The notes beneath the pieces were generated by a model. The model was not told the origin of the DNA. It worked only from the letters and a program-made list of their open reading frames with translations, and did not search any database. A stretch of 64,000 nucleotides of DNA from positions 1 through 64,000 of the forward strand of contig NZ_MEHT01000017.1 of the NCBI RefSeq assembly GCF_001870675.1, written 5' to 3'. This document shows positions 1 to 64,000 of this stretch, piece after piece; position 1 is the stretch's first letter, and each line of letters opens with the position of its first letter. The position numbers and the translations under genes were made by a program. The DNA comes from Roseinatronobacter thiooxidans. Its GTDB lineage: Bacteria; Pseudomonadota; Alphaproteobacteria; Rhodobacterales; Rhodobacteraceae.

Positions 1-284
1 GGCCCTCGGCGGATGCTTACTTTTATTTCGCATATTTTTTCATGTGTCTCCTGCGCGAGACCTGTTTGTTTGTGGTGCGCGTTTGCAGGGGCAATTCCGG
101 GCCGCTCTATGGGGCTGCCCTGCACATTAGGCCAGAGATCGTCGAGCGACAGATACCGCGCGTCATCGGGCCGGCTGAAAAAATCGGACGACACCCGCCC
201 GTTCCGCTCACCCCGGCTCACATCCACCGATCCGCCACCAGCCCGCGTCGGCTGTACCGGATCCAGAACTTCTACAACGCCCAT
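1..284 (-). pseudogene. N-terminal fragment of a DUF932-type plasmid/ICE protein, running off the left edge
   Basis: Reading leftwards from an ATG at 282-284, which has GGGAGA just upstream, the frame is open to the window edge. Residues of about 20 to 55 carry the pattern VSRGE..GRVSS.FFSRP.D.RYLSL.DL, which I recognise as the N-terminus of DUF932 proteins found on alphaproteobacterial plasmids and integrative elements. After about residue 60 the resemblance stops, and the last 20 codons pass through a repeated AT-rich box at 21-40, so the gene is probably broken there. This is a family match from memory. An intact gene beyond the edge cannot be excluded. Confidence 0.5.
21..40. repeat. AT-rich 20-bp box, copy 1
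   Basis: This 20-bp stretch differs from positions 2520-2539 by one base. The second copy directly follows the 51-bp repeat at 2467-2517, so the two boxes look like pieces of one decayed mobile sequence. Nothing shows a function. Confidence 0.5.
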
Positions 285-569
285 CGGCTATCTCCCGCGA
301 CGGGCGCAGGGAGCCACTCTCCCAGCCCTCAACCCGTCGCAAAGGAACCAACCCTGCTCTCACTCTTGAAACCATGCCTCGATTGCAGACGTTCGGGACT
401 GACGCCACGAACCGCCTCCTTGCGGACAAACCGGTCGCACGCCAGTCAAAAGTGAATAGCAGATTGTCTCTGGCGACGATCAGGTACAAGCAGACCTGAC
501 ATTGATCACAAAACGCCCCTAACAGAGGCTTCACAGTTCTGCCGAAAAAATTACGTAATAGCGAGAAAT
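285..569. other. Gap without a supported gene
   Basis: Open frames here are short, lie in several overlapping frames and have no recognisable motif. The part around 480-600 is more AT-rich than the rest. It may carry the promoter of the leftward DUF932 fragment and the 3' flank of the candidate immunity gene. I see no tRNA and no convincing terminator. Confidence 0.4.
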
Positions 570-1079
570 TCACCAAGTAAACAACTTCGTGTAACACTGG
601 TCGCTTATAAATCGGCCTTGTTTTTTTAGTTGGTTGAAAATCCATAGAGTATTGACGTTCATATCTTTTGAGGCACCAAAGTAAGTTTCCCCAAGATCTT
701 GTGACAGCGTGTGATACAGGTCTGGCTTTTCGATTTCTTTGACCACGCCTGTTTCTTGCGTCCAGATAAATTGAAAATCCGGGCTTGCGTTCTCATACTT
801 AATCCAAGCTGAGCCAAATACTGCCTTTTCGGTGATATGAATCGGAAAAACTTCCTGGCCGATGGCACGTCCATCGGGTTCCCGAATTACTATGACAGGT
901 TTGAAGTACGGGCGACTGAAATCGATATAGGCTTCATATCCAATTTCAGTGCCATTGGGAAGACGGACACAGTCCCCGAATTTAAGTGAATACAAACCTG
1001 CCAAGGTGAAGACAGGGATGCCCACAAGGCTCAGAAGACCTAATGAGATAGTCAGTAGCGCAACAAGAATCTTGTGCAT
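570..1079 (-). CDS. Small membrane-anchored or secreted protein, candidate immunity partner
   Basis: This 169-residue protein matches no family I know. Residues 5-30 are a strongly hydrophobic segment after a lysine, so it is probably membrane-anchored or exported, with the rest outside the cytoplasm. Its ATG overlaps the stop of the upstream MuF-like gene in a TAATG arrangement, which indicates translational coupling. Polymorphic toxins are usually followed directly by a small immunity gene, and a membrane-anchored immunity protein would protect the periplasm or envelope. Immunity is an inference from position only. The moderate GC content, below that of the core genes, fits acquired DNA. 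Confidence 0.6.
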   Translation of the reverse strand: MHKILVALLTISLGLLSLVGIPVFTLAGLYSLKFGDCVRLPNGTEIGYEAYIDFSRPYFKPVIVIREPDGRAIGQEVFPIHITEKAVFGSAWIKYENASPDFQFIWTQETGVVKEIEKPDLYHTLSQDLGETYFGASKDMNVNTLWIFNQLKKQGRFISDQCYTKLFTW

Positions 1080-1966
1080 TATCTATATCGAATTCTAGCT
1101 GGATCAGCATAAATCTGACCTTCCAAGCTTCCCGACCACTGGCCTGTTATGGAGTAAGGCACACCTTCGCGAACGCCCAATCGCTGACGACCATTGGATG
1201 GCAAGCCGACCCGTCCACGTAGGTCGTCATGCAATGGCTTGTGAATGTTATCGTACAAGATGCTGCCGGGGCTGTAATCGTCAACCTCGATCCCAATATC
1301 CAAGGGATCGGTGAATTCGTCATCCAGATAGAAATCTAAATCACCTTCAATCGTTAGGATGCCGTTTTTCTCGGAGCTTTGTCCAGAAAACGACCCTCCT
1401 ATCGTCGTATCGGCGATGGCAAACACCACGCCCGTCATGTCGTAGGTGTTCACGAAATTGTAGGAAACACTGCCCGAACGTGAAGTTCTGGCAGCACGAG
1501 CAGTTTGCTGTTTGATTGCTTCTCCGCGAAGGTCAATGAACGCTTCTATAATCTTACGGCTATGCCCAATCTCGGGGAGAGTGACACCCCGCCCTCGTCC
1601 ATTGAAATAATGGTTTACGAAGTCGTTGTTGTCCCAACCTGACTTTGTGCCAATCCCGTCTATAGAAAGTTCAATATACTCAGACACTTCATCAAAAAAT
1701 GGCCCAGCTGTGCAACGGCAGTTGTAGTCTTCGCCTGGATGCCCACCTTCAGGCGGGTCATCCCATGAGAAAACCTGTCCTTCCCGTTCTACATGGGATG
1801 AGCGGACTTTGCCGTCGCGGCATGTTCGCCAGATGTAATGCGTTGTTGGTCGCTCTTGCTTGATCGACCACATAATCGGCGTGCCTTTTCTCAGGTATTC
1901 CTGAAAGGCTTTTCTGTAGATGTGTTGATCGACGATCATGGGAGCCTGCGCATAGGAGAAATTCAA
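1079..1966 (-). CDS. MuF/minor-head-like domain protein with an unknown C-terminal domain, candidate polymorphic toxin
   Basis: The 295-residue protein starts at a TTG with GGAGGAAG about 9 bases upstream. Residues of about 40 to 90 carry the end of a phage Mu F/SPP1 gp7 minor-head domain: the W.T..D..VR.SHV...G.VF.WDDPP pattern followed by GHPGEDYNCRC, with the typical Cys-x-Cys end. The N-terminal helical part of a true MuF domain is largely missing. Residues of about 160 to 295 form an acidic, beta-rich C-terminal domain (FTDPLDIGIEVDD..., YSITGQWSG) that I cannot place. MuF domains are known to carry C-terminal toxin domains in prophages. The directly coupled membrane protein downstream supports a toxin-immunity pair, but no catalytic residues are identified. 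It could also be an isolated phage morphogenesis remnant. Confidence 0.6.
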   Translation of the reverse strand: MNFSYAQAPMIVDQHIYRKAFQEYLRKGTPIMWSIKQERPTTHYIWRTCRDGKVRSSHVEREGQVFSWDDPPEGGHPGEDYNCRCTAGPFFDEVSEYIELSIDGIGTKSGWDNNDFVNHYFNGRGRGVTLPEIGHSRKIIEAFIDLRGEAIKQQTARAARTSRSGSVSYNFVNTYDMTGVVFAIADTTIGGSFSGQSSEKNGILTIEGDLDFYLDDEFTDPLDIGIEVDDYSPGSILYDNIHKPLHDDLRGRVGLPSNGRQRLGVREGVPYSITGQWSGSLEGQIYADPARIRYR

Positions 1967-2323
1967 ACAAAGCTTCCTCCAATGAAGTTAACAAGTTGAT
2001 AACCAACCGTACGCTCCAGTCAAGAAGGGCCGATCCGCCTTATTGTTCGCAAAATCCAAGCGCCCCAATCGGGCCATCCGGCCACGTGCCTTCCTCGGAA
2101 GCTTTACAGTTCCCGGTTGGAAGATAAAGCCCAGTGTTTGCAGTTGACCAATCTGCCAAAAAACCAGCAGGTTCCGCACGCCAGACATTTATTCGTCACG
2201 CAGCATTAGTGGTTTCCGGCGCAAGAGTTAGAAGCTGCCGCGCCAATCAGAAAGGTCCGGTTCGGTTAGAGCCGGGGAAACCCGGCTGGTTTCCCCGCCG
2301 GGCCCGAGGGGGAGACCCCGTTC
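1967..2323. other. Gap with no supported gene
   Basis: This stretch of about 360 bp contains only short frames without motifs, including a 66-codon leftward frame at 1988-2188 that I do not recognise. It holds the ribosome binding site of the MuF-like gene at about 1976-1984. At 2275-2300 there is a small hairpin-like GGGAAACCCGGCTGGTTTCCC that lies just beyond the ssb stop and could be that gene's old terminator. Confidence 0.4.
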
Positions 2324-2430
2324 TCAGAACGGGATCTCGTCGTCGCGGTCGACCAGCTCGGGGTTTTCGCTCTCGGCCGATTTCGGGCGGCTCGAGGCAA
2401 GTCGACCTTCTCGGCGATGATCTCGCAGCT
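2324..2430 (-). pseudogene. ssb: C-terminal remnant of a plasmid-type single-strand DNA-binding protein
   Basis: Read leftwards, the last 20 or so codons give a linker (SSRPKSAESENPEL) and end in DDEIPF followed by TGA at 2324-2326. The DD(E/D)IPF acidic tail is the hallmark by which SSB binds its partner proteins. Just upstream the protein continues as EIIAEKVDL only after a one-base frame change near 2400, which indicates a single-base deletion. No OB-fold coding sequence remains upstream of about 2430. Together with the DUF932 piece it points to a dead plasmid or integrative element. Confidence 0.6.
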
Positions 2431-2466
2431 GGGTGGCACTCAACCAAATTTCTGCAATCTCACGTA

Positions 2467-2517
2467 CCGCATCAAGACCACTTTCCAGTTCTCATCTTCT
2501 ACCGCCACGGCGCGCCA
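2467..2517. repeat. 51-bp direct repeat, copy 1
   Basis: 46 of 51 bases match 10270-10320 in the same orientation, including 30 identical bases in the core (2481-2510). Read leftwards both copies encode VAVEDENWKVV in the same frame, so they may be pieces of one lost gene. No function is known. Confidence 0.75.
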
Positions 2518-2519
2518 TA

Positions 2520-2539
2520 TTTTATTTCGCATGTTTTTT
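2520..2539. repeat. AT-rich 20-bp box, copy 2
   Basis: One base differs from 21-40. It adjoins the 51-bp repeat and lies just beyond the 3' end of the rtcR fragment. Confidence 0.5.
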
Positions 2540-2566
2540 GTGTTGACGGACATGTCGGGAGGCAAG

Positions 2567-3055
2567 TCAGCATATCTGGATTTTTACCCAATCCAGCCCG
2601 AAACGCCCCAGATATTTGCGCAGCCTGTCAGCGTCATTTTGGCTGGCCTTGCCTTGGCGCGAGGTTGCAAACAGTCGACGCCCTGCTGCCGACAGACTGG
2701 TGCACTCACGGCAAGCGCGCAGTACAGCGGCCAGTTGTACGCGGTCGAATTCGTCCAGCGCATCCGGGTCCTGCAGGACATCCGCCAGAAGGGCTGCGTC
2801 AGCATCCTGGCGCGCGGCGGCCCATTGTGCGCGCAAGCGCGAGATTTCGGCCTGCACCATCGGCAGGGTGATGCGTCCTCGTTCGGCGAGCGTCGCCATG
2901 CGGTGGGCCGAGGCGCGCAGATCGCGTAGATTGCCGGGCCAAAGCGTGTTCGGGTCGGCGGCGAAGCGCAGATAGGCGGCTTGGGCATCCGTGTTGAAAC
3001 CGGTTTTGCGGTCAAGATCGCGCTCGGTCGCCTCGGCGCGCGTGGCGATGGTCAC
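2567..3055 (-). pseudogene. rtcR: C-terminal stump of RtcR, sigma-54 activator of the RNA-repair operon
   Basis: The 162 codons match the end of RtcR: the tail of the AAA+ domain (FNTDAQAAYLRFA...WPGNLRDLRAS..RMATLAERGRI) followed by the winged/HTH part (FDRVQLAAVLRACRE..SLSAAGRRLF..SR..K.S.NDADRLRKYL.RFGL). A full RtcR has about 530 residues with an N-terminal CARF-like sensor and an AAA+ ATPase carrying Walker motifs, and all of that is missing. The break at about 3050 runs straight into an rtcB fragment on the other strand. The stump cannot activate transcription. Confidence 0.85.
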
Positions 3056-3426
3056 GCATCACGGCTCGCGCGGGCCGGGCGGGTTGCTGTATAAGGCGGG
3101 AATGCAAGTAGCCGAGAGTTTCCGCAAGGCGCTTTCCCCCGCGACGCTGAAGCAGAAAGCATGGATCCCGGCCGATAGTAACGAGGGGCTGGCCTATTGG
3201 GACGCACTGCAACTCTTGCGCCGCTGGACCAAGGCCAACCATAACGCGCTGCATCAGGTCGTGGTCGAGGCCACGCGCGCTGAGGCGTGCGCGCGCATCT
3301 GGAACGAGCATAACTTCGTCTTAAAGCGTGGCGACATGTTCTACCACGCCAAGGGTGCCACGCCAGCCTGGGACAGCTACGCGCAGGATGCCGCGGGGCT
3401 GACGCTGGTGCCGCTGAATGTGAGTG
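3048..3426 (+). pseudogene. rtcB: Internal fragment of RtcB, tRNA/RNA ligase
   Basis: The frame encodes VTHHGSRGPGGLLYK.GM at its start, the conserved RtcB block with metal/guanylate-binding histidines, then AWIPADS.EG..YW.AL...R.WTKANH.ALH and WNEHNFV..RGDMFYHAKGATPAW, ending at LTLVPLN. RtcB joins 2',3'-cyclic phosphate to 5'-OH RNA ends using GTP and manganese. The N-terminal part is lost at the rtcR junction, and the C-terminus with the guanylated histidine region is cut by the left end of an IS21 element at about 3421. The gene is inactive. Confidence 0.85.
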
Positions 3427-3482
3427 CTGGATGTAATCTCCCCAAAAGCGCTGGATGAAATTTCCCCAGTTTCGCGCAGACG

Positions 3483-3518
3483 CTGATGTTCAGGGGGGCA
3501 TGCCCCCCTGAACATCAG
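3483..3518. terminator. Perfect 36-bp palindrome in the IS21 leader
   Basis: Eighteen bases (CTGATGTTCAGGGGGGCA) are followed at once by their exact reverse complement, with no spacer. It sits between the terminal repeats and istA. Such a hairpin could block transcription entering from outside and so keep transposase expression low. There is no T-tract, so termination is an inference. Confidence 0.5.
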
Positions 3519-3556
3519 TCGCGCATAATTCCCCCTGTGAATGCCAAGGGAAAGGC

Positions 3557-3826
3557 TTGCAGGTGGTTAGACTGAGGGAGATCGTTGTGATCTTGGAATT
3601 GAAGCGACAAGGCCTTGGTGTCAGTGCGATTGCGCGACAGACAGGGTTGGACCGCAAGACGGTCAGGAAGTATCTGGATCGGGGCCTTGAGGCGCCGATC
3701 TATGGACCACGAGAACCAGGCGCCCGGCTGGCTGAGCGATTTCAATCATATTTGTCAGATCGGCTTGAAGCCTTTCCAGGCCTGTCAGCACGTCGTTTGC
3801 ATCGTGAGATTAAGGCGATGGGCTGA
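3557..3826 (+). pseudogene. istA: IstA transposase, N-terminal fragment (IS21 family)
   Basis: Eighty-nine codons remain of a protein that usually has about 400-500. The start could be TTG 3557 or GTG 3563. A helix-turn-helix (LGVSAIARQTGLDRKTVRKYL) is followed by YGPREPG..L...F..YL..RL..FPGLSARRLHREI, the typical IstA N-terminus. The DDE catalytic domain is entirely missing, so it cannot transpose. Confidence 0.85.
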
Positions 3827-4449
3827 CCAGCCGTGACATCAGCGGCGGGCTTGTCCTGCGCGAAGAGCTTGGCGCGGAAGACGACTTTGATGACGCCATC
3901 GCACGGATCAAAGCCCTCGCTACGGTCCATGGCGTCGACTATGACGGGCATGGGGAATGGCTAGGCGAAGACCCCGAGGACGGCGGCAAGGGGCTTGATA
4001 TCCTGTCCCAGAGGTTGACCAAGCGCACCGGCATCAAGCCCGGTCACGGCTTTGCTTTTGATTTGCCCGATGGGCGGTTCGGCCATGCGATTTATGTCGG
4101 CAGTGACCGGATGGGCACTGTTCTGCTCGATATCAGCACTCTGGTCACAGATCAGCCTGCGAGCCCGGATCAGCTGCGTGCGGCGCCGAAGCGCTATCGC
4201 CAGCCGATCCTTGTCTGGCATACACCCTTTGCCGTGCGTCTACTTGCGCAGAGCGTGGCTCTGGTCGAATTGCCCCGCGATGTTACGTTTCGGTGTAGCA
4301 CTTGGGACCCTGAACCGGATATGCTGGCCAAACTTGAGCATCGTTTCGGCGTGACCAACTCAAGCACGCCAGAGGGCTGGAATACCGTGCTCATGGCGAT
4401 CCTGATGGGCGCGACAGATAGAATTGCGCTCTGGGATCAAGTGACATGA
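3814..4449 (+). pseudogene. 5'-truncated RraB-like / Imm26-like fusion protein
   Basis: The frame opens right at the IS21 junction and has no start of its own before ATG 4015. Its first part (DDFDDAIARIKALATVHGVDYDGHGEW..EDPEDGG) matches the C-terminal half of RraB, the RNase E inhibitor, whose E. coli form has VEYDGWGTYFEDPNGEDG at the same place. The second part (GHGFAFDLPDGRFGHAIYVGSD...LLDIST) resembles Imm26-type immunity domains. RraB-like folds also occur among immunity proteins, so a lost role in toxin neutralisation is plausible. The N-terminal half of the RraB-like domain is gone. A shorter product from ATG 4015 would hold only the Imm26-like part. Confidence 0.55.
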
Positions 4450-4673
4450 GCAATCTGGACAGAAAAATCCCGCGCTTTGTGCTGGATATTGGGGTCGTCA
4501 TGGTGCTGACGGGGCTTTTCACATGGGTCATTCTCTTCGGCCTCGCTCGGCTGATCCCCCTGCCAGAAGACAGCCTCGCCCGCGACCTGCGCAATGGGTT
4601 GGGGCTGGCCATTGCCATCGTCATCGGCCTGCGCGTCAGCCGCTGGCTTGAACGACATTGGCGCGGGGGGTGA
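4446..4673 (+). CDS. Small two-helix membrane protein
   Basis: The 75-residue product overlaps the end of the previous gene by 4 bases (ATGAG...TGA), so the two were translated together. Hydrophobic segments lie at about 12-35 and 48-63, separated by a short acidic loop. The C-terminus is basic. I do not recognise a family. It belongs to the same small operon as its neighbours. Confidence 0.6.
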   Translation: MSNLDRKIPRFVLDIGVVMVLTGLFTWVILFGLARLIPLPEDSLARDLRNGLGLAIAIVIGLRVSRWLERHWRGG

Positions 4674-4677
4674 TGCG

Positions 4678-5238
4678 ATGTGTACCTTCATCACACTGAT
4701 CGCGGCGAGCGATGATCTTGCGCGCATCAACGCCATCCTCGCCACGCTGGACCAGCGCGGCTGCGCCCGCCGTGCCGAGCGCGACGATACCCCCAGCCTT
4801 CGCCCGCATCTGGCACGGGATGAGCGGGAATATCTGCTTCTCCGCCCGCCTTGTGACTGCGGCACGTTTCTTGGCAATGCGCTGTGGCACAGCACCGACC
4901 CTGACGCGGCGCGCGCTGCCGATCTGGCGCGCTACCGCCGCAAGGGCTGGTCCGAGGCGCGGATCGCGCGCGCCATGGCCGACAAGCACCGCGACCGCCC
5001 CCCGCGTTCTCATCCGAAAGAGGATGCAGCCTATTGGATTACGCTGATGATTGTGCTTGGCGAAGGGCTGGGACTTTCTCGGCTGGGTCTGATGCATCAC
5101 TTCCGCAACAGAGACGCCGGACCTGCCCCCGATGTGGTCGCGCGCTGTGAGGCAGGGCCGGTCGCAGACGCCACTGAAGTGCTGGCGCGCATGCCTGATG
5201 GGGTCATCCATGATTTCCATATCGTGGGGCGCAGATGA
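4678..5238 (+). CDS. Unrecognised protein with N-terminal MCTFITLIA and a CDCG motif
   Basis: I chose ATG 4678, which gives 186 residues starting MCTFITLIA, over an upstream start at 4594 that would only extend into the preceding gene. The centre carries PPCDCGTFLG, with three further hydrophobic and charged blocks (AYWITLMIVLGEGLGLSRLGL). Similar short proteins starting MCTFITL occur as hypothetical proteins in several Proteobacteria, but I know no function. It overlaps the next gene by 4 bases (ATGA). The position among immunity-like genes suggests, but does not show, a related role. Confidence 0.6.
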   Translation: MCTFITLIAASDDLARINAILATLDQRGCARRAERDDTPSLRPHLARDEREYLLLRPPCDCGTFLGNALWHSTDPDAARAADLARYRRKGWSEARIARAMADKHRDRPPRSHPKEDAAYWITLMIVLGEGLGLSRLGLMHHFRNRDAGPAPDVVARCEAGPVADATEVLARMPDGVIHDFHIVGRR

Positions 5239-5534
5239 ACAGGCCCGATATGCGCCATCTGCTGCCCGCTCTGCGCGACATCGGCTTTCACCTTTGGGAT
5301 CCGCTGGGCCTGTGCGCGGCATGGCAGGAGGGCGAAGCCATGGCGGATGAGTATGACAGTTACCTGATGCGCGCCTATTCGGCTGCTGTGAATGGCAACG
5401 GACGCGAGGTGATTTGCGCCGTGCTGCGTCAGGCCGAGGCCGCGATGGGCCTGCCCGACGCTGGCACGACCGACCGCCACATGACAGTTGCACAGGCCGT
5501 TCTGGATCTGGCGGATGACGATCTATTCAGATGA
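5235..5534 (+). CDS. Small protein with WDPLGL and DEYDSYL motifs, immunity-like
   Basis: This 99-residue cytosolic protein has the order LRDIGFHLWDPLGL...W......DEYDSYLMRA....NG......V.CAVLRQAEAAMGL. The WDPIG(L/I)...DEYD.Y signature occurs in many small proteins found in toxin-immunity loci, but no biochemical activity is known to me. It ends 12 bases inside the 3' end of the convergent membrane-protein gene, so this is the end of the little operon. Confidence 0.6.
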   Translation: MNRPDMRHLLPALRDIGFHLWDPLGLCAAWQEGEAMADEYDSYLMRAYSAAVNGNGREVICAVLRQAEAAMGLPDAGTTDRHMTVAQAVLDLADDDLFR

Positions 5535-6359
5535 TGCTCCGTCATCGCGCAGAGGGCGTCCGTGATACAGATGCTCATAGAGCAGGGTCAGGATGGCAAT
5601 CCCGACAATGGCAGGGATGAACCATCCGAGGTTTTCGACTAGATAGGCCAGACGAATGTCAAGCGCTGCCACAGTGTCGCCCAGATACGAGATGGCGGTA
5701 AACAAACCCATCTCGAGCGCAGCTGTAATCCACAAAGCGCCGGAAAGTGGGGATGTCTTGCGCCAACTCTCAAAGATTGAGCCGGGTTGCCCGATTGCGG
5801 TTTCCGGCAGCGCAAGGCTGAGGCGCATAATTCCCCAGCCCATGACGATGCCGAGCGCGGTGAAGATCGCAATCCCAGCGGGCGAAAAGCTGGCTGCGCT
5901 TTCGACGCTATGGAAGAGGCCCGGCATGATGATAGCCAGCGCAATGCCGGAGATCAGGCCAAATGGGATTATGATCAAACTCCATGCGCCCAGTAATTTG
6001 CCCAGATAGGCCAAGGGCTGGCGCAACCCCAAAGGTGCGATTGGCCCAACCCCATGCGCGTCCAGAACATGACGGTGCCAGAGGATTGCGATTGTGATCA
6101 GGCTTGAGATCCAAACTGCCCAGATGGTCAGGATCTGTGACAGCGACGCCCCATTTTCAGGCGCTCCGACATAGGGATCATTCGTATGCCATTGCAGCGG
6201 GCCGCGCGTGATTTCACCCATGACCTGCACGCGTATCCATGTGTCGATGGCGAAGGCCAGCAGATAGATCGGCAGGCAGACCCGCAGCGCGAAACTGCGA
6301 TACTGTCAGACCAGCGCCAGGGCGCGGATGAAGACAAAAGCGCCGGTTTTTGCCTGCAT
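5523..6359 (-). pseudogene. Multi-pass membrane protein of a peptidase locus, with an in-frame TGA near its N-terminus
   Basis: From ATG 6359, 4 bases beyond the stop of the M16 gene, the frame reads MQAKTGAFVFIRALALV, then TGA at 6306-6308, then QYRSFALRVCLPIYLLAFAIDTWIRVQ and on to 5523. The part after the stop has about six hydrophobic helices and the motif LSLALPETAIG. An alternative start at ATG 6230 gives 235 residues but loses the first helix. The conserved spacing and the protein-like sequence on both sides of TGA argue for a nonsense mutation, possibly of a TGG or CGA codon, or a sequencing error. The function is unknown. Confidence 0.6.
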
Positions 6360-6363
6360 CATC

Positions 6364-7722
6364 TCAGCAATCCTTCGCGTCTTCCGGACGGGTGATGACA
6401 CAAGCGCCAGGCAGGGCATCTGCGTCAGGTGATACGGCCATGATCACGAAATCCTGCGCCTCGGGCCAGTGGCCTTGCAGGCGGTTGCGCAGGTCGGTGG
6501 CGGGCAGGCTATTGAGCATCTCCAGCATGGTTAGCGAATGGCCGGTGGCGAACGCGTCCAAAGTCGTTTCCAGCTCCATATGGCCCTGATTCATGACGTA
6601 GTTGCGCGTTTGCTCAAATGACTCCCGCAGCGGCGCAACGCGGTCCTTGATATCCCCGTCAGGGCCTTTGTCACGAAAGCCCGCGTAAGCATCGCGCACC
6701 ACATCCACGGCATCGGCCAGTTTGGCAGCCTCCAGAGCGCCAGTCATGAACAGAAAGCGGTTTTCGCGTGTGTAATTGCCGAGTCCGGCGTTGAAGCTGT
6801 AGCTGGCGCGCAGCCCGTCGCGCACAGAGGCAAACAGCACGCTGTCCTCTCCGCCGCCAAGCGCCGTGGCAAGGATCAGGTCTTCCAGATCCCCGCCGAG
6901 GCGCGTGGCAGGCAGGGGCGCGATGAAGGTCAGATGCGCATCTTCGCTATCCGGCAGGTGCAACAGGATCTGGCGCGGGTGATAGTCCAGCACGATCGCG
7001 CGCATCTGAGACTCCCCTTCCGGCAGCCCGGCCAGAAGTGCGTCAAGCCCTGCGCCAGCTTGCTCGGGCGTGATGTCGCCAGTGATCACCACTGCCTCGG
7101 GCTGTGCGGTGACAGTGGCACTGTGCCAGGCACGCAGATCCTCCAGCGACAGGTTTGCGAAGGCTTCTGCGTCATCAAGCGACAACATGGCGCGCAGCGG
7201 GTGATCCCCGATGATCGCCCAACGCAAGGCGTCAAATCCCTGTTGCGTGGGCTGGGATTGCGCCTCTGCCATGTTCTGGGCGAAGCCTGTGCGAATGCGG
7301 GCGAACCAGTCGGGGTCAAAACTGGGCCGGGCCAGATGGGCATTGGCGATGGCGATAGCCTCTGGCCAGTCACCTTTCTTGGCGGCAAGCATGCCGTAAA
7401 GGTGGTCAGCCGTGACAGGCAATTCGCCATTGGCATCCATATCGGCAAACCGCTCTACCACCTCACCTGCCGGATAGCCCTCGGCCCCGCCAGCGAGGAT
7501 AAGCTGTGCCCCAATATATGATGTGGCCGGGTTGCGGCCCTCGGCCCAGATCCAGTCATGGGGCCATGCGGCAATAATGGCGGCATACTCATTGCCCGGC
7601 ATCTGGATCAGGCGGTAGGGCATGCCATTCGGGCTGGTATGGTCCGAGGCTGTGGGCTGCTGGTCGCTGTCGCAAAATGACAGGCCAAAGACTAGCGGCA
7701 GGGCAAGGGCAAAACGGATCAT
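6364..7722 (-). CDS. M16 peptidase-like protein, catalytically inactive partner
   Basis: The 452-residue product has a signal-peptide-like N-terminus ending in LSFC, an imperfect lipobox. It has two M16-type halves, but the HxxEH zinc motif is absent where it should stand (around residues 60-90). The C-terminal half keeps the substrate-holding pattern VRDGLRASYSF, the R...Y motif of inactive M16B partners. In bacterial M16B pairs one subunit carries the zinc site and the other this motif, and both form one heterodimer. It overlaps the active subunit gene by 4 bases (ATGA). Periplasmic location is likely. Confidence 0.8.
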   Translation of the reverse strand: MIRFALALPLVFGLSFCDSDQQPTASDHTSPNGMPYRLIQMPGNEYAAIIAAWPHDWIWAEGRNPATSYIGAQLILAGGAEGYPAGEVVERFADMDANGELPVTADHLYGMLAAKKGDWPEAIAIANAHLARPSFDPDWFARIRTGFAQNMAEAQSQPTQQGFDALRWAIIGDHPLRAMLSLDDAEAFANLSLEDLRAWHSATVTAQPEAVVITGDITPEQAGAGLDALLAGLPEGESQMRAIVLDYHPRQILLHLPDSEDAHLTFIAPLPATRLGGDLEDLILATALGGGEDSVLFASVRDGLRASYSFNAGLGNYTRENRFLFMTGALEAAKLADAVDVVRDAYAGFRDKGPDGDIKDRVAPLRESFEQTRNYVMNQGHMELETTLDAFATGHSLTMLEMLNSLPATDLRNRLQGHWPEAQDFVIMAVSPDADALPGACVITRPEDAKDC

Positions 7723-9020
7723 TCCAAAAACTCCTGTGGGGCAATGAAGGCAATGGCCGTGCGACCGCTTTGGGGCAGCGCGGCAAGAAGGGTGTTCAGG
7801 CTTTCGCGGGTGATTTGTGGCGGGATCTCTTGCAGCACGCGCTTGGATTGTGGCTCGCGCAGCGCCAAAACACGATCAGTTGTGTAATCGGCCATCCAGC
7901 GGCGGGTTTTGTCATGGTCGCCCCAGTCGGGCCAATAGCGGTCCATTCGTGCCATGACGCGCTGGTATGTCGGCGCAGGGATTCCACTGGCGGCAATATC
8001 GGCCAGCGTGGCCTCAAACGCGGCGCGCAGCTCTGGCAGGCTGGTGCCTGTATCGGGGCTGGCGTGAAAACGCAGCTCGATATGCTGGGCGTCTATCGGA
8101 TAGAGATCGATCCGGAATTCGCGTGCGATGCGGGCATCAAAGCGCAACGGCCCTGCCAGCCCGCCGGGCAAATTGGTGTCGAGCATGGCGCGCAGATGGT
8201 CCAGCCGCGCTTCCAGCAGATCGAACTGGATGGGCGCGTCCAGCACTACCACCCGCCGCCAGATCATGCGCGGTGCGGCGCTGTCATCGGGGAAATCCAC
8301 CAGATGCGTGATCTCTGGCCCCATCTGATAATGAAACGTCACAGGGTCCGAATGCCCGCGCTCCAGCCGCAAGCCGATCAGCGCGCGCCAGATCTGCAAG
8401 CGCCCGACATCGCCGCGAAAGATGAACACGGCGTTTTCTGGTCGGTGTGTCGCACGGTGCCAGACGCGCGCGGCGTCATAGTCCAGCGCATGAATCTGCG
8501 CAGGCGTTCCGATGACCGAAGAGGCCAAGAGCGTGCCCTCATGCAGCACGGCCGAGAGCGCCTCATCCGCGCGGCGGCTGATATCATTGGCAAACATGGC
8601 CTGATATTCGCGCTGGATGATCTCGCGCTCTTCTTCGGCAAAGCGCGCCTCAAGCGTAATCGGATCAAAGACCCGCGCCAGCGTCGCGGTCAGTTGGGGC
8701 AGGTCTTCGGGCTTGCCTGACAGGCTGTAGAAAACCGCACGGTGGCTGGTCCACGCGCCCGAATGCCGGTCAGGCCCTCGGGCATCCTCGCCAATGGCGC
8801 TGTACCACGCCAGATGCTCGGCGTAATGCGCGAGCCCCACCTGCTCATCGGGGTCAAAGGGGCGCGCAATGCGCAAGATCACCTCGGCGCGGCCTGTCGT
8901 GTCGGTGGGGGTGATGTGGAAAGCGATCGCGTTGATCGATACGCTCGTTTGGTACGCCAACAAGGCAAGGCCCGTGAAGCCTATCGCCCCCACAGTCAAC
9001 CATGTTCGGAAACGGGTCAT
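7719..9020 (-). CDS. M16 zinc peptidase, active subunit
   Basis: The 433-residue protein has an N-terminal membrane anchor or signal segment (about 7-25) followed by a M16 domain. The zinc/catalytic motif HYAEH lies at residues 65-69, and glutamates in EEEREIIQREY (about 129-139) include the third zinc ligand. It would cut peptides in the periplasm or at the membrane together with the inactive partner encoded next. It is first in a three-gene leftward operon. A weak promoter candidate (TTGTAA, 16 bp, TATACC on the minus strand) lies near 9112-9140. Substrates are unknown; PqqL/PqqF-like or signal-peptide cleaning roles are possible. Confidence 0.85.
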   Translation of the reverse strand: MTRFRTWLTVGAIGFTGLALLAYQTSVSINAIAFHITPTDTTGRAEVILRIARPFDPDEQVGLAHYAEHLAWYSAIGEDARGPDRHSGAWTSHRAVFYSLSGKPEDLPQLTATLARVFDPITLEARFAEEEREIIQREYQAMFANDISRRADEALSAVLHEGTLLASSVIGTPAQIHALDYDAARVWHRATHRPENAVFIFRGDVGRLQIWRALIGLRLERGHSDPVTFHYQMGPEITHLVDFPDDSAAPRMIWRRVVVLDAPIQFDLLEARLDHLRAMLDTNLPGGLAGPLRFDARIAREFRIDLYPIDAQHIELRFHASPDTGTSLPELRAAFEATLADIAASGIPAPTYQRVMARMDRYWPDWGDHDKTRRWMADYTTDRVLALREPQSKRVLQEIPPQITRESLNTLLAALPQSGRTAIAFIAPQEFLE

Positions 9021-9376
9021 GCATGCAACTCAAAGCGGAAATGAAATGTTCGAAATAATCAGGGTTAACGTCAGAAAAACTGGCGACGACAGCCGGGAAA
9101 CCAACATGAAGTCAACGGTATAACTTTTTATTGTTTGTTTACAATCCTATTTTTTTGGCGGGCGAGTGGAAGTTAAAATCAAATATATGAAAGTTATAAT
9201 GTAAATTCTTGGTGAAGATTGTGCCTTGACAGTTCTGCAAAAACTTTCGCACAACCTTTGGGCGTTTTGAACAAGACAAATTTTGAGTGAAAATTACCTT
9301 GTATCAGGTTTCGGAATGACTGGCGCTACACGGACTAAACCATGAATTTCTTCAGGACATAATCTCTGCCTATCGC
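9021..9376. other. AT-rich divergent intergenic region
   Basis: The region between the leftward peptidase operon and the rightward HExxH gene is clearly AT-richer than either. It contains a TTGACA at 9226-9231 on the + strand and a possible -35/-10 pair on the - strand around 9112-9140. No gene is supported, although the frame of the HExxH gene is open back to a TGA at 9317-9319. Confidence 0.5.
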
Positions 9377-10249
9377 GTGTCGGAACTACGGGCGATGCCA
9401 GCTTTTCCTATGCCAGAAATCCCTGACATAGGACGGAATGCCAGCGACGATCAGCACGCGGCTTTCCTTGCGATCGTTCAGCCCGCTGTGCTTGGCGCGT
9501 TTCATGAAAGTGCTTCAGTCAAAGCAGCGCTCGCCGAAATTGTGTTTGCCGTCCCAACCGATGACAGCCAACCACCCCACGTCATCGACCATGGCCACGG
9601 CCGCTATCCAACCGTGAGTATGGCTTGGAAGAATGATGCCGAGAGCTTGATGCACCTGATGCATGAAGTTTCGCACGCACTGCAGATCAATCTTTCGCAA
9701 AGCAACAAAATGCCACCCTTGGCGCGTGAGGTCTGTGCATTCCTGGGTGAGTTATGTTTGATGGCCTATCTCCACCGCTATGGTCCAGCAAGCCTTCTGC
9801 CTGCTTTGCTCGACGTGTGGCATTCGCACAATACAAGGTATCTGGGCGAGGATCTGGGGCATTTGTCAGAAGCAATCCTGACCGACTGTGCTGCCTACCA
9901 TTACCGTCAGAATTACCCGATTGCGCGCCTGATTGCAGTGGATTTGTTCGCCCAACGCCCTGGCCCATGGTTGGAGGCGCTGTTCGCCTCTGGTTCTGAC
10001 GCCATGACACTTTTGCCCATTGGGCAAATGGCGAATGTCGCAGGACGGCGCGCGAACTACTTGCCCGCCCTGCCGATGAGCGGCGCAGATCAACCGGTAC
10101 TTGGGGCCTATCGCAGCCTTGGGGCCATGGCGGTTCAATATTTGGGCGCTCTAGGGGCACAGTTTAGATTTTATGCTTATAATAAATGTATGATAGAGAA
10201 GCACAAAGAGATTTGGGAGGTGTACCTAACTTGGCCCCCCAAAAGCTAA
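9377..10249 (+). CDS. Compact HExxH zinc metallopeptidase-like protein
   Basis: From GTG 9377 the product has 290 residues. HEVSH at 96-100 is a gluzincin-type zinc motif, and REVCAFLGE at 118-125 offers the third glutamate ligand about 20 residues later, a spacing like that of M3/oligopeptidase F enzymes, though the protein is much shorter than M3 peptidases. There is no signal peptide, so it is probably cytosolic. The frame is open without ATG/GTG/TTG up to 9320, with protein-like sequence there (LNHEFLQDIISAYR), so the true start may be upstream or lost. The last 25 residues become lysine-rich and AT-coded and may be read-through into a repeat. The substrate is unknown. Confidence 0.65.
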   Translation: MSELRAMPAFPMPEIPDIGRNASDDQHAAFLAIVQPAVLGAFHESASVKAALAEIVFAVPTDDSQPPHVIDHGHGRYPTVSMAWKNDAESLMHLMHEVSHALQINLSQSNKMPPLAREVCAFLGELCLMAYLHRYGPASLLPALLDVWHSHNTRYLGEDLGHLSEAILTDCAAYHYRQNYPIARLIAVDLFAQRPGPWLEALFASGSDAMTLLPIGQMANVAGRRANYLPALPMSGADQPVLGAYRSLGAMAVQYLGALGAQFRFYAYNKCMIEKHKEIWEVYLTWPPKS

Positions 10250-10269
10250 TGTCAATGAACGCCAACCTA

Positions 10270-10320
10270 CCGATTCAAAACAACTTTCCAGTTCTCATCT
10301 TCTACCGCCACGGTGCGCCA
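10270..10320. repeat. 51-bp direct repeat, copy 2
   Basis: This copy matches 2467-2517 at 46 of 51 positions in direct orientation. It marks the border between the accessory region on the left and core genes on the right. Confidence 0.75.
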
Positions 10321-10377
10321 AGTTTTCAGAAAATTCGTGGCATGAGCGCGCCGGCGTGGGCCGGGGTGCGTGTAGTG

Positions 10378-10409
10378 CCCCCGCGCCTGCATATGTGCTG
10401 GCGCGGGGG
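10378..10409. terminator. GC-rich hairpin downstream of the alpha-hydroxy-acid dehydrogenase gene
   Basis: A 10-bp stem CCCCCGCGCC/GGCGCGGGGG with a 12-base loop stands 12 bases beyond the stop of the leftward gene. There is no T-run, so it may only slow polymerase or protect the RNA end. Confidence 0.4.
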
Positions 10410-10420
10410 GGGGGAAGCGG

Positions 10421-11590
10421 TTACAACTTTACAGTTGGGTCACCGTAGCCCTTTGGAACATACAGGTTTTGTGGCCCAAGGTTTTTGACATCGGTCTCGC
10501 CGCACAGCGCCATGGTGACGTCGAGTTCCTTGTGGATGACTTCCAGCGCCTTGGTGACGCCTGCTTGGCCCATCGCGCCCAAGCCGTAGGTATAGGCGCG
10601 CCCGATATAGGTGCCTTTCGCCCCCAAGGCCAAAGCCTTCAGCACATCCTGTCCTGTGCGGATGCCGCTATCGAGGTGGATTTCGACATCCTTGCCCACT
10701 GCATCGACAATCGAGGGCAGCATACGGATTGAACTGACAGCGCCATCCAGTTGGCGGCCCCCGTGGTTGGACACGACAATCGCATCTGCACCAATATCTG
10801 CGGCGCGGCGGGCATCTTCCGGCTCCATGATCCCCTTGACGATGACCTTGCCGCCCCACCATTCCTTGAACTGCGCGATCCGGTCCCAGTTCAGCGCTGG
10901 GTCAAAGGCCTCGGCGGTCCATGTGGACAGCGAGGAGGGGTCGCTGACGCCTTTGGCATGGCCCACGATATTGCCGAAGAAGCGGCGCTTGGTGCCCAGC
11001 ATCTCCAGCCCCCAAGGGATTTTTGTCATCATATTGGCGATGGATTTCGCGGTCAGCTTGGGCGGCGCGGACAGGCCGTTTTTCAAATCTTTATGGCGCT
11101 GGCCCAGCACTTGCAGATCAACCGTAACCACAATGGCAGAACACTTGGCTTCATGCGCGCGTTCGAACAGGCGGCGCATGAAATCATCATCTTTCAGCGT
11201 GTAAACCTGAAACCAGAAAGGCTTTGTTGTATGTGCCGCCACATCCTCGATCGAGCAGATCGACATGGTGGACAAAGTGTAGGGCACGCCGAATTTCTCG
11301 GCGGCGCGCGCCGCCTTGATCTCGCCATCGGCGGATTGCATGCCTGTCAGCCCGACAGGGGCAAGCGCTACAGGCATGGCAACATCTTCGCCAATCATCT
11401 GCGACTTGGTGGACCGGCCCGACATATCGACCGCGACGCGCTGTTTCAGGCGGATATGCGAGAAGTCTGAGGTGTTCTCTCGAAAGGTTTGTTCCGTCCA
11501 ACTGCCCGATTCCGCGTAGTCATAGAACATACGCGGGGTGCGCCGTTCATAGATACGGCGCAGATCCTCGATATTGGTGATGACGGGCAT
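10421..11590 (-). CDS. lldD: FMN-dependent alpha-hydroxy-acid (L-lactate) dehydrogenase
   Basis: The 389-residue protein has the complete TIM-barrel of the glycolate oxidase/L-lactate dehydrogenase family: YDYAESGSWTE at the N-terminus, PVALAPVGLTGM and LSTMS for FMN binding, WFQVY, VVTVDLQVLGQR and SNHGGRQLDGA with the catalytic histidine, then DSGIR and GAKGTYIGRAY. It oxidises an L-2-hydroxy acid, probably lactate, to the 2-oxo acid and passes electrons to quinone. Substrate choice cannot be decided from sequence. It stands alone, 63 bp from the CoxG-like gene. Confidence 0.88.
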   Translation of the reverse strand: MPVITNIEDLRRIYERRTPRMFYDYAESGSWTEQTFRENTSDFSHIRLKQRVAVDMSGRSTKSQMIGEDVAMPVALAPVGLTGMQSADGEIKAARAAEKFGVPYTLSTMSICSIEDVAAHTTKPFWFQVYTLKDDDFMRRLFERAHEAKCSAIVVTVDLQVLGQRHKDLKNGLSAPPKLTAKSIANMMTKIPWGLEMLGTKRRFFGNIVGHAKGVSDPSSLSTWTAEAFDPALNWDRIAQFKEWWGGKVIVKGIMEPEDARRAADIGADAIVVSNHGGRQLDGAVSSIRMLPSIVDAVGKDVEIHLDSGIRTGQDVLKALALGAKGTYIGRAYTYGLGAMGQAGVTKALEVIHKELDVTMALCGETDVKNLGPQNLYVPKGYGDPTVKL

Positions 11591-11653
11591 GCAGGCTCTC
11601 CCCCTAAAATTGGTAATAAATGTTTACCGATGCATGGGGGCTGATGCAAGTAT

Positions 11654-12202
11654 TCAGCCTAAGACCCGCTTGATCCAGCTTTTCTTTTGTGGCGCCTCGT
11701 CGGGGGGTGGGGGCGTGGCTTCGGCGGGGGGGGTGGTTTCCTGGCCCTCCGCAGGGGGTGGCCCTTCGATTTCTGCCTGAAACCTGTCGAAAAACTCGCC
11801 TGCCATGCGGCGCGCAAACCCGTCTACGATGCGGCTGCCAAGCTGTGCCAGCTTGCCACCGACCTTGGCATCCACCTCATAACTCAGCAATGTGCCGCCA
11901 TTCTCGGCAGGGGTCAGGCGCACATGGGCGTCCCCTTTGGCAAAGCCTGCCGCACCGCCCTTGCCTTCGCCCGACAAGGTGCAGCTTTCCCCCTCAATCA
12001 CGTCCTTCATCGTCACGATGCCTTTGAACGTGGCTTTCACAGGGCCAACTTTTTGCACGACCACGGCCTCATACCCCTCAGAGGCCGAACCGCTGAGTTC
12101 CTGACAACCGGGAACGCAGGCTTTCAGCACGTCTGGATCAAACAGGGCTGTCCAGACAGTTGCGGGCGGGGCCGCGATCTGGCGTTCATCGGACATCTGC
12201 AT
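11654..12202 (-). CDS. coxG: CoxG-family SRPBCC protein
   Basis: I chose ATG 12202, preceded by GAAAGG, which gives 182 residues and places the conserved IAAPPATVW.ALFDPDVLKACVPGC at the N-terminus, as usual for CoxG (carbon monoxide dehydrogenase subunit G family). The centre (VGPVKATFKG, L.GEGKGG..G.A.GDA.V.L) matches the START-like fold. A proline-rich linker of about 25 residues leads to a basic C-terminal tail (KKSWIKRVLG), which may bind the membrane. CoxG recruits CO dehydrogenase to the membrane in some bacteria. Here the coxSLM cluster lies 45 kb away, so partnership is uncertain. Confidence 0.82.
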   Translation of the reverse strand: MQMSDERQIAAPPATVWTALFDPDVLKACVPGCQELSGSASEGYEAVVVQKVGPVKATFKGIVTMKDVIEGESCTLSGEGKGGAAGFAKGDAHVRLTPAENGGTLLSYEVDAKVGGKLAQLGSRIVDGFARRMAGEFFDRFQAEIEGPPPAEGQETTPPAEATPPPPDEAPQKKSWIKRVLG

Positions 12203-12310
12203 GGCGTGACCTTTCTGGGCAATATGTGTGGTGATGCAGGGTAGGCGATCGGGGCGCGTTGTGAAAGAAGGCTTTGGTCGCATGAACTTTGGTCTTAGGC
12301 GGCGCTATGC

Positions 12311-13024
12311 ATGCGGAAGGGAATTGACCAATCCCTAAATTTATGGCCAGCATTTGCGATGCGCGATTTGACAAACCGACCTGGTATTCTAACCGAGCAG
12401 CCCACGCAGGCGGCACATGACCGCGTGTATCGGGGGCTGCGCCAGCAGGTCATGCATGGCGAATTGCCGCCCGGTCAGGCACTGACCTTGCGCGGCATTG
12501 GCAAGGCTTTTGGCGTCAGCATGACGCCTGCGCGCGAAGCGCTGCGCCGCCTGACGGCCGAAGGGGCGCTGTCGCTGTCAGCCTCGGGGCGGGTGACAAC
12601 GCCGGAACTGACCAATGACCGGATCGAGGAACTGGCCCAGATCCGCGCGTTGCTGGAACCCGAATTGGGCAGCCGCGCGCTGCGGCGCGCGCATCTGGCG
12701 CTGATCGACCGGATGGAAACGATAAACGAGGCCAATGCCCGCGCGATCCACCGGCAAGACCCTGTGGAATATATCCGAACCAATCTGGAATTTCACCGCA
12801 CATTATATTTGCGCGCCCAAAGCCCTGCCATGCTGGGGTTGTTGGAAACTGTGTGGCTACAGCTTGGCCCCACCATGCGCGCGCTCTATACGCGGCTGCG
12901 CCGCACCACAGCGCCGCCCCATCACCGGCTGATACTGGAAGCGCTGCGCGCAGGCGATGATGCGGCGCTGCGCTTGGCCTTGCGCACCGATGTGACGCAA
13001 GGATTACGACATCTGCAAGGGTAA
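12311..13024 (+). CDS. GntR-family (FCD domain) transcription regulator
   Basis: The 237-residue product has an N-terminal winged helix (VYRGLRQQVMHGELPPGQALTLRGIGKAFGVSMTPAREALRRL, residues about 40-82) and an all-helical FCD effector domain (about 95-230) with EFHRTLY as a metal/ligand-binding helix. Starts at 12311 or ATG 12359 are both possible. The second leaves enough N-terminus for the HTH. It is divergent from the coxG-like gene, with about 108 bp between them, so it may control that gene and itself. The effector is unknown. Confidence 0.82.
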   Translation: MRKGIDQSLNLWPAFAMRDLTNRPGILTEQPTQAAHDRVYRGLRQQVMHGELPPGQALTLRGIGKAFGVSMTPAREALRRLTAEGALSLSASGRVTTPELTNDRIEELAQIRALLEPELGSRALRRAHLALIDRMETINEANARAIHRQDPVEYIRTNLEFHRTLYLRAQSPAMLGLLETVWLQLGPTMRALYTRLRRTTAPPHHRLILEALRAGDDAALRLALRTDVTQGLRHLQG

Positions 13025-13034
13025 GTCCCCGCAC

Positions 13035-13718
13035 TCAGGCGGCGGTGATCTGCCCGTCTTGCAGGCGGACAACACGGTCCATGCGGCGCGCAAGTTCCAT
13101 ATTATGCGTGGCAATCAGCGCGGACAGCCCTGTGTCGCGCACCAGCGCCATAAGGGCTGCAAAAACCTGATCCGAGGTGGCTGGGTCCAGATTGCCGGTC
13201 GGTTCATCGGCCAGAAGCAGGCTGGGTTCATTGGCCAGCGCACGGCAGAAGGCCACGCGCTGCTGCTCGCCGCCCGATAGGGCGGCGGGGCGATGCTCGG
13301 CGCGCGCCTCGATCCCCACGCGCGCCAGCAGGTCGCGCGCGCGGCTTTCCGCTTTGCTGGCAGGAACCGCATTGGCAAGTTGCGGCAGAACCACGTTTTC
13401 CAGCGCGGTGAATTCCGGCAGCAGATGGTGGAACTGGTAGACAAACCCCACCTGACCGCGCCGCGCGGCTGTGCGCGCGCGGTCGCCCAGCCGTGTCATA
13501 TCGGCATCGTCTATCAGAACCGAGCCGGAATCGGGCGTGTCCAGAAGCCCAGCAATATGCAAAAGCGTGGATTTACCCGCACCGGACGGGGCCACCAGCG
13601 CGACAATCTCGCCGCGGTCGATACGCAGCGACGCCTCGCGCAGGACCTGCACCTCGTTCGGTTTTCCCGCGTTGTAGGTTTTTGAAATGGATTGAAGCGA
13701 CAGGGCACAGTCATTCAT
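13035..13718 (-). CDS. lolD: Lipoprotein-releasing ABC transporter ATPase LolD
   Basis: The 227 residues carry Walker [10 protein letters not shown] (where GPSGSGKST is usual), Q-loop [12 protein letters not shown], signature LSGGEQQR, Walker [13 protein letters not shown] and a final histidine in IATHN. HHLLPEF after the Q-loop and the 227-residue length are typical of LolD. It powers release of outer-membrane lipoproteins from the inner membrane to LolA. It overlaps lolC by 8 bases and follows it in the operon. Confidence 0.9.
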
Positions 13719-14997
13719 AGCGCAACGCCTCTACAGGGTTCATCCGCGCGGCGCGGCGCGCGGGGAAAATCGTCACGATGAAAGACAGCGACAGCGACAG
13801 CCCGACCGCTTTCAGCACATCCGCCAGCCGCAATTCCGCCGGTAGGTTATAGATGCCACGGATCGACGGGTCCCAGACCCCCCCGCCAGAGACATAATTC
13901 ACCAGACTGAAAATCGGGTCGATATACAGCGCGAACAGGCAGCCCAGAATGACGCCTGTAATCGTGCCCAAAACCCCCACACTGGCCCCGCAGATGAAGA
14001 ACACCCGCAAAACCGACCCTTCGCTTAGCCCCATTGTGCGCAGGATGCCGATGTCGCGGCCCTTGTTCTTGACCAGCATGATCAGCCCCGAGATGATATT
14101 CATCGCGGCGATCAGCACAAGGATCGACAGGATCACGAACATGACGTTATCTTCCACATCCAGCGCGCGCAGGAATGCGCCCGCGCTGTCGCGCCATGTC
14201 CAGAGCATTGCGCGCTCCCCGCCCGCGCGCAACAGGTCCATGCGCATGGTGTCGATCTGGTCGGGATTGGCGACCATGACTTCCATTTCATCGGCAACAC
14301 CGTCGCGGTTGAAATAGGTCTGCGCTTCGCCAAAGGGCATATATAGCCGCGTCCGGTCAATGTCATAGCGCCCTGCGGTGAAGATATAGACCACCTCATA
14401 GGCCGAAATGCGCGGGCTGGTGCCAAAGGCTGTGCGCGCGCCATCTGGCGAGATAACGCGGATCGAGTCGCCCAGCGAGATATTGAGTTCACGCGCCACA
14501 CCAGAGCCTATGGCAACCCCGTCATTGAAGCGGGAAATATCGCCCAAGGCTGCCTCGGGGTCGGCAATGCGCGGGATGGTCAGCAGGTTCTCTTGCGAGA
14601 TGCCGAAAACCTCGACCCCTGTGTTACGCCCATGCGCCGAGGCCATGACCTGACCACGGATCAGGGGCGCAACCCGAGTAACCCCGCGCACGGCGGACAG
14701 GCGTTCTGCCATCTCTTCGTAATCGTCGATAATGCGGCTTGTGCGGCCGCTGTCATCGACATGGACCGAGGAATAGATCGTGACATGCGCATTCGCGCCA
14801 AGGATGGTGTCAACAAACTCTGCCCGAAACCCCGAGCGCACCGACAAGGTTGCAATCAGCGCGAATACGGCCAGCATGATGCCCAGAAAAGAGATGATGG
14901 TCATGGCACTGACGCCACCTTCGGCACGGCGCGCGCGCAGATACCGCCATGCGATCATCCATTCAAAGGCGGCAAAAGGGGGCGTGTGGCCGGTCAT
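13711..14997 (-). CDS. lolC: Lipoprotein-releasing ABC permease LolC/LolE type
   Basis: ATG 14997 has AGGAC 8 bases upstream and yields 428 residues, the usual size. More upstream starts have no ribosome binding site. The N-terminus [11 protein letters not shown] leads to a first helix ([18 protein letters not shown]), a large periplasmic MacB-like domain (about 60-270), then three helices with [25 protein letters not shown] and the FtsX-like C-terminus NPVEALRYE. Alphaproteobacteria usually have one such LolCE-type permease, acting as a homodimer (LolF) with LolD. Which name applies cannot be decided here. Confidence 0.9.
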
Positions 14998-15162
14998 GTG
15001 CGTGGCTGTCCTGCTCTGGCTTTTGCGCAAACTCATAGCAATGCACGACAAGGTCAAGCACAAAGAAAATAAGGTGCCGGTGGTTTGAACGGCATTTGGC
15101 CTGACATGGGGGTATCCCCGCCGGTGCGCGACTGGCAGGGCGAGGGAGTTTTCGAGGCGATA

Positions 15163-15201
15163 CCCCAAAAGAAAATGCCCATCTGTCGCACAGATGGGCA
15201 T
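15163..15201 (-). terminator. Rho-independent terminator of the DsbA-like gene
   Basis: A perfect 12-bp stem ATGCCCATCTGT/ACAGATGGGCAT with a 3-base loop (15175-15201) is followed on the minus strand by TTTTCTTTTGG. It lies 25 bp downstream of the stop codon of the leftward thiol-protein gene. Confidence 0.88.
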
Positions 15202-15225
15202 AGGGCAGTGCTGTTGCGTCTAGGC

Positions 15226-16092
15226 TCAGTTCCGCAGCGACTCGGCCAGTTCAAGCAGCACATCGGCTTCCACATAGCCACGGATCATCTCTGTCTCCAT
15301 GACGAAAGTGGGTGTTCCGCTAATTTGCAAGCGCTGCGCCAAAGCGCGGTTTTCGGCCAGTATGGTGCTGACGGCTTCGCTTTCCATTTCAGCCACGACC
15401 GCGTCAAACTCCAGCCCCAGCACCTGTGCCAGTTCGTCCAGATATTCCGGTGTAACCGGCCCGTCATGGCGGATCAGCGTGTCATTCACCTGCTGATACA
15501 TGTCATCCCCGCCAAGGCGCAGTGTGGCAATGGCAAAGCGCGATGCCAGCTCTGATTCCGGCCCAAGGATCGGGAATTCCTTGACGATCAGGCGGATACC
15601 GGAATCGGCTTCCAGCAGTTCCAGCAGTTCGTCATGCGCGCGTTTGCAAAAACCGCAGCGATAATCCAGAAATTCGACCAATGCGATGTCGCCTTCGGGG
15701 TTGCCGCCTACCCATGAATTCGGGTCATTGAACAGGGCTTCCACATTTGCATCAAGGATGGCGCGGTCCATATCGGCCTGCGCTTGGGCACTGCGCTGCT
15801 CAAAGGCGGCGACGGCTTCAAAAATCACTTCGGGGTTTTGCAGCAGGTAGCTGCGCACCTGTTCGCCGAATTCGGCATCCACACGCACTGTCTCGGGGGC
15901 GGGGCTTGCGCCAAGCTGGGCCAAGACATCTTCCTGCGGTGTGGTTTGTGCCTCGACCTGCGCAGCCGGTGCCTGCTCGCCCACATCCGTGGTCTGCCCG
16001 TTGCTACCAGAGGAAGTCAGAACAATAAGCCCGAGTGCGGAGGCTGCAAGGCAGGTTCCGATCAGCGCAGAGTCAGTCAGCGGCAAAGTCAT
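15226..16092 (-). CDS. Periplasmic DsbA/ScsC-type thiol oxidoreductase
   Basis: ATG 16092 gives 288 residues with an N-terminal hydrophobic segment (about 8-28) that works as a signal or anchor, then an alanine/glutamine-rich linker, a helical N-terminal extension (YLLQNPEVIFEAV..., as in ScsC/BdbD relatives) and a thioredoxin fold. The active site is CGFC in FLDYRCGFCKRAHDEL, and the cis-proline loop is SGTPTFVM. The extension often mediates oligomerisation. It would oxidise or isomerise disulfides in exported proteins. It is divergent from the amidase gene. Confidence 0.85.
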   Translation of the reverse strand: MTLPLTDSALIGTCLAASALGLIVLTSSGSNGQTTDVGEQAPAAQVEAQTTPQEDVLAQLGASPAPETVRVDAEFGEQVRSYLLQNPEVIFEAVAAFEQRSAQAQADMDRAILDANVEALFNDPNSWVGGNPEGDIALVEFLDYRCGFCKRAHDELLELLEADSGIRLIVKEFPILGPESELASRFAIATLRLGGDDMYQQVNDTLIRHDGPVTPEYLDELAQVLGLEFDAVVAEMESEAVSTILAENRALAQRLQISGTPTFVMETEMIRGYVEADVLLELAESLRN

Positions 16093-16321
16093 TTGAAAGC
16101 TCCTGTATCTACCTTGGCACCGCCTTGGCCGATGGGTCGGCAGCCGGTATATGTTGCGCCTTATAAAGCTTGTGCGTGAGCGGGAATCAACCCTTTCAGC
16201 CATGACAATGTGCAATTTCACAAAAGTGATTGCTTTTCTGAAGTTTATTTTGGTGCCGCATGGTTTTCTGCTGCGGGTGTGGTGTGTAAGGGAAACGCTG
16301 TTGGGTCAGAGAAGGTGTGTT

Positions 16322-17584
16322 GTGCGTATCAGGGCAGGGTGGCAGCATGCGCTGTGGGTGATGTCTGGAGTCGTGGTGCTGATTCTGCTGTCTGCCCAAA
16401 CGGGGGGCGCGCAAAACGGGCTGGGCGCGCAGGCGCGCGTGTTGGAAACGGGCAGCGCCATCCGCGCCAGTCAAAACGCACTCAGCCTTGAACTGGTGAT
16501 AAGTCAGCCTGTGCCGTACCGGCTGCGGGTGCTGGCAGGGCCGCCACGGCTGGTGATGGATTTCAACACTTTGGATTGGGCGGGGGTCGATCTGGGCGCG
16601 CAGGTGCCGCGCAGCCATGTCAGGGCCTTGCGTCAGGGCCAGTTGCCTGACGGCTGGTCGCGTCTGGTACTGGATATGGGGGCGCCTTTCGGCCTTGCCA
16701 GTTCCGAGCAACGCATTGATGCCAGCACAGGGCAGGCCGTTATTTCGGTGCAGCTTGTCCGGATGGATCTGGACGCCTTCGAGCGCGCGGCGCAGGATGA
16801 GGGGCGCTTCGCCGTGTTAAGCGGTGGCGCATTCCTGCACCCCGAAGCGGCACCGGCACCAGCGGCCCCTGTGGCGCGGCGCAAACCTGTGGTGATGCTG
16901 GACCCCGGCCATGGCGGCCTTGATCCGGGTGCGGAACGCGGTGGCATCCGCGAGGCGGATCTGGTTCTGACCTTTGCGCGGCAGTTGCGCGAAGTGCTGG
17001 TGCGGCGCGGGCTGTTTGATGTGGCGATGACGCGGGACGAAGATGTGTTCGTGTCGCTTGATGGCCGGATCAGGGCCGCCCGCGCCGCGCAGGCGGATGT
17101 GTTCTTGTCGCTTCATGCCGATGCTTTGCCCGAAGGTCTGGCATCCGGGGCTGTCATCTATCTGCTGGGCGACACGGCAAGCGACGATTCCGCCGCCTAT
17201 CTGGCCGAACGCCATGACCGCGCCGATATGCTGGCGGGGGTCGATCTGACAGGCAATACAGACGAGATTGCGCGTGTGCTGATGTCGGTTGCGTGGCAAG
17301 ATACTGCGCCGCGCGCGCGCGATCTGGCAGAGTCGCTGGTAGAGGGGGTCGGGGCTGCGGGGTTGCGGTTGCACCGCAGGCCCATTCAGTCCGGCGCATT
17401 TACCGTGCTGCGCGCGGTCGATATGCCCTCTGCGCTGGTCGAGCTGGGCTTTATGTCCAGCCCCCGTGACTTGGCCAATCTGCGCGATCCCGACTGGACC
17501 CTGCGCATGGCCGAGGCGCTGGCGGACTCGCTGGAACTCTGGCACGAACGCGACATGGCGTTGCAAGGCTTGCGCAGGCGCTGA
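16322..17584 (+). CDS. amiC: N-acetylmuramoyl-L-alanine amidase (AmiC type)
   Basis: I prefer GTG 16322, which follows AGAGAAGG by 5 bases and starts directly before a signal peptide (ALWVMSGVVVLILLSAQTGGA). The product has 421 residues: an AMIN domain for envelope targeting (about 35-135), a linker with AP repeats, and an Amidase_3 domain with MLDPGHGGLDPGA (zinc His), GIREADL (zinc Glu), SLHADA (zinc His) and the catalytic Glu in ALVELGFMSS. It cuts septal peptidoglycan between MurNAc and L-Ala. Directly downstream lies the gene for a bifunctional penicillin-binding protein, so synthesis and splitting of the wall are encoded together. Confidence 0.9.
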   Translation: MRIRAGWQHALWVMSGVVVLILLSAQTGGAQNGLGAQARVLETGSAIRASQNALSLELVISQPVPYRLRVLAGPPRLVMDFNTLDWAGVDLGAQVPRSHVRALRQGQLPDGWSRLVLDMGAPFGLASSEQRIDASTGQAVISVQLVRMDLDAFERAAQDEGRFAVLSGGAFLHPEAAPAPAAPVARRKPVVMLDPGHGGLDPGAERGGIREADLVLTFARQLREVLVRRGLFDVAMTRDEDVFVSLDGRIRAARAAQADVFLSLHADALPEGLASGAVIYLLGDTASDDSAAYLAERHDRADMLAGVDLTGNTDEIARVLMSVAWQDTAPRARDLAESLVEGVGAAGLRLHRRPIQSGAFTVLRAVDMPSALVELGFMSSPRDLANLRDPDWTLRMAEALADSLELWHERDMALQGLRRR

Positions 17585-17670
17585 AGTGTCACGGCGTTGT
17601 GCTGCGCCGTGTTTTTGACCTATGGCACAGAAGCCATTATAGTCCGTCAAGTGTTCATACGAGGTATTCA

Positions 17671-20196
17671 GTGCTCCGAGCGATTCTCTCTTTCTTTGGC
17701 GGGCTGTTCAGCTTCGCCATAACCGCCGTGTTTGTCGGTGTGCTGGCCATTGGGGGCGTGTTTTGGTATTATAGCCAAGACCTGCCCAGCCATGAACAAC
17801 TTGCCAGCTATGCGCCGCCTTCGATCAGCCGGATTTATTCCGGCGAAGGGCGTTTGATTGACGAATTCGCGCTGGAGCGGCGCTTGTTCACCCCGATTGA
17901 CGATATTCCAGAGCAGGTGAAAAACGCCTTCATCGCTGCCGAAGACCGCAATTTCTATATCCATACCGGATTTGACGCGCGCGCCATCGCAGTCGCGGGG
18001 TACGAGGCGATTGCCTCTCGGGGCGAGAATGTGCGCGGTGCCTCCACCATCACGCAGCAGGTCATGAAAAACTTTCTGCTGTCTGGTGACCGCACGGGAG
18101 AGCGTAAGATCAAGGAATTGATCCTTGCCAGCCGGGTCGAGGGCACCTTGACCAAGGACCAGATCCTTGAACTCTACCTGAACGAGATTTTCCTTGGCCA
18201 GAATTCTTATGGCGTGACTGCCGCCGCCCAGACCTATTTCAACAAGACGCTGGACGGGCTGGATCTGCATGAAGCGGCGTTTCTGGCGGCCTTGCCGCAA
18301 GCGCCCTCCAGCTATCACCCTGTGCGCAACCGCGACCGCGTGGTATCGCGCCGCAACTATGTGCTGGGGGAAATGCTGCGCAACGGCTTCATTTCGCAGG
18401 CCGAACATGATGCCGCGCGCGCTTTGCCCTTGCTGACTGTGCAATCGGGCGATTTCGAGAGCGCGCGCGCCAACATGCCCTCGCGCGATTACTTCACGGA
18501 TGAGGTGCGCCGCCAACTGTCCAGCAGCTTTGGCGAAGACGAGTTTTTCGCAGGCGGCCTGTCGATCCGCGCTACCATCGACCCAGAGATGCAGGTCCAT
18601 GCAGCCCACGCCCTGCAACGCGCGCTGGAACAATATGATCGCGGGCTGGGACGGTTGCGCACCTCGGGTCAAACCATTGCGCCGGAATTGCTGCAAAGCG
18701 AAGACCTGTGGCGCACTGCCCTTGCAGAGTTGGAACTGGCGCGCGACGTGACCTTGGGGAACAGATGGTATCCGGCGGTGGTGCTGGATGTCAGCGCCGA
18801 TACCGCGCGGCTGGGGATCGAGGCGGTTGACGCAGATTACCACGCCCCCCATGTGGTCGAGCGCTCGGATATTTCATGGGCGCGCGGGTCGCTGTCGGAC
18901 AATCTGAATGTGGGCGATGTGGTCTATGTGCGCCGCGTCACATCAGACAGCGATGGCAGCCATATCCGCTGGTCCTTGCGCCAGATACCGCAAGTGCAGG
19001 GCGGGTTCATGGCAATGGATGTGAACACGGGCCGCGTGATTTCCATGCAGGGCGGCTTTTCTTACGAACACTCTGTCTTCAACCGGGCAACACAGGCGCA
19101 GCGCCAGCCCGGATCGGCCTATAAGCCATTTGTCTACGCGGCGGCCCTGGATTCGGGGTTCACCCCTGCCACCATCATTGTGGATGCCCCGATAGAGGTG
19201 AACACCCCCCAAGGCATCTGGCGGCCCACCAATGCCTCGAACCAGTTCTACGGCCCCACACCAGTGCGCCGCGGGATCGAGATGTCGCGCAACCTGATGA
19301 CGGTGCGACTGGCGCAGGAAATCGGAATGGATGTTGTCGGCGGCTATGCTGAACGCTTCGGTGTGTACGATCGCGCGCAGCAATTTCTTGCAGCCTCGCT
19401 CGGGTCGCAGGAAACGACATTGTTCCGGATGGTCGCGGCTTACGCCATGTTTGCCAACGGGGGCGAGCGGGTGGAACCCACTTTGGTAGACCGCGTGCAA
19501 GACCGCTGGGGCGAGACGGTTTACCGCCACGACCAGCGCAATTGCGTGGATTGCGAAGAACGCGCCTTGCCCGCAGGGCGCAGCCCATGGATCGCCTCGC
19601 GCCGCGCGCGGGTGATGGATGCGGTCACGGCCTACCAGCTCACCTCGATGATGGAAGGCGTGGTCCAGCGCGGCACGGCGGCGCGCACTGTCAACCTGCC
19701 TGTGCCTGCCGCAGGCAAGACCGGCACCACCAACGAGGCGCGCGATGTCTGGTTTGTCGGCTACACCTCTAACATCGTGGCGGGCTGCTATATCGGCTAT
19801 GACCAGCCGCGCCCGCTGGGGCGCGGGGCAGGGGGCGGCACCATGTGCGGGCCTGTGTTCAATGAATTCATGCAAGAAGCCGTCAAGAAATACGGCGGTG
19901 GCCGCTTCCGCGTGCCAGAGGGTGGCTATTTCCTGAAAATCGACCGCGACAGCGGCGCGCGTCTGGCCGATAACGCAACCGGCCCGAATGTCATTTCCGA
20001 ATTCTTCCGCGAAGGGGTCGAGCCGATCTTCGGTCTGGCCGCAGTAATTGACGGGGGCTTTTCGCTGGGATCAGACCTGCCGATCTTTGCACCCGGCGAA
20101 AGCTATGAGGCGCTGCAACGCGAAGATGCAGGGCGCGGCGGCTCTGTCTCTGCGCCAGCAAGTCTTGGCTCAGTCTCGACCGGCGGATTGTACTAA
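17671..20196 (+). CDS. mrcA: Penicillin-binding protein 1A, bifunctional glycosyltransferase/transpeptidase
   Basis: GTG 17671 follows GAGG by about 7 bases and places the membrane helix (FSFAITAVFVGVLAIGGVFWYY) at residues 10-35; the product has 841 residues. The GT51 domain shows the catalytic EDRNFY..TGFD, GASTITQQ.MKN and LTKDQILELYLNEI.LGQNSYGV. The transpeptidase has SAYK (in QPGSAYKPF), SRN and KTGTT. An OB-like ODP domain lies between. A GT51 domain of this kind polymerises lipid II, and the transpeptidase crosslinks strands. The C-terminal Gly/Ser-rich tail of about 40 residues is not conserved in the family. Confidence 0.93.
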   Translation: MLRAILSFFGGLFSFAITAVFVGVLAIGGVFWYYSQDLPSHEQLASYAPPSISRIYSGEGRLIDEFALERRLFTPIDDIPEQVKNAFIAAEDRNFYIHTGFDARAIAVAGYEAIASRGENVRGASTITQQVMKNFLLSGDRTGERKIKELILASRVEGTLTKDQILELYLNEIFLGQNSYGVTAAAQTYFNKTLDGLDLHEAAFLAALPQAPSSYHPVRNRDRVVSRRNYVLGEMLRNGFISQAEHDAARALPLLTVQSGDFESARANMPSRDYFTDEVRRQLSSSFGEDEFFAGGLSIRATIDPEMQVHAAHALQRALEQYDRGLGRLRTSGQTIAPELLQSEDLWRTALAELELARDVTLGNRWYPAVVLDVSADTARLGIEAVDADYHAPHVVERSDISWARGSLSDNLNVGDVVYVRRVTSDSDGSHIRWSLRQIPQVQGGFMAMDVNTGRVISMQGGFSYEHSVFNRATQAQRQPGSAYKPFVYAAALDSGFTPATIIVDAPIEVNTPQGIWRPTNASNQFYGPTPVRRGIEMSRNLMTVRLAQEIGMDVVGGYAERFGVYDRAQQFLAASLGSQETTLFRMVAAYAMFANGGERVEPTLVDRVQDRWGETVYRHDQRNCVDCEERALPAGRSPWIASRRARVMDAVTAYQLTSMMEGVVQRGTAARTVNLPVPAAGKTGTTNEARDVWFVGYTSNIVAGCYIGYDQPRPLGRGAGGGTMCGPVFNEFMQEAVKKYGGGRFRVPEGGYFLKIDRDSGARLADNATGPNVISEFFREGVEPIFGLAAVIDGGFSLGSDLPIFAPGESYEALQREDAGRGGSVSAPASLGSVSTGGLY

Positions 20197-20290
20197 GGCC
20201 CCGTCTGACCATGCCTGCCACGGCGCAGCCGCTTGCCCCTTGTGCCGTGCCACGCTATGCACGGCCAGAATACATCCAGACCTATGGTGA

Positions 20291-21424
20291 ATGACTATGC
20301 GCTCCGAGACGCTCAGCACGATTGAGGCGATCCGCAAATCTCTGGCCCTGCTGGGCCAGCGAATGGATATCGAGACGGCACCCCACAGGCTGGAAGAATT
20401 CGATGCGATGACCGAAGACCCCGATCTGTGGAACGATCCCGCGCGCGCGCAAGCGCTGATGCGCGACCGGCGCATGCTGTCGGATGCGCTGGAAACGCAC
20501 CGCTCCATCTCGCAAGAGCTGGAAGACCAGATGGGCCTGATCGAACTGGGCGAGGCAGAGGGCGATGCGGAAGTCATCGCCGAGGCAGAGGCCGAATTGG
20601 CAAAGCTGGGCAAGGTGGCCGCCGCGAAAGAGCTGGAAGCGCTGCTGAACGGCGAGGCCGATTCGAATGATACGTTCTTGGAAATCAACGCAGGCGCGGG
20701 CGGCACGGAAAGCTGCGACTGGGCATCGATGCTGGCGCGTATGTATGTCCGCTGGGCCGAGAAAAAGGGCTACACTGTCGAGATGATGTCGGAAAGTGCG
20801 GGCGAAGAAGCGGGTATCCGGTCTGTCGCCTATAAAATCAGCGGGCATAATGCCTATGGCTGGCTGAAATCGGAATCTGGTGTTCACCGTCTGGTGCGCA
20901 TCTCGCCTTTTGACGGGTCTGCGCGGCGTCACACCTCCTTCAGCTCGGTCTGGGTCTATCCTGTGGTCGATGACAATATCGAAATCGACATCAACCCGTC
21001 TGACATCCGCATCGACACCTATCGGTCATCGGGGGCGGGTGGCCAGCACGTCAACACCACCGACTCGGCCGTGCGGATCACGCATATTCCCACCGGCATT
21101 GTCACCACATCCAGCCAGAAATCGCAGCACCAGAACCGCGAGATTGCGATGAACGCGCTGAAATCGCGGCTGTATGAAATGGAGTTGCGCAAACGCACAG
21201 AAGCGATTGAAGCCGCCCATGATGCCAAGGGCGATGCGGGCTGGGGCAACCAGATCCGGTCTTATGTCCTGCACCCCTACCAGATGGTGAAGGACTTGCG
21301 CACGGGCCACGAAACATCGGACAGTCAGGGCGTTCTGGACGGCGCGCTTGACGGGTTCATGGCGGCAACGCTGGCGATGGATGTATCGGGCAAATCCCGC
21401 GCCGAGGCGAATGCCGATAGTTAA
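20291..21424 (+). CDS. prfB: Peptide chain release factor 2
   Basis: The 377-residue protein has the release-factor layout: coiled-coil domain 1 (to about 110), the PCRF region, the RF2 codon-recognition motif SPF (in VRISPFDGSARRHTSF) and the GGQ loop SSGAGGQHVNTTDSAVRITHIP that enters the peptidyl-transferase centre. RF2 reads UGA and UAA. The reading frame is continuous, with no internal TGA near codon 26, so the autoregulatory +1 frameshift known in E. coli is not used. Upstream ATG 20291 and ATG 20297 are both possible. Confidence 0.95.
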   Translation: MTMRSETLSTIEAIRKSLALLGQRMDIETAPHRLEEFDAMTEDPDLWNDPARAQALMRDRRMLSDALETHRSISQELEDQMGLIELGEAEGDAEVIAEAEAELAKLGKVAAAKELEALLNGEADSNDTFLEINAGAGGTESCDWASMLARMYVRWAEKKGYTVEMMSESAGEEAGIRSVAYKISGHNAYGWLKSESGVHRLVRISPFDGSARRHTSFSSVWVYPVVDDNIEIDINPSDIRIDTYRSSGAGGQHVNTTDSAVRITHIPTGIVTTSSQKSQHQNREIAMNALKSRLYEMELRKRTEAIEAAHDAKGDAGWGNQIRSYVLHPYQMVKDLRTGHETSDSQGVLDGALDGFMAATLAMDVSGKSRAEANADS

Positions 21425-21513
21425 CGGCTCCCAAAGCACCCTTTTGGAAAGATTTTGCTTGCAGGACAGATTGTCGCAGCCCTAACCTGCCCCAAAGCAC
21501 AGCTTAGGACGGG

Positions 21514-22296
21514 ATGGACGACAAAATGACCCAACAGGCACATCTGCCCCCTTCGGACATACCCGAACCACAAGCAATCGGGGTCAGTGATTTGCGCGTG
21601 ATCCTGCAAGCAGGGCTGCGCGATTTCATGCGCGCGCCGGTCTATGGAATAGCCTTTTCACTGGTCTATGTGCTGGGCGGATTGATCCTGTATGCAGTGT
21701 TTCTGGCATCGGGGCAAAGCTGGTGGTTCATTCCGATCGCGGTCGGCTTCCCGCTGCTGGCCCCTTTCGCGGCGACCGGGCTTTATGAAGTCAGCCGCCG
21801 CCTTGAGCAGGGCGAGGCGTTAAGCTGGTCTGCAGTGGCGGGCTGCGTGCTGGCGCAAAAAGACCGTCAGGTTCCGTCTATGGCCATGGTTATCATGCTG
21901 GCCTTCATGTTCTGGGTGTTTGTTGCACACACCATCTTTGCGCTGTTCTTTGGCCTGCAACCCATCACCAGTTCAACCACCGACATGCTGTTGTCAGGGC
22001 CGGGGCTGATGATGTTGCTGGTGGGCGGCACGATTGGCGGGGTTATGGCGGCGGTCATGTTCGCATTGACAGTTATTTCGCTGCCCTTGCTGCTGGACCG
22101 CGAGGTGGATTTCATCACTGCAATGATCACCTCTTTCGGGGTTGTCATGAAGAATTTTGGCCCCATGGTCATTTGGGCAGGGTTGATTGCGGCGTTGCTG
22201 TTCGTTGGAATGCTGCCGCTGTTTCTGGGGCTGTTCGTGATCCTGCCGGTTCTTGGGCATGCGACGTGGCATCTGTACCGGCGCGCCCTTCCCTGA
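21514..22296 (+). CDS. DUF2189 family integral membrane protein
   Basis: The 260-residue protein has an acidic/proline cytosolic start and then about six helices, with the family pattern GLRDF..AP.YG..F...YVLGG, PL.APF.ATGLYEVSRRLE.GE and VPTSFGVVMKN-like text (ITSFGVVMKNFGPM). DUF2189 proteins are common in Alphaproteobacteria near respiratory genes, but no activity has been assigned. It stands between prfB and another membrane protein in the same direction. Confidence 0.8.
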   Translation: MDDKMTQQAHLPPSDIPEPQAIGVSDLRVILQAGLRDFMRAPVYGIAFSLVYVLGGLILYAVFLASGQSWWFIPIAVGFPLLAPFAATGLYEVSRRLEQGEALSWSAVAGCVLAQKDRQVPSMAMVIMLAFMFWVFVAHTIFALFFGLQPITSSTTDMLLSGPGLMMLLVGGTIGGVMAAVMFALTVISLPLLLDREVDFITAMITSFGVVMKNFGPMVIWAGLIAALLFVGMLPLFLGLFVILPVLGHATWHLYRRALP

Positions 22297-22416
22297 CACA
22301 TGGCGAACACATGGCGAAAGTGATTTCGACAGGCCCCAAAGCCCGCGATTATGCGGTGTGGGGCTGGACACTGCGCGCAGGGCAGGGCAATCTGATCACA
22401 AAAGAGGGAGTATGTT

Positions 22417-22857
22417 ATGCCCGCAGCGACGCGCCGCAGTTTTTTCGTGACAATTTTCGGGGTAATCGGAACGCTCTGGTTCGCGGTTCACGCAATTGAA
22501 TATGTCTTTGCGCGCTATTCGGCGCTGGAAGCGGCCTTTTCGCTACCCGCCCCCCTTGGCCTGTCGGGGGTGTTCGAGGCGATGCCGCAATGGGCGGGCA
22601 TTGCCCTGACAGCGGCAATCTGGCTGGGCCTGCTGGGCGCGTTTTTGCTGCTGCTGGGGGACAGGGCCTCGGTTCTGATCCTGTCCTTTGCCCTGCTGGC
22701 GACAGGGGTTGCGCTGGTCTGGGCGGGCATGGCCTATCTGGGGGGCAACCCCGCTGGCATGGCGGTTGACCCGCTGATGTTCATTGGCAGCCAGACTGCG
22801 ATGACATTCGGGTTGTGGCTGTATTCAAGAACTGCGAAACGCGCGCAGGTTATCTGA
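22417..22857 (+). CDS. Small four-helix membrane protein of unknown function
   Basis: ATG 22417 has GAGGGAG 7 bases upstream and gives 146 residues. Hydrophobic segments lie at about 9-30, 55-80, 86-108 and 118-137. No motif is recognised. The segment 22297-22416 upstream, which includes two ATGGCGAA repeats at the end of the previous gene, shows no separate gene. Confidence 0.7.
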   Translation: MPAATRRSFFVTIFGVIGTLWFAVHAIEYVFARYSALEAAFSLPAPLGLSGVFEAMPQWAGIALTAAIWLGLLGAFLLLLGDRASVLILSFALLATGVALVWAGMAYLGGNPAGMAVDPLMFIGSQTAMTFGLWLYSRTAKRAQVI

Positions 22858-22954
22858 CCCGCGGTTTTGGCAGGCGCCAATTCAGCGGTCAGGATGCGAT
22901 TGTAATTTCCGGCGCATTCCTTCAGTTTGGCGCTAAGTCATACCGGAGTATAAG

Positions 22955-23986
22955 ATGAATCGCCACGCAAACCTATCCGAAGCTATTGGCAACACGCCGC
23001 TAATCCGGCTGAACAAGGCCAGCGCGGCGACAGGGTGCGAGATACTGGGCAAGGCAGAGTTCCTGAACCCTGGCCAGTCGGTCAAGGATCGCGCGGCGCT
23101 GTACATCATCCGCGATGCAGTCGCACGCGGCACGCTGCGCCCGGGCGGCACGATTGTCGAGGGCACCGCAGGCAATACCGGCATCGGCCTTGCGCTGGTC
23201 GGATCGTCCTTGGGCTTTCGCACGGTTATCGTAATTCCTGAAACGCAAAGTCAGGAAAAGAAAGACATGCTGCGTCTGGCCGGTGCGGAACTGGTCGAAG
23301 TGCCCGCAGCCCCGTACCGCAACCCCAACAATTATGTGCGCTATTCAGGCCGGCTGGCCGCCGCCTTGGCCCAGACCGAACCCAATGGCGCGATCTGGGC
23401 CAACCAGTTTGACAATGTGGCCAACCGTCAGGCCCATGTCGAGATGACAGGCCCCGAAATCTGGGCGCAGACCGATGGCAAGGTTGACGGGTTCATCTGC
23501 GCTGTAGGGTCTGGCGGGACGCTTGCGGGCGTGGCAGAGGCGTTGCAGCCCAAGGGCGTCAAGATCGGTCTGGCAGACCCGATGGGCGCTGCGCTGTATA
23601 GTTTCTACACGACCGGAGAGTTCGCCTCGGAAGGCGAGTCCATTACCGAAGGGATCGGGCAGGGGCGGATCACGGCCAATCTGGAAGGGTTCACGCCGGA
23701 TTTCTGCGCGCGCATCCCCGATCAAGAGGCGCTGCCGATTGTCTTTGACCTGCTTGCCGAAGAAGGGTTGTGCCTTGGTGGTTCGTCAGGGGTGAATATC
23801 GCAGGCGCCATGCGCATGGCGCGCGAAATGGGGCCGGGGCATGTGATTGTGACAATCCTGTGTGACTATGGCACGCGCTACCAGTCCAAATTGTTCAACC
23901 CAGAATTCCTGCACAGCAAGGGCTTGCCTGCGCCTGCATGGCTGGACACCAAGCCCCGCGCTTTGCCTGATGTCTTTGAGGCCTGA
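22955..23986 (+). CDS. cysK: Cysteine synthase A (O-acetylserine sulfhydrylase)
   Basis: The 343-residue PLP enzyme has IGNTPLIRL at the N-terminus, the lysine of the Schiff base in NPGQSVKDRAA, the phosphate/substrate loop EGTAGNTGIGLA and GSGGTLAGVA for PLP phosphate. It replaces acetate of O-acetylserine by sulfide to give cysteine. It is slightly longer than E. coli CysK; the ending ILCDYGTRYQSKLFN is typical of the alphaproteobacterial form. The downstream channel gene overlaps its last 17 bases. Confidence 0.92.
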   Translation: MNRHANLSEAIGNTPLIRLNKASAATGCEILGKAEFLNPGQSVKDRAALYIIRDAVARGTLRPGGTIVEGTAGNTGIGLALVGSSLGFRTVIVIPETQSQEKKDMLRLAGAELVEVPAAPYRNPNNYVRYSGRLAAALAQTEPNGAIWANQFDNVANRQAHVEMTGPEIWAQTDGKVDGFICAVGSGGTLAGVAEALQPKGVKIGLADPMGAALYSFYTTGEFASEGESITEGIGQGRITANLEGFTPDFCARIPDQEALPIVFDLLAEEGLCLGGSSGVNIAGAMRMAREMGPGHVIVTILCDYGTRYQSKLFNPEFLHSKGLPAPAWLDTKPRALPDVFEA

Positions 23987-26450
23987 TCCTTTGTGTTTGT
24001 TGCGCCATCTGAAAACCATTGCGCTGGCACTTGTGCTGGTCTGGTCCGCATGTCTTGTGCCGATGCATGGGGCACAGGCCCAAACCAGCCAACAGGCTGC
24101 CGCGCCTGACTATCAAACATGGCGTGCTTTTGCGGAACGTGCCGAGACGCTGATTGACCAGCGATTCACCCCCGACGAAGATTTGGTGACTTTGCGCGGC
24201 GAATTGGTCGGGTTCCGCAGCCAGTTTCTGGCGGCGCAAGATGCGAATTCCACGCGGATTGCAACTTTGCGCGAACAGATCGCCGCGCTTGGTCCCCCGC
24301 CAGAGGAAGGCGCGACCGAGGCAGAAGAAGTCGCGTCCCGTCGGGCAGAGTTGAACGAGCAGCTGGCGCAGTTGCAAGCCCCGGGCATTGCCGCACAAGA
24401 GGCGTTTCGCCGCGCTGATGGTTTGGTCCGCCAGATAGACCATATTATGCGCGAACGGCAGGCAGAGGCATTGCTGACGCTTTGGCCCTCGCCCCTGAAC
24501 CCGGTGAATTGGGTGTCTGCGGCAGATGCAGTCTGGGGCACAGCCTTTACCTTTGGCACGCAAGTCACTGGCGCACTGCAAGACCCCGCATATCTGCGCG
24601 AATTCCGGTCCAACCTGCCAATTGTGGGATTATTGTTTCTGGTTGCGGGCTTCGTGCTGATGCGCGGGCGCGCATGGATCGAGCGACTTGTCGGACGTTG
24701 GCTGGACGAGGGGGCAGACCGGAAAAGCAAGCGTGTGCTGGCACAGATCATGTCGCTGACGCAGATCATCGTGCCGGTGGCCGCAGTTGTCGCATTGGGG
24801 ACAGCACTGGTTCTGACCTCGCTTACGGGCGAGATTGGGGCCGCGCTGGCAAGTGCGCTGGTTCAGGCCGGTATCGGGTATTTCACCGCACGCTGGGCCG
24901 GACGGCAGCTGTTTCCAGTGCACGAATCGCGGCGCGCGCCGCTGCAACTGCCAGCCCCGCGCAGGCGCGAAGGGCGTTTCATGGCCAATCTGGCCGGTTT
25001 GTTCATGGGGCTGAATGTCATCATCAGCACTGTGTTTGACCCCGCACGCCAGTCTGACGCCGCAAACGCCGTTATTGCATTTCCGCTGATGGTGCTGGCG
25101 GGCGTGGTTCTGTTCCGTCTTGGGGCCTTGCTGTCCATGCATTTCCGCCTTGCTGCCGCAGATGGGGGCGAGACACGCTTTTTCGACCGCATCGTGGGTG
25201 TATTCGGCAAGCTGGCAATGATTATCGGCATTGGTGCGCCACTTATAGCCGCCGTGGGCTATGTGCAGGCCGCGCAGGCGTTGTTATACCCTTCGCTGGT
25301 GTCTCTTGGCCTGATAACCGGGCTGGTGTTTCTGACGCAGCTTGTAGATGACACATATGACATTGTAACCAATCGCGGGCCAGATGACCCCGATGCATTG
25401 GTCCCCGCGCTGATAGGCTTCGGGCTTGTGCTGCTGTCACTGCCGGTCTTTGCAATTATCTGGGGGGTGCGGCCCACGCAACTTCTGGAAGTGTGGCAAG
25501 TGCTGCGCGAAGGGTTCAGCATTGGCGAGACGCGCATCTCGCCCACCAATCTGTTAAGCTTTTTTGTCATCTTCTCGATCGGCTATCTGGCCACGCGCAT
25601 GGTGCAGGGTGCGCTTGACAGCACGGTTTTGCCAAAAACCAAGATCGACAAAGGCGGGCAGAAGGCAATTATTTCCGGCACTGGCTATGTCGGGATTTTG
25701 CTGGCCGCGCTGGTCGCCATCTCGACCGCGGGGATAAACCTGTCGGGGCTGGCTATTGTGGCAGGTGCGCTGTCGGTCGGCATTGGCTTCGGGCTGCAAA
25801 ATATCGTGTCGAATTTCATTTCCGGCCTGATCCTGCTGATCGAACGTCCAGTTGCCGAAGGCGACTGGATCGAGGTGGGCGATACAATGGGCACTGTGCG
25901 CACCATTTCGGTGCGCTCGACCGTGATCGAGACATTTGACCGCACGGATGTGATTGTGCCCAATGCCGATCTGATTTCCGGCAAGGTCACGAACTGGACG
26001 CGGTATAATTCGCTGGGGCGGATCATCATTCCGGTGGGCGTGGCCTATGGGTCGGACACACGCAAGGTTGCGCGCATCCTCAAGGAAATCGGTGATGGAG
26101 AGCCGCTTGCCCTGCTGGACCCCGAACCGCAGGTGCATTTTGTCGATTTCGGCGCCGATTCGCTGGATTTTGAATTGCGTCTGGTGCTGAGTGATGTGGG
26201 CTTTGGCCTGTCTGTGCGCACCGAGTTGCGCCACCAGATTGCAGAGCGGTTCAAGGAAGAAGGCATCGAGATACCCTTTGCACAGCGCGATATCTGGCTG
26301 CGCAACCCCGAAGCCCTGCGCGGAGAGCCTGCACCACTTGCCAAAGTGGAACCCCGCGACCCGCGCGACGAGAATGCCCGCACCAAAATGCGTTATGACG
26401 AGATTACAGAAACAGATGCAGGGTCCGGCGATGCAGATGGCGGGCGGTGA
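23970..26450 (+). CDS. Large MscS-family mechanosensitive channel with DUF3772 domain
   Basis: ATG 23970 lies inside the end of cysK and gives 826 residues. A signal peptide (TIALALVLVWSACLVPMHGAQA) is followed by a periplasmic coiled-coil/DUF3772 domain (about 40-200), about eight additional helices, and the MscS core near residues 560-780 with the pore helix GLAIVAGALSVGIGFGLQNIVSNFISGLILLIERP and the beta domain VEGDWIEV-like (VAEGDWIEVGDTMGTV). It should open under osmotic downshock. The tail is charged. The overlap suggests co-transcription with cysK. Confidence 0.88.
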   Translation: MSLRPDPLCLLRHLKTIALALVLVWSACLVPMHGAQAQTSQQAAAPDYQTWRAFAERAETLIDQRFTPDEDLVTLRGELVGFRSQFLAAQDANSTRIATLREQIAALGPPPEEGATEAEEVASRRAELNEQLAQLQAPGIAAQEAFRRADGLVRQIDHIMRERQAEALLTLWPSPLNPVNWVSAADAVWGTAFTFGTQVTGALQDPAYLREFRSNLPIVGLLFLVAGFVLMRGRAWIERLVGRWLDEGADRKSKRVLAQIMSLTQIIVPVAAVVALGTALVLTSLTGEIGAALASALVQAGIGYFTARWAGRQLFPVHESRRAPLQLPAPRRREGRFMANLAGLFMGLNVIISTVFDPARQSDAANAVIAFPLMVLAGVVLFRLGALLSMHFRLAAADGGETRFFDRIVGVFGKLAMIIGIGAPLIAAVGYVQAAQALLYPSLVSLGLITGLVFLTQLVDDTYDIVTNRGPDDPDALVPALIGFGLVLLSLPVFAIIWGVRPTQLLEVWQVLREGFSIGETRISPTNLLSFFVIFSIGYLATRMVQGALDSTVLPKTKIDKGGQKAIISGTGYVGILLAALVAISTAGINLSGLAIVAGALSVGIGFGLQNIVSNFISGLILLIERPVAEGDWIEVGDTMGTVRTISVRSTVIETFDRTDVIVPNADLISGKVTNWTRYNSLGRIIIPVGVAYGSDTRKVARILKEIGDGEPLALLDPEPQVHFVDFGADSLDFELRLVLSDVGFGLSVRTELRHQIAERFKEEGIEIPFAQRDIWLRNPEALRGEPAPLAKVEPRDPRDENARTKMRYDEITETDAGSGDADGGR

Positions 26451-26536
26451 TCGCGTGGGAATTGTGCCAGATCAAAGCCCGCACCGCACAAGGTGATAGA
26501 CTGGGCGCAGAACTGGAAAAAGCACAGGAGTCGCCC

Positions 26537-26779
26537 ATGTCGCACACCCCGCACGAACTGCCCGAAGAATTCCCGCACGCCGTTGAACAGATGCACAAGC
26601 TGAAGCTGGAAGACGCGCATTTTGCCCGCCTTTCGGACCAGTATCACGAGGTTAACCGCGCGATTCATCGTGCCGAAACATTGGTTGAACCTGTCTCGGA
26701 CCAGCATGAGACAGAATTGCGGCGCAAGCGGCTGGCGCTGAAAGACGAAATTGCACGCATGCTTAGCGAAGCTGGCTGA
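26537..26779 (+). CDS. YdcH/DUF465 family small coiled-coil protein
   Basis: The 80-residue protein starts at ATG 26537 after AGGAG. It has the DUF465 layout H..LPEEFP....M..LK..D.HFARL...Y.EVNR.IHR.E...EP.SD.....LRR.RL.LKDEIA.ML. Members are cytosolic helical hairpins of unknown function, very common in Proteobacteria. It stands alone between the channel gene and a convergent UspA gene. Confidence 0.85.
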   Translation: MSHTPHELPEEFPHAVEQMHKLKLEDAHFARLSDQYHEVNRAIHRAETLVEPVSDQHETELRRKRLALKDEIARMLSEAG

Positions 26780-26819
26780 GTGCTCTGAAAACTGGCAGGT
26801 GAAGCGCGCCATGCGCGCT

Positions 26820-27284
26820 TCACCCTTTCGATATGGCTTCCAGCCTGTCGCGCGACATCTCTCCCGGAACGATGGTAATGGGAATGGGCAGGCTGCCCGA
26901 ATTGCGCGACATCTGCGTGACCAGGGGGCCGGGGGAATTCCCTTCGGTGCCCGCCCCCAGAACCAGAATGCCAATCTCCTGATCTTCGGTGATCTGGGCC
27001 AAAATCTCGTCCACCGGCTCGCCCTCGCGGATGACCAGTTCGGGGTCGATCCCTTGTCTGTCGCGCATCCATTTTGCGAAGACCTCGAAATGCGCCTCGA
27101 TTCGTTCGCGGGCCTCGGCGCGCATCAGATCGGCGACACCGGCCCATCCCTGAAATTCATCGGGTGAGATGATCGACAATATCTGAACCTTTGCCCCTGT
27201 TTGCGACGCGCGCAGCGCGGCAAAGCGCATCGCGTTCAGGCATTCGCGGCTGTCATCAAGAATGACCAGAAATTTGCGCATCAT
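26820..27284 (-). CDS. Universal stress protein, UspA family
   Basis: From ATG 27284 (or the adjacent ATG 27281) the protein has about 154 residues and one Usp domain: FLVILDDSRECLNAMRFA at the N-terminus, and a C-terminal LVLGAGTEGNSPGPLV that keeps a G-rich loop for the ATP phosphates but deviates from the usual G.GGS. An acidic and charged mid part (LMRAEARERIEAHFEV) corresponds to helix 2. Its exact stress role is unknown. It is convergent with the YdcH gene. Confidence 0.82.
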   Translation of the reverse strand: MMRKFLVILDDSRECLNAMRFAALRASQTGAKVQILSIISPDEFQGWAGVADLMRAEARERIEAHFEVFAKWMRDRQGIDPELVIREGEPVDEILAQITEDQEIGILVLGAGTEGNSPGPLVTQMSRNSGSLPIPITIVPGEMSRDRLEAISKG

Positions 27285-27373
27285 TGCTCCAGTGGCTGTT
27301 TCGCATACATATCTTGGCCAAAAGCGCGGGGCGTGTAAATACAAAGCCAAATGCGGCGGCAGTCAACCCCGCC

Positions 27374-28078
27374 CTATCCCCATGTCACATCGCCCAGAAA
27401 AATATAGCCCGCACCATAGATGGTCTTGATCAGACGCGGGTTGCGGGGGTCTTCGTTCAGTTTGGTGCGCAGACGCGAGATGCGCACATCCATGGCGCGG
27501 TCGAAACTCTCGCCCGCTGCGCCCCCCAATGCATCCAGCATCTGGTTGCGCGAGATCAGGCGTTTGGGGCTGTCCAGAAACAGGCGCAGAACTTCGCCCT
27601 CGGCATGGCTGATGGGAATTTCGCGGGCGTCCTTGTCGATCAGAACGTAGCGGTCAAATTCAGCGGTCCAGCCATTGAACTGCGCGCGGGTGTTGCGCGC
27701 CTCGGGCTGGGTGCCGGGCTTGCGCAGGCGCGCCCGAATGCGCGCCACCACTTCGGCCGGATCAAACGGTTTGATGATGTAGTCATCCGCGCCCAGTTCC
27801 AACCCCGTCACACGGTCCTGCACCTGTGCGCGGCCAGATATGATGATGATCGTCGCCCCCGATTCCAGCGCCAGACGATGCACCAGCGCCAGCCCGTCAC
27901 GGTCTGGCAGCCCCAGATCGACAAGGCAGACATCGGGGGTGATGCGCTTGAGTGCTGCCTCGAATTCGGTGGCGCGGGCATAGGTTGTGGTGTGAAACCC
28001 CGCTTCTTGCAGGGCTGTGGACAACACTTGCCGGATTTCGGGTTCATCGTCCAGAATGGCGATATGGGGAATGCTCAT
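27374..28078 (-). CDS. OmpR/PhoB-type response regulator
   Basis: The 234 residues hold a receiver domain (acidic pocket DDE at 10-12, phosphate-accepting aspartate in CLVDLGLPDRDG at about 53, lysine in DYIIKPFD at about 103) and a winged-helix DNA-binding domain with RMDVRISRLRTKL-like text (AMDVRISRLRTKLNEDPRNPRLIKTIYGAGYIF). Its ATG overlaps the stop of the kinase gene by 4 bases, so the two form a pair. The pair is divergent from the acyl-CoA ligase/ABC transporter genes, which are likely targets. Confidence 0.9.
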   Translation of the reverse strand: MSIPHIAILDDEPEIRQVLSTALQEAGFHTTTYARATEFEAALKRITPDVCLVDLGLPDRDGLALVHRLALESGATIIIISGRAQVQDRVTGLELGADDYIIKPFDPAEVVARIRARLRKPGTQPEARNTRAQFNGWTAEFDRYVLIDKDAREIPISHAEGEVLRLFLDSPKRLISRNQMLDALGGAAGESFDRAMDVRISRLRTKLNEDPRNPRLIKTIYGAGYIFLGDVTWG

Positions 28079-30003
28079 TCAATCGTCTCCAGGGCTGCGC
28101 GCAACTCGGGCAGCGTAAAGGGCTTGGCAAGAACCGGAAATTCACCCGCCGCTTCGCGGTGCAGCGCATCGCCCTGTGGTAGCGCCGTCATCAGGTGCAA
28201 CCGTGTCATGCCCTGCGCGCGGCACGCGCGCAACAGGTCCAGCCCTGATCCGGCACCTACCAGATTGATATCGGACAGAACCAGCCCCAGCCCCGGCAGG
28301 TCCAAAAGCCCCATCGCTTCGTCATGGCTGGCCGCCTCGATCACATTATGCCCCAGATCACGCAGCATTTCACGCACGTTCTCGCGGATACTGTCGGTAT
28401 CCTCGACCAGAAGCACCAGTTCCGGTGCGCTGTTGGCGGTATTGGGCGCGGCGCGTTTGAAGGGCAGGCGCAATGTCACCTCGGCGCCGCCAGTGGCGCG
28501 ATTGGCAAGGCGCACTGTGCCCCCTGACAGGGTGATCTGGTCATAGACCATGGCAAGGCCAAGGCCCGACCCCTCGCTGCCCTTGGTGGTGAAGAACGGG
28601 TCAAGCGCCTTTTCCAGCGCCGTGGCGCTGAACCCCACGCCGGTATCTGCGACGCGCAATTCCAGCCATGTATCGCTGACACGGCGGGCCGAAAGTGTGA
28701 TTTCGCCGCGCTGCGTGCCCAAAGCATCGCGCGCATTCAAAATCAGGTTCAGAAGCGAATCCTGCAACGCGCCCTGATCCAGCATCAATAGCGGCAGATC
28801 ATCCCTTTGGGTCACATGCAGGCAAATACTCGCAGGCAGGGCAGGGCGCGCCATGATCTGCAAATCCTCCAGCAGTGCCGCCAGATCGGTGGGTTTCAGG
28901 TGCATTTCCCGATGGCCCGAGATACTGGCAATACGTTCCAGCAGCACCCCCCCGCGCCGTGCGGCGGCAATGGTTGATTGCGCGATCTGCGCAATCTCGG
29001 GCGGCAAATTCGCGCGCCGCGCAAGCTGGCCTTGCAGCCCAAGGATGATCGTCAACAGATTGCCGAAATCATGCGCCAGCCCCGATGACAGTTGCGCCGC
29101 CAATTCGCGTTTGCGCGTTTGCGCAAGTGTGGCGCGGGCTTGCGTTTCTTCGGTCACGTCCATGGACATGACGTAAATCCCGTTGATCGGCCCATCATCG
29201 AGTTGATCGGGCGTCAGCGCCAGACGGATGCGCCGGCCACTGGCGTCATGGGTGAATTCATGGACCGAATTCTCGCCCTGCAAGGTCAGGTCCAGCCATT
29301 GGCTGATCTTGTCATAGACGGTGCCCATAACGTCTTGCACCGTCAGCCCGACAATGTTCTGCGGCAACCCCGGAAAGACCGAAGACAGCCGCCGGTTCGA
29401 GAAAGTATAGCGCAGGTTGCGGTCGAGATGGGCAATATGGGCCGGCATCATCTCGGCGGTCAGGCGGGTGCGGGCCTCCATCTCGGTCAATTCGCGCTTG
29501 GCCTGTTCTAATGCGGCATTGGATGCAGCCAGCGCGCGGTTTGTCTGCGCAAGGCGCTTGGTATGGGCCAGCAATTCGCCCGACAGTTCTTCGGAATGGG
29601 CTTGCAACAGGCGTTCTTGCAATTTCACTTCTGTAATATCGGTATAAACCGTGATCCAGCCGCCCTGCGGCAGGGGCGCGCCCTCCACGCTGATCCAGCG
29701 GCCATTGGCGCGCTCGCGCTCCATATAATGGGGGACAAAGGCCCGCGCAGCCTCGACGCGCACGCGCACGGCCTCTGCCGCGTCATCCACCTGTCCATAT
29801 TCCCCGCGCGACACCATGTGACGGATCGTTTCCTCGAACCCGGCACCGGGCTGGACCAGATGATCGGGCAGCTCGAACATTTCCTGATAGCGGCGGTTGC
29901 TGACCGACAGGCGCAGATCCCTGTCAAAGATCGACAGCGCCTGCTGGATCATGTTCAGACCAGCCCCCATCAGCTTGATGCGCGTCTCTTCGGTTAATGT
30001 CAT
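28075..30003 (-). CDS. Hybrid PAS sensor histidine kinase with C-terminal receiver
   Basis: ATG 30003 gives 642 residues without a membrane segment. Two PAS domains (about 15-130 and 175-290, each with IYV/ITVYTDITE-like ends) are separated by a coiled coil (QERLLQAHSEELSGELLAHTKR...). The kinase core has the phospho-histidine in LSSGLAHDFGNLLTIILG, the N box NLILNARDAL, G boxes DTGVGFS and GSGLGLAMV. A receiver domain follows (LLVEDTDSIRENV, aspartate in LVLSDINL). Sensing is probably cytosolic. An internal receiver plus a separate regulator suggests a phosphorelay or feedback arrangement. Confidence 0.9.
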   Translation of the reverse strand: MTLTEETRIKLMGAGLNMIQQALSIFDRDLRLSVSNRRYQEMFELPDHLVQPGAGFEETIRHMVSRGEYGQVDDAAEAVRVRVEAARAFVPHYMERERANGRWISVEGAPLPQGGWITVYTDITEVKLQERLLQAHSEELSGELLAHTKRLAQTNRALAASNAALEQAKRELTEMEARTRLTAEMMPAHIAHLDRNLRYTFSNRRLSSVFPGLPQNIVGLTVQDVMGTVYDKISQWLDLTLQGENSVHEFTHDASGRRIRLALTPDQLDDGPINGIYVMSMDVTEETQARATLAQTRKRELAAQLSSGLAHDFGNLLTIILGLQGQLARRANLPPEIAQIAQSTIAAARRGGVLLERIASISGHREMHLKPTDLAALLEDLQIMARPALPASICLHVTQRDDLPLLMLDQGALQDSLLNLILNARDALGTQRGEITLSARRVSDTWLELRVADTGVGFSATALEKALDPFFTTKGSEGSGLGLAMVYDQITLSGGTVRLANRATGGAEVTLRLPFKRAAPNTANSAPELVLLVEDTDSIRENVREMLRDLGHNVIEAASHDEAMGLLDLPGLGLVLSDINLVGAGSGLDLLRACRAQGMTRLHLMTALPQGDALHREAAGEFPVLAKPFTLPELRAALETIE

Positions 30004-30074
30004 GGCGGTGCTCCTTGCGCCCGCGGGAATGCTAGACTGCGACTGCGCGCGGGAAAAGCCCCGAAGATCGCGCG

Positions 30075-30087
30075 TTACAATTCGTAA
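30075..30087. promoter_or_regulatory. Palindromic TTAC-N5-GTAA in the divergent promoter region
   Basis: TTACAATTCGTAA lies between the divergent kinase and acyl-CoA ligase genes. It is the only clear short palindrome in the 191-bp region and could be an operator for the adjacent response regulator or another factor. This is inference from symmetry and position only. Confidence 0.3.
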
Positions 30088-30194
30088 GGATTGCGCAAAA
30101 CTGCGGCAAGAATCACCGCGCCTGATAGGCACAAGGGAGAGCGTGGTGCGACATTGTCGCGCAGCGCAGAAGACGCCAACAGGAGGGAGGCCCC

Positions 30195-32177
30195 GTGAGC
30201 ACCACGGCCATAACCAGCCAGTCGCTGGATGATCTGACTTCGATTCCTGCGCTTCTGGCGCGCAATGCCAAACGCTTTGGCATACAGACCGCTTACCGAG
30301 AAAAAGAATTTGGCATTTGGCAGTCCTGGACTTGGGCGCAGACGCTGGACGAAGTGCGCGCAATGGCGCTGGGGTTTTTGGTTCTGGGCATGAAGCGCGG
30401 CGATTATGTCGCCATCATCGGGCGCAACCGTCCGGCGCTGTATTGGTCAATGGTGGCCGCGCAATCGGTGGGGGCCATTCCGGTGCCGCTGTATCAGGAC
30501 GCAGTTGCCGAAGAAATGGCCTATGTGCTGGACCATTGCGGCGCGCGGTTCGTGGTCTGCGGAGATCAGGAACAGGTCGATAAGGTGCTGGAGGTGCAGG
30601 AAACTGTGCCGTGCATCGAAGAAATCCTGTATCTCGACAAGCGCGGCATGCGCAAATACGACCACACCCATATGAACTGGCTGCAAGATGCGATGCGCGA
30701 AGGGCGCGCGGCACAGACGCGGCTGGGGGCCGAGTTAGACCGCCGCACGGCAGAGCTGACGCTCGATCACACCTGCGTCATGCTGTACACATCGGGCACA
30801 ACCGGCAAGCCCAAGGGCGTGGTGCTCAGCAACCGCAACATCATCGTCACATCCAAAAACTCGTCCGAATTTGACAGGCTGCGCCCCGGCGATGAAATTC
30901 TGGCCTATCTGCCCATGGCCTGGGTGGGGGATTTCATCTTTGCCATCGGGCAAGCCTATTGGACGGGGTTTTGCGTCAATTGCCCTGAATCGGCGCAGAC
31001 CATGCTGACCGACCTGCGCGAAATCGGCCCGACCTATTATTTCGCCCCCCCGCGCGTGTTTGAAACGATGCTGACCACAGTCATGATCCGCATGGAAGAT
31101 GCGTCACCGATCAAGCGGCGGATTTTCAACCATTTCATGGAGTTTGCGCGCGGTGTGGGGCCGCGTTTGCTGGATGGAAAACCCGTCAGCGCGGGCGACA
31201 AGCTGAAATATGCGCTTGGCAATCTGCTGGTCTATGGTCCGCTGAAAGACACGCTTGGCCTGCGGCGCATCCGCGTGGCCTATACAGCGGGCGAGGCGAT
31301 CGGGCCGGAAATTTTCGATTTCTACCGCGCGCTGGGGATCAACCTCAAACAGCTTTATGGCCAGACCGAAGCCAGCGTGTTCATCACGCAACAACCCGAT
31401 GGCGAGGTGCGGTCAGATACGGTTGGCGTGCCCTCACCCGGGGTCGAGGTGCGCATTGCCGAGAATGGCGAGGTGTTCTACCGCTCGCCCGGCACATTCG
31501 AGAGTTATTACAAGAACGCCGAAAGCACAGCCTCGACCAAAGACCCAGAAGGGTGGGTCGCCACAGGCGATGCCGGTTTCTTCGAGGAGGCTACAGGCCA
31601 TCTGCGCATTATCGACCGCGCCAAGGATGTGGGTAAAATGGCCGATGGCGGCATGTTCGCCCCCAAATATGTTGAAAATAAACTGAAATTCTATCCCAAC
31701 ATTCTGGAATCGGTGGTCTTTGGCAACAACCGCGACCGCTGCGTGGCCTTTATCAATATCGATCTTGGCGCAGTCGGGTCTTGGGCCGAACGCAACAATA
31801 TTGCCTATTCCAGCTATCAGGAACTGACCAGCCTCAAGCCGGTTTTGGATACCATCCAAGAACATGTTGAAACGGTGAATGAAAGTGTCGCGCAAGATGA
31901 CATGCTGTCGGGCTGCCAGATTCACCGCTTTTTGGTGCTGCACAAGGAACTGGACGCCGATGATGGCGAGATGACCCGCACCCGCAAAGTGCGCCGCCGC
32001 ATCGTCGAGGAGAAATTCGCCGACCTGATCGACGCGCTCTATAGCGAACGCACGAGTATCTATACCGAAACCGAAGTCACCTATGAAGATGGGCGCAAAG
32101 GCAAGTTGGCGGCAACGCTGGAAATCCGCGACGCCAAGGTTTTCGGGCAGGTTGCAACCAAGGTTGCGGCAGAATGA
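30195..32177 (+). CDS. Long-chain acyl-CoA synthetase-like AMP-forming ligase
   Basis: The 660-residue protein starts with GTG 30195, after AGGAGGG. It has the ANL adenylation motifs YTSGTTGKPKGVVLSN (ATP phosphates), YGQTEAS (A5 motif) and TGDAGFF..ATGHLRIIDRAKD (hinge). Lengths of about 650 and the AYREKEFGIWQSWTW N-terminus are typical of the bacterial FadD15-like group. It would activate a carboxylic acid with ATP and CoA. It overlaps the following ABC ATPase gene by 4 bases, so ligation and import are coupled. The substrate is not shown by the sequence. Confidence 0.88.
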   Translation: MSTTAITSQSLDDLTSIPALLARNAKRFGIQTAYREKEFGIWQSWTWAQTLDEVRAMALGFLVLGMKRGDYVAIIGRNRPALYWSMVAAQSVGAIPVPLYQDAVAEEMAYVLDHCGARFVVCGDQEQVDKVLEVQETVPCIEEILYLDKRGMRKYDHTHMNWLQDAMREGRAAQTRLGAELDRRTAELTLDHTCVMLYTSGTTGKPKGVVLSNRNIIVTSKNSSEFDRLRPGDEILAYLPMAWVGDFIFAIGQAYWTGFCVNCPESAQTMLTDLREIGPTYYFAPPRVFETMLTTVMIRMEDASPIKRRIFNHFMEFARGVGPRLLDGKPVSAGDKLKYALGNLLVYGPLKDTLGLRRIRVAYTAGEAIGPEIFDFYRALGINLKQLYGQTEASVFITQQPDGEVRSDTVGVPSPGVEVRIAENGEVFYRSPGTFESYYKNAESTASTKDPEGWVATGDAGFFEEATGHLRIIDRAKDVGKMADGGMFAPKYVENKLKFYPNILESVVFGNNRDRCVAFINIDLGAVGSWAERNNIAYSSYQELTSLKPVLDTIQEHVETVNESVAQDDMLSGCQIHRFLVLHKELDADDGEMTRTRKVRRRIVEEKFADLIDALYSERTSIYTETEVTYEDGRKGKLAATLEIRDAKVFGQVATKVAAE

Positions 32178-33019
32178 ACGGGCAGGGGGACGCAATGCGC
32201 GATGTTGCAACAGACGAAGGCTATGTCACCGCCGATGGCCGCAAGATCGGGGGCGTTGCGATGGAGATGCGCAATATCACCCTGCGGTTCGGCGGTGTGG
32301 TGGCGATCAAAGATATCAGCTTCGACATACGCTGGGGCGAGATCCGCGCGATCATCGGGCCGAACGGGGCGGGCAAATCGTCCATGCTCAATGTCATATC
32401 GGGCTTTTACCACCCGCAAGAAGGCGATGTCATCTTCAAGGGCTACAAGCGCCCGAAAATGCGCCCCTATCAGGTGGCGCGCATGGGGATTGCGCGCACC
32501 TTCCAGAATATCGCCCTGTTTGAAGGCATGAGCGTGCTGGACAACATCATGACGGGCCGGTTGCACCATATGAAAGCCAATCTGTTCCAGCAGGCCATGT
32601 GGTGGGGCAGCGCGCAACGCGAAGAAGATGCCAACCGCGAACAGGTCGAGAAGATCATCGATTTTCTGGAAATCCAGCACATCCGCAAAACTCCTGTGGC
32701 GCGACTGCCTTACGGGTTGAAAAAACGGGTCGAGCTGGCGCGCGCACTGGCGGCAGAACCCTCTATCCTGCTGCTGGATGAACCGATGGCCGGCATGAAT
32801 GTCGAAGAGAAAGAAGACATGTCGCGCTTCATTCTGGATGTGAACGACGAATTCGGCACCACAACAGTGCTGATCGAACATGACATGGGCGTGGTGATGG
32901 ACCTGTCCGACCGCGTGGTGGTCATGGATTACGGCAAGAAGATCGGCGACGGCACCCCCGAAGAGGTGCGCAATAATGAAGATGTCATCAAGGCGTATCT
33001 GGGGGTGGCACATGAATAA
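32174..33019 (+). CDS. livG: Branched-chain-type ABC transporter ATPase (LivG-like)
   Basis: The 281-residue protein has Walker A GPNGAGKSS, Q-loop RTFQNIALFEGMSVLDNIMTG, a signature that is changed to LPYGLKKRVELARAL (where LSYGQ is usual), Walker B ILLLDEPMAGMN and the H-loop LIEHDMGVVMDL. The LivG C-terminus (VMDYGKKIGDGTPEEVRN...VIKAYLG) is complete. An N-terminal extension of about 30 residues is unusual. It hydrolyses ATP for the uptake system made with the two permeases and LivF-like protein encoded downstream. Confidence 0.88.
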   Translation: MNGQGDAMRDVATDEGYVTADGRKIGGVAMEMRNITLRFGGVVAIKDISFDIRWGEIRAIIGPNGAGKSSMLNVISGFYHPQEGDVIFKGYKRPKMRPYQVARMGIARTFQNIALFEGMSVLDNIMTGRLHHMKANLFQQAMWWGSAQREEDANREQVEKIIDFLEIQHIRKTPVARLPYGLKKRVELARALAAEPSILLLDEPMAGMNVEEKEDMSRFILDVNDEFGTTTVLIEHDMGVVMDLSDRVVVMDYGKKIGDGTPEEVRNNEDVIKAYLGVAHE

Positions 33020-33045
33020 GTCGGTTATGACAGGGGGCAGAACCA

Positions 33046-34032
33046 ATGTCTGATACGCTGCTTTTCGCAATGGAGGCCACGCTGAACGGCCTGACCGCAG
33101 GGGTCATGTATGCGCTGGTCGCACTTGGCTTCGTGCTGATCTTCAAGGCCAGTGGAATTTTCAATTTTGCCCAAGGGGTTATGGCGCTGTTTGCCGCGCT
33201 GACGCTGGTGGGGTTCCAGTCGGGGCAAATTCCCTTCTCGCACCTGATCAACGCGATGTTTGGCACAAGGCTGCACCATTTCGGCTGGAATATGCCCACT
33301 TTGCTGGCCATTCCTGCCACTGTGCTGGTGATGATCCTGCTGGCGGTGCTGGTGGAACGGTTTATCCTGAAGCATCTGGTCAACCAGGAACCGATCATCC
33401 TGTTCATGGCAACCATCGGTCTGGCCTATTTCCTTGAAGGGGTGGGCGATATCATGTGGGGGGCCGAGGTGAAGGCGCTGGATGTCGGCCTGCCCAAAGG
33501 CATGTCGGGGGCGGTCGATGATGCGACCTTCGCGTGGTTCGGATATGGTTTTTATATCGACCGGCTGGAAATCTGGGCCGCAGGTATTGCTGCACTGCTG
33601 GTCGCTGCCCTGACAGTGTTTTCGCAATACACCAAACAAGGCCGCGCGCTGCGCGCTGTAGCTGACGACCATCAGGCCGCTTTGTCCGTTGGCATCAGCC
33701 TGCGTTTCATCTGGGTGCTGACATGGTCGATTGCAGGAATCGTTGCACTGGTCGCAGGTATCATGTGGGGGTCTAAATCGGGCGTGCAATTCTCGCTGTC
33801 GCTGATCGCGCTGAAGGCATTGCCAGTGCTGATCCTGGGCGGCTTCACCTCGATCCCCGGTGCGATTGTGGGCGGGCTGATTATCGGTGTGGGCGAGAAG
33901 CTGTTCGACTTCTTCATGAGCCCCATCATCGGGGGCGCCACGGAAAACTGGTTTGCCTATATGCTGGCGCTGGTCTTCCTGCTGTTCCGTCCACAAGGCC
34001 TTTTTGGCGAACGAATTATCGAGAGGGTCTAA
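33046..34032 (+). CDS. livH: Branched-chain-type ABC permease (LivH-like)
   Basis: The 328-residue membrane protein has the LivH pattern LNGLTAGVMYALVALGFVLIFKASGIFNFAQG at its N-terminus and about eight helices. RALRAVADDHQAALSVGI forms the cytosolic coupling loop that touches the ATPases, and LGGFTSIPGAIVGGLIIGVGE is the conserved end. Members with this long form transport amino acids, aromatic acids or urea. It precedes the LivM-like gene by 3 bases. Confidence 0.9.
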   Translation: MSDTLLFAMEATLNGLTAGVMYALVALGFVLIFKASGIFNFAQGVMALFAALTLVGFQSGQIPFSHLINAMFGTRLHHFGWNMPTLLAIPATVLVMILLAVLVERFILKHLVNQEPIILFMATIGLAYFLEGVGDIMWGAEVKALDVGLPKGMSGAVDDATFAWFGYGFYIDRLEIWAAGIAALLVAALTVFSQYTKQGRALRAVADDHQAALSVGISLRFIWVLTWSIAGIVALVAGIMWGSKSGVQFSLSLIALKALPVLILGGFTSIPGAIVGGLIIGVGEKLFDFFMSPIIGGATENWFAYMLALVFLLFRPQGLFGERIIERV

Positions 34033-34035
34033 GAT

Positions 34036-35112
34036 ATGCTGTACCGTGAAGCGGGCGATTTCAAGACAAGCTATGTCGCCGACAACCAGACCTTTCCGAT
34101 CAAATTCGACAGGTATGGCTATTACTTCATCCTTGGCTTTGCCTTTCTGGTCATGCCGCTGATCATCAATGATTACTGGGCCAATTCCATTGTCGTGCCT
34201 TTCCTGATCTATGCGATTGCGGCATTGGGGCTGAATATCCTGATCGGCTATTGCGGGCAGCTTTCGCTTGGGACAGGCGCGTTCATGGCGGTGGGGGCCT
34301 ATGGCAGCTACAAGCTGATGACGGCATTTCCAGAATTGAACATTGTCTTTGTCATCATTCTGGCCGGGTTTGTAACAGCAGCCGTGGGTGTGTTGTTCGG
34401 CCTGCCATCCTTGCGGATCAAGGGGTTCTATCTGGCAGTGGCGACGCTGGCGGCGCAGTTCTTCCTGATCTGGCTGTTTACCCGCACAGCATGGTTCTAC
34501 AACTACTCGCCCACTGGCATGATTTCTGCGCCCGAGCGGTTTGTCTTTGGTCAGGCCGTGACCGGTCCGCGCGCAAGTGCTGTGTCGATGTATATGATCT
34601 GCCTTGTGTTTACCGTGGCAACTGCATGGCTTGCGCGCAACCTGACGCGCGGATCATTGGGGCGCCAATGGATGGCCATCCGAGACATGGACATCGCCGC
34701 CGAGATTATCGGGGTGAACCCGCTGATGGCCAAGCTGACCGCTTTTGCCGTGTCGTCCTTCTTCGTGGGCATCTCGGGCGCGCTGTTGTTCACGGTCTAT
34801 CTGGGCGCTGCCGAGGCAGGCGAGGCATTCGGGATCGATAAATCCTTCCTTGTGCTGTTCATGGTGATCATCGGGGGCCTTGGGTCGATTTTCGGGGCCT
34901 TTGCGGGTGCGGCCTTTCTGATCATCGGGCCTGTGCTTCTGAAACTGCTGCTGGTCAATGGTTTGGGCTGGCCCACCGATCTGGCCGCGCATCTGGAGGT
35001 GATGATCATTGGCGCGCTGATCCTTGTCTTTCTGATCGTCGAGCCGCATGGCATCGCGGCCCTGTGGCGCACCATCAAAGAGAAATTGCGACTCTGGCCT
35101 TTCCCCTACTAG
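34036..35112 (+). CDS. livM: Branched-chain-type ABC permease (LivM-like)
   Basis: The 358-residue protein has about ten helices, with the LivM hallmarks ALGLNILIGYCGQLSLGTGAFMAVGAYG, KGFYLAVATLAAQFF, GRQWMAIRDMDIAAEIIGVN (coupling loop) and FLVLFMVIIGGLGSIFGAFAGA. It pairs with the preceding LivH-like permease to form the membrane channel. The spacing of 3 bases indicates coupled translation. Confidence 0.9.
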   Translation: MLYREAGDFKTSYVADNQTFPIKFDRYGYYFILGFAFLVMPLIINDYWANSIVVPFLIYAIAALGLNILIGYCGQLSLGTGAFMAVGAYGSYKLMTAFPELNIVFVIILAGFVTAAVGVLFGLPSLRIKGFYLAVATLAAQFFLIWLFTRTAWFYNYSPTGMISAPERFVFGQAVTGPRASAVSMYMICLVFTVATAWLARNLTRGSLGRQWMAIRDMDIAAEIIGVNPLMAKLTAFAVSSFFVGISGALLFTVYLGAAEAGEAFGIDKSFLVLFMVIIGGLGSIFGAFAGAAFLIIGPVLLKLLLVNGLGWPTDLAAHLEVMIIGALILVFLIVEPHGIAALWRTIKEKLRLWPFPY

Positions 35113-35160
35113 GGGGCAGGCTGAACAATTCGATTTGTCATTCATATGGGAGGAGAACCG

Positions 35161-36453
35161 ATGAAACTGACCAGACTGGCCGCCACATTCGCGGCAACCA
35201 TGATCGCAGCAGGGCCGACTTTGGCCGAAACGCTGCATTTCCCGTCACTCAGCTACCGCACAGGGCCGTTCGCGGCAGGCGGGATTCCCTTCGCGGACGG
35301 GTATTCCGATTACCTGACACTGATCAATGAACGCGATGGCGGCATCGGCGGGGTGCCTATCCGGCAGACCGAATGCGAAACCGCTTATAACACCGAACGC
35401 GGCGTGGAATGCTACCAGTCGATCCGCGGTGACAACCCGCTGGTCTTGCAGCCCTTGTCCACCGGCATCACCTATCAGCTGATCCCGCGCACGATGGAAG
35501 ACGGCATTCCCATGCACACGATGGGCTATGGGCGCACATCTGCCGTCAATGGCGAGGTGTTCAACTGGACCTTCAACTACCCCGCCAATTACTGGGACGG
35601 TGCAAGTGTGATCATCAATTACCTGCTGTCGGAAAATGACGGCAGCCTGGAGGGGAAGAAGATAGCACTTCTCTACCACAACTCGGCTTACGGGCGCGAA
35701 CCGATCCCGACCCTGACCAATCTGGCAGAACGGCACGGCTATGAATTGCTGACCATCGGTGTGGACAGCCCCGGTCAGGAACAGGGCAGCCAGTGGTTGC
35801 AGATCCGGCGCGAACGGCCCGATTATGTGGTCATGTGGGGCTGGGGCGTGATGAACCCGACCGCCATTCAGGAAGCCGCCAATATCCGCTTCCCGATGGA
35901 GAATTTCATCGGCGTGTGGTGGTCCGGCTCGCAGCAGGATGTGCGGCCTGTGGGCGCAGGCGCGCATGGCTACAAGGCGCTGGCGATGCACGGCACCGGC
36001 ACCGATTACCCGATCTATGAAGACATGCAGCGCTATGTCATCGATACGGGCAAATATGCAGGCACCGGCGACGAGGTGGGCACAGTGCTGTATTCGCGCG
36101 GCATGTATGCGGCCATGCTGGCTGTAGAGGCGGCGAAGAAAGCGCAGGAAATCCACGGTGTTGCCGCGATCACACCGGCGATGATGCGCGATGGCATGGC
36201 CAATCTGGAAATCACCGAAGAGTTGATGGCCGAACTGGGCTTGCCGAATTTCGGCCCTGCTTTCTCGGTGGCGTGCGAAAACCATGGCGGCTCGGGTGAA
36301 GCGATGATCCAGCAATGGGATGCCAATGCCGGAGAGTGGAACCTGATCACCGACTGGATCGCACCTGACCGCGAGATGATCATGGAGATGGCGATGGAAG
36401 ACAGCCTCGCCTTTGCAGCCGAGAATAATATGACCCCGGCCTGCATGAACTAA
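35161..36453 (+). CDS. Periplasmic substrate-binding protein of the branched-chain type
   Basis: ATG 35161 follows a strong GGGAGGAGAACC site and gives 430 residues with a clear signal peptide (KLTRLAATFAATMIAAGPTLAE). The mature part is a type I periplasmic binding fold with YRTGPFAAGG at the start, INERDGGIGGVPI, and KIALLYHNSAYGREP. High expression is expected from the ribosome binding site, as for other binding proteins. Residues around the ligand pocket cannot be matched to leucine-binding proteins, and aromatic or fatty acid ligands are possible given the two CoA ligases beside it. Confidence 0.87.
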   Translation: MKLTRLAATFAATMIAAGPTLAETLHFPSLSYRTGPFAAGGIPFADGYSDYLTLINERDGGIGGVPIRQTECETAYNTERGVECYQSIRGDNPLVLQPLSTGITYQLIPRTMEDGIPMHTMGYGRTSAVNGEVFNWTFNYPANYWDGASVIINYLLSENDGSLEGKKIALLYHNSAYGREPIPTLTNLAERHGYELLTIGVDSPGQEQGSQWLQIRRERPDYVVMWGWGVMNPTAIQEAANIRFPMENFIGVWWSGSQQDVRPVGAGAHGYKALAMHGTGTDYPIYEDMQRYVIDTGKYAGTGDEVGTVLYSRGMYAAMLAVEAAKKAQEIHGVAAITPAMMRDGMANLEITEELMAELGLPNFGPAFSVACENHGGSGEAMIQQWDANAGEWNLITDWIAPDREMIMEMAMEDSLAFAAENNMTPACMN

Positions 36454-36463
36454 GCGCAACAGC

Positions 36464-36486
36464 GGTCCCGGACTTGATCCGGGACC
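36464..36486. repeat. REP-like palindrome GGTCCCGGA-N5-TCCGGGACC
   Basis: A 9-bp perfect stem with loop CTTGA stands 10 bp after the binding-protein gene. Its CCGG(A/G)CTTGA(T/C)CCGG core recurs at 61922-61979. A stabilising or terminating hairpin that lowers expression of the downstream ATPase is likely, and it belongs to a common alphaproteobacterial palindrome type. Confidence 0.65.
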
Positions 36487-36519
36487 TCTTCCCCAGCCTG
36501 ACAGCGAAAGCCTGAACCG

Positions 36520-37344
36520 ATGTTGGACACAAGCCCCACACAGACGACACTTCTCGAAGTCAACAATATCGAAGTGCTCTACAATCACGTCATTCTTGCG
36601 CTGAAAGGCGTAAGTCTGAATGTGCCCAAGGGCGGGATCACGGCCCTTCTGGGCGGCAATGGCGCGGGCAAATCGACAACGCTCAAGGCCATTTCGAACC
36701 TGATCCACTCTGAACGCGGCGAAGTGACCAAAGGCACAATCCTGTATGACGGGCGCAACATGGTCGGGCTGGACCCGGCGGATCTGGTGAAATCCGGTGT
36801 CGTGCAGGTCATGGAGGGGCGACATTGCTTCGAGCATCTGACCGTCGAAGAAAACCTGCTGACAGGCGCCTATACGCGGCGCGACGGGCGCGCGGCGGTC
36901 GCGGCAGAGTTGGAACTGGTCTATGAATATTTCCCCCGCCTGAAAGAGCGCCGCAAAAGCCAGGCGGGCTACACTTCGGGCGGCGAGCAGCAGATGACGG
37001 CGATCGGCCGCGCGCTGATGTCGCGCCCGTCCATGATCTTGCTGGACGAGCCTTCGATGGGCCTTGCCCCGCAGCTGGTTGAACAGATTTTCGAGATCGT
37101 TTCGCGGCTGAACCGCGAACAGGGCGTGACCTTTCTTCTGGCCGAACAGAACACCAATGTCGCACTGCGCTATGCCCATACCGGCTTTATCATGGAAAAC
37201 GGGCGCATCGTTATGGAAGGCAGCGCCAAGGACTTGCGCGAGAATCCCGATGTGAAGGAATTTTACCTTGGTATGTCTGACAAGGGCCGAAAAAGCTTCC
37301 GCGAAGTCCGCTCTTACCGCCGCCGCAAGCGTTGGCTGGCCTGA
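36520..37344 (+). CDS. livF: Branched-chain-type ABC transporter ATPase (LivF-like)
   Basis: The 274-residue protein has Walker A GGNGAGKST, Q-loop VVQVMEGRHCFEHLTVEENLLTGA, a signature with SGGEQQM, Walker B MILLDEPSMGLAP and the H-loop replaced by LAEQN, as is normal for LivF. The C-terminal tail after LGM is 20 residues longer than usual and basic (KSFREVRSYRRRKRW). It completes the transporter with the genes upstream. Confidence 0.9.
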   Translation: MLDTSPTQTTLLEVNNIEVLYNHVILALKGVSLNVPKGGITALLGGNGAGKSTTLKAISNLIHSERGEVTKGTILYDGRNMVGLDPADLVKSGVVQVMEGRHCFEHLTVEENLLTGAYTRRDGRAAVAAELELVYEYFPRLKERRKSQAGYTSGGEQQMTAIGRALMSRPSMILLDEPSMGLAPQLVEQIFEIVSRLNREQGVTFLLAEQNTNVALRYAHTGFIMENGRIVMEGSAKDLRENPDVKEFYLGMSDKGRKSFREVRSYRRRKRWLA

Positions 37345-37387
37345 CATGGCCGATGGACATTCTTACAGCCGCCAAGAGGGCACAATA

Positions 37388-38605
37388 ATGACCCCGTTCG
37401 ACAGTTTGGAAACCCGCACGTCTGACGCCCGTGCATCTGACATGGCGCAAGCCTTGCCAAAGGCCGTGGCCGCCGCGTTGGGCGCACCCGCGATGGCGGC
37501 GCATCTGGGCGAAATTGATCCGGCCTTGGTCACCGATCCGGCGGCTTTGGCGCGCCTGCCGGTGCTGCGCAAATCGGACCTTGTCGCCGCCCAAGCCGCA
37601 CAGCCCCCCTTTGGCGGGCTGAATGCGACCGCCTTGCACGGGTTCGAGCATGTTTTTCAGTCCCCCGGCCCGATTTACGAGCCGGGGCGCGTGGGCCATG
37701 ACTGGTGGCGCTTGGGCCGTTTCCTGCATGCGTCCGGCATCGGGCAGGGCGATATTGTGCAAAACTGTTTCTCTTACCATCTGGTGCCTGCGGGCATGAT
37801 GTTCGAGAATGCTGCCCGCGCAGTGGGTGCCACAGTGCTGCCCGCAGGGACTGGCCAGACGGAATTACAGGTGATTGCCGCGCGCGATGTCGGGGCAACG
37901 GCCTATGCCGGAACGCCCGATTTCCTGAAAATGATCCTCGAGAAAGCCGATGAAATGGGTGTGCGTCTGGCCATCACCAAGGCGGTGGTGGGCGGGGGGG
38001 CGCTGTTCCCGTCCTTGCGCGCCTTCTATGCCGATCGCGGCATCTCATGCCGCCAATGCTACGCCACGGCCGATCTGGGCAATATCGCGTATGAGTCCGA
38101 CGCGATGGAGGGCATGATCGTGGATGAAGGCGTCATCGTCGAGATTGTGCGCCCCGGCACAGGCGACCCGCTGCCCGAGGGGGATGTGGGCGAGGTGGTT
38201 GTGACCTCGCTGAACCCCGATTACCCGCTGATCCGCTTTGCCACTGGCGACCTGAGCGCCGTGTTGCCCGGCCAAAGCCCTTGCGGGCGCACCAATATGC
38301 GCATCAAGGGCTGGATGGGGCGCGCCGACCAGACCACCAAGATCAAGGGCATGTTCGTGCGCCCCGAACAGGTGGCCGCGCTGGTCGCGCGTCACGCCGA
38401 AGTGCACCGCGCGCGGGTTGTTGCCACGCGCAGTGGTGAAAAGGACGTGATGACCGTCCAAATCGAGACCCGCGCGGCAAATCCTGCATTGTATGAAGAG
38501 ACTGTGCTCTCTACTCTCAAGCTCAAAGGGCTGGTCGAACTGGTGCCGCCGGGGTCATTGCCCAATGATGGGTTGGTGATCGAGGATTTGCGCCGCTACG
38601 ACTGA
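37388..38605 (+). CDS. Phenylacetate-CoA ligase-like AMP-forming enzyme
   Basis: ATG 37388 gives 405 residues related to PaaK. It keeps SPGPIYEPG in place of the usual SSGTTG.P phosphate loop, AYAGTPDFL, CYATADLGNIAYE (the adenylate-binding Y.......E block), RFATGDLSAV and MRIKGWMGRADQTTKIKGMFV. It activates a carboxylic acid with CoA, and the altered phosphate loop marks a distinct subgroup. It is the second CoA ligase of this transporter cluster, so two different acids, or an import and a salvage step, may be handled. Confidence 0.82.
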   Translation: MTPFDSLETRTSDARASDMAQALPKAVAAALGAPAMAAHLGEIDPALVTDPAALARLPVLRKSDLVAAQAAQPPFGGLNATALHGFEHVFQSPGPIYEPGRVGHDWWRLGRFLHASGIGQGDIVQNCFSYHLVPAGMMFENAARAVGATVLPAGTGQTELQVIAARDVGATAYAGTPDFLKMILEKADEMGVRLAITKAVVGGGALFPSLRAFYADRGISCRQCYATADLGNIAYESDAMEGMIVDEGVIVEIVRPGTGDPLPEGDVGEVVVTSLNPDYPLIRFATGDLSAVLPGQSPCGRTNMRIKGWMGRADQTTKIKGMFVRPEQVAALVARHAEVHRARVVATRSGEKDVMTVQIETRAANPALYEETVLSTLKLKGLVELVPPGSLPNDGLVIEDLRRYD

Positions 38606-38633
38606 CCCCGGCTGAATGCGACTTGCGGGGGAC

Positions 38634-40286
38634 ATGACAATGCGTCGAATACTGCCAATCATTCTGCTGTGCCTTGGGGTGCAGGCGCAGGCGGCGAATG
38701 TCGCGCTTGTTGTGGCCAATCAAGAGTATGACACGCGCACCCCCGCGCGGGGGGCAGAGGCCGTGTCGGCGGCAAGTGCCGCGCTGGAGGATATGGGCTT
38801 TCATGTCTTTGCAGGCGAAGGGTTGAATGCCGAAGAGATGCGCGCCCAGCTTGCGGGCATGCATGAACGGATCATGCGCGAGGGGGCAGAGCGCGTGGTG
38901 GTCGTTCTGGCAGGGCATTTCGCGCAATCGCGCAGTGGTGGCTGGCTGGTAGGGCGTGACGCTGACGCGCCGGGGCTGGCGCTGGCCGATGGGCAAGGCC
39001 TGCGGCTGGATATCGTGCTGGAGATTGCGGCCCTTGCCACAGACGGGGCCGTGGTCTGGCTGGGAGAAAGCACCAGCACCACCGGCTTTGGCAGCGGGCT
39101 TGACGCGGGGCTGCCGCCGCGCCTGATGGCCCCCCAAGGTGTGGGGGTGGTGCGCGGGCGCGCCGATCAGGTGCTGGCCGGATTGCGCCAAAGCCTGCGC
39201 CCCGGCACAACGCTTGCATCTGTGGTTGACCGCAATCGCAACCTGACGGGCGAGGGGGCGATCCCGTCTTTGGTGCCCTTCCTGCCCGAAGGCTACGCGC
39301 CGTCGGCGCGCGCGGATCTTCGCGCCTTTGCCGCTGCGCAAGAGGCCGATACCGAAGACGCGTATCAAGCCTATCTCGATTCCTTCCCCAACGGGCAGAA
39401 CGCACAAGGCGCGCGCGCCGCGCTGGAACGCATCCGCAATTCGCCCGAACGCATTGAACAGGCGCTGATGCTGACGCGCGATGAGCGGCGCGCCATTCAG
39501 AATGATCTGACAGTTCTGGGGTATGACACGCGCGGCGTGGATGGCATATTCGGGCCGGGCACGCGGGGGGCGATCACAACATGGCAGCGGCAGAATGATC
39601 TGTCCGAGACGGGCTATCTGACGCAAGACCAGATTTTCAACCTTGCAAGGCAGGGCGCGGACCGCGCCCAGGAGTTGGAAGCAGAAGAGCGCGCGCGCCG
39701 CGACGCCGAGGAACGCAGCGACCGTGATTTCTGGGCGGCAACAGGTGCGGCGGGCGATGAAGCGGGCCTGCGCCGGTATCTGGAACGCTACCCCGAAGGG
39801 ATTTTCGCAGGTCTTGCCCAAGACCGGCTGGCCCAGTTCGAGGCCGAGGCGCGGGATGCGGCCCGCGCCCGCGATCTGGCTGCATGGCGGCGGGCGCGCA
39901 ACGCGAATACCATCGCAGGCTATGAGGCATATCTTCAGGACTGGCCAGAGGGCGAGTTCGCCGAGAATGCCCGCAGCAGGGCGCGTGCGCTGCAACCTGA
40001 ATCCGAAGACAGCACGCTGCCACCGGGGCTGGACCAATCGGCGCTGGCGCGCGCGCGTGCGGCAGAACAGCAGCTTGGGCTGGCAGGGCCGACACGCTTG
40101 CTGATCGAACAAAGGCTGGCGCGGCTGGGGCTGGACACTGGCCCAATTGATGGCGTGTTTGACGACCAGACCCGCATCGCCATCGGACAGGCGCAAGAGC
40201 GGTTCGATCTGCGCCCCACCGGCTATGTCAATCAGGATCTTCTGACCATGCTGGTCAGCAACCTGTTCCGGGAGTTCTTCGATTAG
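38634..40286 (+). CDS. Secreted caspase-like protein with two peptidoglycan-binding domains
   Basis: ATG 38634 follows GGGGGAC and gives 550 residues with a signal peptide (LPIILLCLGVQAQA). The N-terminal part (about 20-220) has the caspase-like fold with VALVVANQEY, LEDMGFHVF and a histidine in VVVLAGHFAQ, but the second catalytic site reads VVWLGES where DACR would be expected, so the cysteine is absent. Two PG_binding_1 domains follow (ALMLTRDERRAIQNDLTVLGYDT.GVDGIFGPGTRGAI at about 280-330, and near 490-540). Between them lie coiled-coil and YLERYPEG/YLQDWPEGEF repeats. It probably acts as a non-catalytic envelope protein. Confidence 0.8.
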   Translation: MTMRRILPIILLCLGVQAQAANVALVVANQEYDTRTPARGAEAVSAASAALEDMGFHVFAGEGLNAEEMRAQLAGMHERIMREGAERVVVVLAGHFAQSRSGGWLVGRDADAPGLALADGQGLRLDIVLEIAALATDGAVVWLGESTSTTGFGSGLDAGLPPRLMAPQGVGVVRGRADQVLAGLRQSLRPGTTLASVVDRNRNLTGEGAIPSLVPFLPEGYAPSARADLRAFAAAQEADTEDAYQAYLDSFPNGQNAQGARAALERIRNSPERIEQALMLTRDERRAIQNDLTVLGYDTRGVDGIFGPGTRGAITTWQRQNDLSETGYLTQDQIFNLARQGADRAQELEAEERARRDAEERSDRDFWAATGAAGDEAGLRRYLERYPEGIFAGLAQDRLAQFEAEARDAARARDLAAWRRARNANTIAGYEAYLQDWPEGEFAENARSRARALQPESEDSTLPPGLDQSALARARAAEQQLGLAGPTRLLIEQRLARLGLDTGPIDGVFDDQTRIAIGQAQERFDLRPTGYVNQDLLTMLVSNLFREFFD

Positions 40287-40351
40287 GGCGGTTGCGCGGC
40301 GGCCCGCTCTGGCCTATGCGCATGTCCGACCCATGAATAGCGGAGACTGTC

Positions 40352-41053
40352 ATGCCCAAAGCCGATGACCGCCTGATTGTTGCCCTTGATGTGCCCAACG
40401 CGCTTGCGGGGCTGGAACTTGCGCGCCAGCTTGGCGAGGCTGTGTCTTTCTACAAGATCGGGCTGGGCATGTTGACAGGCGGCGGGCTGGCCTTGGCCAA
40501 TGAGTTGAAACAGGAACATGGCAAGCGCATCTTTCTGGACATGAAATTCTTTGACATCGGGGCCACTGTCACGGCAGCTGTGCGCGGGATTGCGCAATAT
40601 GATCTGGATTTCCTGACCGTGCATGGCGACCCGCATGTGGTGCGCGCCGCGCGCGACGGGGCAGGCGGGTCGGAGCTGAAAATTCTTGCCGTCACGGTGC
40701 TGACCTCGCTTGACCGGAATGATCTGGATGACGGAATGATGCGCGCGGGCGATCTGGCCGAACTGACGCTTGAACGCGCAGCGCGCGCCCTGGATGCCGG
40801 GGCTGACGGGGTTATCGCCAGCCCGCAGGAAGCGGCCGCCATTCGGGCGCTGCCACAGGCAGCGGGCAAACTGATCGTCACGCCCGGCGTGCGCCCCTTG
40901 GGCAGTGCCTCTGGCGACCAGAAACGCATCGCCACACCAGCGCATGCGCTTGCGTCTGGCGCAGATCATATAGTTGTGGGCCGCCCTGTCTGGCAAGCGC
41001 AAGACCCCCGCGCCGCAGCCCGTGCCATTGTTGAAGAAATCGCGGCGATTTGA
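40352..41053 (+). CDS. pyrF: Orotidine 5'-phosphate decarboxylase
   Basis: The 233-residue TIM-barrel enzyme begins RLIVALDVPN, has YKIGLGML, the catalytic D.K..D block in FLDMKFFDIGATV, and the phosphate-gripping end VTPGVRPLG...ADHIVVGRPVW. It makes UMP from OMP in pyrimidine synthesis. It is a single-function gene in the forward direction, convergent with the ABC permease gene. Confidence 0.93.
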   Translation: MPKADDRLIVALDVPNALAGLELARQLGEAVSFYKIGLGMLTGGGLALANELKQEHGKRIFLDMKFFDIGATVTAAVRGIAQYDLDFLTVHGDPHVVRAARDGAGGSELKILAVTVLTSLDRNDLDDGMMRAGDLAELTLERAARALDAGADGVIASPQEAAAIRALPQAAGKLIVTPGVRPLGSASGDQKRIATPAHALASGADHIVVGRPVWQAQDPRAAARAIVEEIAAI

Positions 41054-41062
41054 CCGCCCGCG

Positions 41063-41887
41063 TCAGTGTTTGGCGGACCAACTGAGGGATGCTTGTTTGC
41101 GGGTGTAGGATTCGATCATCATGCCGAAGAACAGAACCACAAGCCCGAAAAAAACCGGATATAGCGCAGATGTATGCATCGGGTTGTAATTGATGAATGC
41201 GAAACCGCGCGCCTGATCGATGGCATGGAACAGCGGGTTCCACATGAAGTAATGCAAATACGCCTCTGGCAGTGAATTGGCGAGGAAGAACTTGCCCGAG
41301 GCAACCATGTTCAGGCGCGCGAATAACTGCGTCAGCAATTTGCTGGCTTCGGGTGCCCATGGCCGCAGCGCATAAAGTGCAACGCCAATCGCAAGCCCTG
41401 CGAACCATACTGCCAGCAACATGCCAAAGGCGGCGGCGGGTTTGAATATCTCGATTGGGGTCCAGATGACGTGATACAAAAACAGGATCACCACGACAGA
41501 CAACACCTGAATATACAATTCCGCCAGCGCCGCCCCCCCGATCGAGACGATGGAATTCATGGGCCGGTGTTTCATCATTGTGGATGTCGGCCCTTCGGCC
41601 GAGGCGACCGATGACAGCACTTTGATATGCACCATGAACAAGAACACACCGCTCATCAGGTAGATGAGTGTATCGCCCCGAATGGCCGCAGAACGCATAC
41701 CGGCGAAGATGAAGATCACCATAAAGACAGCCACAAGCAGAACTGTCTGCGCGATATTCAGCATCAACCCGATGATGGCGTTGCCATGCGTTTTGCGCAC
41801 ATTGCGAATGGCCTGATTGAAAATCAGCTCGCATGTGGTGAAAAAAATGGTGAAAATCGAATCGCGCCGTGTGCTGCCGTGCATCAA
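41063..41887 (-). CDS. ABC-2 type permease of a polysaccharide export system
   Basis: The 274-residue membrane protein has six predicted helices, a cytosolic N-terminus and the ABC-2/KpsM-Wzm pattern, with a long first helix (MLNIAQTVLLVAVFMVIFIFAG) and the conserved WNPLFHAIDQARGFAF periplasmic hairpin near the C-terminus. It exports capsular or lipopolysaccharide chains with an ATPase that is not present in this window. It is divergent from cysQ and part of a surface-glycan neighbourhood. Confidence 0.82.
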   Translation of the reverse strand: MMHGSTRRDSIFTIFFTTCELIFNQAIRNVRKTHGNAIIGLMLNIAQTVLLVAVFMVIFIFAGMRSAAIRGDTLIYLMSGVFLFMVHIKVLSSVASAEGPTSTMMKHRPMNSIVSIGGAALAELYIQVLSVVVILFLYHVIWTPIEIFKPAAAFGMLLAVWFAGLAIGVALYALRPWAPEASKLLTQLFARLNMVASGKFFLANSLPEAYLHYFMWNPLFHAIDQARGFAFINYNPMHTSALYPVFFGLVVLFFGMMIESYTRKQASLSWSAKH

Positions 41888-42021
41888 GTGCCTTTCAACT
41901 TGTTGAACAGACGAAAGTGATTTATCCGCAAATTTCCGGCAGGCTATGTCAAAAATTCATCCAATTCAATTCAAGCCGCCGACCATGGGTCATATGCGGA
42001 CACCAAAAAAAGGTCATCATT

Positions 42022-42831
42022 ATGGCAGATGTCGATTTTGACGCAATAAACTTGGTTTTGCGCAGCCTTGCCTTGCAGGCCGGTGACAGAATCATGGAAA
42101 TTTACGAGCAACCGGATTTCAACGTGCGGCTGAAAGCCGATACCAGCCCGCTGACCGAAGCAGACGAGGCGGCAGATGCGATCATCAGCGCGGGTCTGCG
42201 GGCCGCGTTTCCCGACATCGCCCTTGTGACCGAAGAACAGGTTGAAAGCCACAGCCTTGATGCCGCGCGGTTTTTCATCGTGGACCCGCTGGATGGAACC
42301 AAGGAATTTGTCCAGCGGCGTGGTGATTTCACTGTGAATATCGCGCTGGTTGAAGGCGGCGTACCTGTGCGCGGTGTGGTCTATGCCCCTGCAAAGCAGC
42401 GCATGTTCTATACCACTGCCGATGGCACCGCTGTCGAAGAACAAGGGCCGTTCAGCGTGGCCCAGACAGGCCAGATCCGCAATTTGCGCATGCGCAAGCC
42501 AGACCCCGAGGCGCTTGTCATCGTGGCCTCCAAATCGCACCGCGATCAGGCGACGGATGATTACATCAACCATTACCCTGTCTCGGAGTTGCGCTCTGCC
42601 GGATCGTCTTTGAAGTTTTGTCTGCTGGCGGCGGGCGAGGCCGATCTTTACCCGCGGCTTGGGCGCACAATGGAATGGGATACCGCCGCAGGCCATGCCA
42701 TCTTGCAAGCCGCAGGCGGCGAGGTGCTTGATTTTCATACGCATCTGCCGCTGAATTACGGCAAATCAGGCTATGAAAACCCGTTCTTCATTGCGCGCCA
42801 CCCCGATGTTGCGCTGGTGCAGCCTGCCTAA
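42022..42831 (+). CDS. cysQ: 3'(2'),5'-bisphosphate nucleotidase
   Basis: ATG 42022 has AAAAAAGG 8 bases upstream and yields 269 residues of the inositol monophosphatase fold. Motifs are ADTSPLTEADEAA, VTEEQ, VDPLDGTKEF (metal binding) and WDTAAGHAILQAAGG. CysQ hydrolyses PAP (and PAPS), the product left by sulfotransferases and PAPS reductase. The nearby sulfotransferase makes that role very fitting. A magnesium-dependent, lithium-sensitive enzyme is expected. Confidence 0.92.
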   Translation: MADVDFDAINLVLRSLALQAGDRIMEIYEQPDFNVRLKADTSPLTEADEAADAIISAGLRAAFPDIALVTEEQVESHSLDAARFFIVDPLDGTKEFVQRRGDFTVNIALVEGGVPVRGVVYAPAKQRMFYTTADGTAVEEQGPFSVAQTGQIRNLRMRKPDPEALVIVASKSHRDQATDDYINHYPVSELRSAGSSLKFCLLAAGEADLYPRLGRTMEWDTAAGHAILQAAGGEVLDFHTHLPLNYGKSGYENPFFIARHPDVALVQPA

Positions 42832-42985
42832 GCGCAGCTTGTGCGTTCCGGTTTGTTCCGCCCCAAATGTGGACAAATCTTCTTGAAAATGCCCATATTT
42901 GCGCATGATTAACCATAAACCTGCCCAAATTGACCTGTCTAAAGCATCATGACGATCTCGTCCTAAAAGACATTTGGAGTAAGCC

Positions 42986-43879
42986 ATGAAGCGTAAAGTT
43001 ACAAAAGCAGTTTTTCCTGTTGCAGGTATGGGAACGCGGTTTTTGCCCGCGACAAAATCAGTCCCAAAGGAAATCATGACGCTGGTCGATCGCCCGCTTA
43101 TTCAATACGCCATTGATGAAGCGCGCGAAGCAGGGATCACCGAGTTTATTTTTGTAACCTCGCGCGGTAAGGGCGCGTTGGAAGATTATTTCGACCGGGC
43201 CCCCGAGCTGGAAGCCACACTCAGGGCCAAAGGCAAGACCGCATTGCTTGATACATTGAACGCGACCAACATGGATAGCGGCGCAATCGCCTATGTGCGC
43301 CAGCATCAGGCTTTGGGTTTGGGGCATGCGGTGTGGTGTGCGCGCCATCTGATTGGCGACGAACCTTTTGCCGTGCTGTTGCCGGATGACGTTATCGCAG
43401 CCGATACCCCGTGCCTGAAGCAGATGGTCGATGCCTATCAGGACACTGGCGGCAATATGATTGCGGCCATGGAAGTGGCCCCAGACAAGGCGTCAAGCTA
43501 TGGAATTATGGATGTGCCGCCAACTTTGGGTCGGGTTTTGCCGATGCAAGGCATGGTTGAAAAGCCCCCTGCGGGAACGCAGCCGTCCAATTTGGCCGCG
43601 ATCGGGCGCTATATCCTGTCGCCAGATGTGATGCGCCATCTTGATGAGGTGGAGCCGGGCGTGGGGGGCGAAATTCAACTGACAGATGCCATCGCCCGCG
43701 AGATTGCAGAGAAGCAGAATGTTTATGGCTTCCGCTTTGACGGGCAGCGCTATGATTGCGGCTCTAAGGCGGGTTTCTTGCAGGCCACGGTTGCCTTTGG
43801 TCTGGCGCGCTCGGAACTGTCCGAGGAGCTGTCGGAATTTCTGGTCGAGATGGTGGCCCAGCGGCGCGCGGCAGAATAG
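42986..43879 (+). CDS. galU: UTP-glucose-1-phosphate uridylyltransferase
   Basis: The 297-residue protein has AVFPVAGMGTRFLPATKSVPKEI (nucleotide loop), FAVLLPDDVI, VEKPP and GAIGRYIL-like AIGRYILSPDVM, and the ending QRYDCGSKAGFLQA. It makes UDP-glucose, the donor for many surface glycans. In the 154-bp upstream region an imperfect direct repeat TTAACCATAAACC (42909-42921) could bind a regulator, which is weak evidence. The glycosyltransferase genes follow in the same direction. Confidence 0.94.
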   Translation: MKRKVTKAVFPVAGMGTRFLPATKSVPKEIMTLVDRPLIQYAIDEAREAGITEFIFVTSRGKGALEDYFDRAPELEATLRAKGKTALLDTLNATNMDSGAIAYVRQHQALGLGHAVWCARHLIGDEPFAVLLPDDVIAADTPCLKQMVDAYQDTGGNMIAAMEVAPDKASSYGIMDVPPTLGRVLPMQGMVEKPPAGTQPSNLAAIGRYILSPDVMRHLDEVEPGVGGEIQLTDAIAREIAEKQNVYGFRFDGQRYDCGSKAGFLQATVAFGLARSELSEELSEFLVEMVAQRRAAE

Positions 43880-43980
43880 CGCAGCCCAATCAGGTTTTGC
43901 AAGAGCGTGCCGCGCGCGCGCTCTTGCTTTTCTGCGGGGTGGCAGGGCATTTTCAGGGCAGGGGGTGGCACAGGGCCGCG

Positions 43981-45009
43981 ATGTTCACACCATTGCCACA
44001 TATGACGAACCGTTGGTTCGAGTTTCGCATGCGCTGGAAGCGCAGGCGATTGCGGTTGCGCGCGATTGCCAAATCCCGCGAACTGACTTGTGTGCGGCGC
44101 GGCCAATGGGGCAAGCAGGATATCTTGCTGTTTTGTACCCTTCGCAACGAAGCCGAGCGTATAGACTGGTTTTTGCACCATTACCGCCGCCTTGGGGTGC
44201 AACATTTCATCTTTATCGACAATGGCAGCACTGACGGCACGCGCGAGACGATCCTCGCCCAGCCCGATACGACAGTGTACGCCACGCAAGCCAGCTACAA
44301 ACACGCGCGTTTCGGGATGGATTGGGTCACATGGCTGATGCTGCGCCATGGCAACGGGCATTGGTGCGTTGTGGCCGATGCCGATGAATTGCTGATTTAC
44401 CCGCATTGGCACAGCCGCCCCCTTTCAGCGCTGACCGGATGGCTGGAGGGGGAAAGGCAGGTCGCAATGCCTGCGATGATGCTGGAATTATACCCCAAAG
44501 GCCCTTTGGACGCAGCCACCTGCCTACCCGGCGCTGACCCGTGCGCAACGCTGAACTGGTTTGATGCGGCGAATTATACGATCACCCACAAGCCGCTGCT
44601 GGATTGCCTGCTGATACAGGGTGGCCCGCGGGCGCGCTGTTTCTTTACCGACAGCCCCAACCGCGCACCAACGCTGACAAAACTGCCCCTGATCAAATGG
44701 AGCTGGCATAATGCTTGGGTCAATTCCACCCATTCAATCCTGCCGCGCGCATTGAACCGCAGCTTTGCAACCTGTGGCGGGGAACAGATTTCGGGTGTGT
44801 TGCTGCACACGAAATTCATGGCAACCGTGGTCGAGAAATCCCGCATCGAAAAGGCGCGCGCCCAGCATTTCGGCAATGCCCCCGTCTTCGACCAGTATTA
44901 TGATGCAGTGGCCCGCGCACCTGATCTTTGGTGCCCGACATCTACGCGGCTTGAAGGTTGGCAACAGTTGGAGGAACTTGGCCTGATCTCTCGCGGGGGG
45001 TGGGCATGA
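43981..45009 (+). CDS. Glycosyltransferase, family 2-like (Glyco_tranf_2_4 type)
   Basis: From ATG 43981 (or 44002) the product has about 342 residues. A basic N-terminus (RMRWKRRRLRLRAIAK) is followed by LLFCTLRNEAERIDWFLHHYRRLGVQHFIFIDNGSTDGT, the nucleotide-binding half, and VVADADELL, whose acidic triad binds metal. MLELYPKGPL and LLHTKFMATVVEKSRIE follow. There is no membrane helix, so it acts on the cytosolic face. Donor and acceptor are unknown. It resembles the next gene closely in layout. Confidence 0.82.
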   Translation: MFTPLPHMTNRWFEFRMRWKRRRLRLRAIAKSRELTCVRRGQWGKQDILLFCTLRNEAERIDWFLHHYRRLGVQHFIFIDNGSTDGTRETILAQPDTTVYATQASYKHARFGMDWVTWLMLRHGNGHWCVVADADELLIYPHWHSRPLSALTGWLEGERQVAMPAMMLELYPKGPLDAATCLPGADPCATLNWFDAANYTITHKPLLDCLLIQGGPRARCFFTDSPNRAPTLTKLPLIKWSWHNAWVNSTHSILPRALNRSFATCGGEQISGVLLHTKFMATVVEKSRIEKARAQHFGNAPVFDQYYDAVARAPDLWCPTSTRLEGWQQLEELGLISRGGWA

Positions 45010-45219
45010 ATGCGGGGGGCCAAGTTATTGACACTGTCGGAAAACTGGCCGCAGAAGGCTATGCAAGCAGGTTTGAAATGACTAAACAGAAGTAAATTCA
45101 AAGAAAGCTTTGGAGAAAGCTGTCGGTCTTTCGACAGAATTTGAATCGGATAAGAATTTAGAGGCATATGCGCTTGCGCCGGTTTTTGGCAAAATGCGCA
45201 GACAAGGGTTTTCGAGACT

Positions 45220-46230
45220 ATGGGAGTGCTTGGTCAACTTCGATTGCGCGCAGAGCGGCAGGCGAAACTGCTGCGCTGCCTTCGCAAAAGCGCAAGTCTG
45301 ACCGCGCGGATGAACCGCACAGATGCCATTCGACACGGCGATATTCTGGCCTTTGTGACGCTGCGCAACGAAGTGCTGCGACTGCCCTATTTTCTGGACT
45401 ATTACCGCGCACAGGGCGTGCGTCATTTTCTGATGGTCGATAACGGATCGACCGACGGGACCACGCAATATCTGGAAGCGCAGCGCGACGTGTCGCTTTG
45501 GGTGACCCATGACAGCTACAAGGGTGCAGGCTATGGCGTGGACTGGCTGAACCATCTGTTATGGCGCTATGGGGCAGGGCATTGGGTGCTGGTGCTGGAT
45601 GTAGATGAATTTCTGGTCTACCCGTTTTGCGACACGCGGCCCTTGCGCGCGCTGACAGACTGGCTGGATTCGCAGGGGCGGCGGTCTTTCGGGGCTATGC
45701 TGCTGGATATGTACCCCAAGGGGCCAATCGCGGCGCAGCCCTACCAGTCGGGGCAAAACCCGTTCGAGATTGCGCGCTGGTTCGATTCCGGCAATTTCAG
45801 CATGCGGCGCAACCGCAAATACAACAATCTGTGGATTCAGGGCGGCGTGCGCCAGCGCGTGATCATGGCGCAAACCCCCGCGAAAGCGCCGGCATTGAAC
45901 AAGACGCCGCTTGTGCTTTGGTCGCGCCAATATGCCTATGTCAGTTCAACCCATATGCTGCTGCCACGCGGCCTGAACAAAGTGTATGACGATGCCGGAG
46001 GCGAGTTTGCCTCGGGGGTTTTGCTGCATGCCAAATTCCTGAACACAATCCTTGAAAAAGCCGAGGAAGAGTTGCAGCGCCGCGAACATTACGCGGGCAG
46101 CCGCGAATATATGGCCTATCAGGACAGTTTGCAGCAATCGCAGGATTTATGGTGCGACTGGTCAACCGAATACATCAACTGGCGTCAGCTGGAAATTCTG
46201 GGGCTGATGTCGAAAGGGGATTGGGCATGA
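45220..46230 (+). CDS. Glycosyltransferase, family 2-like, paralogue of the preceding gene
   Basis: The 336-residue product repeats the layout of the preceding gene: LRNEVLRLPYFLDYYRAQGVRHFLMVDNGSTDGT, LVLDVDEFLVYP, MLLDMYPKGPI, WIQGGVRQRV, VSSTHMLLPRGLN and LLHAKFLNTILEKAEEE. A tandem duplication followed by divergence is the simplest reading. A 210-bp spacer separates the two genes and contains no convincing gene of its own. Its last bases overlap the start of the GT14 gene (ATGA), so these are co-translated. Confidence 0.82.
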   Translation: MGVLGQLRLRAERQAKLLRCLRKSASLTARMNRTDAIRHGDILAFVTLRNEVLRLPYFLDYYRAQGVRHFLMVDNGSTDGTTQYLEAQRDVSLWVTHDSYKGAGYGVDWLNHLLWRYGAGHWVLVLDVDEFLVYPFCDTRPLRALTDWLDSQGRRSFGAMLLDMYPKGPIAAQPYQSGQNPFEIARWFDSGNFSMRRNRKYNNLWIQGGVRQRVIMAQTPAKAPALNKTPLVLWSRQYAYVSSTHMLLPRGLNKVYDDAGGEFASGVLLHAKFLNTILEKAEEELQRREHYAGSREYMAYQDSLQQSQDLWCDWSTEYINWRQLEILGLMSKGDWA

Positions 46231-47891
46231 CTATGGCCAGCGCGCCTTTGGGGGTTGTGATGCTGTGTCATACAGCACTGAACCGCGCGGCACAGGTGGC
46301 CCGTTTCTGGCTGGATGCGGGCTGTCCGGTTGTGATTCATGTGGACCGCGCTGTTTCTGCGCCCGCGTTGCAGGGGTTGCAGGCCGATATTGGCCCCCAT
46401 CCCCTGCTGCGCTTCAGTCCGCGCCACAGGTGCGAATGGGGGTCGTGGCAGATTGTGGCAGCCACTCAGGATGCGTCCGCGGTGTTGCTGGACTCATTTC
46501 CAGAAGTGAACCATGTGCTGCTGACCTCTGGCGCGTGCCTGCCCTTGCGCCCAGTGGCCGAGATGGTCGCATATGTGCAGCAAAACCCGCAGGTTGATTT
46601 CATCGAATCCGTCTCGGTCGAGCATGCGACATGGATTATGGGGGGGCTGTCGGAGGAACGCTTTACGCTGCATTTCCCCTTTAACTGGCGTCGCCAGAGG
46701 GCATTGTTCGACTGGTTTGTAGAGGTGCAGCGCAAGCTGAACATCCGCCGCGAAATTCCGCGCCCGCTGCGCCCGCATATGGGGTCGCAATGGTGGTGCC
46801 TGACCCGCGCCACCTTATCGGCCATGCTGGGTGACCCCAAGCGCAAGCGGTACGAGCGGTATTTCCGCCGCAACTGGATTCCCGATGAATCCTATTTCCA
46901 GACATTGGCGCGCCTGCATTCCGCGCAGATTCAAAGCCGGTCACTGACGCTGGTTAAATTTGACCGCAATGGCCGCCCCAATCTGTTTTATGATGATCAT
47001 CTGCAATTGCTGCGCCGGTCCGATTGCTTCATGGCACGCAAAATCTGGCCCGATGCTGCGCGGCTTTATGATTTTTTCCTGTCCGATCTGGCGCAGAAAA
47101 CCCCGCCATTGCCCCCCGAACCCGCAAAAATCGACCGCTATTTTGAACTGGCCGAACAGCAGCGCCGCGAGGGGCGCGCGGGCTTGTATATGCAAAGCCG
47201 CATTCCCAAAGAAGACAGCGCTTCGGCCAAGACCGCAGGGCCATATGCGGTGTTTTCGGGCTTTGACCATATGTTTGAAAATTTCGACTATTGGTTGGGG
47301 CAAGTGTCGGGCACGCGCGCGCATGGCCATTTGTTCGCGCCGCAGATTGTGCAGTTTCATGGGGGGGCCAAGGTCTGGCATGGCGCACTCAGCAATTCGG
47401 CTGCGATCCGCGATTATAACCCGCGCATGTTCCTGACCAACCTTCTCTGGGCCACGCGGGGCGAGCGGCAGTGTTTCGCCTATGGCCCCGAAGACAATAT
47501 GGATCACGAGGTCAACTGGTTCATGGCCACCGACCCAAATGCCGAGATCAACATTATTCGCGGGGCGTGGCTGCTGCCTTTGTGGCGTCATGGCGCTGTC
47601 ACGCAAGAGGTGATTGCACAGATCGGCGTTTTGCAAAAACGCGAGCAGGACTGGCTGACAGTCCTGCAATCGCGCTGGGGCTTGGCAAAGCTGCGTGTCT
47701 GGTCTGTGGCCGATATTGTGCAAAACCCCCAAGATACCGTGTTCGAGGCGGTGCGCGACAGCGCCAGCGCACCCGCCCTGCAAGCCCACGGCCTGCCGCC
47801 GCTAAAACCGTTGGACGGGTTTGACCAATTCCTCGCGCAGCTGCGCGACCAAGGATTGCCCACACAAGTATTGAAAGATTTGCAGGTCTGA
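46227..47891 (+). CDS. GT14 family glycosyltransferase with DUF5927-like C-terminal domain
   Basis: ATG 46227 gives 554 residues. The first half (to about 290) has the core-2/I-branching enzyme pattern VVMLCHTALNRAAQVARFWLD, VIHVDRAVSAPAL, CEWGSWQIVAATQDA, HVLLTSGACLPLRP and GSQWWCLTRATLSAML, as in beta-1,6-GlcNAc- or xylosyltransferases. The second half (about 300-554) is the unrelated domain found behind GT14 in Rhodobacteraceae (QVSGTRAHGHLFAPQIVQFHGG, DYNPRMFLTNLLW). It probably adds a sugar branch to a surface glycan, but the acceptor is not known. Confidence 0.85.
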   Translation: MTMASAPLGVVMLCHTALNRAAQVARFWLDAGCPVVIHVDRAVSAPALQGLQADIGPHPLLRFSPRHRCEWGSWQIVAATQDASAVLLDSFPEVNHVLLTSGACLPLRPVAEMVAYVQQNPQVDFIESVSVEHATWIMGGLSEERFTLHFPFNWRRQRALFDWFVEVQRKLNIRREIPRPLRPHMGSQWWCLTRATLSAMLGDPKRKRYERYFRRNWIPDESYFQTLARLHSAQIQSRSLTLVKFDRNGRPNLFYDDHLQLLRRSDCFMARKIWPDAARLYDFFLSDLAQKTPPLPPEPAKIDRYFELAEQQRREGRAGLYMQSRIPKEDSASAKTAGPYAVFSGFDHMFENFDYWLGQVSGTRAHGHLFAPQIVQFHGGAKVWHGALSNSAAIRDYNPRMFLTNLLWATRGERQCFAYGPEDNMDHEVNWFMATDPNAEINIIRGAWLLPLWRHGAVTQEVIAQIGVLQKREQDWLTVLQSRWGLAKLRVWSVADIVQNPQDTVFEAVRDSASAPALQAHGLPPLKPLDGFDQFLAQLRDQGLPTQVLKDLQV

Positions 47892-47917
47892 CACCTGACC
47901 AGATGAGAAAGCGCCCC

Positions 47918-49345
47918 ATGCCCATAGCACAGCACTTCCGCTATTTCGTTGTTCTTGCAGAGATGCGCACAGGCTCGAACCTGCTGGAATCCTGCCTGAA
48001 TGAATTTGAAGGACTGGCCTGCCATGGCGAGGTGTATAACCCCCATTTCATTGGCTACCCGAAAACCGAAACCCTGTTCGGGTTTGACGCAACCATGCGC
48101 GATTCTGACCCGCTGGCTGTCCTGTCTTGCTTTGCGCAGCAGCCGATGCTGTCGGGGTTTCGCTATTTCCACGACCATGACCCGCGGGTTCTGGACAGTT
48201 TTATGCACGACAGGGATTGCGCCAAGATCATCCTGACGCGCAACCCGCTTGAATCCTATGTCTCGCTGAAAATCGCGCAATCGACGCAGCAATGGCGGCT
48301 GGGCGATGTCAGCCAGCGCAAGGCTGCGAAAGTTGTCTTTGACCCTGCCGGGTTTGAGGGGCATGTCAGCACCTTGCAGGATTTCCAATGCAAGGTGCAG
48401 CACCTGTTGCAGACCACAGGGCAGACGGCATTTTATATCTCATACGAGGATATCAAAAATCTGGATGTCCTGAATGGTCTGGCGCAGTGGCTTGGGCTTG
48501 ACGAAAAGATCGAGGCCCTTCCGCGCAAGCTGAAACGCCAGAACCCTGAAACTCTGGAAGAAAAACTTGTCAATCCGGAAGCTGTTACAGACGGAATCGC
48601 GCGGCTGGACCGCTTTAACCTGAACCGCAGCCCCAGTTTTGAACCGCCCCATCCGCCGATCTTGTGGGCTTATCGGGCCTGCCGGACGCAGCCCCTGGTT
48701 TATGCGCCCCTTCCCGGTTGTTCCGAGCGTGCGTTGCTGCGCTGGATGGAACAGGTCGATGGGGCAGGGGCCGGGGGGGTGCTGTCTGATTTCACGCGCA
48801 AAACGTGGCGCGACTGGCAGCGCGCAAACCCGCGCCGCATGGCGTTTACAGTGCTGCGCCACCCTTTGAAACGCGCGCATGAGGTGTTTGTGGATCAGGT
48901 TTTGCTGGGCAACCGTGTCAATGTCCGCGCCTTCATCGAACGCGTGCGTGGGCTGAAGTTGCCACAGGACAAGGGTGAGCTTGCGCAGTTTGGCACCGAA
49001 CAGCACAAAAGCGGGTTTCTGGGGTTCCTGCAATTTGTGCAGGCCAATCTGAACGGGCAGACAGCCGTGCAAACGCGCGCGATCTGGGCCAGCCAGTCGC
49101 GCCTGATTGAAGGCATTGTATCACAATGCCCCTTGCACCGTCTGATCCGTGAAGAACACCTGAGTAACGAATTGCCAGCATTGGGCGCAGCCCTTGGCTG
49201 CACCCTGCCTGCATTTACGCCTGCGCGCGCAGATTCGCCATTGGAGCTGGCGGCGATTTATGACGGTTCCGTGGAAGCGGCCGGCCGCGCGGCCTATGGG
49301 CGCGATTACGAGATGCTGGGGTTTCAGGATTACGGCAGCCTGTAG
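47918..49345 (+). CDS. Two-domain sulfotransferase (NodH/Stf0-like plus a second sulfotransferase-like half)
   Basis: ATG 47918 gives 475 residues; an upstream ATG 47903 adds five. The first domain has the PAPS 5'-phosphosulfate loop RTGSNLLE at 17-24 and the 3'-phosphate site ILTRNPLESYVSL at 105-117. The second domain, from about 245, has a degenerate loop YAPLPGCSERALL (262-274) and TVLRHPLKRAHEV (311-323) of family 2 type. It should transfer sulfate from PAPS to a sugar. With cysQ and glycosyltransferases nearby, a sulfated glycan is likely. Whether both halves are active is uncertain. Confidence 0.8.
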   Translation: MPIAQHFRYFVVLAEMRTGSNLLESCLNEFEGLACHGEVYNPHFIGYPKTETLFGFDATMRDSDPLAVLSCFAQQPMLSGFRYFHDHDPRVLDSFMHDRDCAKIILTRNPLESYVSLKIAQSTQQWRLGDVSQRKAAKVVFDPAGFEGHVSTLQDFQCKVQHLLQTTGQTAFYISYEDIKNLDVLNGLAQWLGLDEKIEALPRKLKRQNPETLEEKLVNPEAVTDGIARLDRFNLNRSPSFEPPHPPILWAYRACRTQPLVYAPLPGCSERALLRWMEQVDGAGAGGVLSDFTRKTWRDWQRANPRRMAFTVLRHPLKRAHEVFVDQVLLGNRVNVRAFIERVRGLKLPQDKGELAQFGTEQHKSGFLGFLQFVQANLNGQTAVQTRAIWASQSRLIEGIVSQCPLHRLIREEHLSNELPALGAALGCTLPAFTPARADSPLELAAIYDGSVEAAGRAAYGRDYEMLGFQDYGSL

Positions 49346-49378
49346 CGCGCGCCTGCTACAGCAAAGACGCGGCCTGCA

Positions 49379-49843
49379 TCATGCGGCCTTGCTGGATTCA
49401 ATACTGCTCAGGATGGCGTGAATCTTGGCAGGGTCTTCATTGGCGCGCAGCTTTTCGCAGGTCTGCGCGTTGCGCAAGGTGCGCGAGATGAAAGCGAGCG
49501 CCTTGAGATGCTCGACACCGGCATCGCGGGGGGCAAATAGGGCAAAGACCAGATCAACCGGCGCTTTGTCCACCGATCCGTAATCCAGAGGCTTTTCCAG
49601 CCGGAAGAACACGCCCAGAACCTTGTCGATTCCGTCAACCCGCGCATGCGGCACGGCCACGCCGTGCCCCACCCCTGTCGGGCCAAGGCTTTCGCGTTCC
49701 TGCAAGGCGCTGATCACGCTTTCTGTATCCAGCCCGTATACAGATTGCGCAACTTCGGCGATGCTTTGAAACAGCCGCTTTTTGCTTGTCGCAGAAGACA
49801 CAAAGCGCACAGCTTTGGGGTTGAGAAGCGTCGACATCGCCAT
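49379..49843 (-). CDS. ptsN: PTS IIA-like nitrogen regulatory protein
   Basis: The 154-residue protein has the EIIA fold with the phospho-accepting histidine in GVGHGVAVPHARVDG and the block DKAPVDLVFALFAPRDAGVEHLKALA. PtsN is phosphorylated by EI-Ntr and NPr, and controls potassium uptake and other proteins. It lies in the usual order hpf-ptsN, 83 bp beyond hpf, with a strong terminator between the genes. Confidence 0.93.
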   Translation of the reverse strand: MAMSTLLNPKAVRFVSSATSKKRLFQSIAEVAQSVYGLDTESVISALQERESLGPTGVGHGVAVPHARVDGIDKVLGVFFRLEKPLDYGSVDKAPVDLVFALFAPRDAGVEHLKALAFISRTLRNAQTCEKLRANEDPAKIHAILSSIESSKAA

Positions 49844-49865
49844 GGCAGGACGTCTCCCGAATGAT

Positions 49866-49908
49866 TAAAAAACGAAAACCACCCGCGGGTTTTGCGCCCG
49901 AGGGTGGT
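49866..49908 (-). terminator. Rho-independent terminator between hpf and ptsN
   Basis: On the minus strand the stem ACCACCC(T)CGGG/CCCG(C)GGGTGGT, with one mismatch and a 7-base loop (49878-49908), is followed by TTTTCGTTTTTT. It lies 18 bp after hpf. ptsN would then need its own promoter or read-through. Confidence 0.88.
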
Positions 49909-49925
49909 GCCAGTAGGGGTTGGGT

Positions 49926-50492
49926 TTATTGCGGGTCGACCCAGCCAATATTGCCGTCATCGCGCCGGTAAACAACATTCAGGCCACCATGGCGTTCATT
50001 GCGGAACACCAGAACAGGGGCATGAGAGAGTTCCATCTGCATAACGGCTTCTCCTGCTGAGAGAGAGGGAATGCGTGTTTCCATCTCGGCGATGATGATT
50101 GGCTGCAACGAGTCAGGCTCGTCCGCGGGTTCGGTCTTGTCTGAGGCCAGGATATAAGACGAAGCGTCAGCAAACTCAACCGGAGTTGCGCGGTCGCGGT
50201 GATGGTCTTTCAGGCGGCGCTTGTAGCGGCGCAACTGTTTGTCCAGCTTCTCGCGGCAGGATTCGAATGCGGCATATATTTCAGTGGCCTGTGCTTTTGC
50301 CGCCGCAGTCAGGCCGGTGGACAAATGCAGGGTCGCTTCGCAGACATGGTTATGGGCATCGCGCGAGAAGACGACGACCGCTTCGGTCGGGCGCTGCTGG
50401 TATTTCTCAACCAATTCGCCGAATTCTGACTTTACATGGGTTTGTAACGCCTCTCCAATATCGATATGTCTGCCACTGATCTGATAACGCAT
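49926..50492 (-). CDS. hpf: Ribosome hibernation promoting factor, long form
   Basis: ATG 50492 lies behind GAGGAGAAG and gives 188 residues. The N-terminal S30AE domain has MRYQISGRHIDIGEALQTHV and acidic/basic helices that bind the 30S subunit. The C-terminal domain (about 125-188) with MQMELSHAPVLVFRN..HGGLNVVYRRDDGNIGWVDP marks the long form that dimerises ribosomes into 100S particles. It is expressed in stationary phase in many bacteria. A 195-bp gap upstream, before lptB, should hold its promoter. Confidence 0.94.
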   Translation of the reverse strand: MRYQISGRHIDIGEALQTHVKSEFGELVEKYQQRPTEAVVVFSRDAHNHVCEATLHLSTGLTAAAKAQATEIYAAFESCREKLDKQLRRYKRRLKDHHRDRATPVEFADASSYILASDKTEPADEPDSLQPIIIAEMETRIPSLSAGEAVMQMELSHAPVLVFRNERHGGLNVVYRRDDGNIGWVDPQ

Positions 50493-50686
50493 GCGCTTCT
50501 CCTCGCTGTTTTGGCAGGGCACAACACGCCCTGCCTGTAATTTTTGCGCTGCTTGCCCCGCTTGTTTGCACCGATTCAAAAGTCACTCAACATGTGTCGG
50601 GGCGTGCCTCCTTGGTACAGTTGGCAACGGATTGCAGGGGGTTGTCAATGGTTTCTCGTGGCGGATTTTCGCCGCGCGCCTCTGCC

Positions 50687-51475
50687 TTAGTCCAGCCTGA
50701 AATCGGCACCCAAATAGACGCGGCGCACGTCAGAATCAGCGACAACTTCGGCGGGCGTTCCGGTTTTCAGCACCCGCCCGTCATGCAGGATATAGGCGCG
50801 GTCCACGATAGCAAGCGTTTCGCGCACATTGTGATCCGTGATCAGAACGCCCAAGCCCCGCGTTTTCAGATCGCCCACAAGGGCGCGAATCTCGCCCACG
50901 GCAATCGGGTCCACACCTGCAAAAGGTTCATCCAGCAACACATAGCGGGGGTTGGCGGCAAGGGCGCGCGCAATCTCGACGCGTCTGCGCTCGCCCCCCG
51001 ACAGGGCCATGGCGGGCTGGTCGCGCAAATGCTCGATCGAGAATTCCTGCAAAAGCTGCCGAAGCCTGTGGTCGCGCTGCGTGCGGTCGCGCTCGGCCAG
51101 TTCCAGCACCGCCATGATGTTTTGCGCAACACTCAGCCCCCGAAAGATCGACATTTCCTGCGGCAGATACCCCAACCCCATCCGCGCGCGCTGATACAGC
51201 GGCAGTCCGGTCGCTTCGGCCCCGTCAATGCTGACAGTGCCCCCCTCGTGGCGCACAATGCCTGCAATGCAATAGAAACAAGTGGTCTTGCCGCAGCCAT
51301 TCGGGCCAAGCAGGGCCACAACCTCGCCCGGATGCAAATTTAGCGAGACGTCACGGATGATGACCCGCTTGCCATAGCGCTTTTGCAATGCGCTCACCTG
51401 TAGCGCCTGTGTGGCGCGGACTGCTTCGGGTGTTGGCATCGGGTCAGGGGGTGGTTTGGATGATTGTACGAACAT
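50687..51475 (-). CDS. lptB: Lipopolysaccharide export ATPase LptB
   Basis: The 262-residue ABC ATPase has Walker A GPNGCGKTTCFY (LptB-specific), Q-loop YLPQEMSIFRGLSVAQNI, signature ALSGGERRRVEIARAL, Walker B YVLLDEPFAGVDPIAVGEI and the H-loop ITDHNVRETL. It drives lipopolysaccharide from the inner membrane with LptFG and LptC. The start overlaps lptA by 32 bases; ATG 51439 would avoid the overlap. The gene order rnd-lptC-lptA-lptB-hpf-ptsN is conserved in Alphaproteobacteria. Confidence 0.94.
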   Translation of the reverse strand: MFVQSSKPPPDPMPTPEAVRATQALQVSALQKRYGKRVIIRDVSLNLHPGEVVALLGPNGCGKTTCFYCIAGIVRHEGGTVSIDGAEATGLPLYQRARMGLGYLPQEMSIFRGLSVAQNIMAVLELAERDRTQRDHRLRQLLQEFSIEHLRDQPAMALSGGERRRVEIARALAANPRYVLLDEPFAGVDPIAVGEIRALVGDLKTRGLGVLITDHNVRETLAIVDRAYILHDGRVLKTGTPAEVVADSDVRRVYLGADFRLD

Positions 51476-51959
51476 TGCCTTCCATGCGCCCTTGTCCTGT
51501 GCGCAGATTGACGTTCAGCCTGTCGCCCGACAGTACATTCGGCCCTTGCGTCAGGATGACAGCGCCCTGCATTGTCACTGTCCCTGCCGCGACTTCATAG
51601 ACGGCGCTTTGTGCCTCGGCTGCTTCCTCGGCTGTGACAAGGGTCACACCGCCCGATGCCTCCAGCCGTTGAATGCGCCCGCCATCGCCAGTGGCATAGA
51701 TGATGCGGATCACCTCTGCCGCGATGCGCATATCGCCTTGTCCCAGCACGGCATTGCCTGAAAAGACAGTCTCTCCGGTGGTGTTGTTCACCCGCAGGTC
51801 ATCCGAGCGGATTTCCACCGGCAACCCGCGCACAGCATCCAGCCCCGAGAAATTCAGGCCGGTGCCTTGCGCAGAAAGCGATTGTGCGCTGACGATCATC
51901 AGCGCCGCCGCAAACCGGATCATCCTTGCTGGTCGCACGCCACGGACTCCTTCATTCAT
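51444..51959 (-). CDS. lptA: Lipopolysaccharide transport periplasmic protein LptA
   Basis: The 171-residue product has a signal peptide (MIRFAAALMIVSAQSLSA), then the jelly-roll domain with IRSDDLRVNNTTGETVFSGNAVLGQGDMRIAA, GRIQRLEASGGVTLVT and LSGDRLNVNL. It bridges LptC and LptD in the periplasm. The start ATG overlaps the lptC stop (GATGAATGA). Confidence 0.92.
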   Translation of the reverse strand: MNEGVRGVRPARMIRFAAALMIVSAQSLSAQGTGLNFSGLDAVRGLPVEIRSDDLRVNNTTGETVFSGNAVLGQGDMRIAAEVIRIIYATGDGGRIQRLEASGGVTLVTAEEAAEAQSAVYEVAAGTVTMQGAVILTQGPNVLSGDRLNVNLRTGQGRMEGNVRTIIQTTP

Positions 51960-52581
51960 CTGGACGGTATATCAGCCTGACATTGCCCTTGAACGCAAGC
52001 AGATATCCGCCATCGGCCTGTGCCGAGTGCCGAAGTTCTACCGAATCTGCCGAAATCTCTCCGGCAGGGGCATCGCCTGATATACCGCCCAGCCCGCGCA
52101 TATGGGTGGTCTGGATGGCGGAAATCAACTCTGGCATGGTCATGCGGTAGCCATCAGAGGTTTCCAGCACCACATCCCCGCGCAACAGGATTTCGTCTTC
52201 TGACTGGTCGATGCGCCCTTCTTGCGCCTGAAACAGTGCGACCCGTCCCGATGGAAACTGCAATTCGCCTTGCGGCATGTCCAGCCTCAGCAAAAGCGGG
52301 CCACTCTCGCGCAGATCCCCTGTAGAGCGTACGGACCGCGCCGATATCGTCAGCGCCGTGTCATCTTGTGTGACACCTGCAAATCTTGCCCCCCCCACGC
52401 GCGGCTCGCGGGTCAGTTCCTCAACATCTATATCCGACATTTCCACCGCGCGCTGCGGGTCCACCCCGCGCGACAGCAAGAATACTGTGGACAACAGCGC
52501 CAATGCGCCCAAGGGTAGCGCCAGTCGCAAAATACGGGCCAGATGCAGGCCAAAGGGGCCAAGGGGGCGGCGCATGGCCAT
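51952..52581 (-). CDS. lptC: Lipopolysaccharide export protein LptC
   Basis: I chose ATG 52581, which overlaps the rnd stop in a TAATG arrangement, over a longer start at 52611. The 209-residue protein has one membrane helix (LRLALPLGALALLSTVFLLS) and a periplasmic beta domain (ARFAGVTQDDTALTISARSV, EILLRGDVVLETSDGYRM). It transfers lipopolysaccharide from the LptB2FG complex to LptA. Confidence 0.9.
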   Translation of the reverse strand: MAMRRPLGPFGLHLARILRLALPLGALALLSTVFLLSRGVDPQRAVEMSDIDVEELTREPRVGGARFAGVTQDDTALTISARSVRSTGDLRESGPLLLRLDMPQGELQFPSGRVALFQAQEGRIDQSEDEILLRGDVVLETSDGYRMTMPELISAIQTTHMRGLGGISGDAPAGEISADSVELRHSAQADGGYLLAFKGNVRLIYRPDE

Positions 52582-53192
52582 TAATGCGAAAAGATATCGG
52601 TTTCCGGCCAACCCAGCAGATCAAGTTCCGCGCGGGTGGGCAGAAACGCGAAGCAGCGTTGCGCCAGATCGGTGCGCCCTTCGCGCGCCAGCATCCCGTC
52701 AAGCGTCTCCCTGAGTTTGTGAAGGTACAGCACGTCTGACGCGGCGTAGCTTTGCTGCGCATCGGTCAGTTTGCGCGCGCCCCAGTCCGAGCTTTGCTGT
52801 TGTTTCGAGATATCGACCCCCAGCAATTCGGACAGCAGGTATTTCAGCCCGTGCCGGTCGGTATAGGTGCGCACCAGCTTTGAGGCGATTTTGGTGCAAT
52901 AGACCGGCGCTGTCGTCACGCCGTAGCTGTGCAGCAAAACTGCGATATCGAAGCGCCCGAAATGAAACAGCTTCAGCACGTTGGGATCGCTCAGAAGGCG
53001 CGTCAGGTTCGGGGCGGGCGCAATCTCGCGCGAGACCTGCACCAGATGCGCGCTGCCATCGCCGGATGACAGCTGCACCACACATAGCCTGTCGCGGTGC
53101 GGGTTCAGCCCCATGGATTCGCAGTCAATCGCCACGACCGGCCCCAGATCAAGCCCGTCGGGCAAATCGTCCATATAAAGATGGTTGCTCAT
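52581..53192 (-). CDS. rnd: Ribonuclease D-type 3'-5' exonuclease
   Basis: The 203-residue protein has the DEDDy exonuclease motifs: VAIDCESMGL (Exo I), FHFGRFDIAVL (Exo II) and SYAASDVLYL (Exo III, with tyrosine). It lacks the HRDC domains of E. coli RNase D, as is usual for the short alphaproteobacterial form. It probably trims tRNA or other RNA 3' ends. It is the first gene of the lpt-hpf row. Confidence 0.88.
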   Translation of the reverse strand: MSNHLYMDDLPDGLDLGPVVAIDCESMGLNPHRDRLCVVQLSSGDGSAHLVQVSREIAPAPNLTRLLSDPNVLKLFHFGRFDIAVLLHSYGVTTAPVYCTKIASKLVRTYTDRHGLKYLLSELLGVDISKQQQSSDWGARKLTDAQQSYAASDVLYLHKLRETLDGMLAREGRTDLAQRCFAFLPTRAELDLLGWPETDIFSH

Positions 53193-53366
53193 CCTTGCCT
53201 CTTTCTCTGTGTCTATCGGCCTTTGCGGGTGGGCTAGGCGGGTTGGGTGTGAAAATCAAGCAATTTGCGCAAAGGTGCAGTTGACCCTTGGTCACGCGGG
53301 GCAAACGCGCGCGAATGCTTCGCATCGCGGATGTGGCGCGCTATCTGTAGGGCAGGAGCGTTTGTT

Positions 53367-54026
53367 ATGCCAACACCCTTTGCGCCAAGAAATGGCTACA
53401 GCCCCGCCGAACAGCGGCTGGATGCGGTGATCCATATTGTGGGTGTGGGCGCGGCAGTGCTGGCTGTACCGTTTCTGATCTGGGCGGCATCCTTGCGCAG
53501 TATCGAGGCGGGGTCTGGCAGTTTTGTGCTGGGTGCCAGCATATATGCGGCCTGTCTTGTGGCGATGCTCTCTGCCTCGGCGCTGTATAATCTTGGGATC
53601 AGGCCAAGTCTGAACTGGCTTTTGCAGCGGATCGACCATGCCGCGATATATCTTAAAATTGCGGGAACCTATACGCCCTTCACGCTGATCACGGGGCAGG
53701 GGCTTGGGGTGCTGGCGGGGCTATGGGGCGCAGCGGCGGTCGGGGTGGCGCTGAAGCTTTTCTCGCCCGTGCGGTTCCGGATTGCAGCGCTGGCGTTATA
53801 CTTGGGCATGGGCTGGGCCAGCGTGGTGATTCTGCCCGCGCTTGCGCAGACATTGCCCGTGGCGACGCTGGTGCTGATGGTTCTGGGCGGGCTGGTCTAT
53901 ACCACAGGGGTGCTGTTTTACCTGTGGACGCGGCTGCCCTATCACTTTGCGATCTGGCACATCTTCGTGCTGGTTGGCAGTTTTCTGTTCTATGCGGCGG
54001 TCATGGTCTTGCTGCTAGCGGGCTGA
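53367..54026 (+). CDS. Hemolysin III / PAQR family membrane protein
   Basis: ATG 53367 gives 219 residues with about seven helices. The pattern NGYSPAEQRLDAVIHIVGVG, ALYNL, LQRIDHAAIYLKIAGTYTPF and LPYHFAIWHIFVLVGSFLFYAAV has the histidines and acidic residues of the zinc-hydrolase-like CREST fold. Members modulate lipid metabolism in some bacteria, and hemolysis is not implied. Its end overlaps the convergent glycerophosphodiesterase gene by 12 bp. Confidence 0.88.
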   Translation: MPTPFAPRNGYSPAEQRLDAVIHIVGVGAAVLAVPFLIWAASLRSIEAGSGSFVLGASIYAACLVAMLSASALYNLGIRPSLNWLLQRIDHAAIYLKIAGTYTPFTLITGQGLGVLAGLWGAAAVGVALKLFSPVRFRIAALALYLGMGWASVVILPALAQTLPVATLVLMVLGGLVYTTGVLFYLWTRLPYHFAIWHIFVLVGSFLFYAAVMVLLLAG

Positions 54027-54791
54027 TGAGGGCCACGCGCCGCGCGTGATCAGGACATCGCGCAGCATGGTGGGGCGGTCGGTCATAAGTCCATCCACGC
54101 CCATATCCAGCAGCTGCACCATTTGCGCGCGGTCATTCACTGTCCAGACCTGCACCGCGACCCCTGCCTGATGTGCCGCGCGCACAAAGCGCGGGGTAAC
54201 CACCGGCACCCCTTTCCAGACCGCGGGCACCTGCACCACGCGGAAATCGGCAAGTGCCAGTGGCAGGCCCCAGCCGCGCGCCCAAAGCCGTGCGACCTGG
54301 GCATGGGCGGGCGACCACAACAGGCGCGGGCCAAGAAGGGCGCGGGCCTGCGCTGTGCAGGCAGGGTCAAACGCGCCGATGCTGACACGCTCTGTCGCGC
54401 CCAGCCGCTGGATCAGCGCGCAAAGCGGGGCGACAACCGCGCGCGACTTTGCCTCGATGGCAAGGCAGATGTCCGGATAAGCTGCCAGCAGGTCTTCCAG
54501 CCGCGGAATCTCTGCGCCGCCACGGCTGCGCAGTTTGCGCAGATCGGCATAGTCCATCTGCGCGACCAGCCTTGGATCGTTGAATATCCGGTTCAGATCG
54601 GGGTCGTGATGGATCACAACCTCACCGTCACGCGTGGCATGAACATCCAGTTCCATATGCGTATAGCCCAATGACACCGCATGCGAAAATGCAGGCATGG
54701 TGTTTTCCTCACCCTCCAGCGCGCCGCCGCGATGCGCAATGGCCATAGCGGTAGGAGAGGTCAGGAACAGGGATGTCTCAGCATGGGTCAT
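54015..54791 (-). CDS. ugpQ: Glycerophosphodiester phosphodiesterase
   Basis: The 258-residue protein has AIAHRGG...ENTMPAFSHAVSLGYTHMELDVHATRDGEVVIHHDPDLNRI, the full catalytic GDPD core with metal-binding His/Glu/Asp, and the end VWTVNDRAQMVQLLDMGVDGLMTDRPTML. There is no signal peptide, so it is cytosolic like UgpQ. It hydrolyses glycerophosphodiesters to glycerol-3-phosphate and an alcohol. Confidence 0.92.
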   Translation of the reverse strand: MTHAETSLFLTSPTAMAIAHRGGALEGEENTMPAFSHAVSLGYTHMELDVHATRDGEVVIHHDPDLNRIFNDPRLVAQMDYADLRKLRSRGGAEIPRLEDLLAAYPDICLAIEAKSRAVVAPLCALIQRLGATERVSIGAFDPACTAQARALLGPRLLWSPAHAQVARLWARGWGLPLALADFRVVQVPAVWKGVPVVTPRFVRAAHQAGVAVQVWTVNDRAQMVQLLDMGVDGLMTDRPTMLRDVLITRGAWPSSAR

Positions 54792-54882
54792 GCGCGTATC
54801 TTCACCGGATTTGTGCCTTTGTCGAGGGGCGGGACCACAAGAAAAACATATACAAGAGTGATGTTTTCAGTGTCTATGAAGA

Positions 54883-54896
54883 TTGACATGGATCAT
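54883..54896 (+). promoter_or_regulatory. FNR/CRP-type binding site candidate (FnrL-like)
   Basis: TTGACATGGATCAT matches the FNR consensus TTGAT-N4-ATCAA at 8 of 10 positions. If it is centred at -41.5, a start site near 54931 with TAGCTT at 54919-54924 as the -10 box would fit a class II FNR-dependent promoter. It would serve the small frame at 54952 and perhaps xdhC. This rests on pattern only. Confidence 0.4.
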
Positions 54897-54951
54897 TTTG
54901 ACGCGTTTCAACCTGCGCTAGCTTTCTGTGATCTTCATCGGAAGGACGGAT

Positions 54952-55164
54952 ATGCCTGACACATTCCAATCGTTCTCAGAGGTAAAGCCCCGTCGCATTT
55001 GTCGGACGTCTGCATTGCGTGAAAACGCCATTCTCATGCTGGCATTGAAGTCCCTCGCCGATGTAAAGGCCGCGCAAGATGCAAGCTGGCCCTGTCGCGT
55101 GCGCCCGACACAGCACTTTGCACCCCAGACAGACCCGTCATCGCGGCAGGATTTTTCTTCCTGA
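54952..55164 (+). CDS. Possible 70-residue protein, weakly supported
   Basis: ATG 54952 has a good GGAAGG site 6 bases upstream and follows the FNR-like promoter candidate. The product is basic and Ser/Arg-rich (for example TFQSFSEVKPRRICRTSALRE) and matches no family I know. A coding origin is uncertain. It might instead be part of a long leader of the xdhC operon. Confidence 0.3.
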   Translation: MPDTFQSFSEVKPRRICRTSALRENAILMLALKSLADVKAAQDASWPCRVRPTQHFAPQTDPSSRQDFSS

Positions 55165-55294
55165 TCTGGCCTGCGCCAAACGATACCGCGCGGCAGATCA
55201 TGCTGCGTGCCATCCGACAAAGATCGCATTTGCCAAGCTGATTATTACCTGCCATCTTCCCCCAAGTTTCGGGCGGTGAGGGGAGGCGCGCGCT

Positions 55295-56281
55295 ATGGAG
55301 GTCCGTTTTGACCAGATACCAGAGATCGCGCTGGAGTGGCATGACGCCGGTCGCGGTGCTGTGTTGGCGACTGTTGTGCAGACTTGGGGTTCTGCGCCGC
55401 GTCAGGCGGGCAGCCAGCTTGCGATTTCCGGCGCGGGCGAGATTATGGGCTCTGTCTCGGGCGGGTGCGTGGAAGGTGCTGTGGTCGTCGCCGCGCTGGA
55501 TGCGCTGGCCGATGGCCAGCCGCGCCTGCTGAGCTTCGGGGTGGCCGATGAAACCGCGTTTGAAGTGGGGTTGGCCTGCGGCGGCACCATCGAGATTATG
55601 GTTGAACCTGTGGGCGACGATAGCCCCGCTTTGCCTGTGGCCCTGCTGCGCGAGATTGTCACGGCGCGCGCCAGCCGCGCGCCCGTGGCCTGCGTGACAG
55701 ATCTGGGGGATTGGACGCGTCATCTGTCCACACCAGATAACCCCGATCTGGCCGAGCGATTCCGCCTTGACCGCTCAGGCCGCGATGATCTGGGGCATAT
55801 GGTGGCCTTGCACAACCCGCCTTTGCAACTGGTGGTGGTGGGGGCTGTGCATATTGCGCAAGCCCTGCTGCCAATGGCGCGGCTTGCGGGCTATGCGCCT
55901 GTGCTGGTCGATCCGCGCGACTCTTTCGCCTCTGAGCTGCGATTCCCGGGCGAGACATTGATCCATGACTGGCCTGACGAGGCGCTGGCCGCACTTAAGC
56001 CGGATGCGCGCACGGCGGTTGTGACGCTGACACATGATTCCAAACTTGATGACCCCGCCATCATTGCGGCGCTGCAATCCGATGTGTTCTATCTTGGCTG
56101 CCTCGGGTCTACGCGCACCCATGCCAAGCGGTTGGACCGGCTGCGCGCCGCCGGGTTGAGCGAGGCGCAACTGGCCCGCATTCATGCGCCTGTGGGGCTG
56201 AATATCGGGGCGCGCACGCCTGCTGAAATCGCCCTTGCCACATTGGCGCAGATCACAAGCGCGTTGCGGGGACCGAAATGA
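55295..56281 (+). CDS. xdhC: XdhC/CoxF family molybdenum enzyme maturation protein
   Basis: The 328-residue protein has WGSAPRQAGSQLAI and SVSGGCVEGAVV at the N-terminus (XdhC_CoxI domain) and a Rossmann-like C-terminal half (LQLVVVGAVHIAQAL, VVTLTHDSKLDDPAI, YLGCLGSTRTHAKR, IHAPVGLNIGARTPAEIALA). XdhC-type proteins bind molybdenum cofactor, help its sulfuration and insert it into xanthine dehydrogenase-type enzymes. It lies at the head of the coxSLM operon and overlaps the next gene (ATGA). Confidence 0.9.
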   Translation: MEVRFDQIPEIALEWHDAGRGAVLATVVQTWGSAPRQAGSQLAISGAGEIMGSVSGGCVEGAVVVAALDALADGQPRLLSFGVADETAFEVGLACGGTIEIMVEPVGDDSPALPVALLREIVTARASRAPVACVTDLGDWTRHLSTPDNPDLAERFRLDRSGRDDLGHMVALHNPPLQLVVVGAVHIAQALLPMARLAGYAPVLVDPRDSFASELRFPGETLIHDWPDEALAALKPDARTAVVTLTHDSKLDDPAIIAALQSDVFYLGCLGSTRTHAKRLDRLRAAGLSEAQLARIHAPVGLNIGARTPAEIALATLAQITSALRGPK

Positions 56282-57303
56282 GATTTGGCCCTGTTGCAGT
56301 GCCCGATGCGGCCGGCGCTATTCTTGCGCATTCCGTGGGGCTGGGGCCAAAGCGCTTGCGCAAGGGCAGGGTGCTGGAGGCCGCAGATATAGAGGCGCTG
56401 TGTGCCGCAGGCTATGCCGAGGTGACTGTCGCGCGGCTGGACACAGATGATCTGCATGAAGATGATGCGGCCCTTGCCTTGGCGCGTGCGTTGGTCCCCG
56501 ACCCGCAGGCGGCAGGGCTGGCGCTTAATCCTGTCGGGACAGGCCGTGTCAACATCGTGGCCCAAGGGCCGGGGCTGCTGGCGGTGAATGCGGCCCTTGT
56601 GCATGCTGTCAATGCCATTGACCCCGCAATCACTGTGGCCACCCTGCCAGACCTTATGCGCGTCGAGCGCGGCGCGATGGCGGCCACTGTCAAGATCATT
56701 GCCTATGGTGTTGCTGCCTCTGCGGTCACGCGGGCCTGCGGGGCGGGGCGGGGCGCGTTGCGCCTTATGCCGCCTGTCCTGCGCCGCGCCAGCCTGATCC
56801 AGACGCAGGTGCAGCCCGGCGAGGATGGCGCCAAAGGCCACGCTGTCACGGCCGCGCGGCTGGAACGGCTGGGCGTAACGCTTGACCCGCTGTGCCTTGT
56901 GCCGCATCAGATCGACCCTTTGGCGCAGGCGTTGCAGCAGGCGCAGGGCGAGGTTGTGCTGATTCTGACCGGCTCTGCCACCTCGGACCTGCATGATACC
57001 GCACCAGAGGCTTTGCGCCGCGCGGGCGGGCATGTGGTGCATTTCGGCATGCCGGTAGACCCGGGAAATCTGCTGTTTCTGGGTTACTTGGGCGCGCGGC
57101 CTGTCATCGGACTGCCCGGTTGCGCCAAAAGCCCCGCATTGAACGGGGCTGATTGGGTGATGGAACGGATTATCTGCGGCCAGCAGGTCACTGCCGCCGA
57201 TATTATGGCCATGGGCGTGGGGGGCCTGCTTAAGGAAATACCGACCCGCCCCCGCCCGCGCAGGCAGGGAGAACCCGCGCAGCCCGATCGCGCCCAAGAC
57301 TAA
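56278..57303 (+). CDS. Molybdopterin-binding (MoeA/MoCF-like) protein
   Basis: The 341-residue product has a MoCF-binding domain near its C-terminus (LILTGSATSDLHDTAPEALRRAGGHVVHFGMPVDPGN and PVIGLPGCAKSPALNG). The N-terminus (GAILAHSVGLGPKRLRKGRVLEAADIEALCAAGYAEV) resembles the MoeA-like end of Mo-cofactor proteins in cox clusters. It may adapt the molybdenum cofactor for the hydroxylase encoded downstream. It is shorter than MoeA, and its exact reaction is unknown. Confidence 0.82.
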   Translation: MRFGPVAVPDAAGAILAHSVGLGPKRLRKGRVLEAADIEALCAAGYAEVTVARLDTDDLHEDDAALALARALVPDPQAAGLALNPVGTGRVNIVAQGPGLLAVNAALVHAVNAIDPAITVATLPDLMRVERGAMAATVKIIAYGVAASAVTRACGAGRGALRLMPPVLRRASLIQTQVQPGEDGAKGHAVTAARLERLGVTLDPLCLVPHQIDPLAQALQQAQGEVVLILTGSATSDLHDTAPEALRRAGGHVVHFGMPVDPGNLLFLGYLGARPVIGLPGCAKSPALNGADWVMERIICGQQVTAADIMAMGVGGLLKEIPTRPRPRRQGEPAQPDRAQD

Positions 57304-57374
57304 GCCCAAGGTCGCATAGGCGAGGGTAAAAAACCGTGTTTAACTGCACTCAGGATAATAAACGGGAGGAATTT

Positions 57375-57860
57375 ATGTCTCAGGTGAAAATGAAGGTAAA
57401 TGGCCGCGAGGTCAGTGCCGATGCAGAAGGGCGTACGCTGCTGTCCAGCTATCTGCGCGACCTGCTGGGCCTGACGGGAACGCATGTGGGCTGCGATACC
57501 AGCCAATGCGGGGCCTGTGTGGTGCTGGTCAATGGCAAGGCGGTCAAATCCTGCACTGCTTTCGCCGCCGATCTGGACGGGGCCGAGGTGACAACAGTTG
57601 AAGGCATGGCCAATCCCGATGGCAGCCTTGGGACGATCCAGCAAGCGTTTCAGGATTACCACGGCTTGCAATGCGGCTTTTGCACCCCCGGTATGGTCAT
57701 GTCCACTGCCGCCCTTCTGGCCGACAACCCCAAGCCCTCTGAAGAAGAGGTGCGCCATTACCTTGAAGGCAATATCTGCCGCTGCACCGGCTATCAGAAC
57801 ATCGTGCGCGCAGTGATGGCAGCCTCGGGGCAGGACGCAGGCGCGCTTGCGGCAGAATAA
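57375..57860 (+). CDS. coxS: Molybdenum hydroxylase small subunit, 2Fe-2S (CoxS type)
   Basis: ATG 57375 after GGGAGGAATTT gives 161 residues. Two [2Fe-2S] clusters are visible: [16 protein letters not shown]...SC near the start and CGFCTPGM with CRCTGYQNI. It passes electrons from the large subunit to FAD. Length and motif order are standard for the family. Confidence 0.94.
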
Positions 57861-57918
57861 ATCCATTGGGTGCATGCCCTAGCCATGCACCAGCATCAGA
57901 TTTCTTGAGGAGGAAGAA

Positions 57919-60291
57919 ATGCCCAAAGATGACGGCATTGGCGCCAGCACCAAACGGCGCGAGGATATCCGGTTTCTGACAGGGAACGGCAAATACACCG
58001 ATGACATCAACCTGCGCGGGCAAAGCTTCGTGCATTTCCTGCGTTCAGACGTGGCACATGGGCGGATCAAGGGAATTGACACTGCCGCCGCTGAGGCGAT
58101 GCCCGGCGTGCTCAAGGTTTTCACATCGGCCGATTTCGAATCTGCGGGCGGCATTCCTTGCGGCTGGCAGGTGACGGACCGTTTCGGCGAAGTGATGCAG
58201 GAACCCAAACACCCGATTCTGGCCGAAGGCAAGGTGCGCCATGTGGGCGACCCCATCGCAGCTGTCGTCGCGGAAACCTATGAACAGGCGCGCGATGCCG
58301 CCGAAGCGATCGAGGTTGACATCGAACAGCTGGAAGCTGTCGTCGATATGAAAGCCGCGCTGGCCGAAGGCGCGCCCAAGGTGCATGACGATCTGACGTC
58401 GAACCTGTGCTATGACTGGGGCTTTGTTGAAGAAAACAAAGACGCGGTACATGCGGCGTTCGAGAGTGCCGCGCATGTGGTGTCACTGGAATTGACCAAT
58501 AACCGCCTTGTCGCCAACCCGATGGAGCCGCGCGTGGCCGTTGGCGATTACGACCCGTGGGGTGATAGCCACACGCTCTATACCACCAGCCAGAACCCGC
58601 ATGTGATCCGGCTGCTGATGGGCGCGTTTGTGCTGAATATCCCCGAACATAAACTGCGCGTTGTGGCGCCGGATGTGGGCGGTGGTTTTGGCTCCAAGAT
58701 TTATCACTATGCCGAAGAAGCCTTTTGCACTTATGCCGCGAAAGTGCTGAAACGCCCTGTGAAATGGACCTCATCGCGTTCAGAGGCGTTCATCTCGGAC
58801 GCGCATGGGCGCGACCACAAGACCAAGATTGAACTGGCGCTGGATGCAGACCATAATTTCACCGCGCTGCGCACCGAATCCTATGCCAATATGGGCGCGT
58901 ATCTGTCCACCTTCGCGCCGTCCATTCCCACATGGCTGCATGGCACGCTGATGGCGGGCAACTACAAAACCCCGCTGATCTATGTGAACGTCAAGGCAGT
59001 GTTTACCAATACGGTGCCAGTCGATGCCTATCGCGGCGCTGGGCGGCCAGAAGCCACCTTCCAGATTGAACGACTGGTCGACAAGGCCGCGCGCGAACTG
59101 GGCGTGGACCCGATCGAATTGCGGCGCAAGAACTTCATCAAGGCGGATCAATTCCCGTATCAGACGCCGGTTGCGGTGGTCTATGACACCGGCAATTATG
59201 ACGCCACGATGGACAAAATGCTGGAGCTGGCAGATTACGCCAATTTCGACAAACGCGCGGAAGAGAGCAAAGCACGCGGCAAGCTGCGCGGCTTTGGCAT
59301 CGCGCATTATATCGAGGCATGTGGCATTGCACCATCCAACCTTGTGGGCCAGTTGGGCGCGCGGGCGGGGCTGTACGAATCTGCCTCGGTTCGGGTGAAT
59401 GCGACCGGCTCGATCTCGGTCTATACGGGCAGCCACAGCCACGGGCAGGGGCATGAAACCAGCTTTGCCCAAGTCGTGGCCGAGATGATCGGGGTGGATG
59501 CGACCAGCATTGAAATTCACCATGGCGACACGTCCAATACACCGATGGGCATGGGCACTTACGGCTCTCGCAGTCTTGCGGTGGGCGGGTCGGCCATTGT
59601 GAAGGCCACGAATAAGATCATCGACAAGGCCAAGAAAATCGCGGCCCATCTGCTGGAAGCAGCGCCTGAAGATATCGAGCTGAAAGACGGCAAGTTCAGC
59701 GTGGCGGGCACGGATAAATCTGTCGATTGGTCAGGCGTGACGCTGGCGGCCTATGTGCCGCACAACTACCCGCTGGAAGACCTTGAACCGGGGCTGGAAG
59801 AAACAGCGTTTTATGATCCGTCGAACTTCACTTACCCATCGGGGGCCTATGGCTGCGAGATCGAGTTGGACCCGGAAACCGGCAAGATCGACATTCTGCG
59901 CTTCATCGCGGCAGATGATTTCGGCAATATCGTCAATCCGATGATTGTTGAAGGTCAGGTGCATGGCGGGCTGGCTCAAGGGATCGGGCAGGCGCTGATG
60001 GAAAACTGTGTCTATGACGATCAGGGCCAGCTGCTGTCCGGCAGCTTCATGGATTACGCCATGCCCCGCGCCGATGATGTGCGCGGCTTCACGGTGGATC
60101 ATAGCTGCATCACGCCTTGCACGCATAACCCGCTGGGGGTGAAGGGCTGCGGTGAAGCAGGCGCGATAGGCTCGCCCCCTGCGGTGGTCAATGCGGCCAT
60201 CGACGCGCTGCACCGCGCAGGCCACACCCATGTCACCCATATCGACATGCCCCTGACGCCTTCGCGCGTCTGGGCGGCCATGAAAGCTTGA
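57919..60291 (+). CDS. coxL: Molybdenum hydroxylase large subunit, CoxL form II
   Basis: The 790-residue protein starts behind GAGGAGGAAGAA. It has the Mo-cofactor-binding motifs [13 protein letters not shown] and GTYGSRS, the catalytic glutamate in [14 protein letters not shown], and AYRGAGRPE at the active-site loop (about residue 375). That loop marks form II. True CO dehydrogenases (form I) have AYXCSFR there. The substrate of form II enzymes is often not CO and is generally unknown. It is probably a (SLM)2 complex with the neighbours. Confidence 0.92.
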
Positions 60292-60304
60292 GGTAGGATC
60301 ACAC

Positions 60305-61093
60305 ATGCATAATTTCGAGTTCGTAAAACCCTCTAGCGTGGCCGAAGCGGTGGCCGCACTTGCCAGCGAGGAAGCCCAGCCCCTGTCGGGCGGGCAAACC
60401 CTGATCCCGTCGATGAAGGCACGGCTGAATGCGCCGGAAACGCTGGTCAGCCTGATGGGAATTGCCGAGATGCAAGGCGTCTGCCCGGACGCGGGCAGCC
60501 TCGTCATCGGGGCTGCTACACCCCATGCAACTGTCGCGGCAGAGGCGGCCAGCCACTTCCCCGGTCTTGCCGCCCTTGCAGGCCAGATCGGCGATCCTGC
60601 GGTGCGCAATCGCGGCACCTTGGGCGGCAGTCTGGCCAATAACGACCCCTCTGCCTGCTATCCGGCAGCGGCACTTGGCACAGGGGCCACAATCGTCACC
60701 AATGCGCGCGAGATTGCGGCCGATGACTATTTTCAGGGCATGTTCACCACTGCGCTGGAAGAGGGCGAGATCATCACATCGGTGCGCTTTCCCATTGCCG
60801 AGAAATCGGCCTATGCGAAATTCCTGCAACCCGCGTCACGCTTTGCGCTGACAGGGGTGTTTGTGGCGAAATACGCATCCGGCGTACGGGTGGCGGTGAC
60901 AGGGGCATCGGAAAACGGGGTGTTCCGCTGGGCCGAGGCAGAAGCGGCCTTGTCGCAGAATTTCTCTGCAGATGCGATTGCCGAGCTGACCTGTCCGTCA
61001 GACGAGATGATCTCGGACCTGCATGGCACGCCGGAATACCGCGCGCATCTGGTGGGTGTCATGACCCGCCGCGCGGTGGCGGCAGCGCGCTGA
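60305..61093 (+). CDS. coxM: Molybdenum hydroxylase medium subunit, FAD binding (CoxM type)
   Basis: The 262-residue protein has LSGGQTLIPSMKARL and the FAD pyrophosphate motif RNRGTLGGSLANNDPSA, plus the preceding ATPHATVA. It accepts electrons from the iron-sulfur subunit and passes them to the respiratory chain. The order S-L-M here, 13 bp between L and M, agrees with co-transcription. It ends before a strong hairpin. Confidence 0.93.
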   Translation: MHNFEFVKPSSVAEAVAALASEEAQPLSGGQTLIPSMKARLNAPETLVSLMGIAEMQGVCPDAGSLVIGAATPHATVAAEAASHFPGLAALAGQIGDPAVRNRGTLGGSLANNDPSACYPAAALGTGATIVTNAREIAADDYFQGMFTTALEEGEIITSVRFPIAEKSAYAKFLQPASRFALTGVFVAKYASGVRVAVTGASENGVFRWAEAEAALSQNFSADAIAELTCPSDEMISDLHGTPEYRAHLVGVMTRRAVAAAR

Positions 61094-61112
61094 CACATGG
61101 TGTAATCACAGC

Positions 61113-61143
61113 TGACAAGAGGGCCGCTTTGGCCCTCTTGTCA
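61113..61143 (+). terminator. 13-bp perfect hairpin after coxM
   Basis: TGACAAGAGGGCC/GGCCCTCTTGTCA with a GCTTT loop follows the coxM stop by 20 bp. The downstream bases are only CTTT, so the T-run is weak. It probably ends the cox transcript. Confidence 0.7.
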
Positions 61144-61208
61144 CTTTGCGCCTTGGAATTTCGTCCCAGATGCTTAGCTTGTGCAGCAAGCATCTGACAG
61201 GAGAGTTC

Positions 61209-61910
61209 ATGACCATCGATCTGCATTACTGGCCCACGCCCAATGGCTGGAAGATTTCCATCGCACTGGAAGAAATGGCGCTGCCCTATGACGTGCATTA
61301 CGTCAATATTGGCGCGGGCGACCAGTTCAAGCCGGATTTCCTGAAAATCGCGCCCAATAACCGCATGCCTGCGATCACCGATCCGGACGGGCCAGATGGC
61401 GCGCCGATCTCGATGTTTGAGTCGGGCGCGATTTTGCAATATCTGGCCCGCAAGACAGGGCAGTTCGGTGGGCGGACCGAGCGCGACCGCATTGCTGTGG
61501 ATCAATGGCTGATGTGGCAGATGGGCGGGCTTGGGCCAATGGCGGGGCAGGCGCATCACTTCCTGAAATACGCCCCCGCAATGGACCCACCCCAAGACCT
61601 GCCCTATGCCAAGGACCGCTACCGCAATGAGGTGGCGCGCCTGCTTGGTGTTCTGAACACACAACTGGCCGAAAATGACTATGTCGCGGGGGCAGACTAT
61701 AGCATTGCGGATATGGCGATCTGGCCTTGGGCTATTTTGTGGGAGGGCCAAGAGCAGACGCTGGACGACAAGCCCCATCTGGCCCGCTGGCTGGATCTGG
61801 TTGGCGCGCGGCCGGCGGTCGTGCGGGGGCGCGCGCTTGGCGACGAGAAACGCTCGAACCTTCAGGCCGACCGCGAGGCGCAAAAGGTTCTGTTCGGCAA
61901 ACGGGAGTGA
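61209..61910 (+). CDS. Glutathione S-transferase-like protein (YghU/YfcG type)
   Basis: ATG 61209 follows GACAGGAGA and gives 233 residues. The thioredoxin-like N-domain has YWPTPNGWKISIALEEM, NNRMPAITDPDG and FESGAILQYLA. An N-terminal TPNGWK motif with threonine and asparagine is typical of bacterial disulfide-bond GSTs (YfcG, YghU). The helical C-domain ends with YSIADMAIWPW. It probably reduces disulfides or peroxides with glutathione. Confidence 0.88.
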   Translation: MTIDLHYWPTPNGWKISIALEEMALPYDVHYVNIGAGDQFKPDFLKIAPNNRMPAITDPDGPDGAPISMFESGAILQYLARKTGQFGGRTERDRIAVDQWLMWQMGGLGPMAGQAHHFLKYAPAMDPPQDLPYAKDRYRNEVARLLGVLNTQLAENDYVAGADYSIADMAIWPWAILWEGQEQTLDDKPHLARWLDLVGARPAVVRGRALGDEKRSNLQADREAQKVLFGKRE

Positions 61911-61921
61911 GGGGACAATCA

Positions 61922-61979
61922 GCGAGGCGCCGGGTCAAGCCCGGCGCGCCGTCGTGCCGGGCTTGACCCGGCACCTCGC
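61922..61979. terminator. Large inverted repeat between convergent genes, REP-like
   Basis: Two arms, GCGAGG(C)GCCGGGTCAAGCCC and its counterpart, match over about 24 bp with one mismatch; each arm itself contains GCCGGG-TCAAG-CCCGGC. It fills the space between the convergent GST and septation protein genes, so it can act as a bidirectional terminator. The core resembles the palindrome at 36464-36486. Confidence 0.7.
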
Positions 61980-61982
61980 CGC

Positions 61983-62582
61983 TCAGTCGTTGAAATCGCG
62001 CTTGTAGCGCTCGAACAATTTTGCCTGTGCCATGAAAAACCCGAACAGTGCCAGCGGCAGCACAAATGTGCGGAAATTCACCCAGGCATCTGTGGTCATG
62101 GTGCGCCACACAAATTCGTTGGCGCAGGCCATTGCCGCGAACATCAGCGCCAGCCGTTTGGTCAGCAGCATCCAGCCGTCATGGGTCAGCGGCAAGGCGC
62201 CCTCCATCACCAGTTCCAGCCAGCTTTGACCACGGGTCAGCCCAAGCCCCAGCAGCAGCGCGAAGATCGCATAGACTGCAGTGGGTTTCATCTTGAAAAA
62301 CCGCTCGTCATTCAGCCAGACTGTCAGCCCGCCAAAAACCACGACCATGATCAAGGTCACCAGTTGCAACCGGCTGAGCCGTCCTGACAGTTTCCACAAG
62401 ACAAATGTTGCCAGCGCCATCAGCGGAATGAACGCCGCTGTCAGCAGAATGAACGCGTCATATTCGGTGCCGCCAAGCGTGTAGCTTTGCCCGCGTGTGG
62501 TGATATAGCCTGCAAAAAACAGGAATACCGGCCCAAGTTCCAGCCCGATCTTCACAGCGGGGGAGACCTGCTTCTCTGACAT
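61983..62582 (-). CDS. yciB: Septation protein A family (YciB/IspZ) membrane protein
   Basis: ATG 62582 has AGGAAA 6 bases upstream and gives about 199 residues with five or six helices. The family order is LELGPVFLFFAGY, ATFVLW..SGRLSRLQLVTLIMVVVFGGLTVWLNDERFFKMKPT, W..LTKRLALMFAAMACANEFVWR and WVNFRTFVLPLALFGFFMAQ. It supports cell envelope stability and division in enterobacteria. A longer start at 62609 is also possible. Confidence 0.92.
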   Translation of the reverse strand: MSEKQVSPAVKIGLELGPVFLFFAGYITTRGQSYTLGGTEYDAFILLTAAFIPLMALATFVLWKLSGRLSRLQLVTLIMVVVFGGLTVWLNDERFFKMKPTAVYAIFALLLGLGLTRGQSWLELVMEGALPLTHDGWMLLTKRLALMFAAMACANEFVWRTMTTDAWVNFRTFVLPLALFGFFMAQAKLFERYKRDFND

Positions 62583-62632
62583 GATGTTTTCCTGCTTGTT
62601 TCTGGCCATGCCGCTTTATTGCGGCTGAAGGG

Positions 62633-64000
62633 TCAGGATGCAATGCGCAACACAACATTGCGTCCGCGCCGTGTGTAGCGCAGCTCGTCATCGCCAATGG
62701 CGGTGACCTGTCCGCCATCCAGTGTCTCGCCCACGCGCACAGTGACCACACGCCCGTTCGACAGCCGCACCAATGCGCGCCGGCTAGAGCTGGTTCCCAT
62801 CACCCCCAGCAGGTTGATCTGGCGCAGATTGATTGCGCGCGCTTGTGTTGCCTCGCGCGCGACAGAGGCCGAACTGGGGATTGCAGGCGCAGCGGGCACG
62901 GCTGCGCGCGCGGTCTGGATCGGCTCGGGTTGTTGTGAGGGGGCAGGAGCTGCGGCGGGTTGTGCATTGCGCAAGGTGCGCTGCACGATTGCCGAAAACT
63001 GGCTTGGCCGCGCGCCGGGCCGCAATGAGGCGGCAACCGCCAGATCTGTCGCAGTTTCAAAACTGGCGCTCTGTGTTGTGTCCGCGTCCGGCAAATCCGC
63101 GGCCAAAGCGGTGGGGCGCGCGGCAGGGCGCAGGGCCGTCAGGGAAATCCCCCCGAGAGAGGGGGCGCTCAGTGCGGCCTCATCGCCCGCGCCGGTGTCG
63201 TCACTTGCAGGCTCGGGTGCTTCGGGTGCGGTTTCGGTGGCCTCGGGCGCAATCTCTTCGGGTTGTGGCTGCGGGGCTATGCCTTCGGGGCGGGTGGGCG
63301 GCGTTGCGGCAGGGCGGCCGGATGTGACAGAAATCTCCAGCGCGCTTTCATCGAGCGGGTCAGCGGGGGTGGCCTGCGCCTCTTGCTCCGAGGTGGCCTG
63401 TGCCAGCGCTTGGGCGATTGCATCCGCCTCGGCCGCGGCTTCCAGTTCGGGGGCCAAGCCTTCGGGCCGCACTGGGGGCACGACTGCAGGCGCGCCATCC
63501 GAGACGGTTATATCCAGCGCCTCCTCGCCTGCGGGCAGGGCGGCGGCGGTCTGGCCAACCGGCGCTGCATCGCCGTCAAGGTCAAGCTCAGGTGCTGCGT
63601 CTTGTGGCGCTGCGCCGCGCAGTGGCGCAAGCGGTTCAGACCCGAATGGCGCGGGCGCTGCGGGGGGGGCGGGCAGCGGCGTTGCTTCTTGCGGTGCCAA
63701 CAGCGCGACAGAGCGCAGCCCCGCTATGCGCCCGCTTTGAATCTCCTGCGCGCCCGGCGCTGTGGCATCGGGGGCCTGCGCGACAGGCCCTTCCGAAACC
63801 GGATCTGCTATCGGCGCGTCAAGCGGGGCTTGCTGCGCGGCATCTTCCACACCAAGTGCGGCCTCTATGTCGTCCAGCGGCGTTGCATTTTCCAGCGAGG
63901 TTGCCAGTTCTGCGGGCGCGGTGATTTCAGGGTCCAGTGCAATGGCCTGCGCGGGGTCATCGGCCAGTTGCAGCCCAGCCGGTTGCGTGGCGATGAAATA
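62633..64000 (-). CDS. Proline-rich protein with a PilP/GspC-like C-terminal domain, 5' end outside the window
   Basis: The frame is open from 64000 to the stop at 62633, so the gene starts beyond the right edge. The window part has 455 codons. Most of it is an Ala/Pro/Glu-rich disordered stretch with two repeat units (LDITVSDGAPAVVPPVRPEG and LEISVTSGRPAATPPTRPEG) and short ARP blocks. The last 55 residues (ALVRLSNGRVVTVRVGETLDGGQVTAIGDDELRYTRRGRNVVL) resemble the PilP/GspC homology region, where cold beta strands bind secretin-type partners. It may span the periplasm. The function is not established. Confidence 0.72.
   Translation of the reverse strand, partial: YFIATQPAGLQLADDPAQAIALDPEITAPAELATSLENATPLDDIEAALGVEDAAQQAPLDAPIADPVSEGPVAQAPDATAPGAQEIQSGRIAGLRSVALLAPQEATPLPAPPAAPAPFGSEPLAPLRGAAPQDAAPELDLDGDAAPVGQTAAALPAGEEALDITVSDGAPAVVPPVRPEGLAPELEAAAEADAIAQALAQATSEQEAQATPADPLDESALEISVTSGRPAATPPTRPEGIAPQPQPEEIAPEATETAPEAPEPASDDTGAGDEAALSAPSLGGISLTALRPAARPTALAADLPDADTTQSASFETATDLAVAASLRPGARPSQFSAIVQRTLRNAQPAAAPAPSQQPEPIQTARAAVPAAPAIPSSASVAREATQARAINLRQINLLGVMGTSSSRRALVRLSNGRVVTVRVGETLDGGQVTAIGDDELRYTRRGRNVVLRIAS

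Follow-up and report, generated by a model that had tools for sequence, protein, structure and literature searches.

A half-MuF protein with a predicted colicin M fold and a membrane-anchored partner: a probable effector-immunity cassette in Rhodobacterales

The 3.5-Mb genome of the alphaproteobacterium Roseinatronobacter thiooxidans (RefSeq assembly GCF_001870675.1) carries, near the end of one contig, two overlapping genes that we describe here as a cassette of an effector and its partner (Table 1). The stretch analysed, hereafter 'the window', comprises the first 64,000 nucleotides of contig NZ_MEHT01000017.1 (C10 in our numbering; forward strand), and window base 1 is the contig end. Both open reading frames (ORFs) of a preliminary description, made from the letters without database searches, are present on the minus strand, with TTG (effector) and ATG (partner) as start codons; the sequence likewise bears out their TAATG overlap, which probably couples translation of the two genes. 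The GC content of the cassette, 0.477 against 0.597 for the window, suggests acquired DNA. Upstream lie two partial ORFs, one with an AAA+ lid fragment below the Pfam cut-off (window 2567-3055, minus strand) and one with an HTH fragment (3557-3826, plus strand), which suggest a rearranged region at the contig end.

Table 1. Features of the effector-partner cassette (window coordinates)
Feature	Position	Strand	Remarks
Effector gene, 295 aa	1079..1966	-	half MuF domain and colicin-M-like C-terminal domain (CTD); TTG start
Phage_Mu_F domain, C-terminal half, up to NCRC	1706..1858	-	residues 37-87, profile 59-111 of 112
CTD core, predicted colicin M fold	1109..1648	-	residues 107-286; structure model, VIA-align
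Candidate active-site motif D216-x-[FY]218-x-D220-P221	1304..1321	-	31-sequence conservation
Insert of ~38 residues (228-266)	1169..1285	-	between two core strands; low model confidence
TAATG stop-start overlap of effector and partner genes	1077..1081	-	
Partner gene, putative immunity protein, 169 aa	570..1079	-	N-terminal membrane anchor and beta-rich domain
Partner transmembrane helix	978..1076	-	residues 2-34

The minor-head-type motif noticed in the preliminary description is a genuine MuF domain, matched by PF04233 (E 2e-12, 48.3 bits, cut-off 29.6, C-terminal half of the profile only) and by TIGR01641 (E 6e-13), with the correction that its NCRC occupies residues 82-85 rather than about 90. 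The TTG at 1966 is a credible start because GGAGGA stands 8 nt upstream and a relative in another genome (L062) has the same TTG and lacks Met10. Among 30 members of the effector family, of which two are partial pieces, 28 are matched by PF04233; PHROG 31798, a family of unknown function with matches in 30 of 30 members, covers residues 115-225 of the window effector; the CTD has no Pfam or NCBIfam match. This domain had been placed from residue 150, but it begins nearer residue 97-107, and the insert listed in Table 1 is missing from some relatives.

Colicin M is a toxin whose action breaks down one of the building blocks of the cell wall. When a structure model of the CTD was compared with known structures (VIA-align), ranks 1-10 and 12 fell to the colicin M family; the earlier statement that the domain matches no known toxin class is therefore revised, and the model supports a colicin M fold. 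In an alignment of 31 CTD sequences, D216 is conserved in 30, F218 in 29 (F or Y at this position), D220 in all 31 and P221 in 30, with H119, Y175, Y271 and W277 likewise conserved. The stretch D216-x-[FY]218 is the putative counterpart of the published colicin M motif DxYDx5HR, for which the excerpted source also gives degenerate forms such as DxFKx5R (PMC5821083). The family keeps the D and the aromatic residue of the motif; because the D at +3 and the HR are not conserved, the CTD is not supported as a canonical colicin M enzyme, and an action on lipid II is what we infer. By sequence, 30 family members showed no match to the colicin M profile PF14859 at E up to 1. A search of 398 genomes, of this family where listed, gave no PF14859 match either, but as the controls were equally negative that search is uninformative. 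Sequence profiles of effector and partner gave only weak matches in the PDB, the best for the CTD being an amidase (E 0.022).

That the partner begins with a hydrophobic helix was confirmed, and such a helix was scored in the partners of 37 loci and of the window. Cysteines after the helix, counted in these 37 of 45 loci and the window (Cys22 of L071 being taken as within the helix), are mostly even in number, with exceptions in clade B (five in L077, three in L089). In L060, L078, L080 and L082, the partner was first listed only from an inner ATG; a longer reading from GTG restores the helix in the first three, L082 duplicating the contig of L060. At E 1 the partner matched no family of Pfam, NCBIfam or PHROGs, and it matched nothing in phage records; its sequence found only an unrelated HPr chain in the PDB at E 10 (E 0.23), and among the 50 structures listed for its model there was no fold match, nor was the colicin M immunity protein Cmi one of them.

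Searches with the CTD yielded 16 loci on viral contigs, 28 on genome contigs and one on a plasmid, the 5.8-kb pTB4 of Roseobacter denitrificans; a search of 50,697 phage records at E 1 gave no match. In all 45 loci (L046-L090; 41 distinct, as L072, L074, L081 and L082 are same-contig duplicates from two collections), the partner ORF lies directly downstream of the effector, so that the pairing anticipated for MuF proteins with this CTD holds in each of them; for L098, where a contig edge leaves only part of the CTD, no partner was assigned. Such conservation across many genomes rules out a chance pair of ORFs. Most of the 28 titled genome-locus relatives belong to Rhodobacterales; L076 bears the title Hyphomicrobiaceae and L071 that of uncultured Alphaproteobacteria. 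A set of 385 genomes drawn from the class gave five further, more distant homologues besides the window. Within the family, the effector or part of it, often the MuF half alone, was found in 40 of 394 genomes. The partner, for which a first scan of genome contigs had given no match, was found in eight of the 394, one of them a false positive: in G388 (L009, L016), the matching frame has 451 aa and is similar over residues 50-139 only. That case aside, the sole partner among these matches without a linked MuF protein is L015, a broken remnant.

The preliminary description had placed the pair outside any visible phage. This stands for the window, where no phage genes adjoin the cassette as far as the contig reaches, and for several relatives, but 25 of the 41 distinct relatives do adjoin phage genes. 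Seventeen occupy one and the same late-gene slot, with a tail terminator gene downstream in all 17 and a DUF6441 gene upstream in 14 (three have the downstream gene only), and eight follow an integrase; the labels DUF6441, tail terminator, tail tube and tyrosine integrase are putative, given by the look of the sequences. A lambda-type portal is named in one relative (L070; TIGR01539), and a related portal in another (L052). The remaining 16 distinct loci have no phage reference genes within flanks that are short in some (3.1 kb in L077). Stand-alone copies include L063, between purF and cvpA, and L062, whose neighbours we take to be lysC and ptsP. In two relatives a gene for an AlkB-type 2OG-Fe(II) oxygenase follows the partner immediately, on a chromosome (L014:7124-7738) and on pTB4 (L090:983-1570).

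In the late-gene slot, cassettes of the window type run with the late genes in 17 of 17 cases, and the MuF loci with other CTDs found there (L028, L029, L037, L038, L039) all run against them. Since related phages have MuF proteins with different CTDs at this position, the CTD is not a fixed part of a phage head, and a normal head protein is ruled out on this ground and by the occurrence of the cassette away from phage genes.

Judging by sequence, the MuF half is a polymorphic-toxin carrier: in a Pfam test of six other MuF proteins, four had toxin domains (RNAse_A_bac, EndoU, CDI_toxin_EC869 and WHH/Colicin-DNase), the RNase A type being L028 of the late-gene slot, and two (L036 and L038) had MuF only; among four partners of other MuF proteins were one SUKH and one CdiI protein. 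An endolysin-like domain with PDB matches up to 6e-30, presumably of GH19 type, occurs in L042, which is related to L036, and the partner gene of its relative L043 has an apparent signal peptide at its start, seen by eye; these two features probably mark a second envelope-directed MuF pair in the family.

Further arrangements were observed along the way. The MuF proteins at L036:754-2028, L042:1129-2403 and L043:1129-2403 share an endolysin-like CTD (searched against the PDB for L042 only) and a possibly secreted partner. One phage contig, L054, has two adjacent MuF effectors in opposite orientations (1117-2697 and 3557-4414); in the one that stands beside the window-type pair, the C-terminal part matches the adhesin/hemolysin chain 4g6v (1.6e-21), presumably a CdiA protein. 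L055 and L056 likewise have a second MuF match. In L096, a PG_binding_1 domain (7e-11) stands ahead of the MuF half and CTD, and in this CTD homologue (L096:722-2484) as in another (L095:1186-2689) a convergent gene with several predicted membrane helices replaces the anchored partner.

Several lines of evidence support the reading of the pair as an effector with a membrane-anchored immunity protein: besides linkage and the toxin domains of other MuF proteins, they are the trees, the direction of decay and one tandem array. In clade A (18 sequences), mean identity falls from 0.75 in the MuF half through 0.59 in the CTD to 0.45 in the partner. For 26 intact pairs, effector and partner trees have 13 of 23 splits in common, nine of these being well supported in each tree, and no well-supported splits conflict; shuffled trees share 0.22 splits on average and three at most. 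These figures should not be pressed too far: over the same pairs, distances of the MuF half and of the CTD correlate equally with those of the partner (0.86 each), so the whole cassette descends together. In a decay count of 45 distinct loci (the 41 plus the window, L010, L011 and L020), 33 are intact, seven have a damaged effector beside an intact partner (L010, L011, L050, L057, L064, L071, L077), one has both genes damaged (L089), three lie at contig edges (L065, L069, L078), and in L090 the effector runs across the point where the plasmid record begins and ends; the reverse, a damaged partner beside an intact effector, occurs in none. Taken alone, this direction is a weak argument, since the effector is the longer target. 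Outside this count stand L015, with a partner remnant and no effector, and L025, with a half-MuF remnant and no partner. In L097 (1210-3489), what look by eye like three partner paralogues in tandem come after the effector, the locus ending within the third; this is possibly a polyimmunity array.

We consider it probable that the cassette encodes a MuF polymorphic toxin directed against bacteria, with a colicin-M-like CTD, and its immunity protein. The truncated MuF domain would be an inherited trafficking module, and the effector would be delivered to other cells and poison them at the envelope; the partner, tethered to the inner membrane and exposing its beta-rich domain to the periplasm, would neutralise it and so protect the producer and its siblings. 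To phages the cassette would be cargo, placed beside an integrase or between their head-tail and tail genes, and single cassettes, that of the window included, may have turned into chromosomal genes. A more ambitious version, in which the MuF half loads a lipid-II-targeting effector into phage-like particles and stand-alone copies are delivered by the host's gene transfer agent (GTA), we think very unlikely. The window genome does encode a Rhodobacter capsulatus GTA (RcGTA)-type cluster (C41:86000-104500, L092) with the tape measure NF058675, the hub TIGR02218, the NlpC/P60 protein TIGR02219 and an HK97-type portal; the genome's one PF04860 (portal) match clusters with this tape measure and hub. 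Single-family searches of the same genome found neither the T6SS protein VipB nor a lambda-type portal (PF05136). If the MuF half still directs packaging, the GTA would be its vehicle, as the only phage-like particle seen in these few searches.

Among the rival explanations, one leaves the pairing intact and changes the chemistry: the CTD may have the colicin M fold without cleaving lipid II, binding it or another envelope molecule or acting on another phosphoester, with the partner as neutraliser. The loss of the D at +3 and of the HR agrees with this, and degenerate motifs are found in some ColM-type bacteriocins (PMC5821083, excerpts), but the near-invariance of D216, F/Y218, D220 and P221 is as expected of a working site, the correspondence of the motifs being sequence-based; we regard this as possible, if on the unlikely side. 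Less likely still is a phage entry protein, a capsid half-MuF that is ejected and whose CTD helps DNA through the wall, with the partner serving superinfection exclusion. Excerpts of PMC5576092 describe MuF proteins as capsid-associated, sister MuF proteins have endolysin-like or PG-binding domains, and the late-gene slot accounts for 17 of 41 distinct loci; against this, 24 of the 41 lie elsewhere (eight beside an integrase, 16 without phage reference genes, the 5.8-kb plasmid included), the slot also accommodates, on the opposite strand, MuF proteins that end in other CTDs, one an RNase A, and the partners diverge fastest.

Nor does the low GC of the cassette, its place at a contig end by a partial AAA-lid ORF and an HTH fragment, or the existence of broken relatives in several genomes persuade us that it is a phage fragment in decay that no longer serves any function in the window genome, which seems quite improbable: both ORFs are intact, with a ribosome-binding site and the stop-start overlap, and L062 preserves the same pair in another genome with a CTD identity of 83%. 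Least credible is that a mobile element uses the pair for addiction or stability, as a toxin and antitoxin that act inside the cell and reach no others. Such a module could account for the stop-start overlap and for copies on small pTB4 and beside integrases, but the partner has a membrane anchor followed mostly by even numbers of cysteines, and the effector retains the MuF module common to delivered-toxin architectures.

If the effector-immunity reading is true, MuF toxins, known mainly from phages of Firmicutes (PMC5576092, excerpts), would be extended to an envelope target with tethered immunity, and Rhodobacterales would gain a set of antibacterial cassettes outside phages; delivery by the GTA, if true, would make the RcGTA-type particle a toxin-delivery device. 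Whether MuF domains take toxins into the particles of phages or of gene transfer agents also becomes a testable question. Alphaproteobacteria were counted among MuF systems, and packaging into phage heads was predicted, by Zhang 2012 (PMC3482391, in part), and Jamet 2017 noted in Proteobacteria a large number of C-terminal extensions without explanation, one third of which contain the Ct_MAD domain (PMC5576092, in part). Tested MuF toxins include Bxa, with two immunity proteins (PMC11699363, in part), and Apk2 toxins (PMC12226406, in part). In the portions of the literature covered, no periplasmic target is described for any MuF toxin, no MuF-colicin M fusion is named where colicin M and MuF are treated (PMC12419801), and the work found on the Rhodobacter gene transfer agent deals, by title and abstract, with release control; among the papers listed for MuF toxins in Rhodobacter none is on MuF toxins judged by title, and no literature was found on BtpeA (the effector of 9jdi). 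We regard as new the assignment of the CTD to the colicin M fold, the anchoring of the partner in the membrane, a carrier reduced to half a MuF domain and the existence of stand-alone copies.

With MuF polymorphic toxins the cassette shares an N-terminal MuF domain, a variable C-terminal toxin, a small downstream partner gene and links to prophages. It differs in that the effector keeps the C-terminal half of MuF only, in its phage slot between head-tail and tail genes or beside an integrase, and in the combination of a CTD of predicted colicin M fold with a membrane-anchored partner; MuF toxins are reported, in excerpts, as exclusively phage-encoded (PMC5576092), whereas stand-alone and plasmid copies of this cassette exist. 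With the colicin M family (colicin M, PaeM, syringacin M, pectocins M) the effector has in common the predicted fold of the catalytic domain and the D and aromatic residue of the motif; it lacks the D at +3, the HR and any sequence-profile match, carries the MuF half in place of receptor and translocation domains, and belongs to a family from Alphaproteobacteria. The partner resembles Cmi in layout only: Cmi has one N-terminal transmembrane anchor and a periplasmic domain with a pair of cysteines near its ends (PMC8469651, in part), in 117 aa against 169 aa. Nearest in overall design are the toxins of the lipocone paper, in which colicin-M-fold domains are paired with membrane-anchored, BamE-like immunity proteins and MuF delivers other toxins (PMC12419801, in part); they are likewise polymorphic toxins with a fast-evolving, membrane-anchored partner, and have cystatin-like or other N-terminal domains where the effector described here has half a MuF domain.
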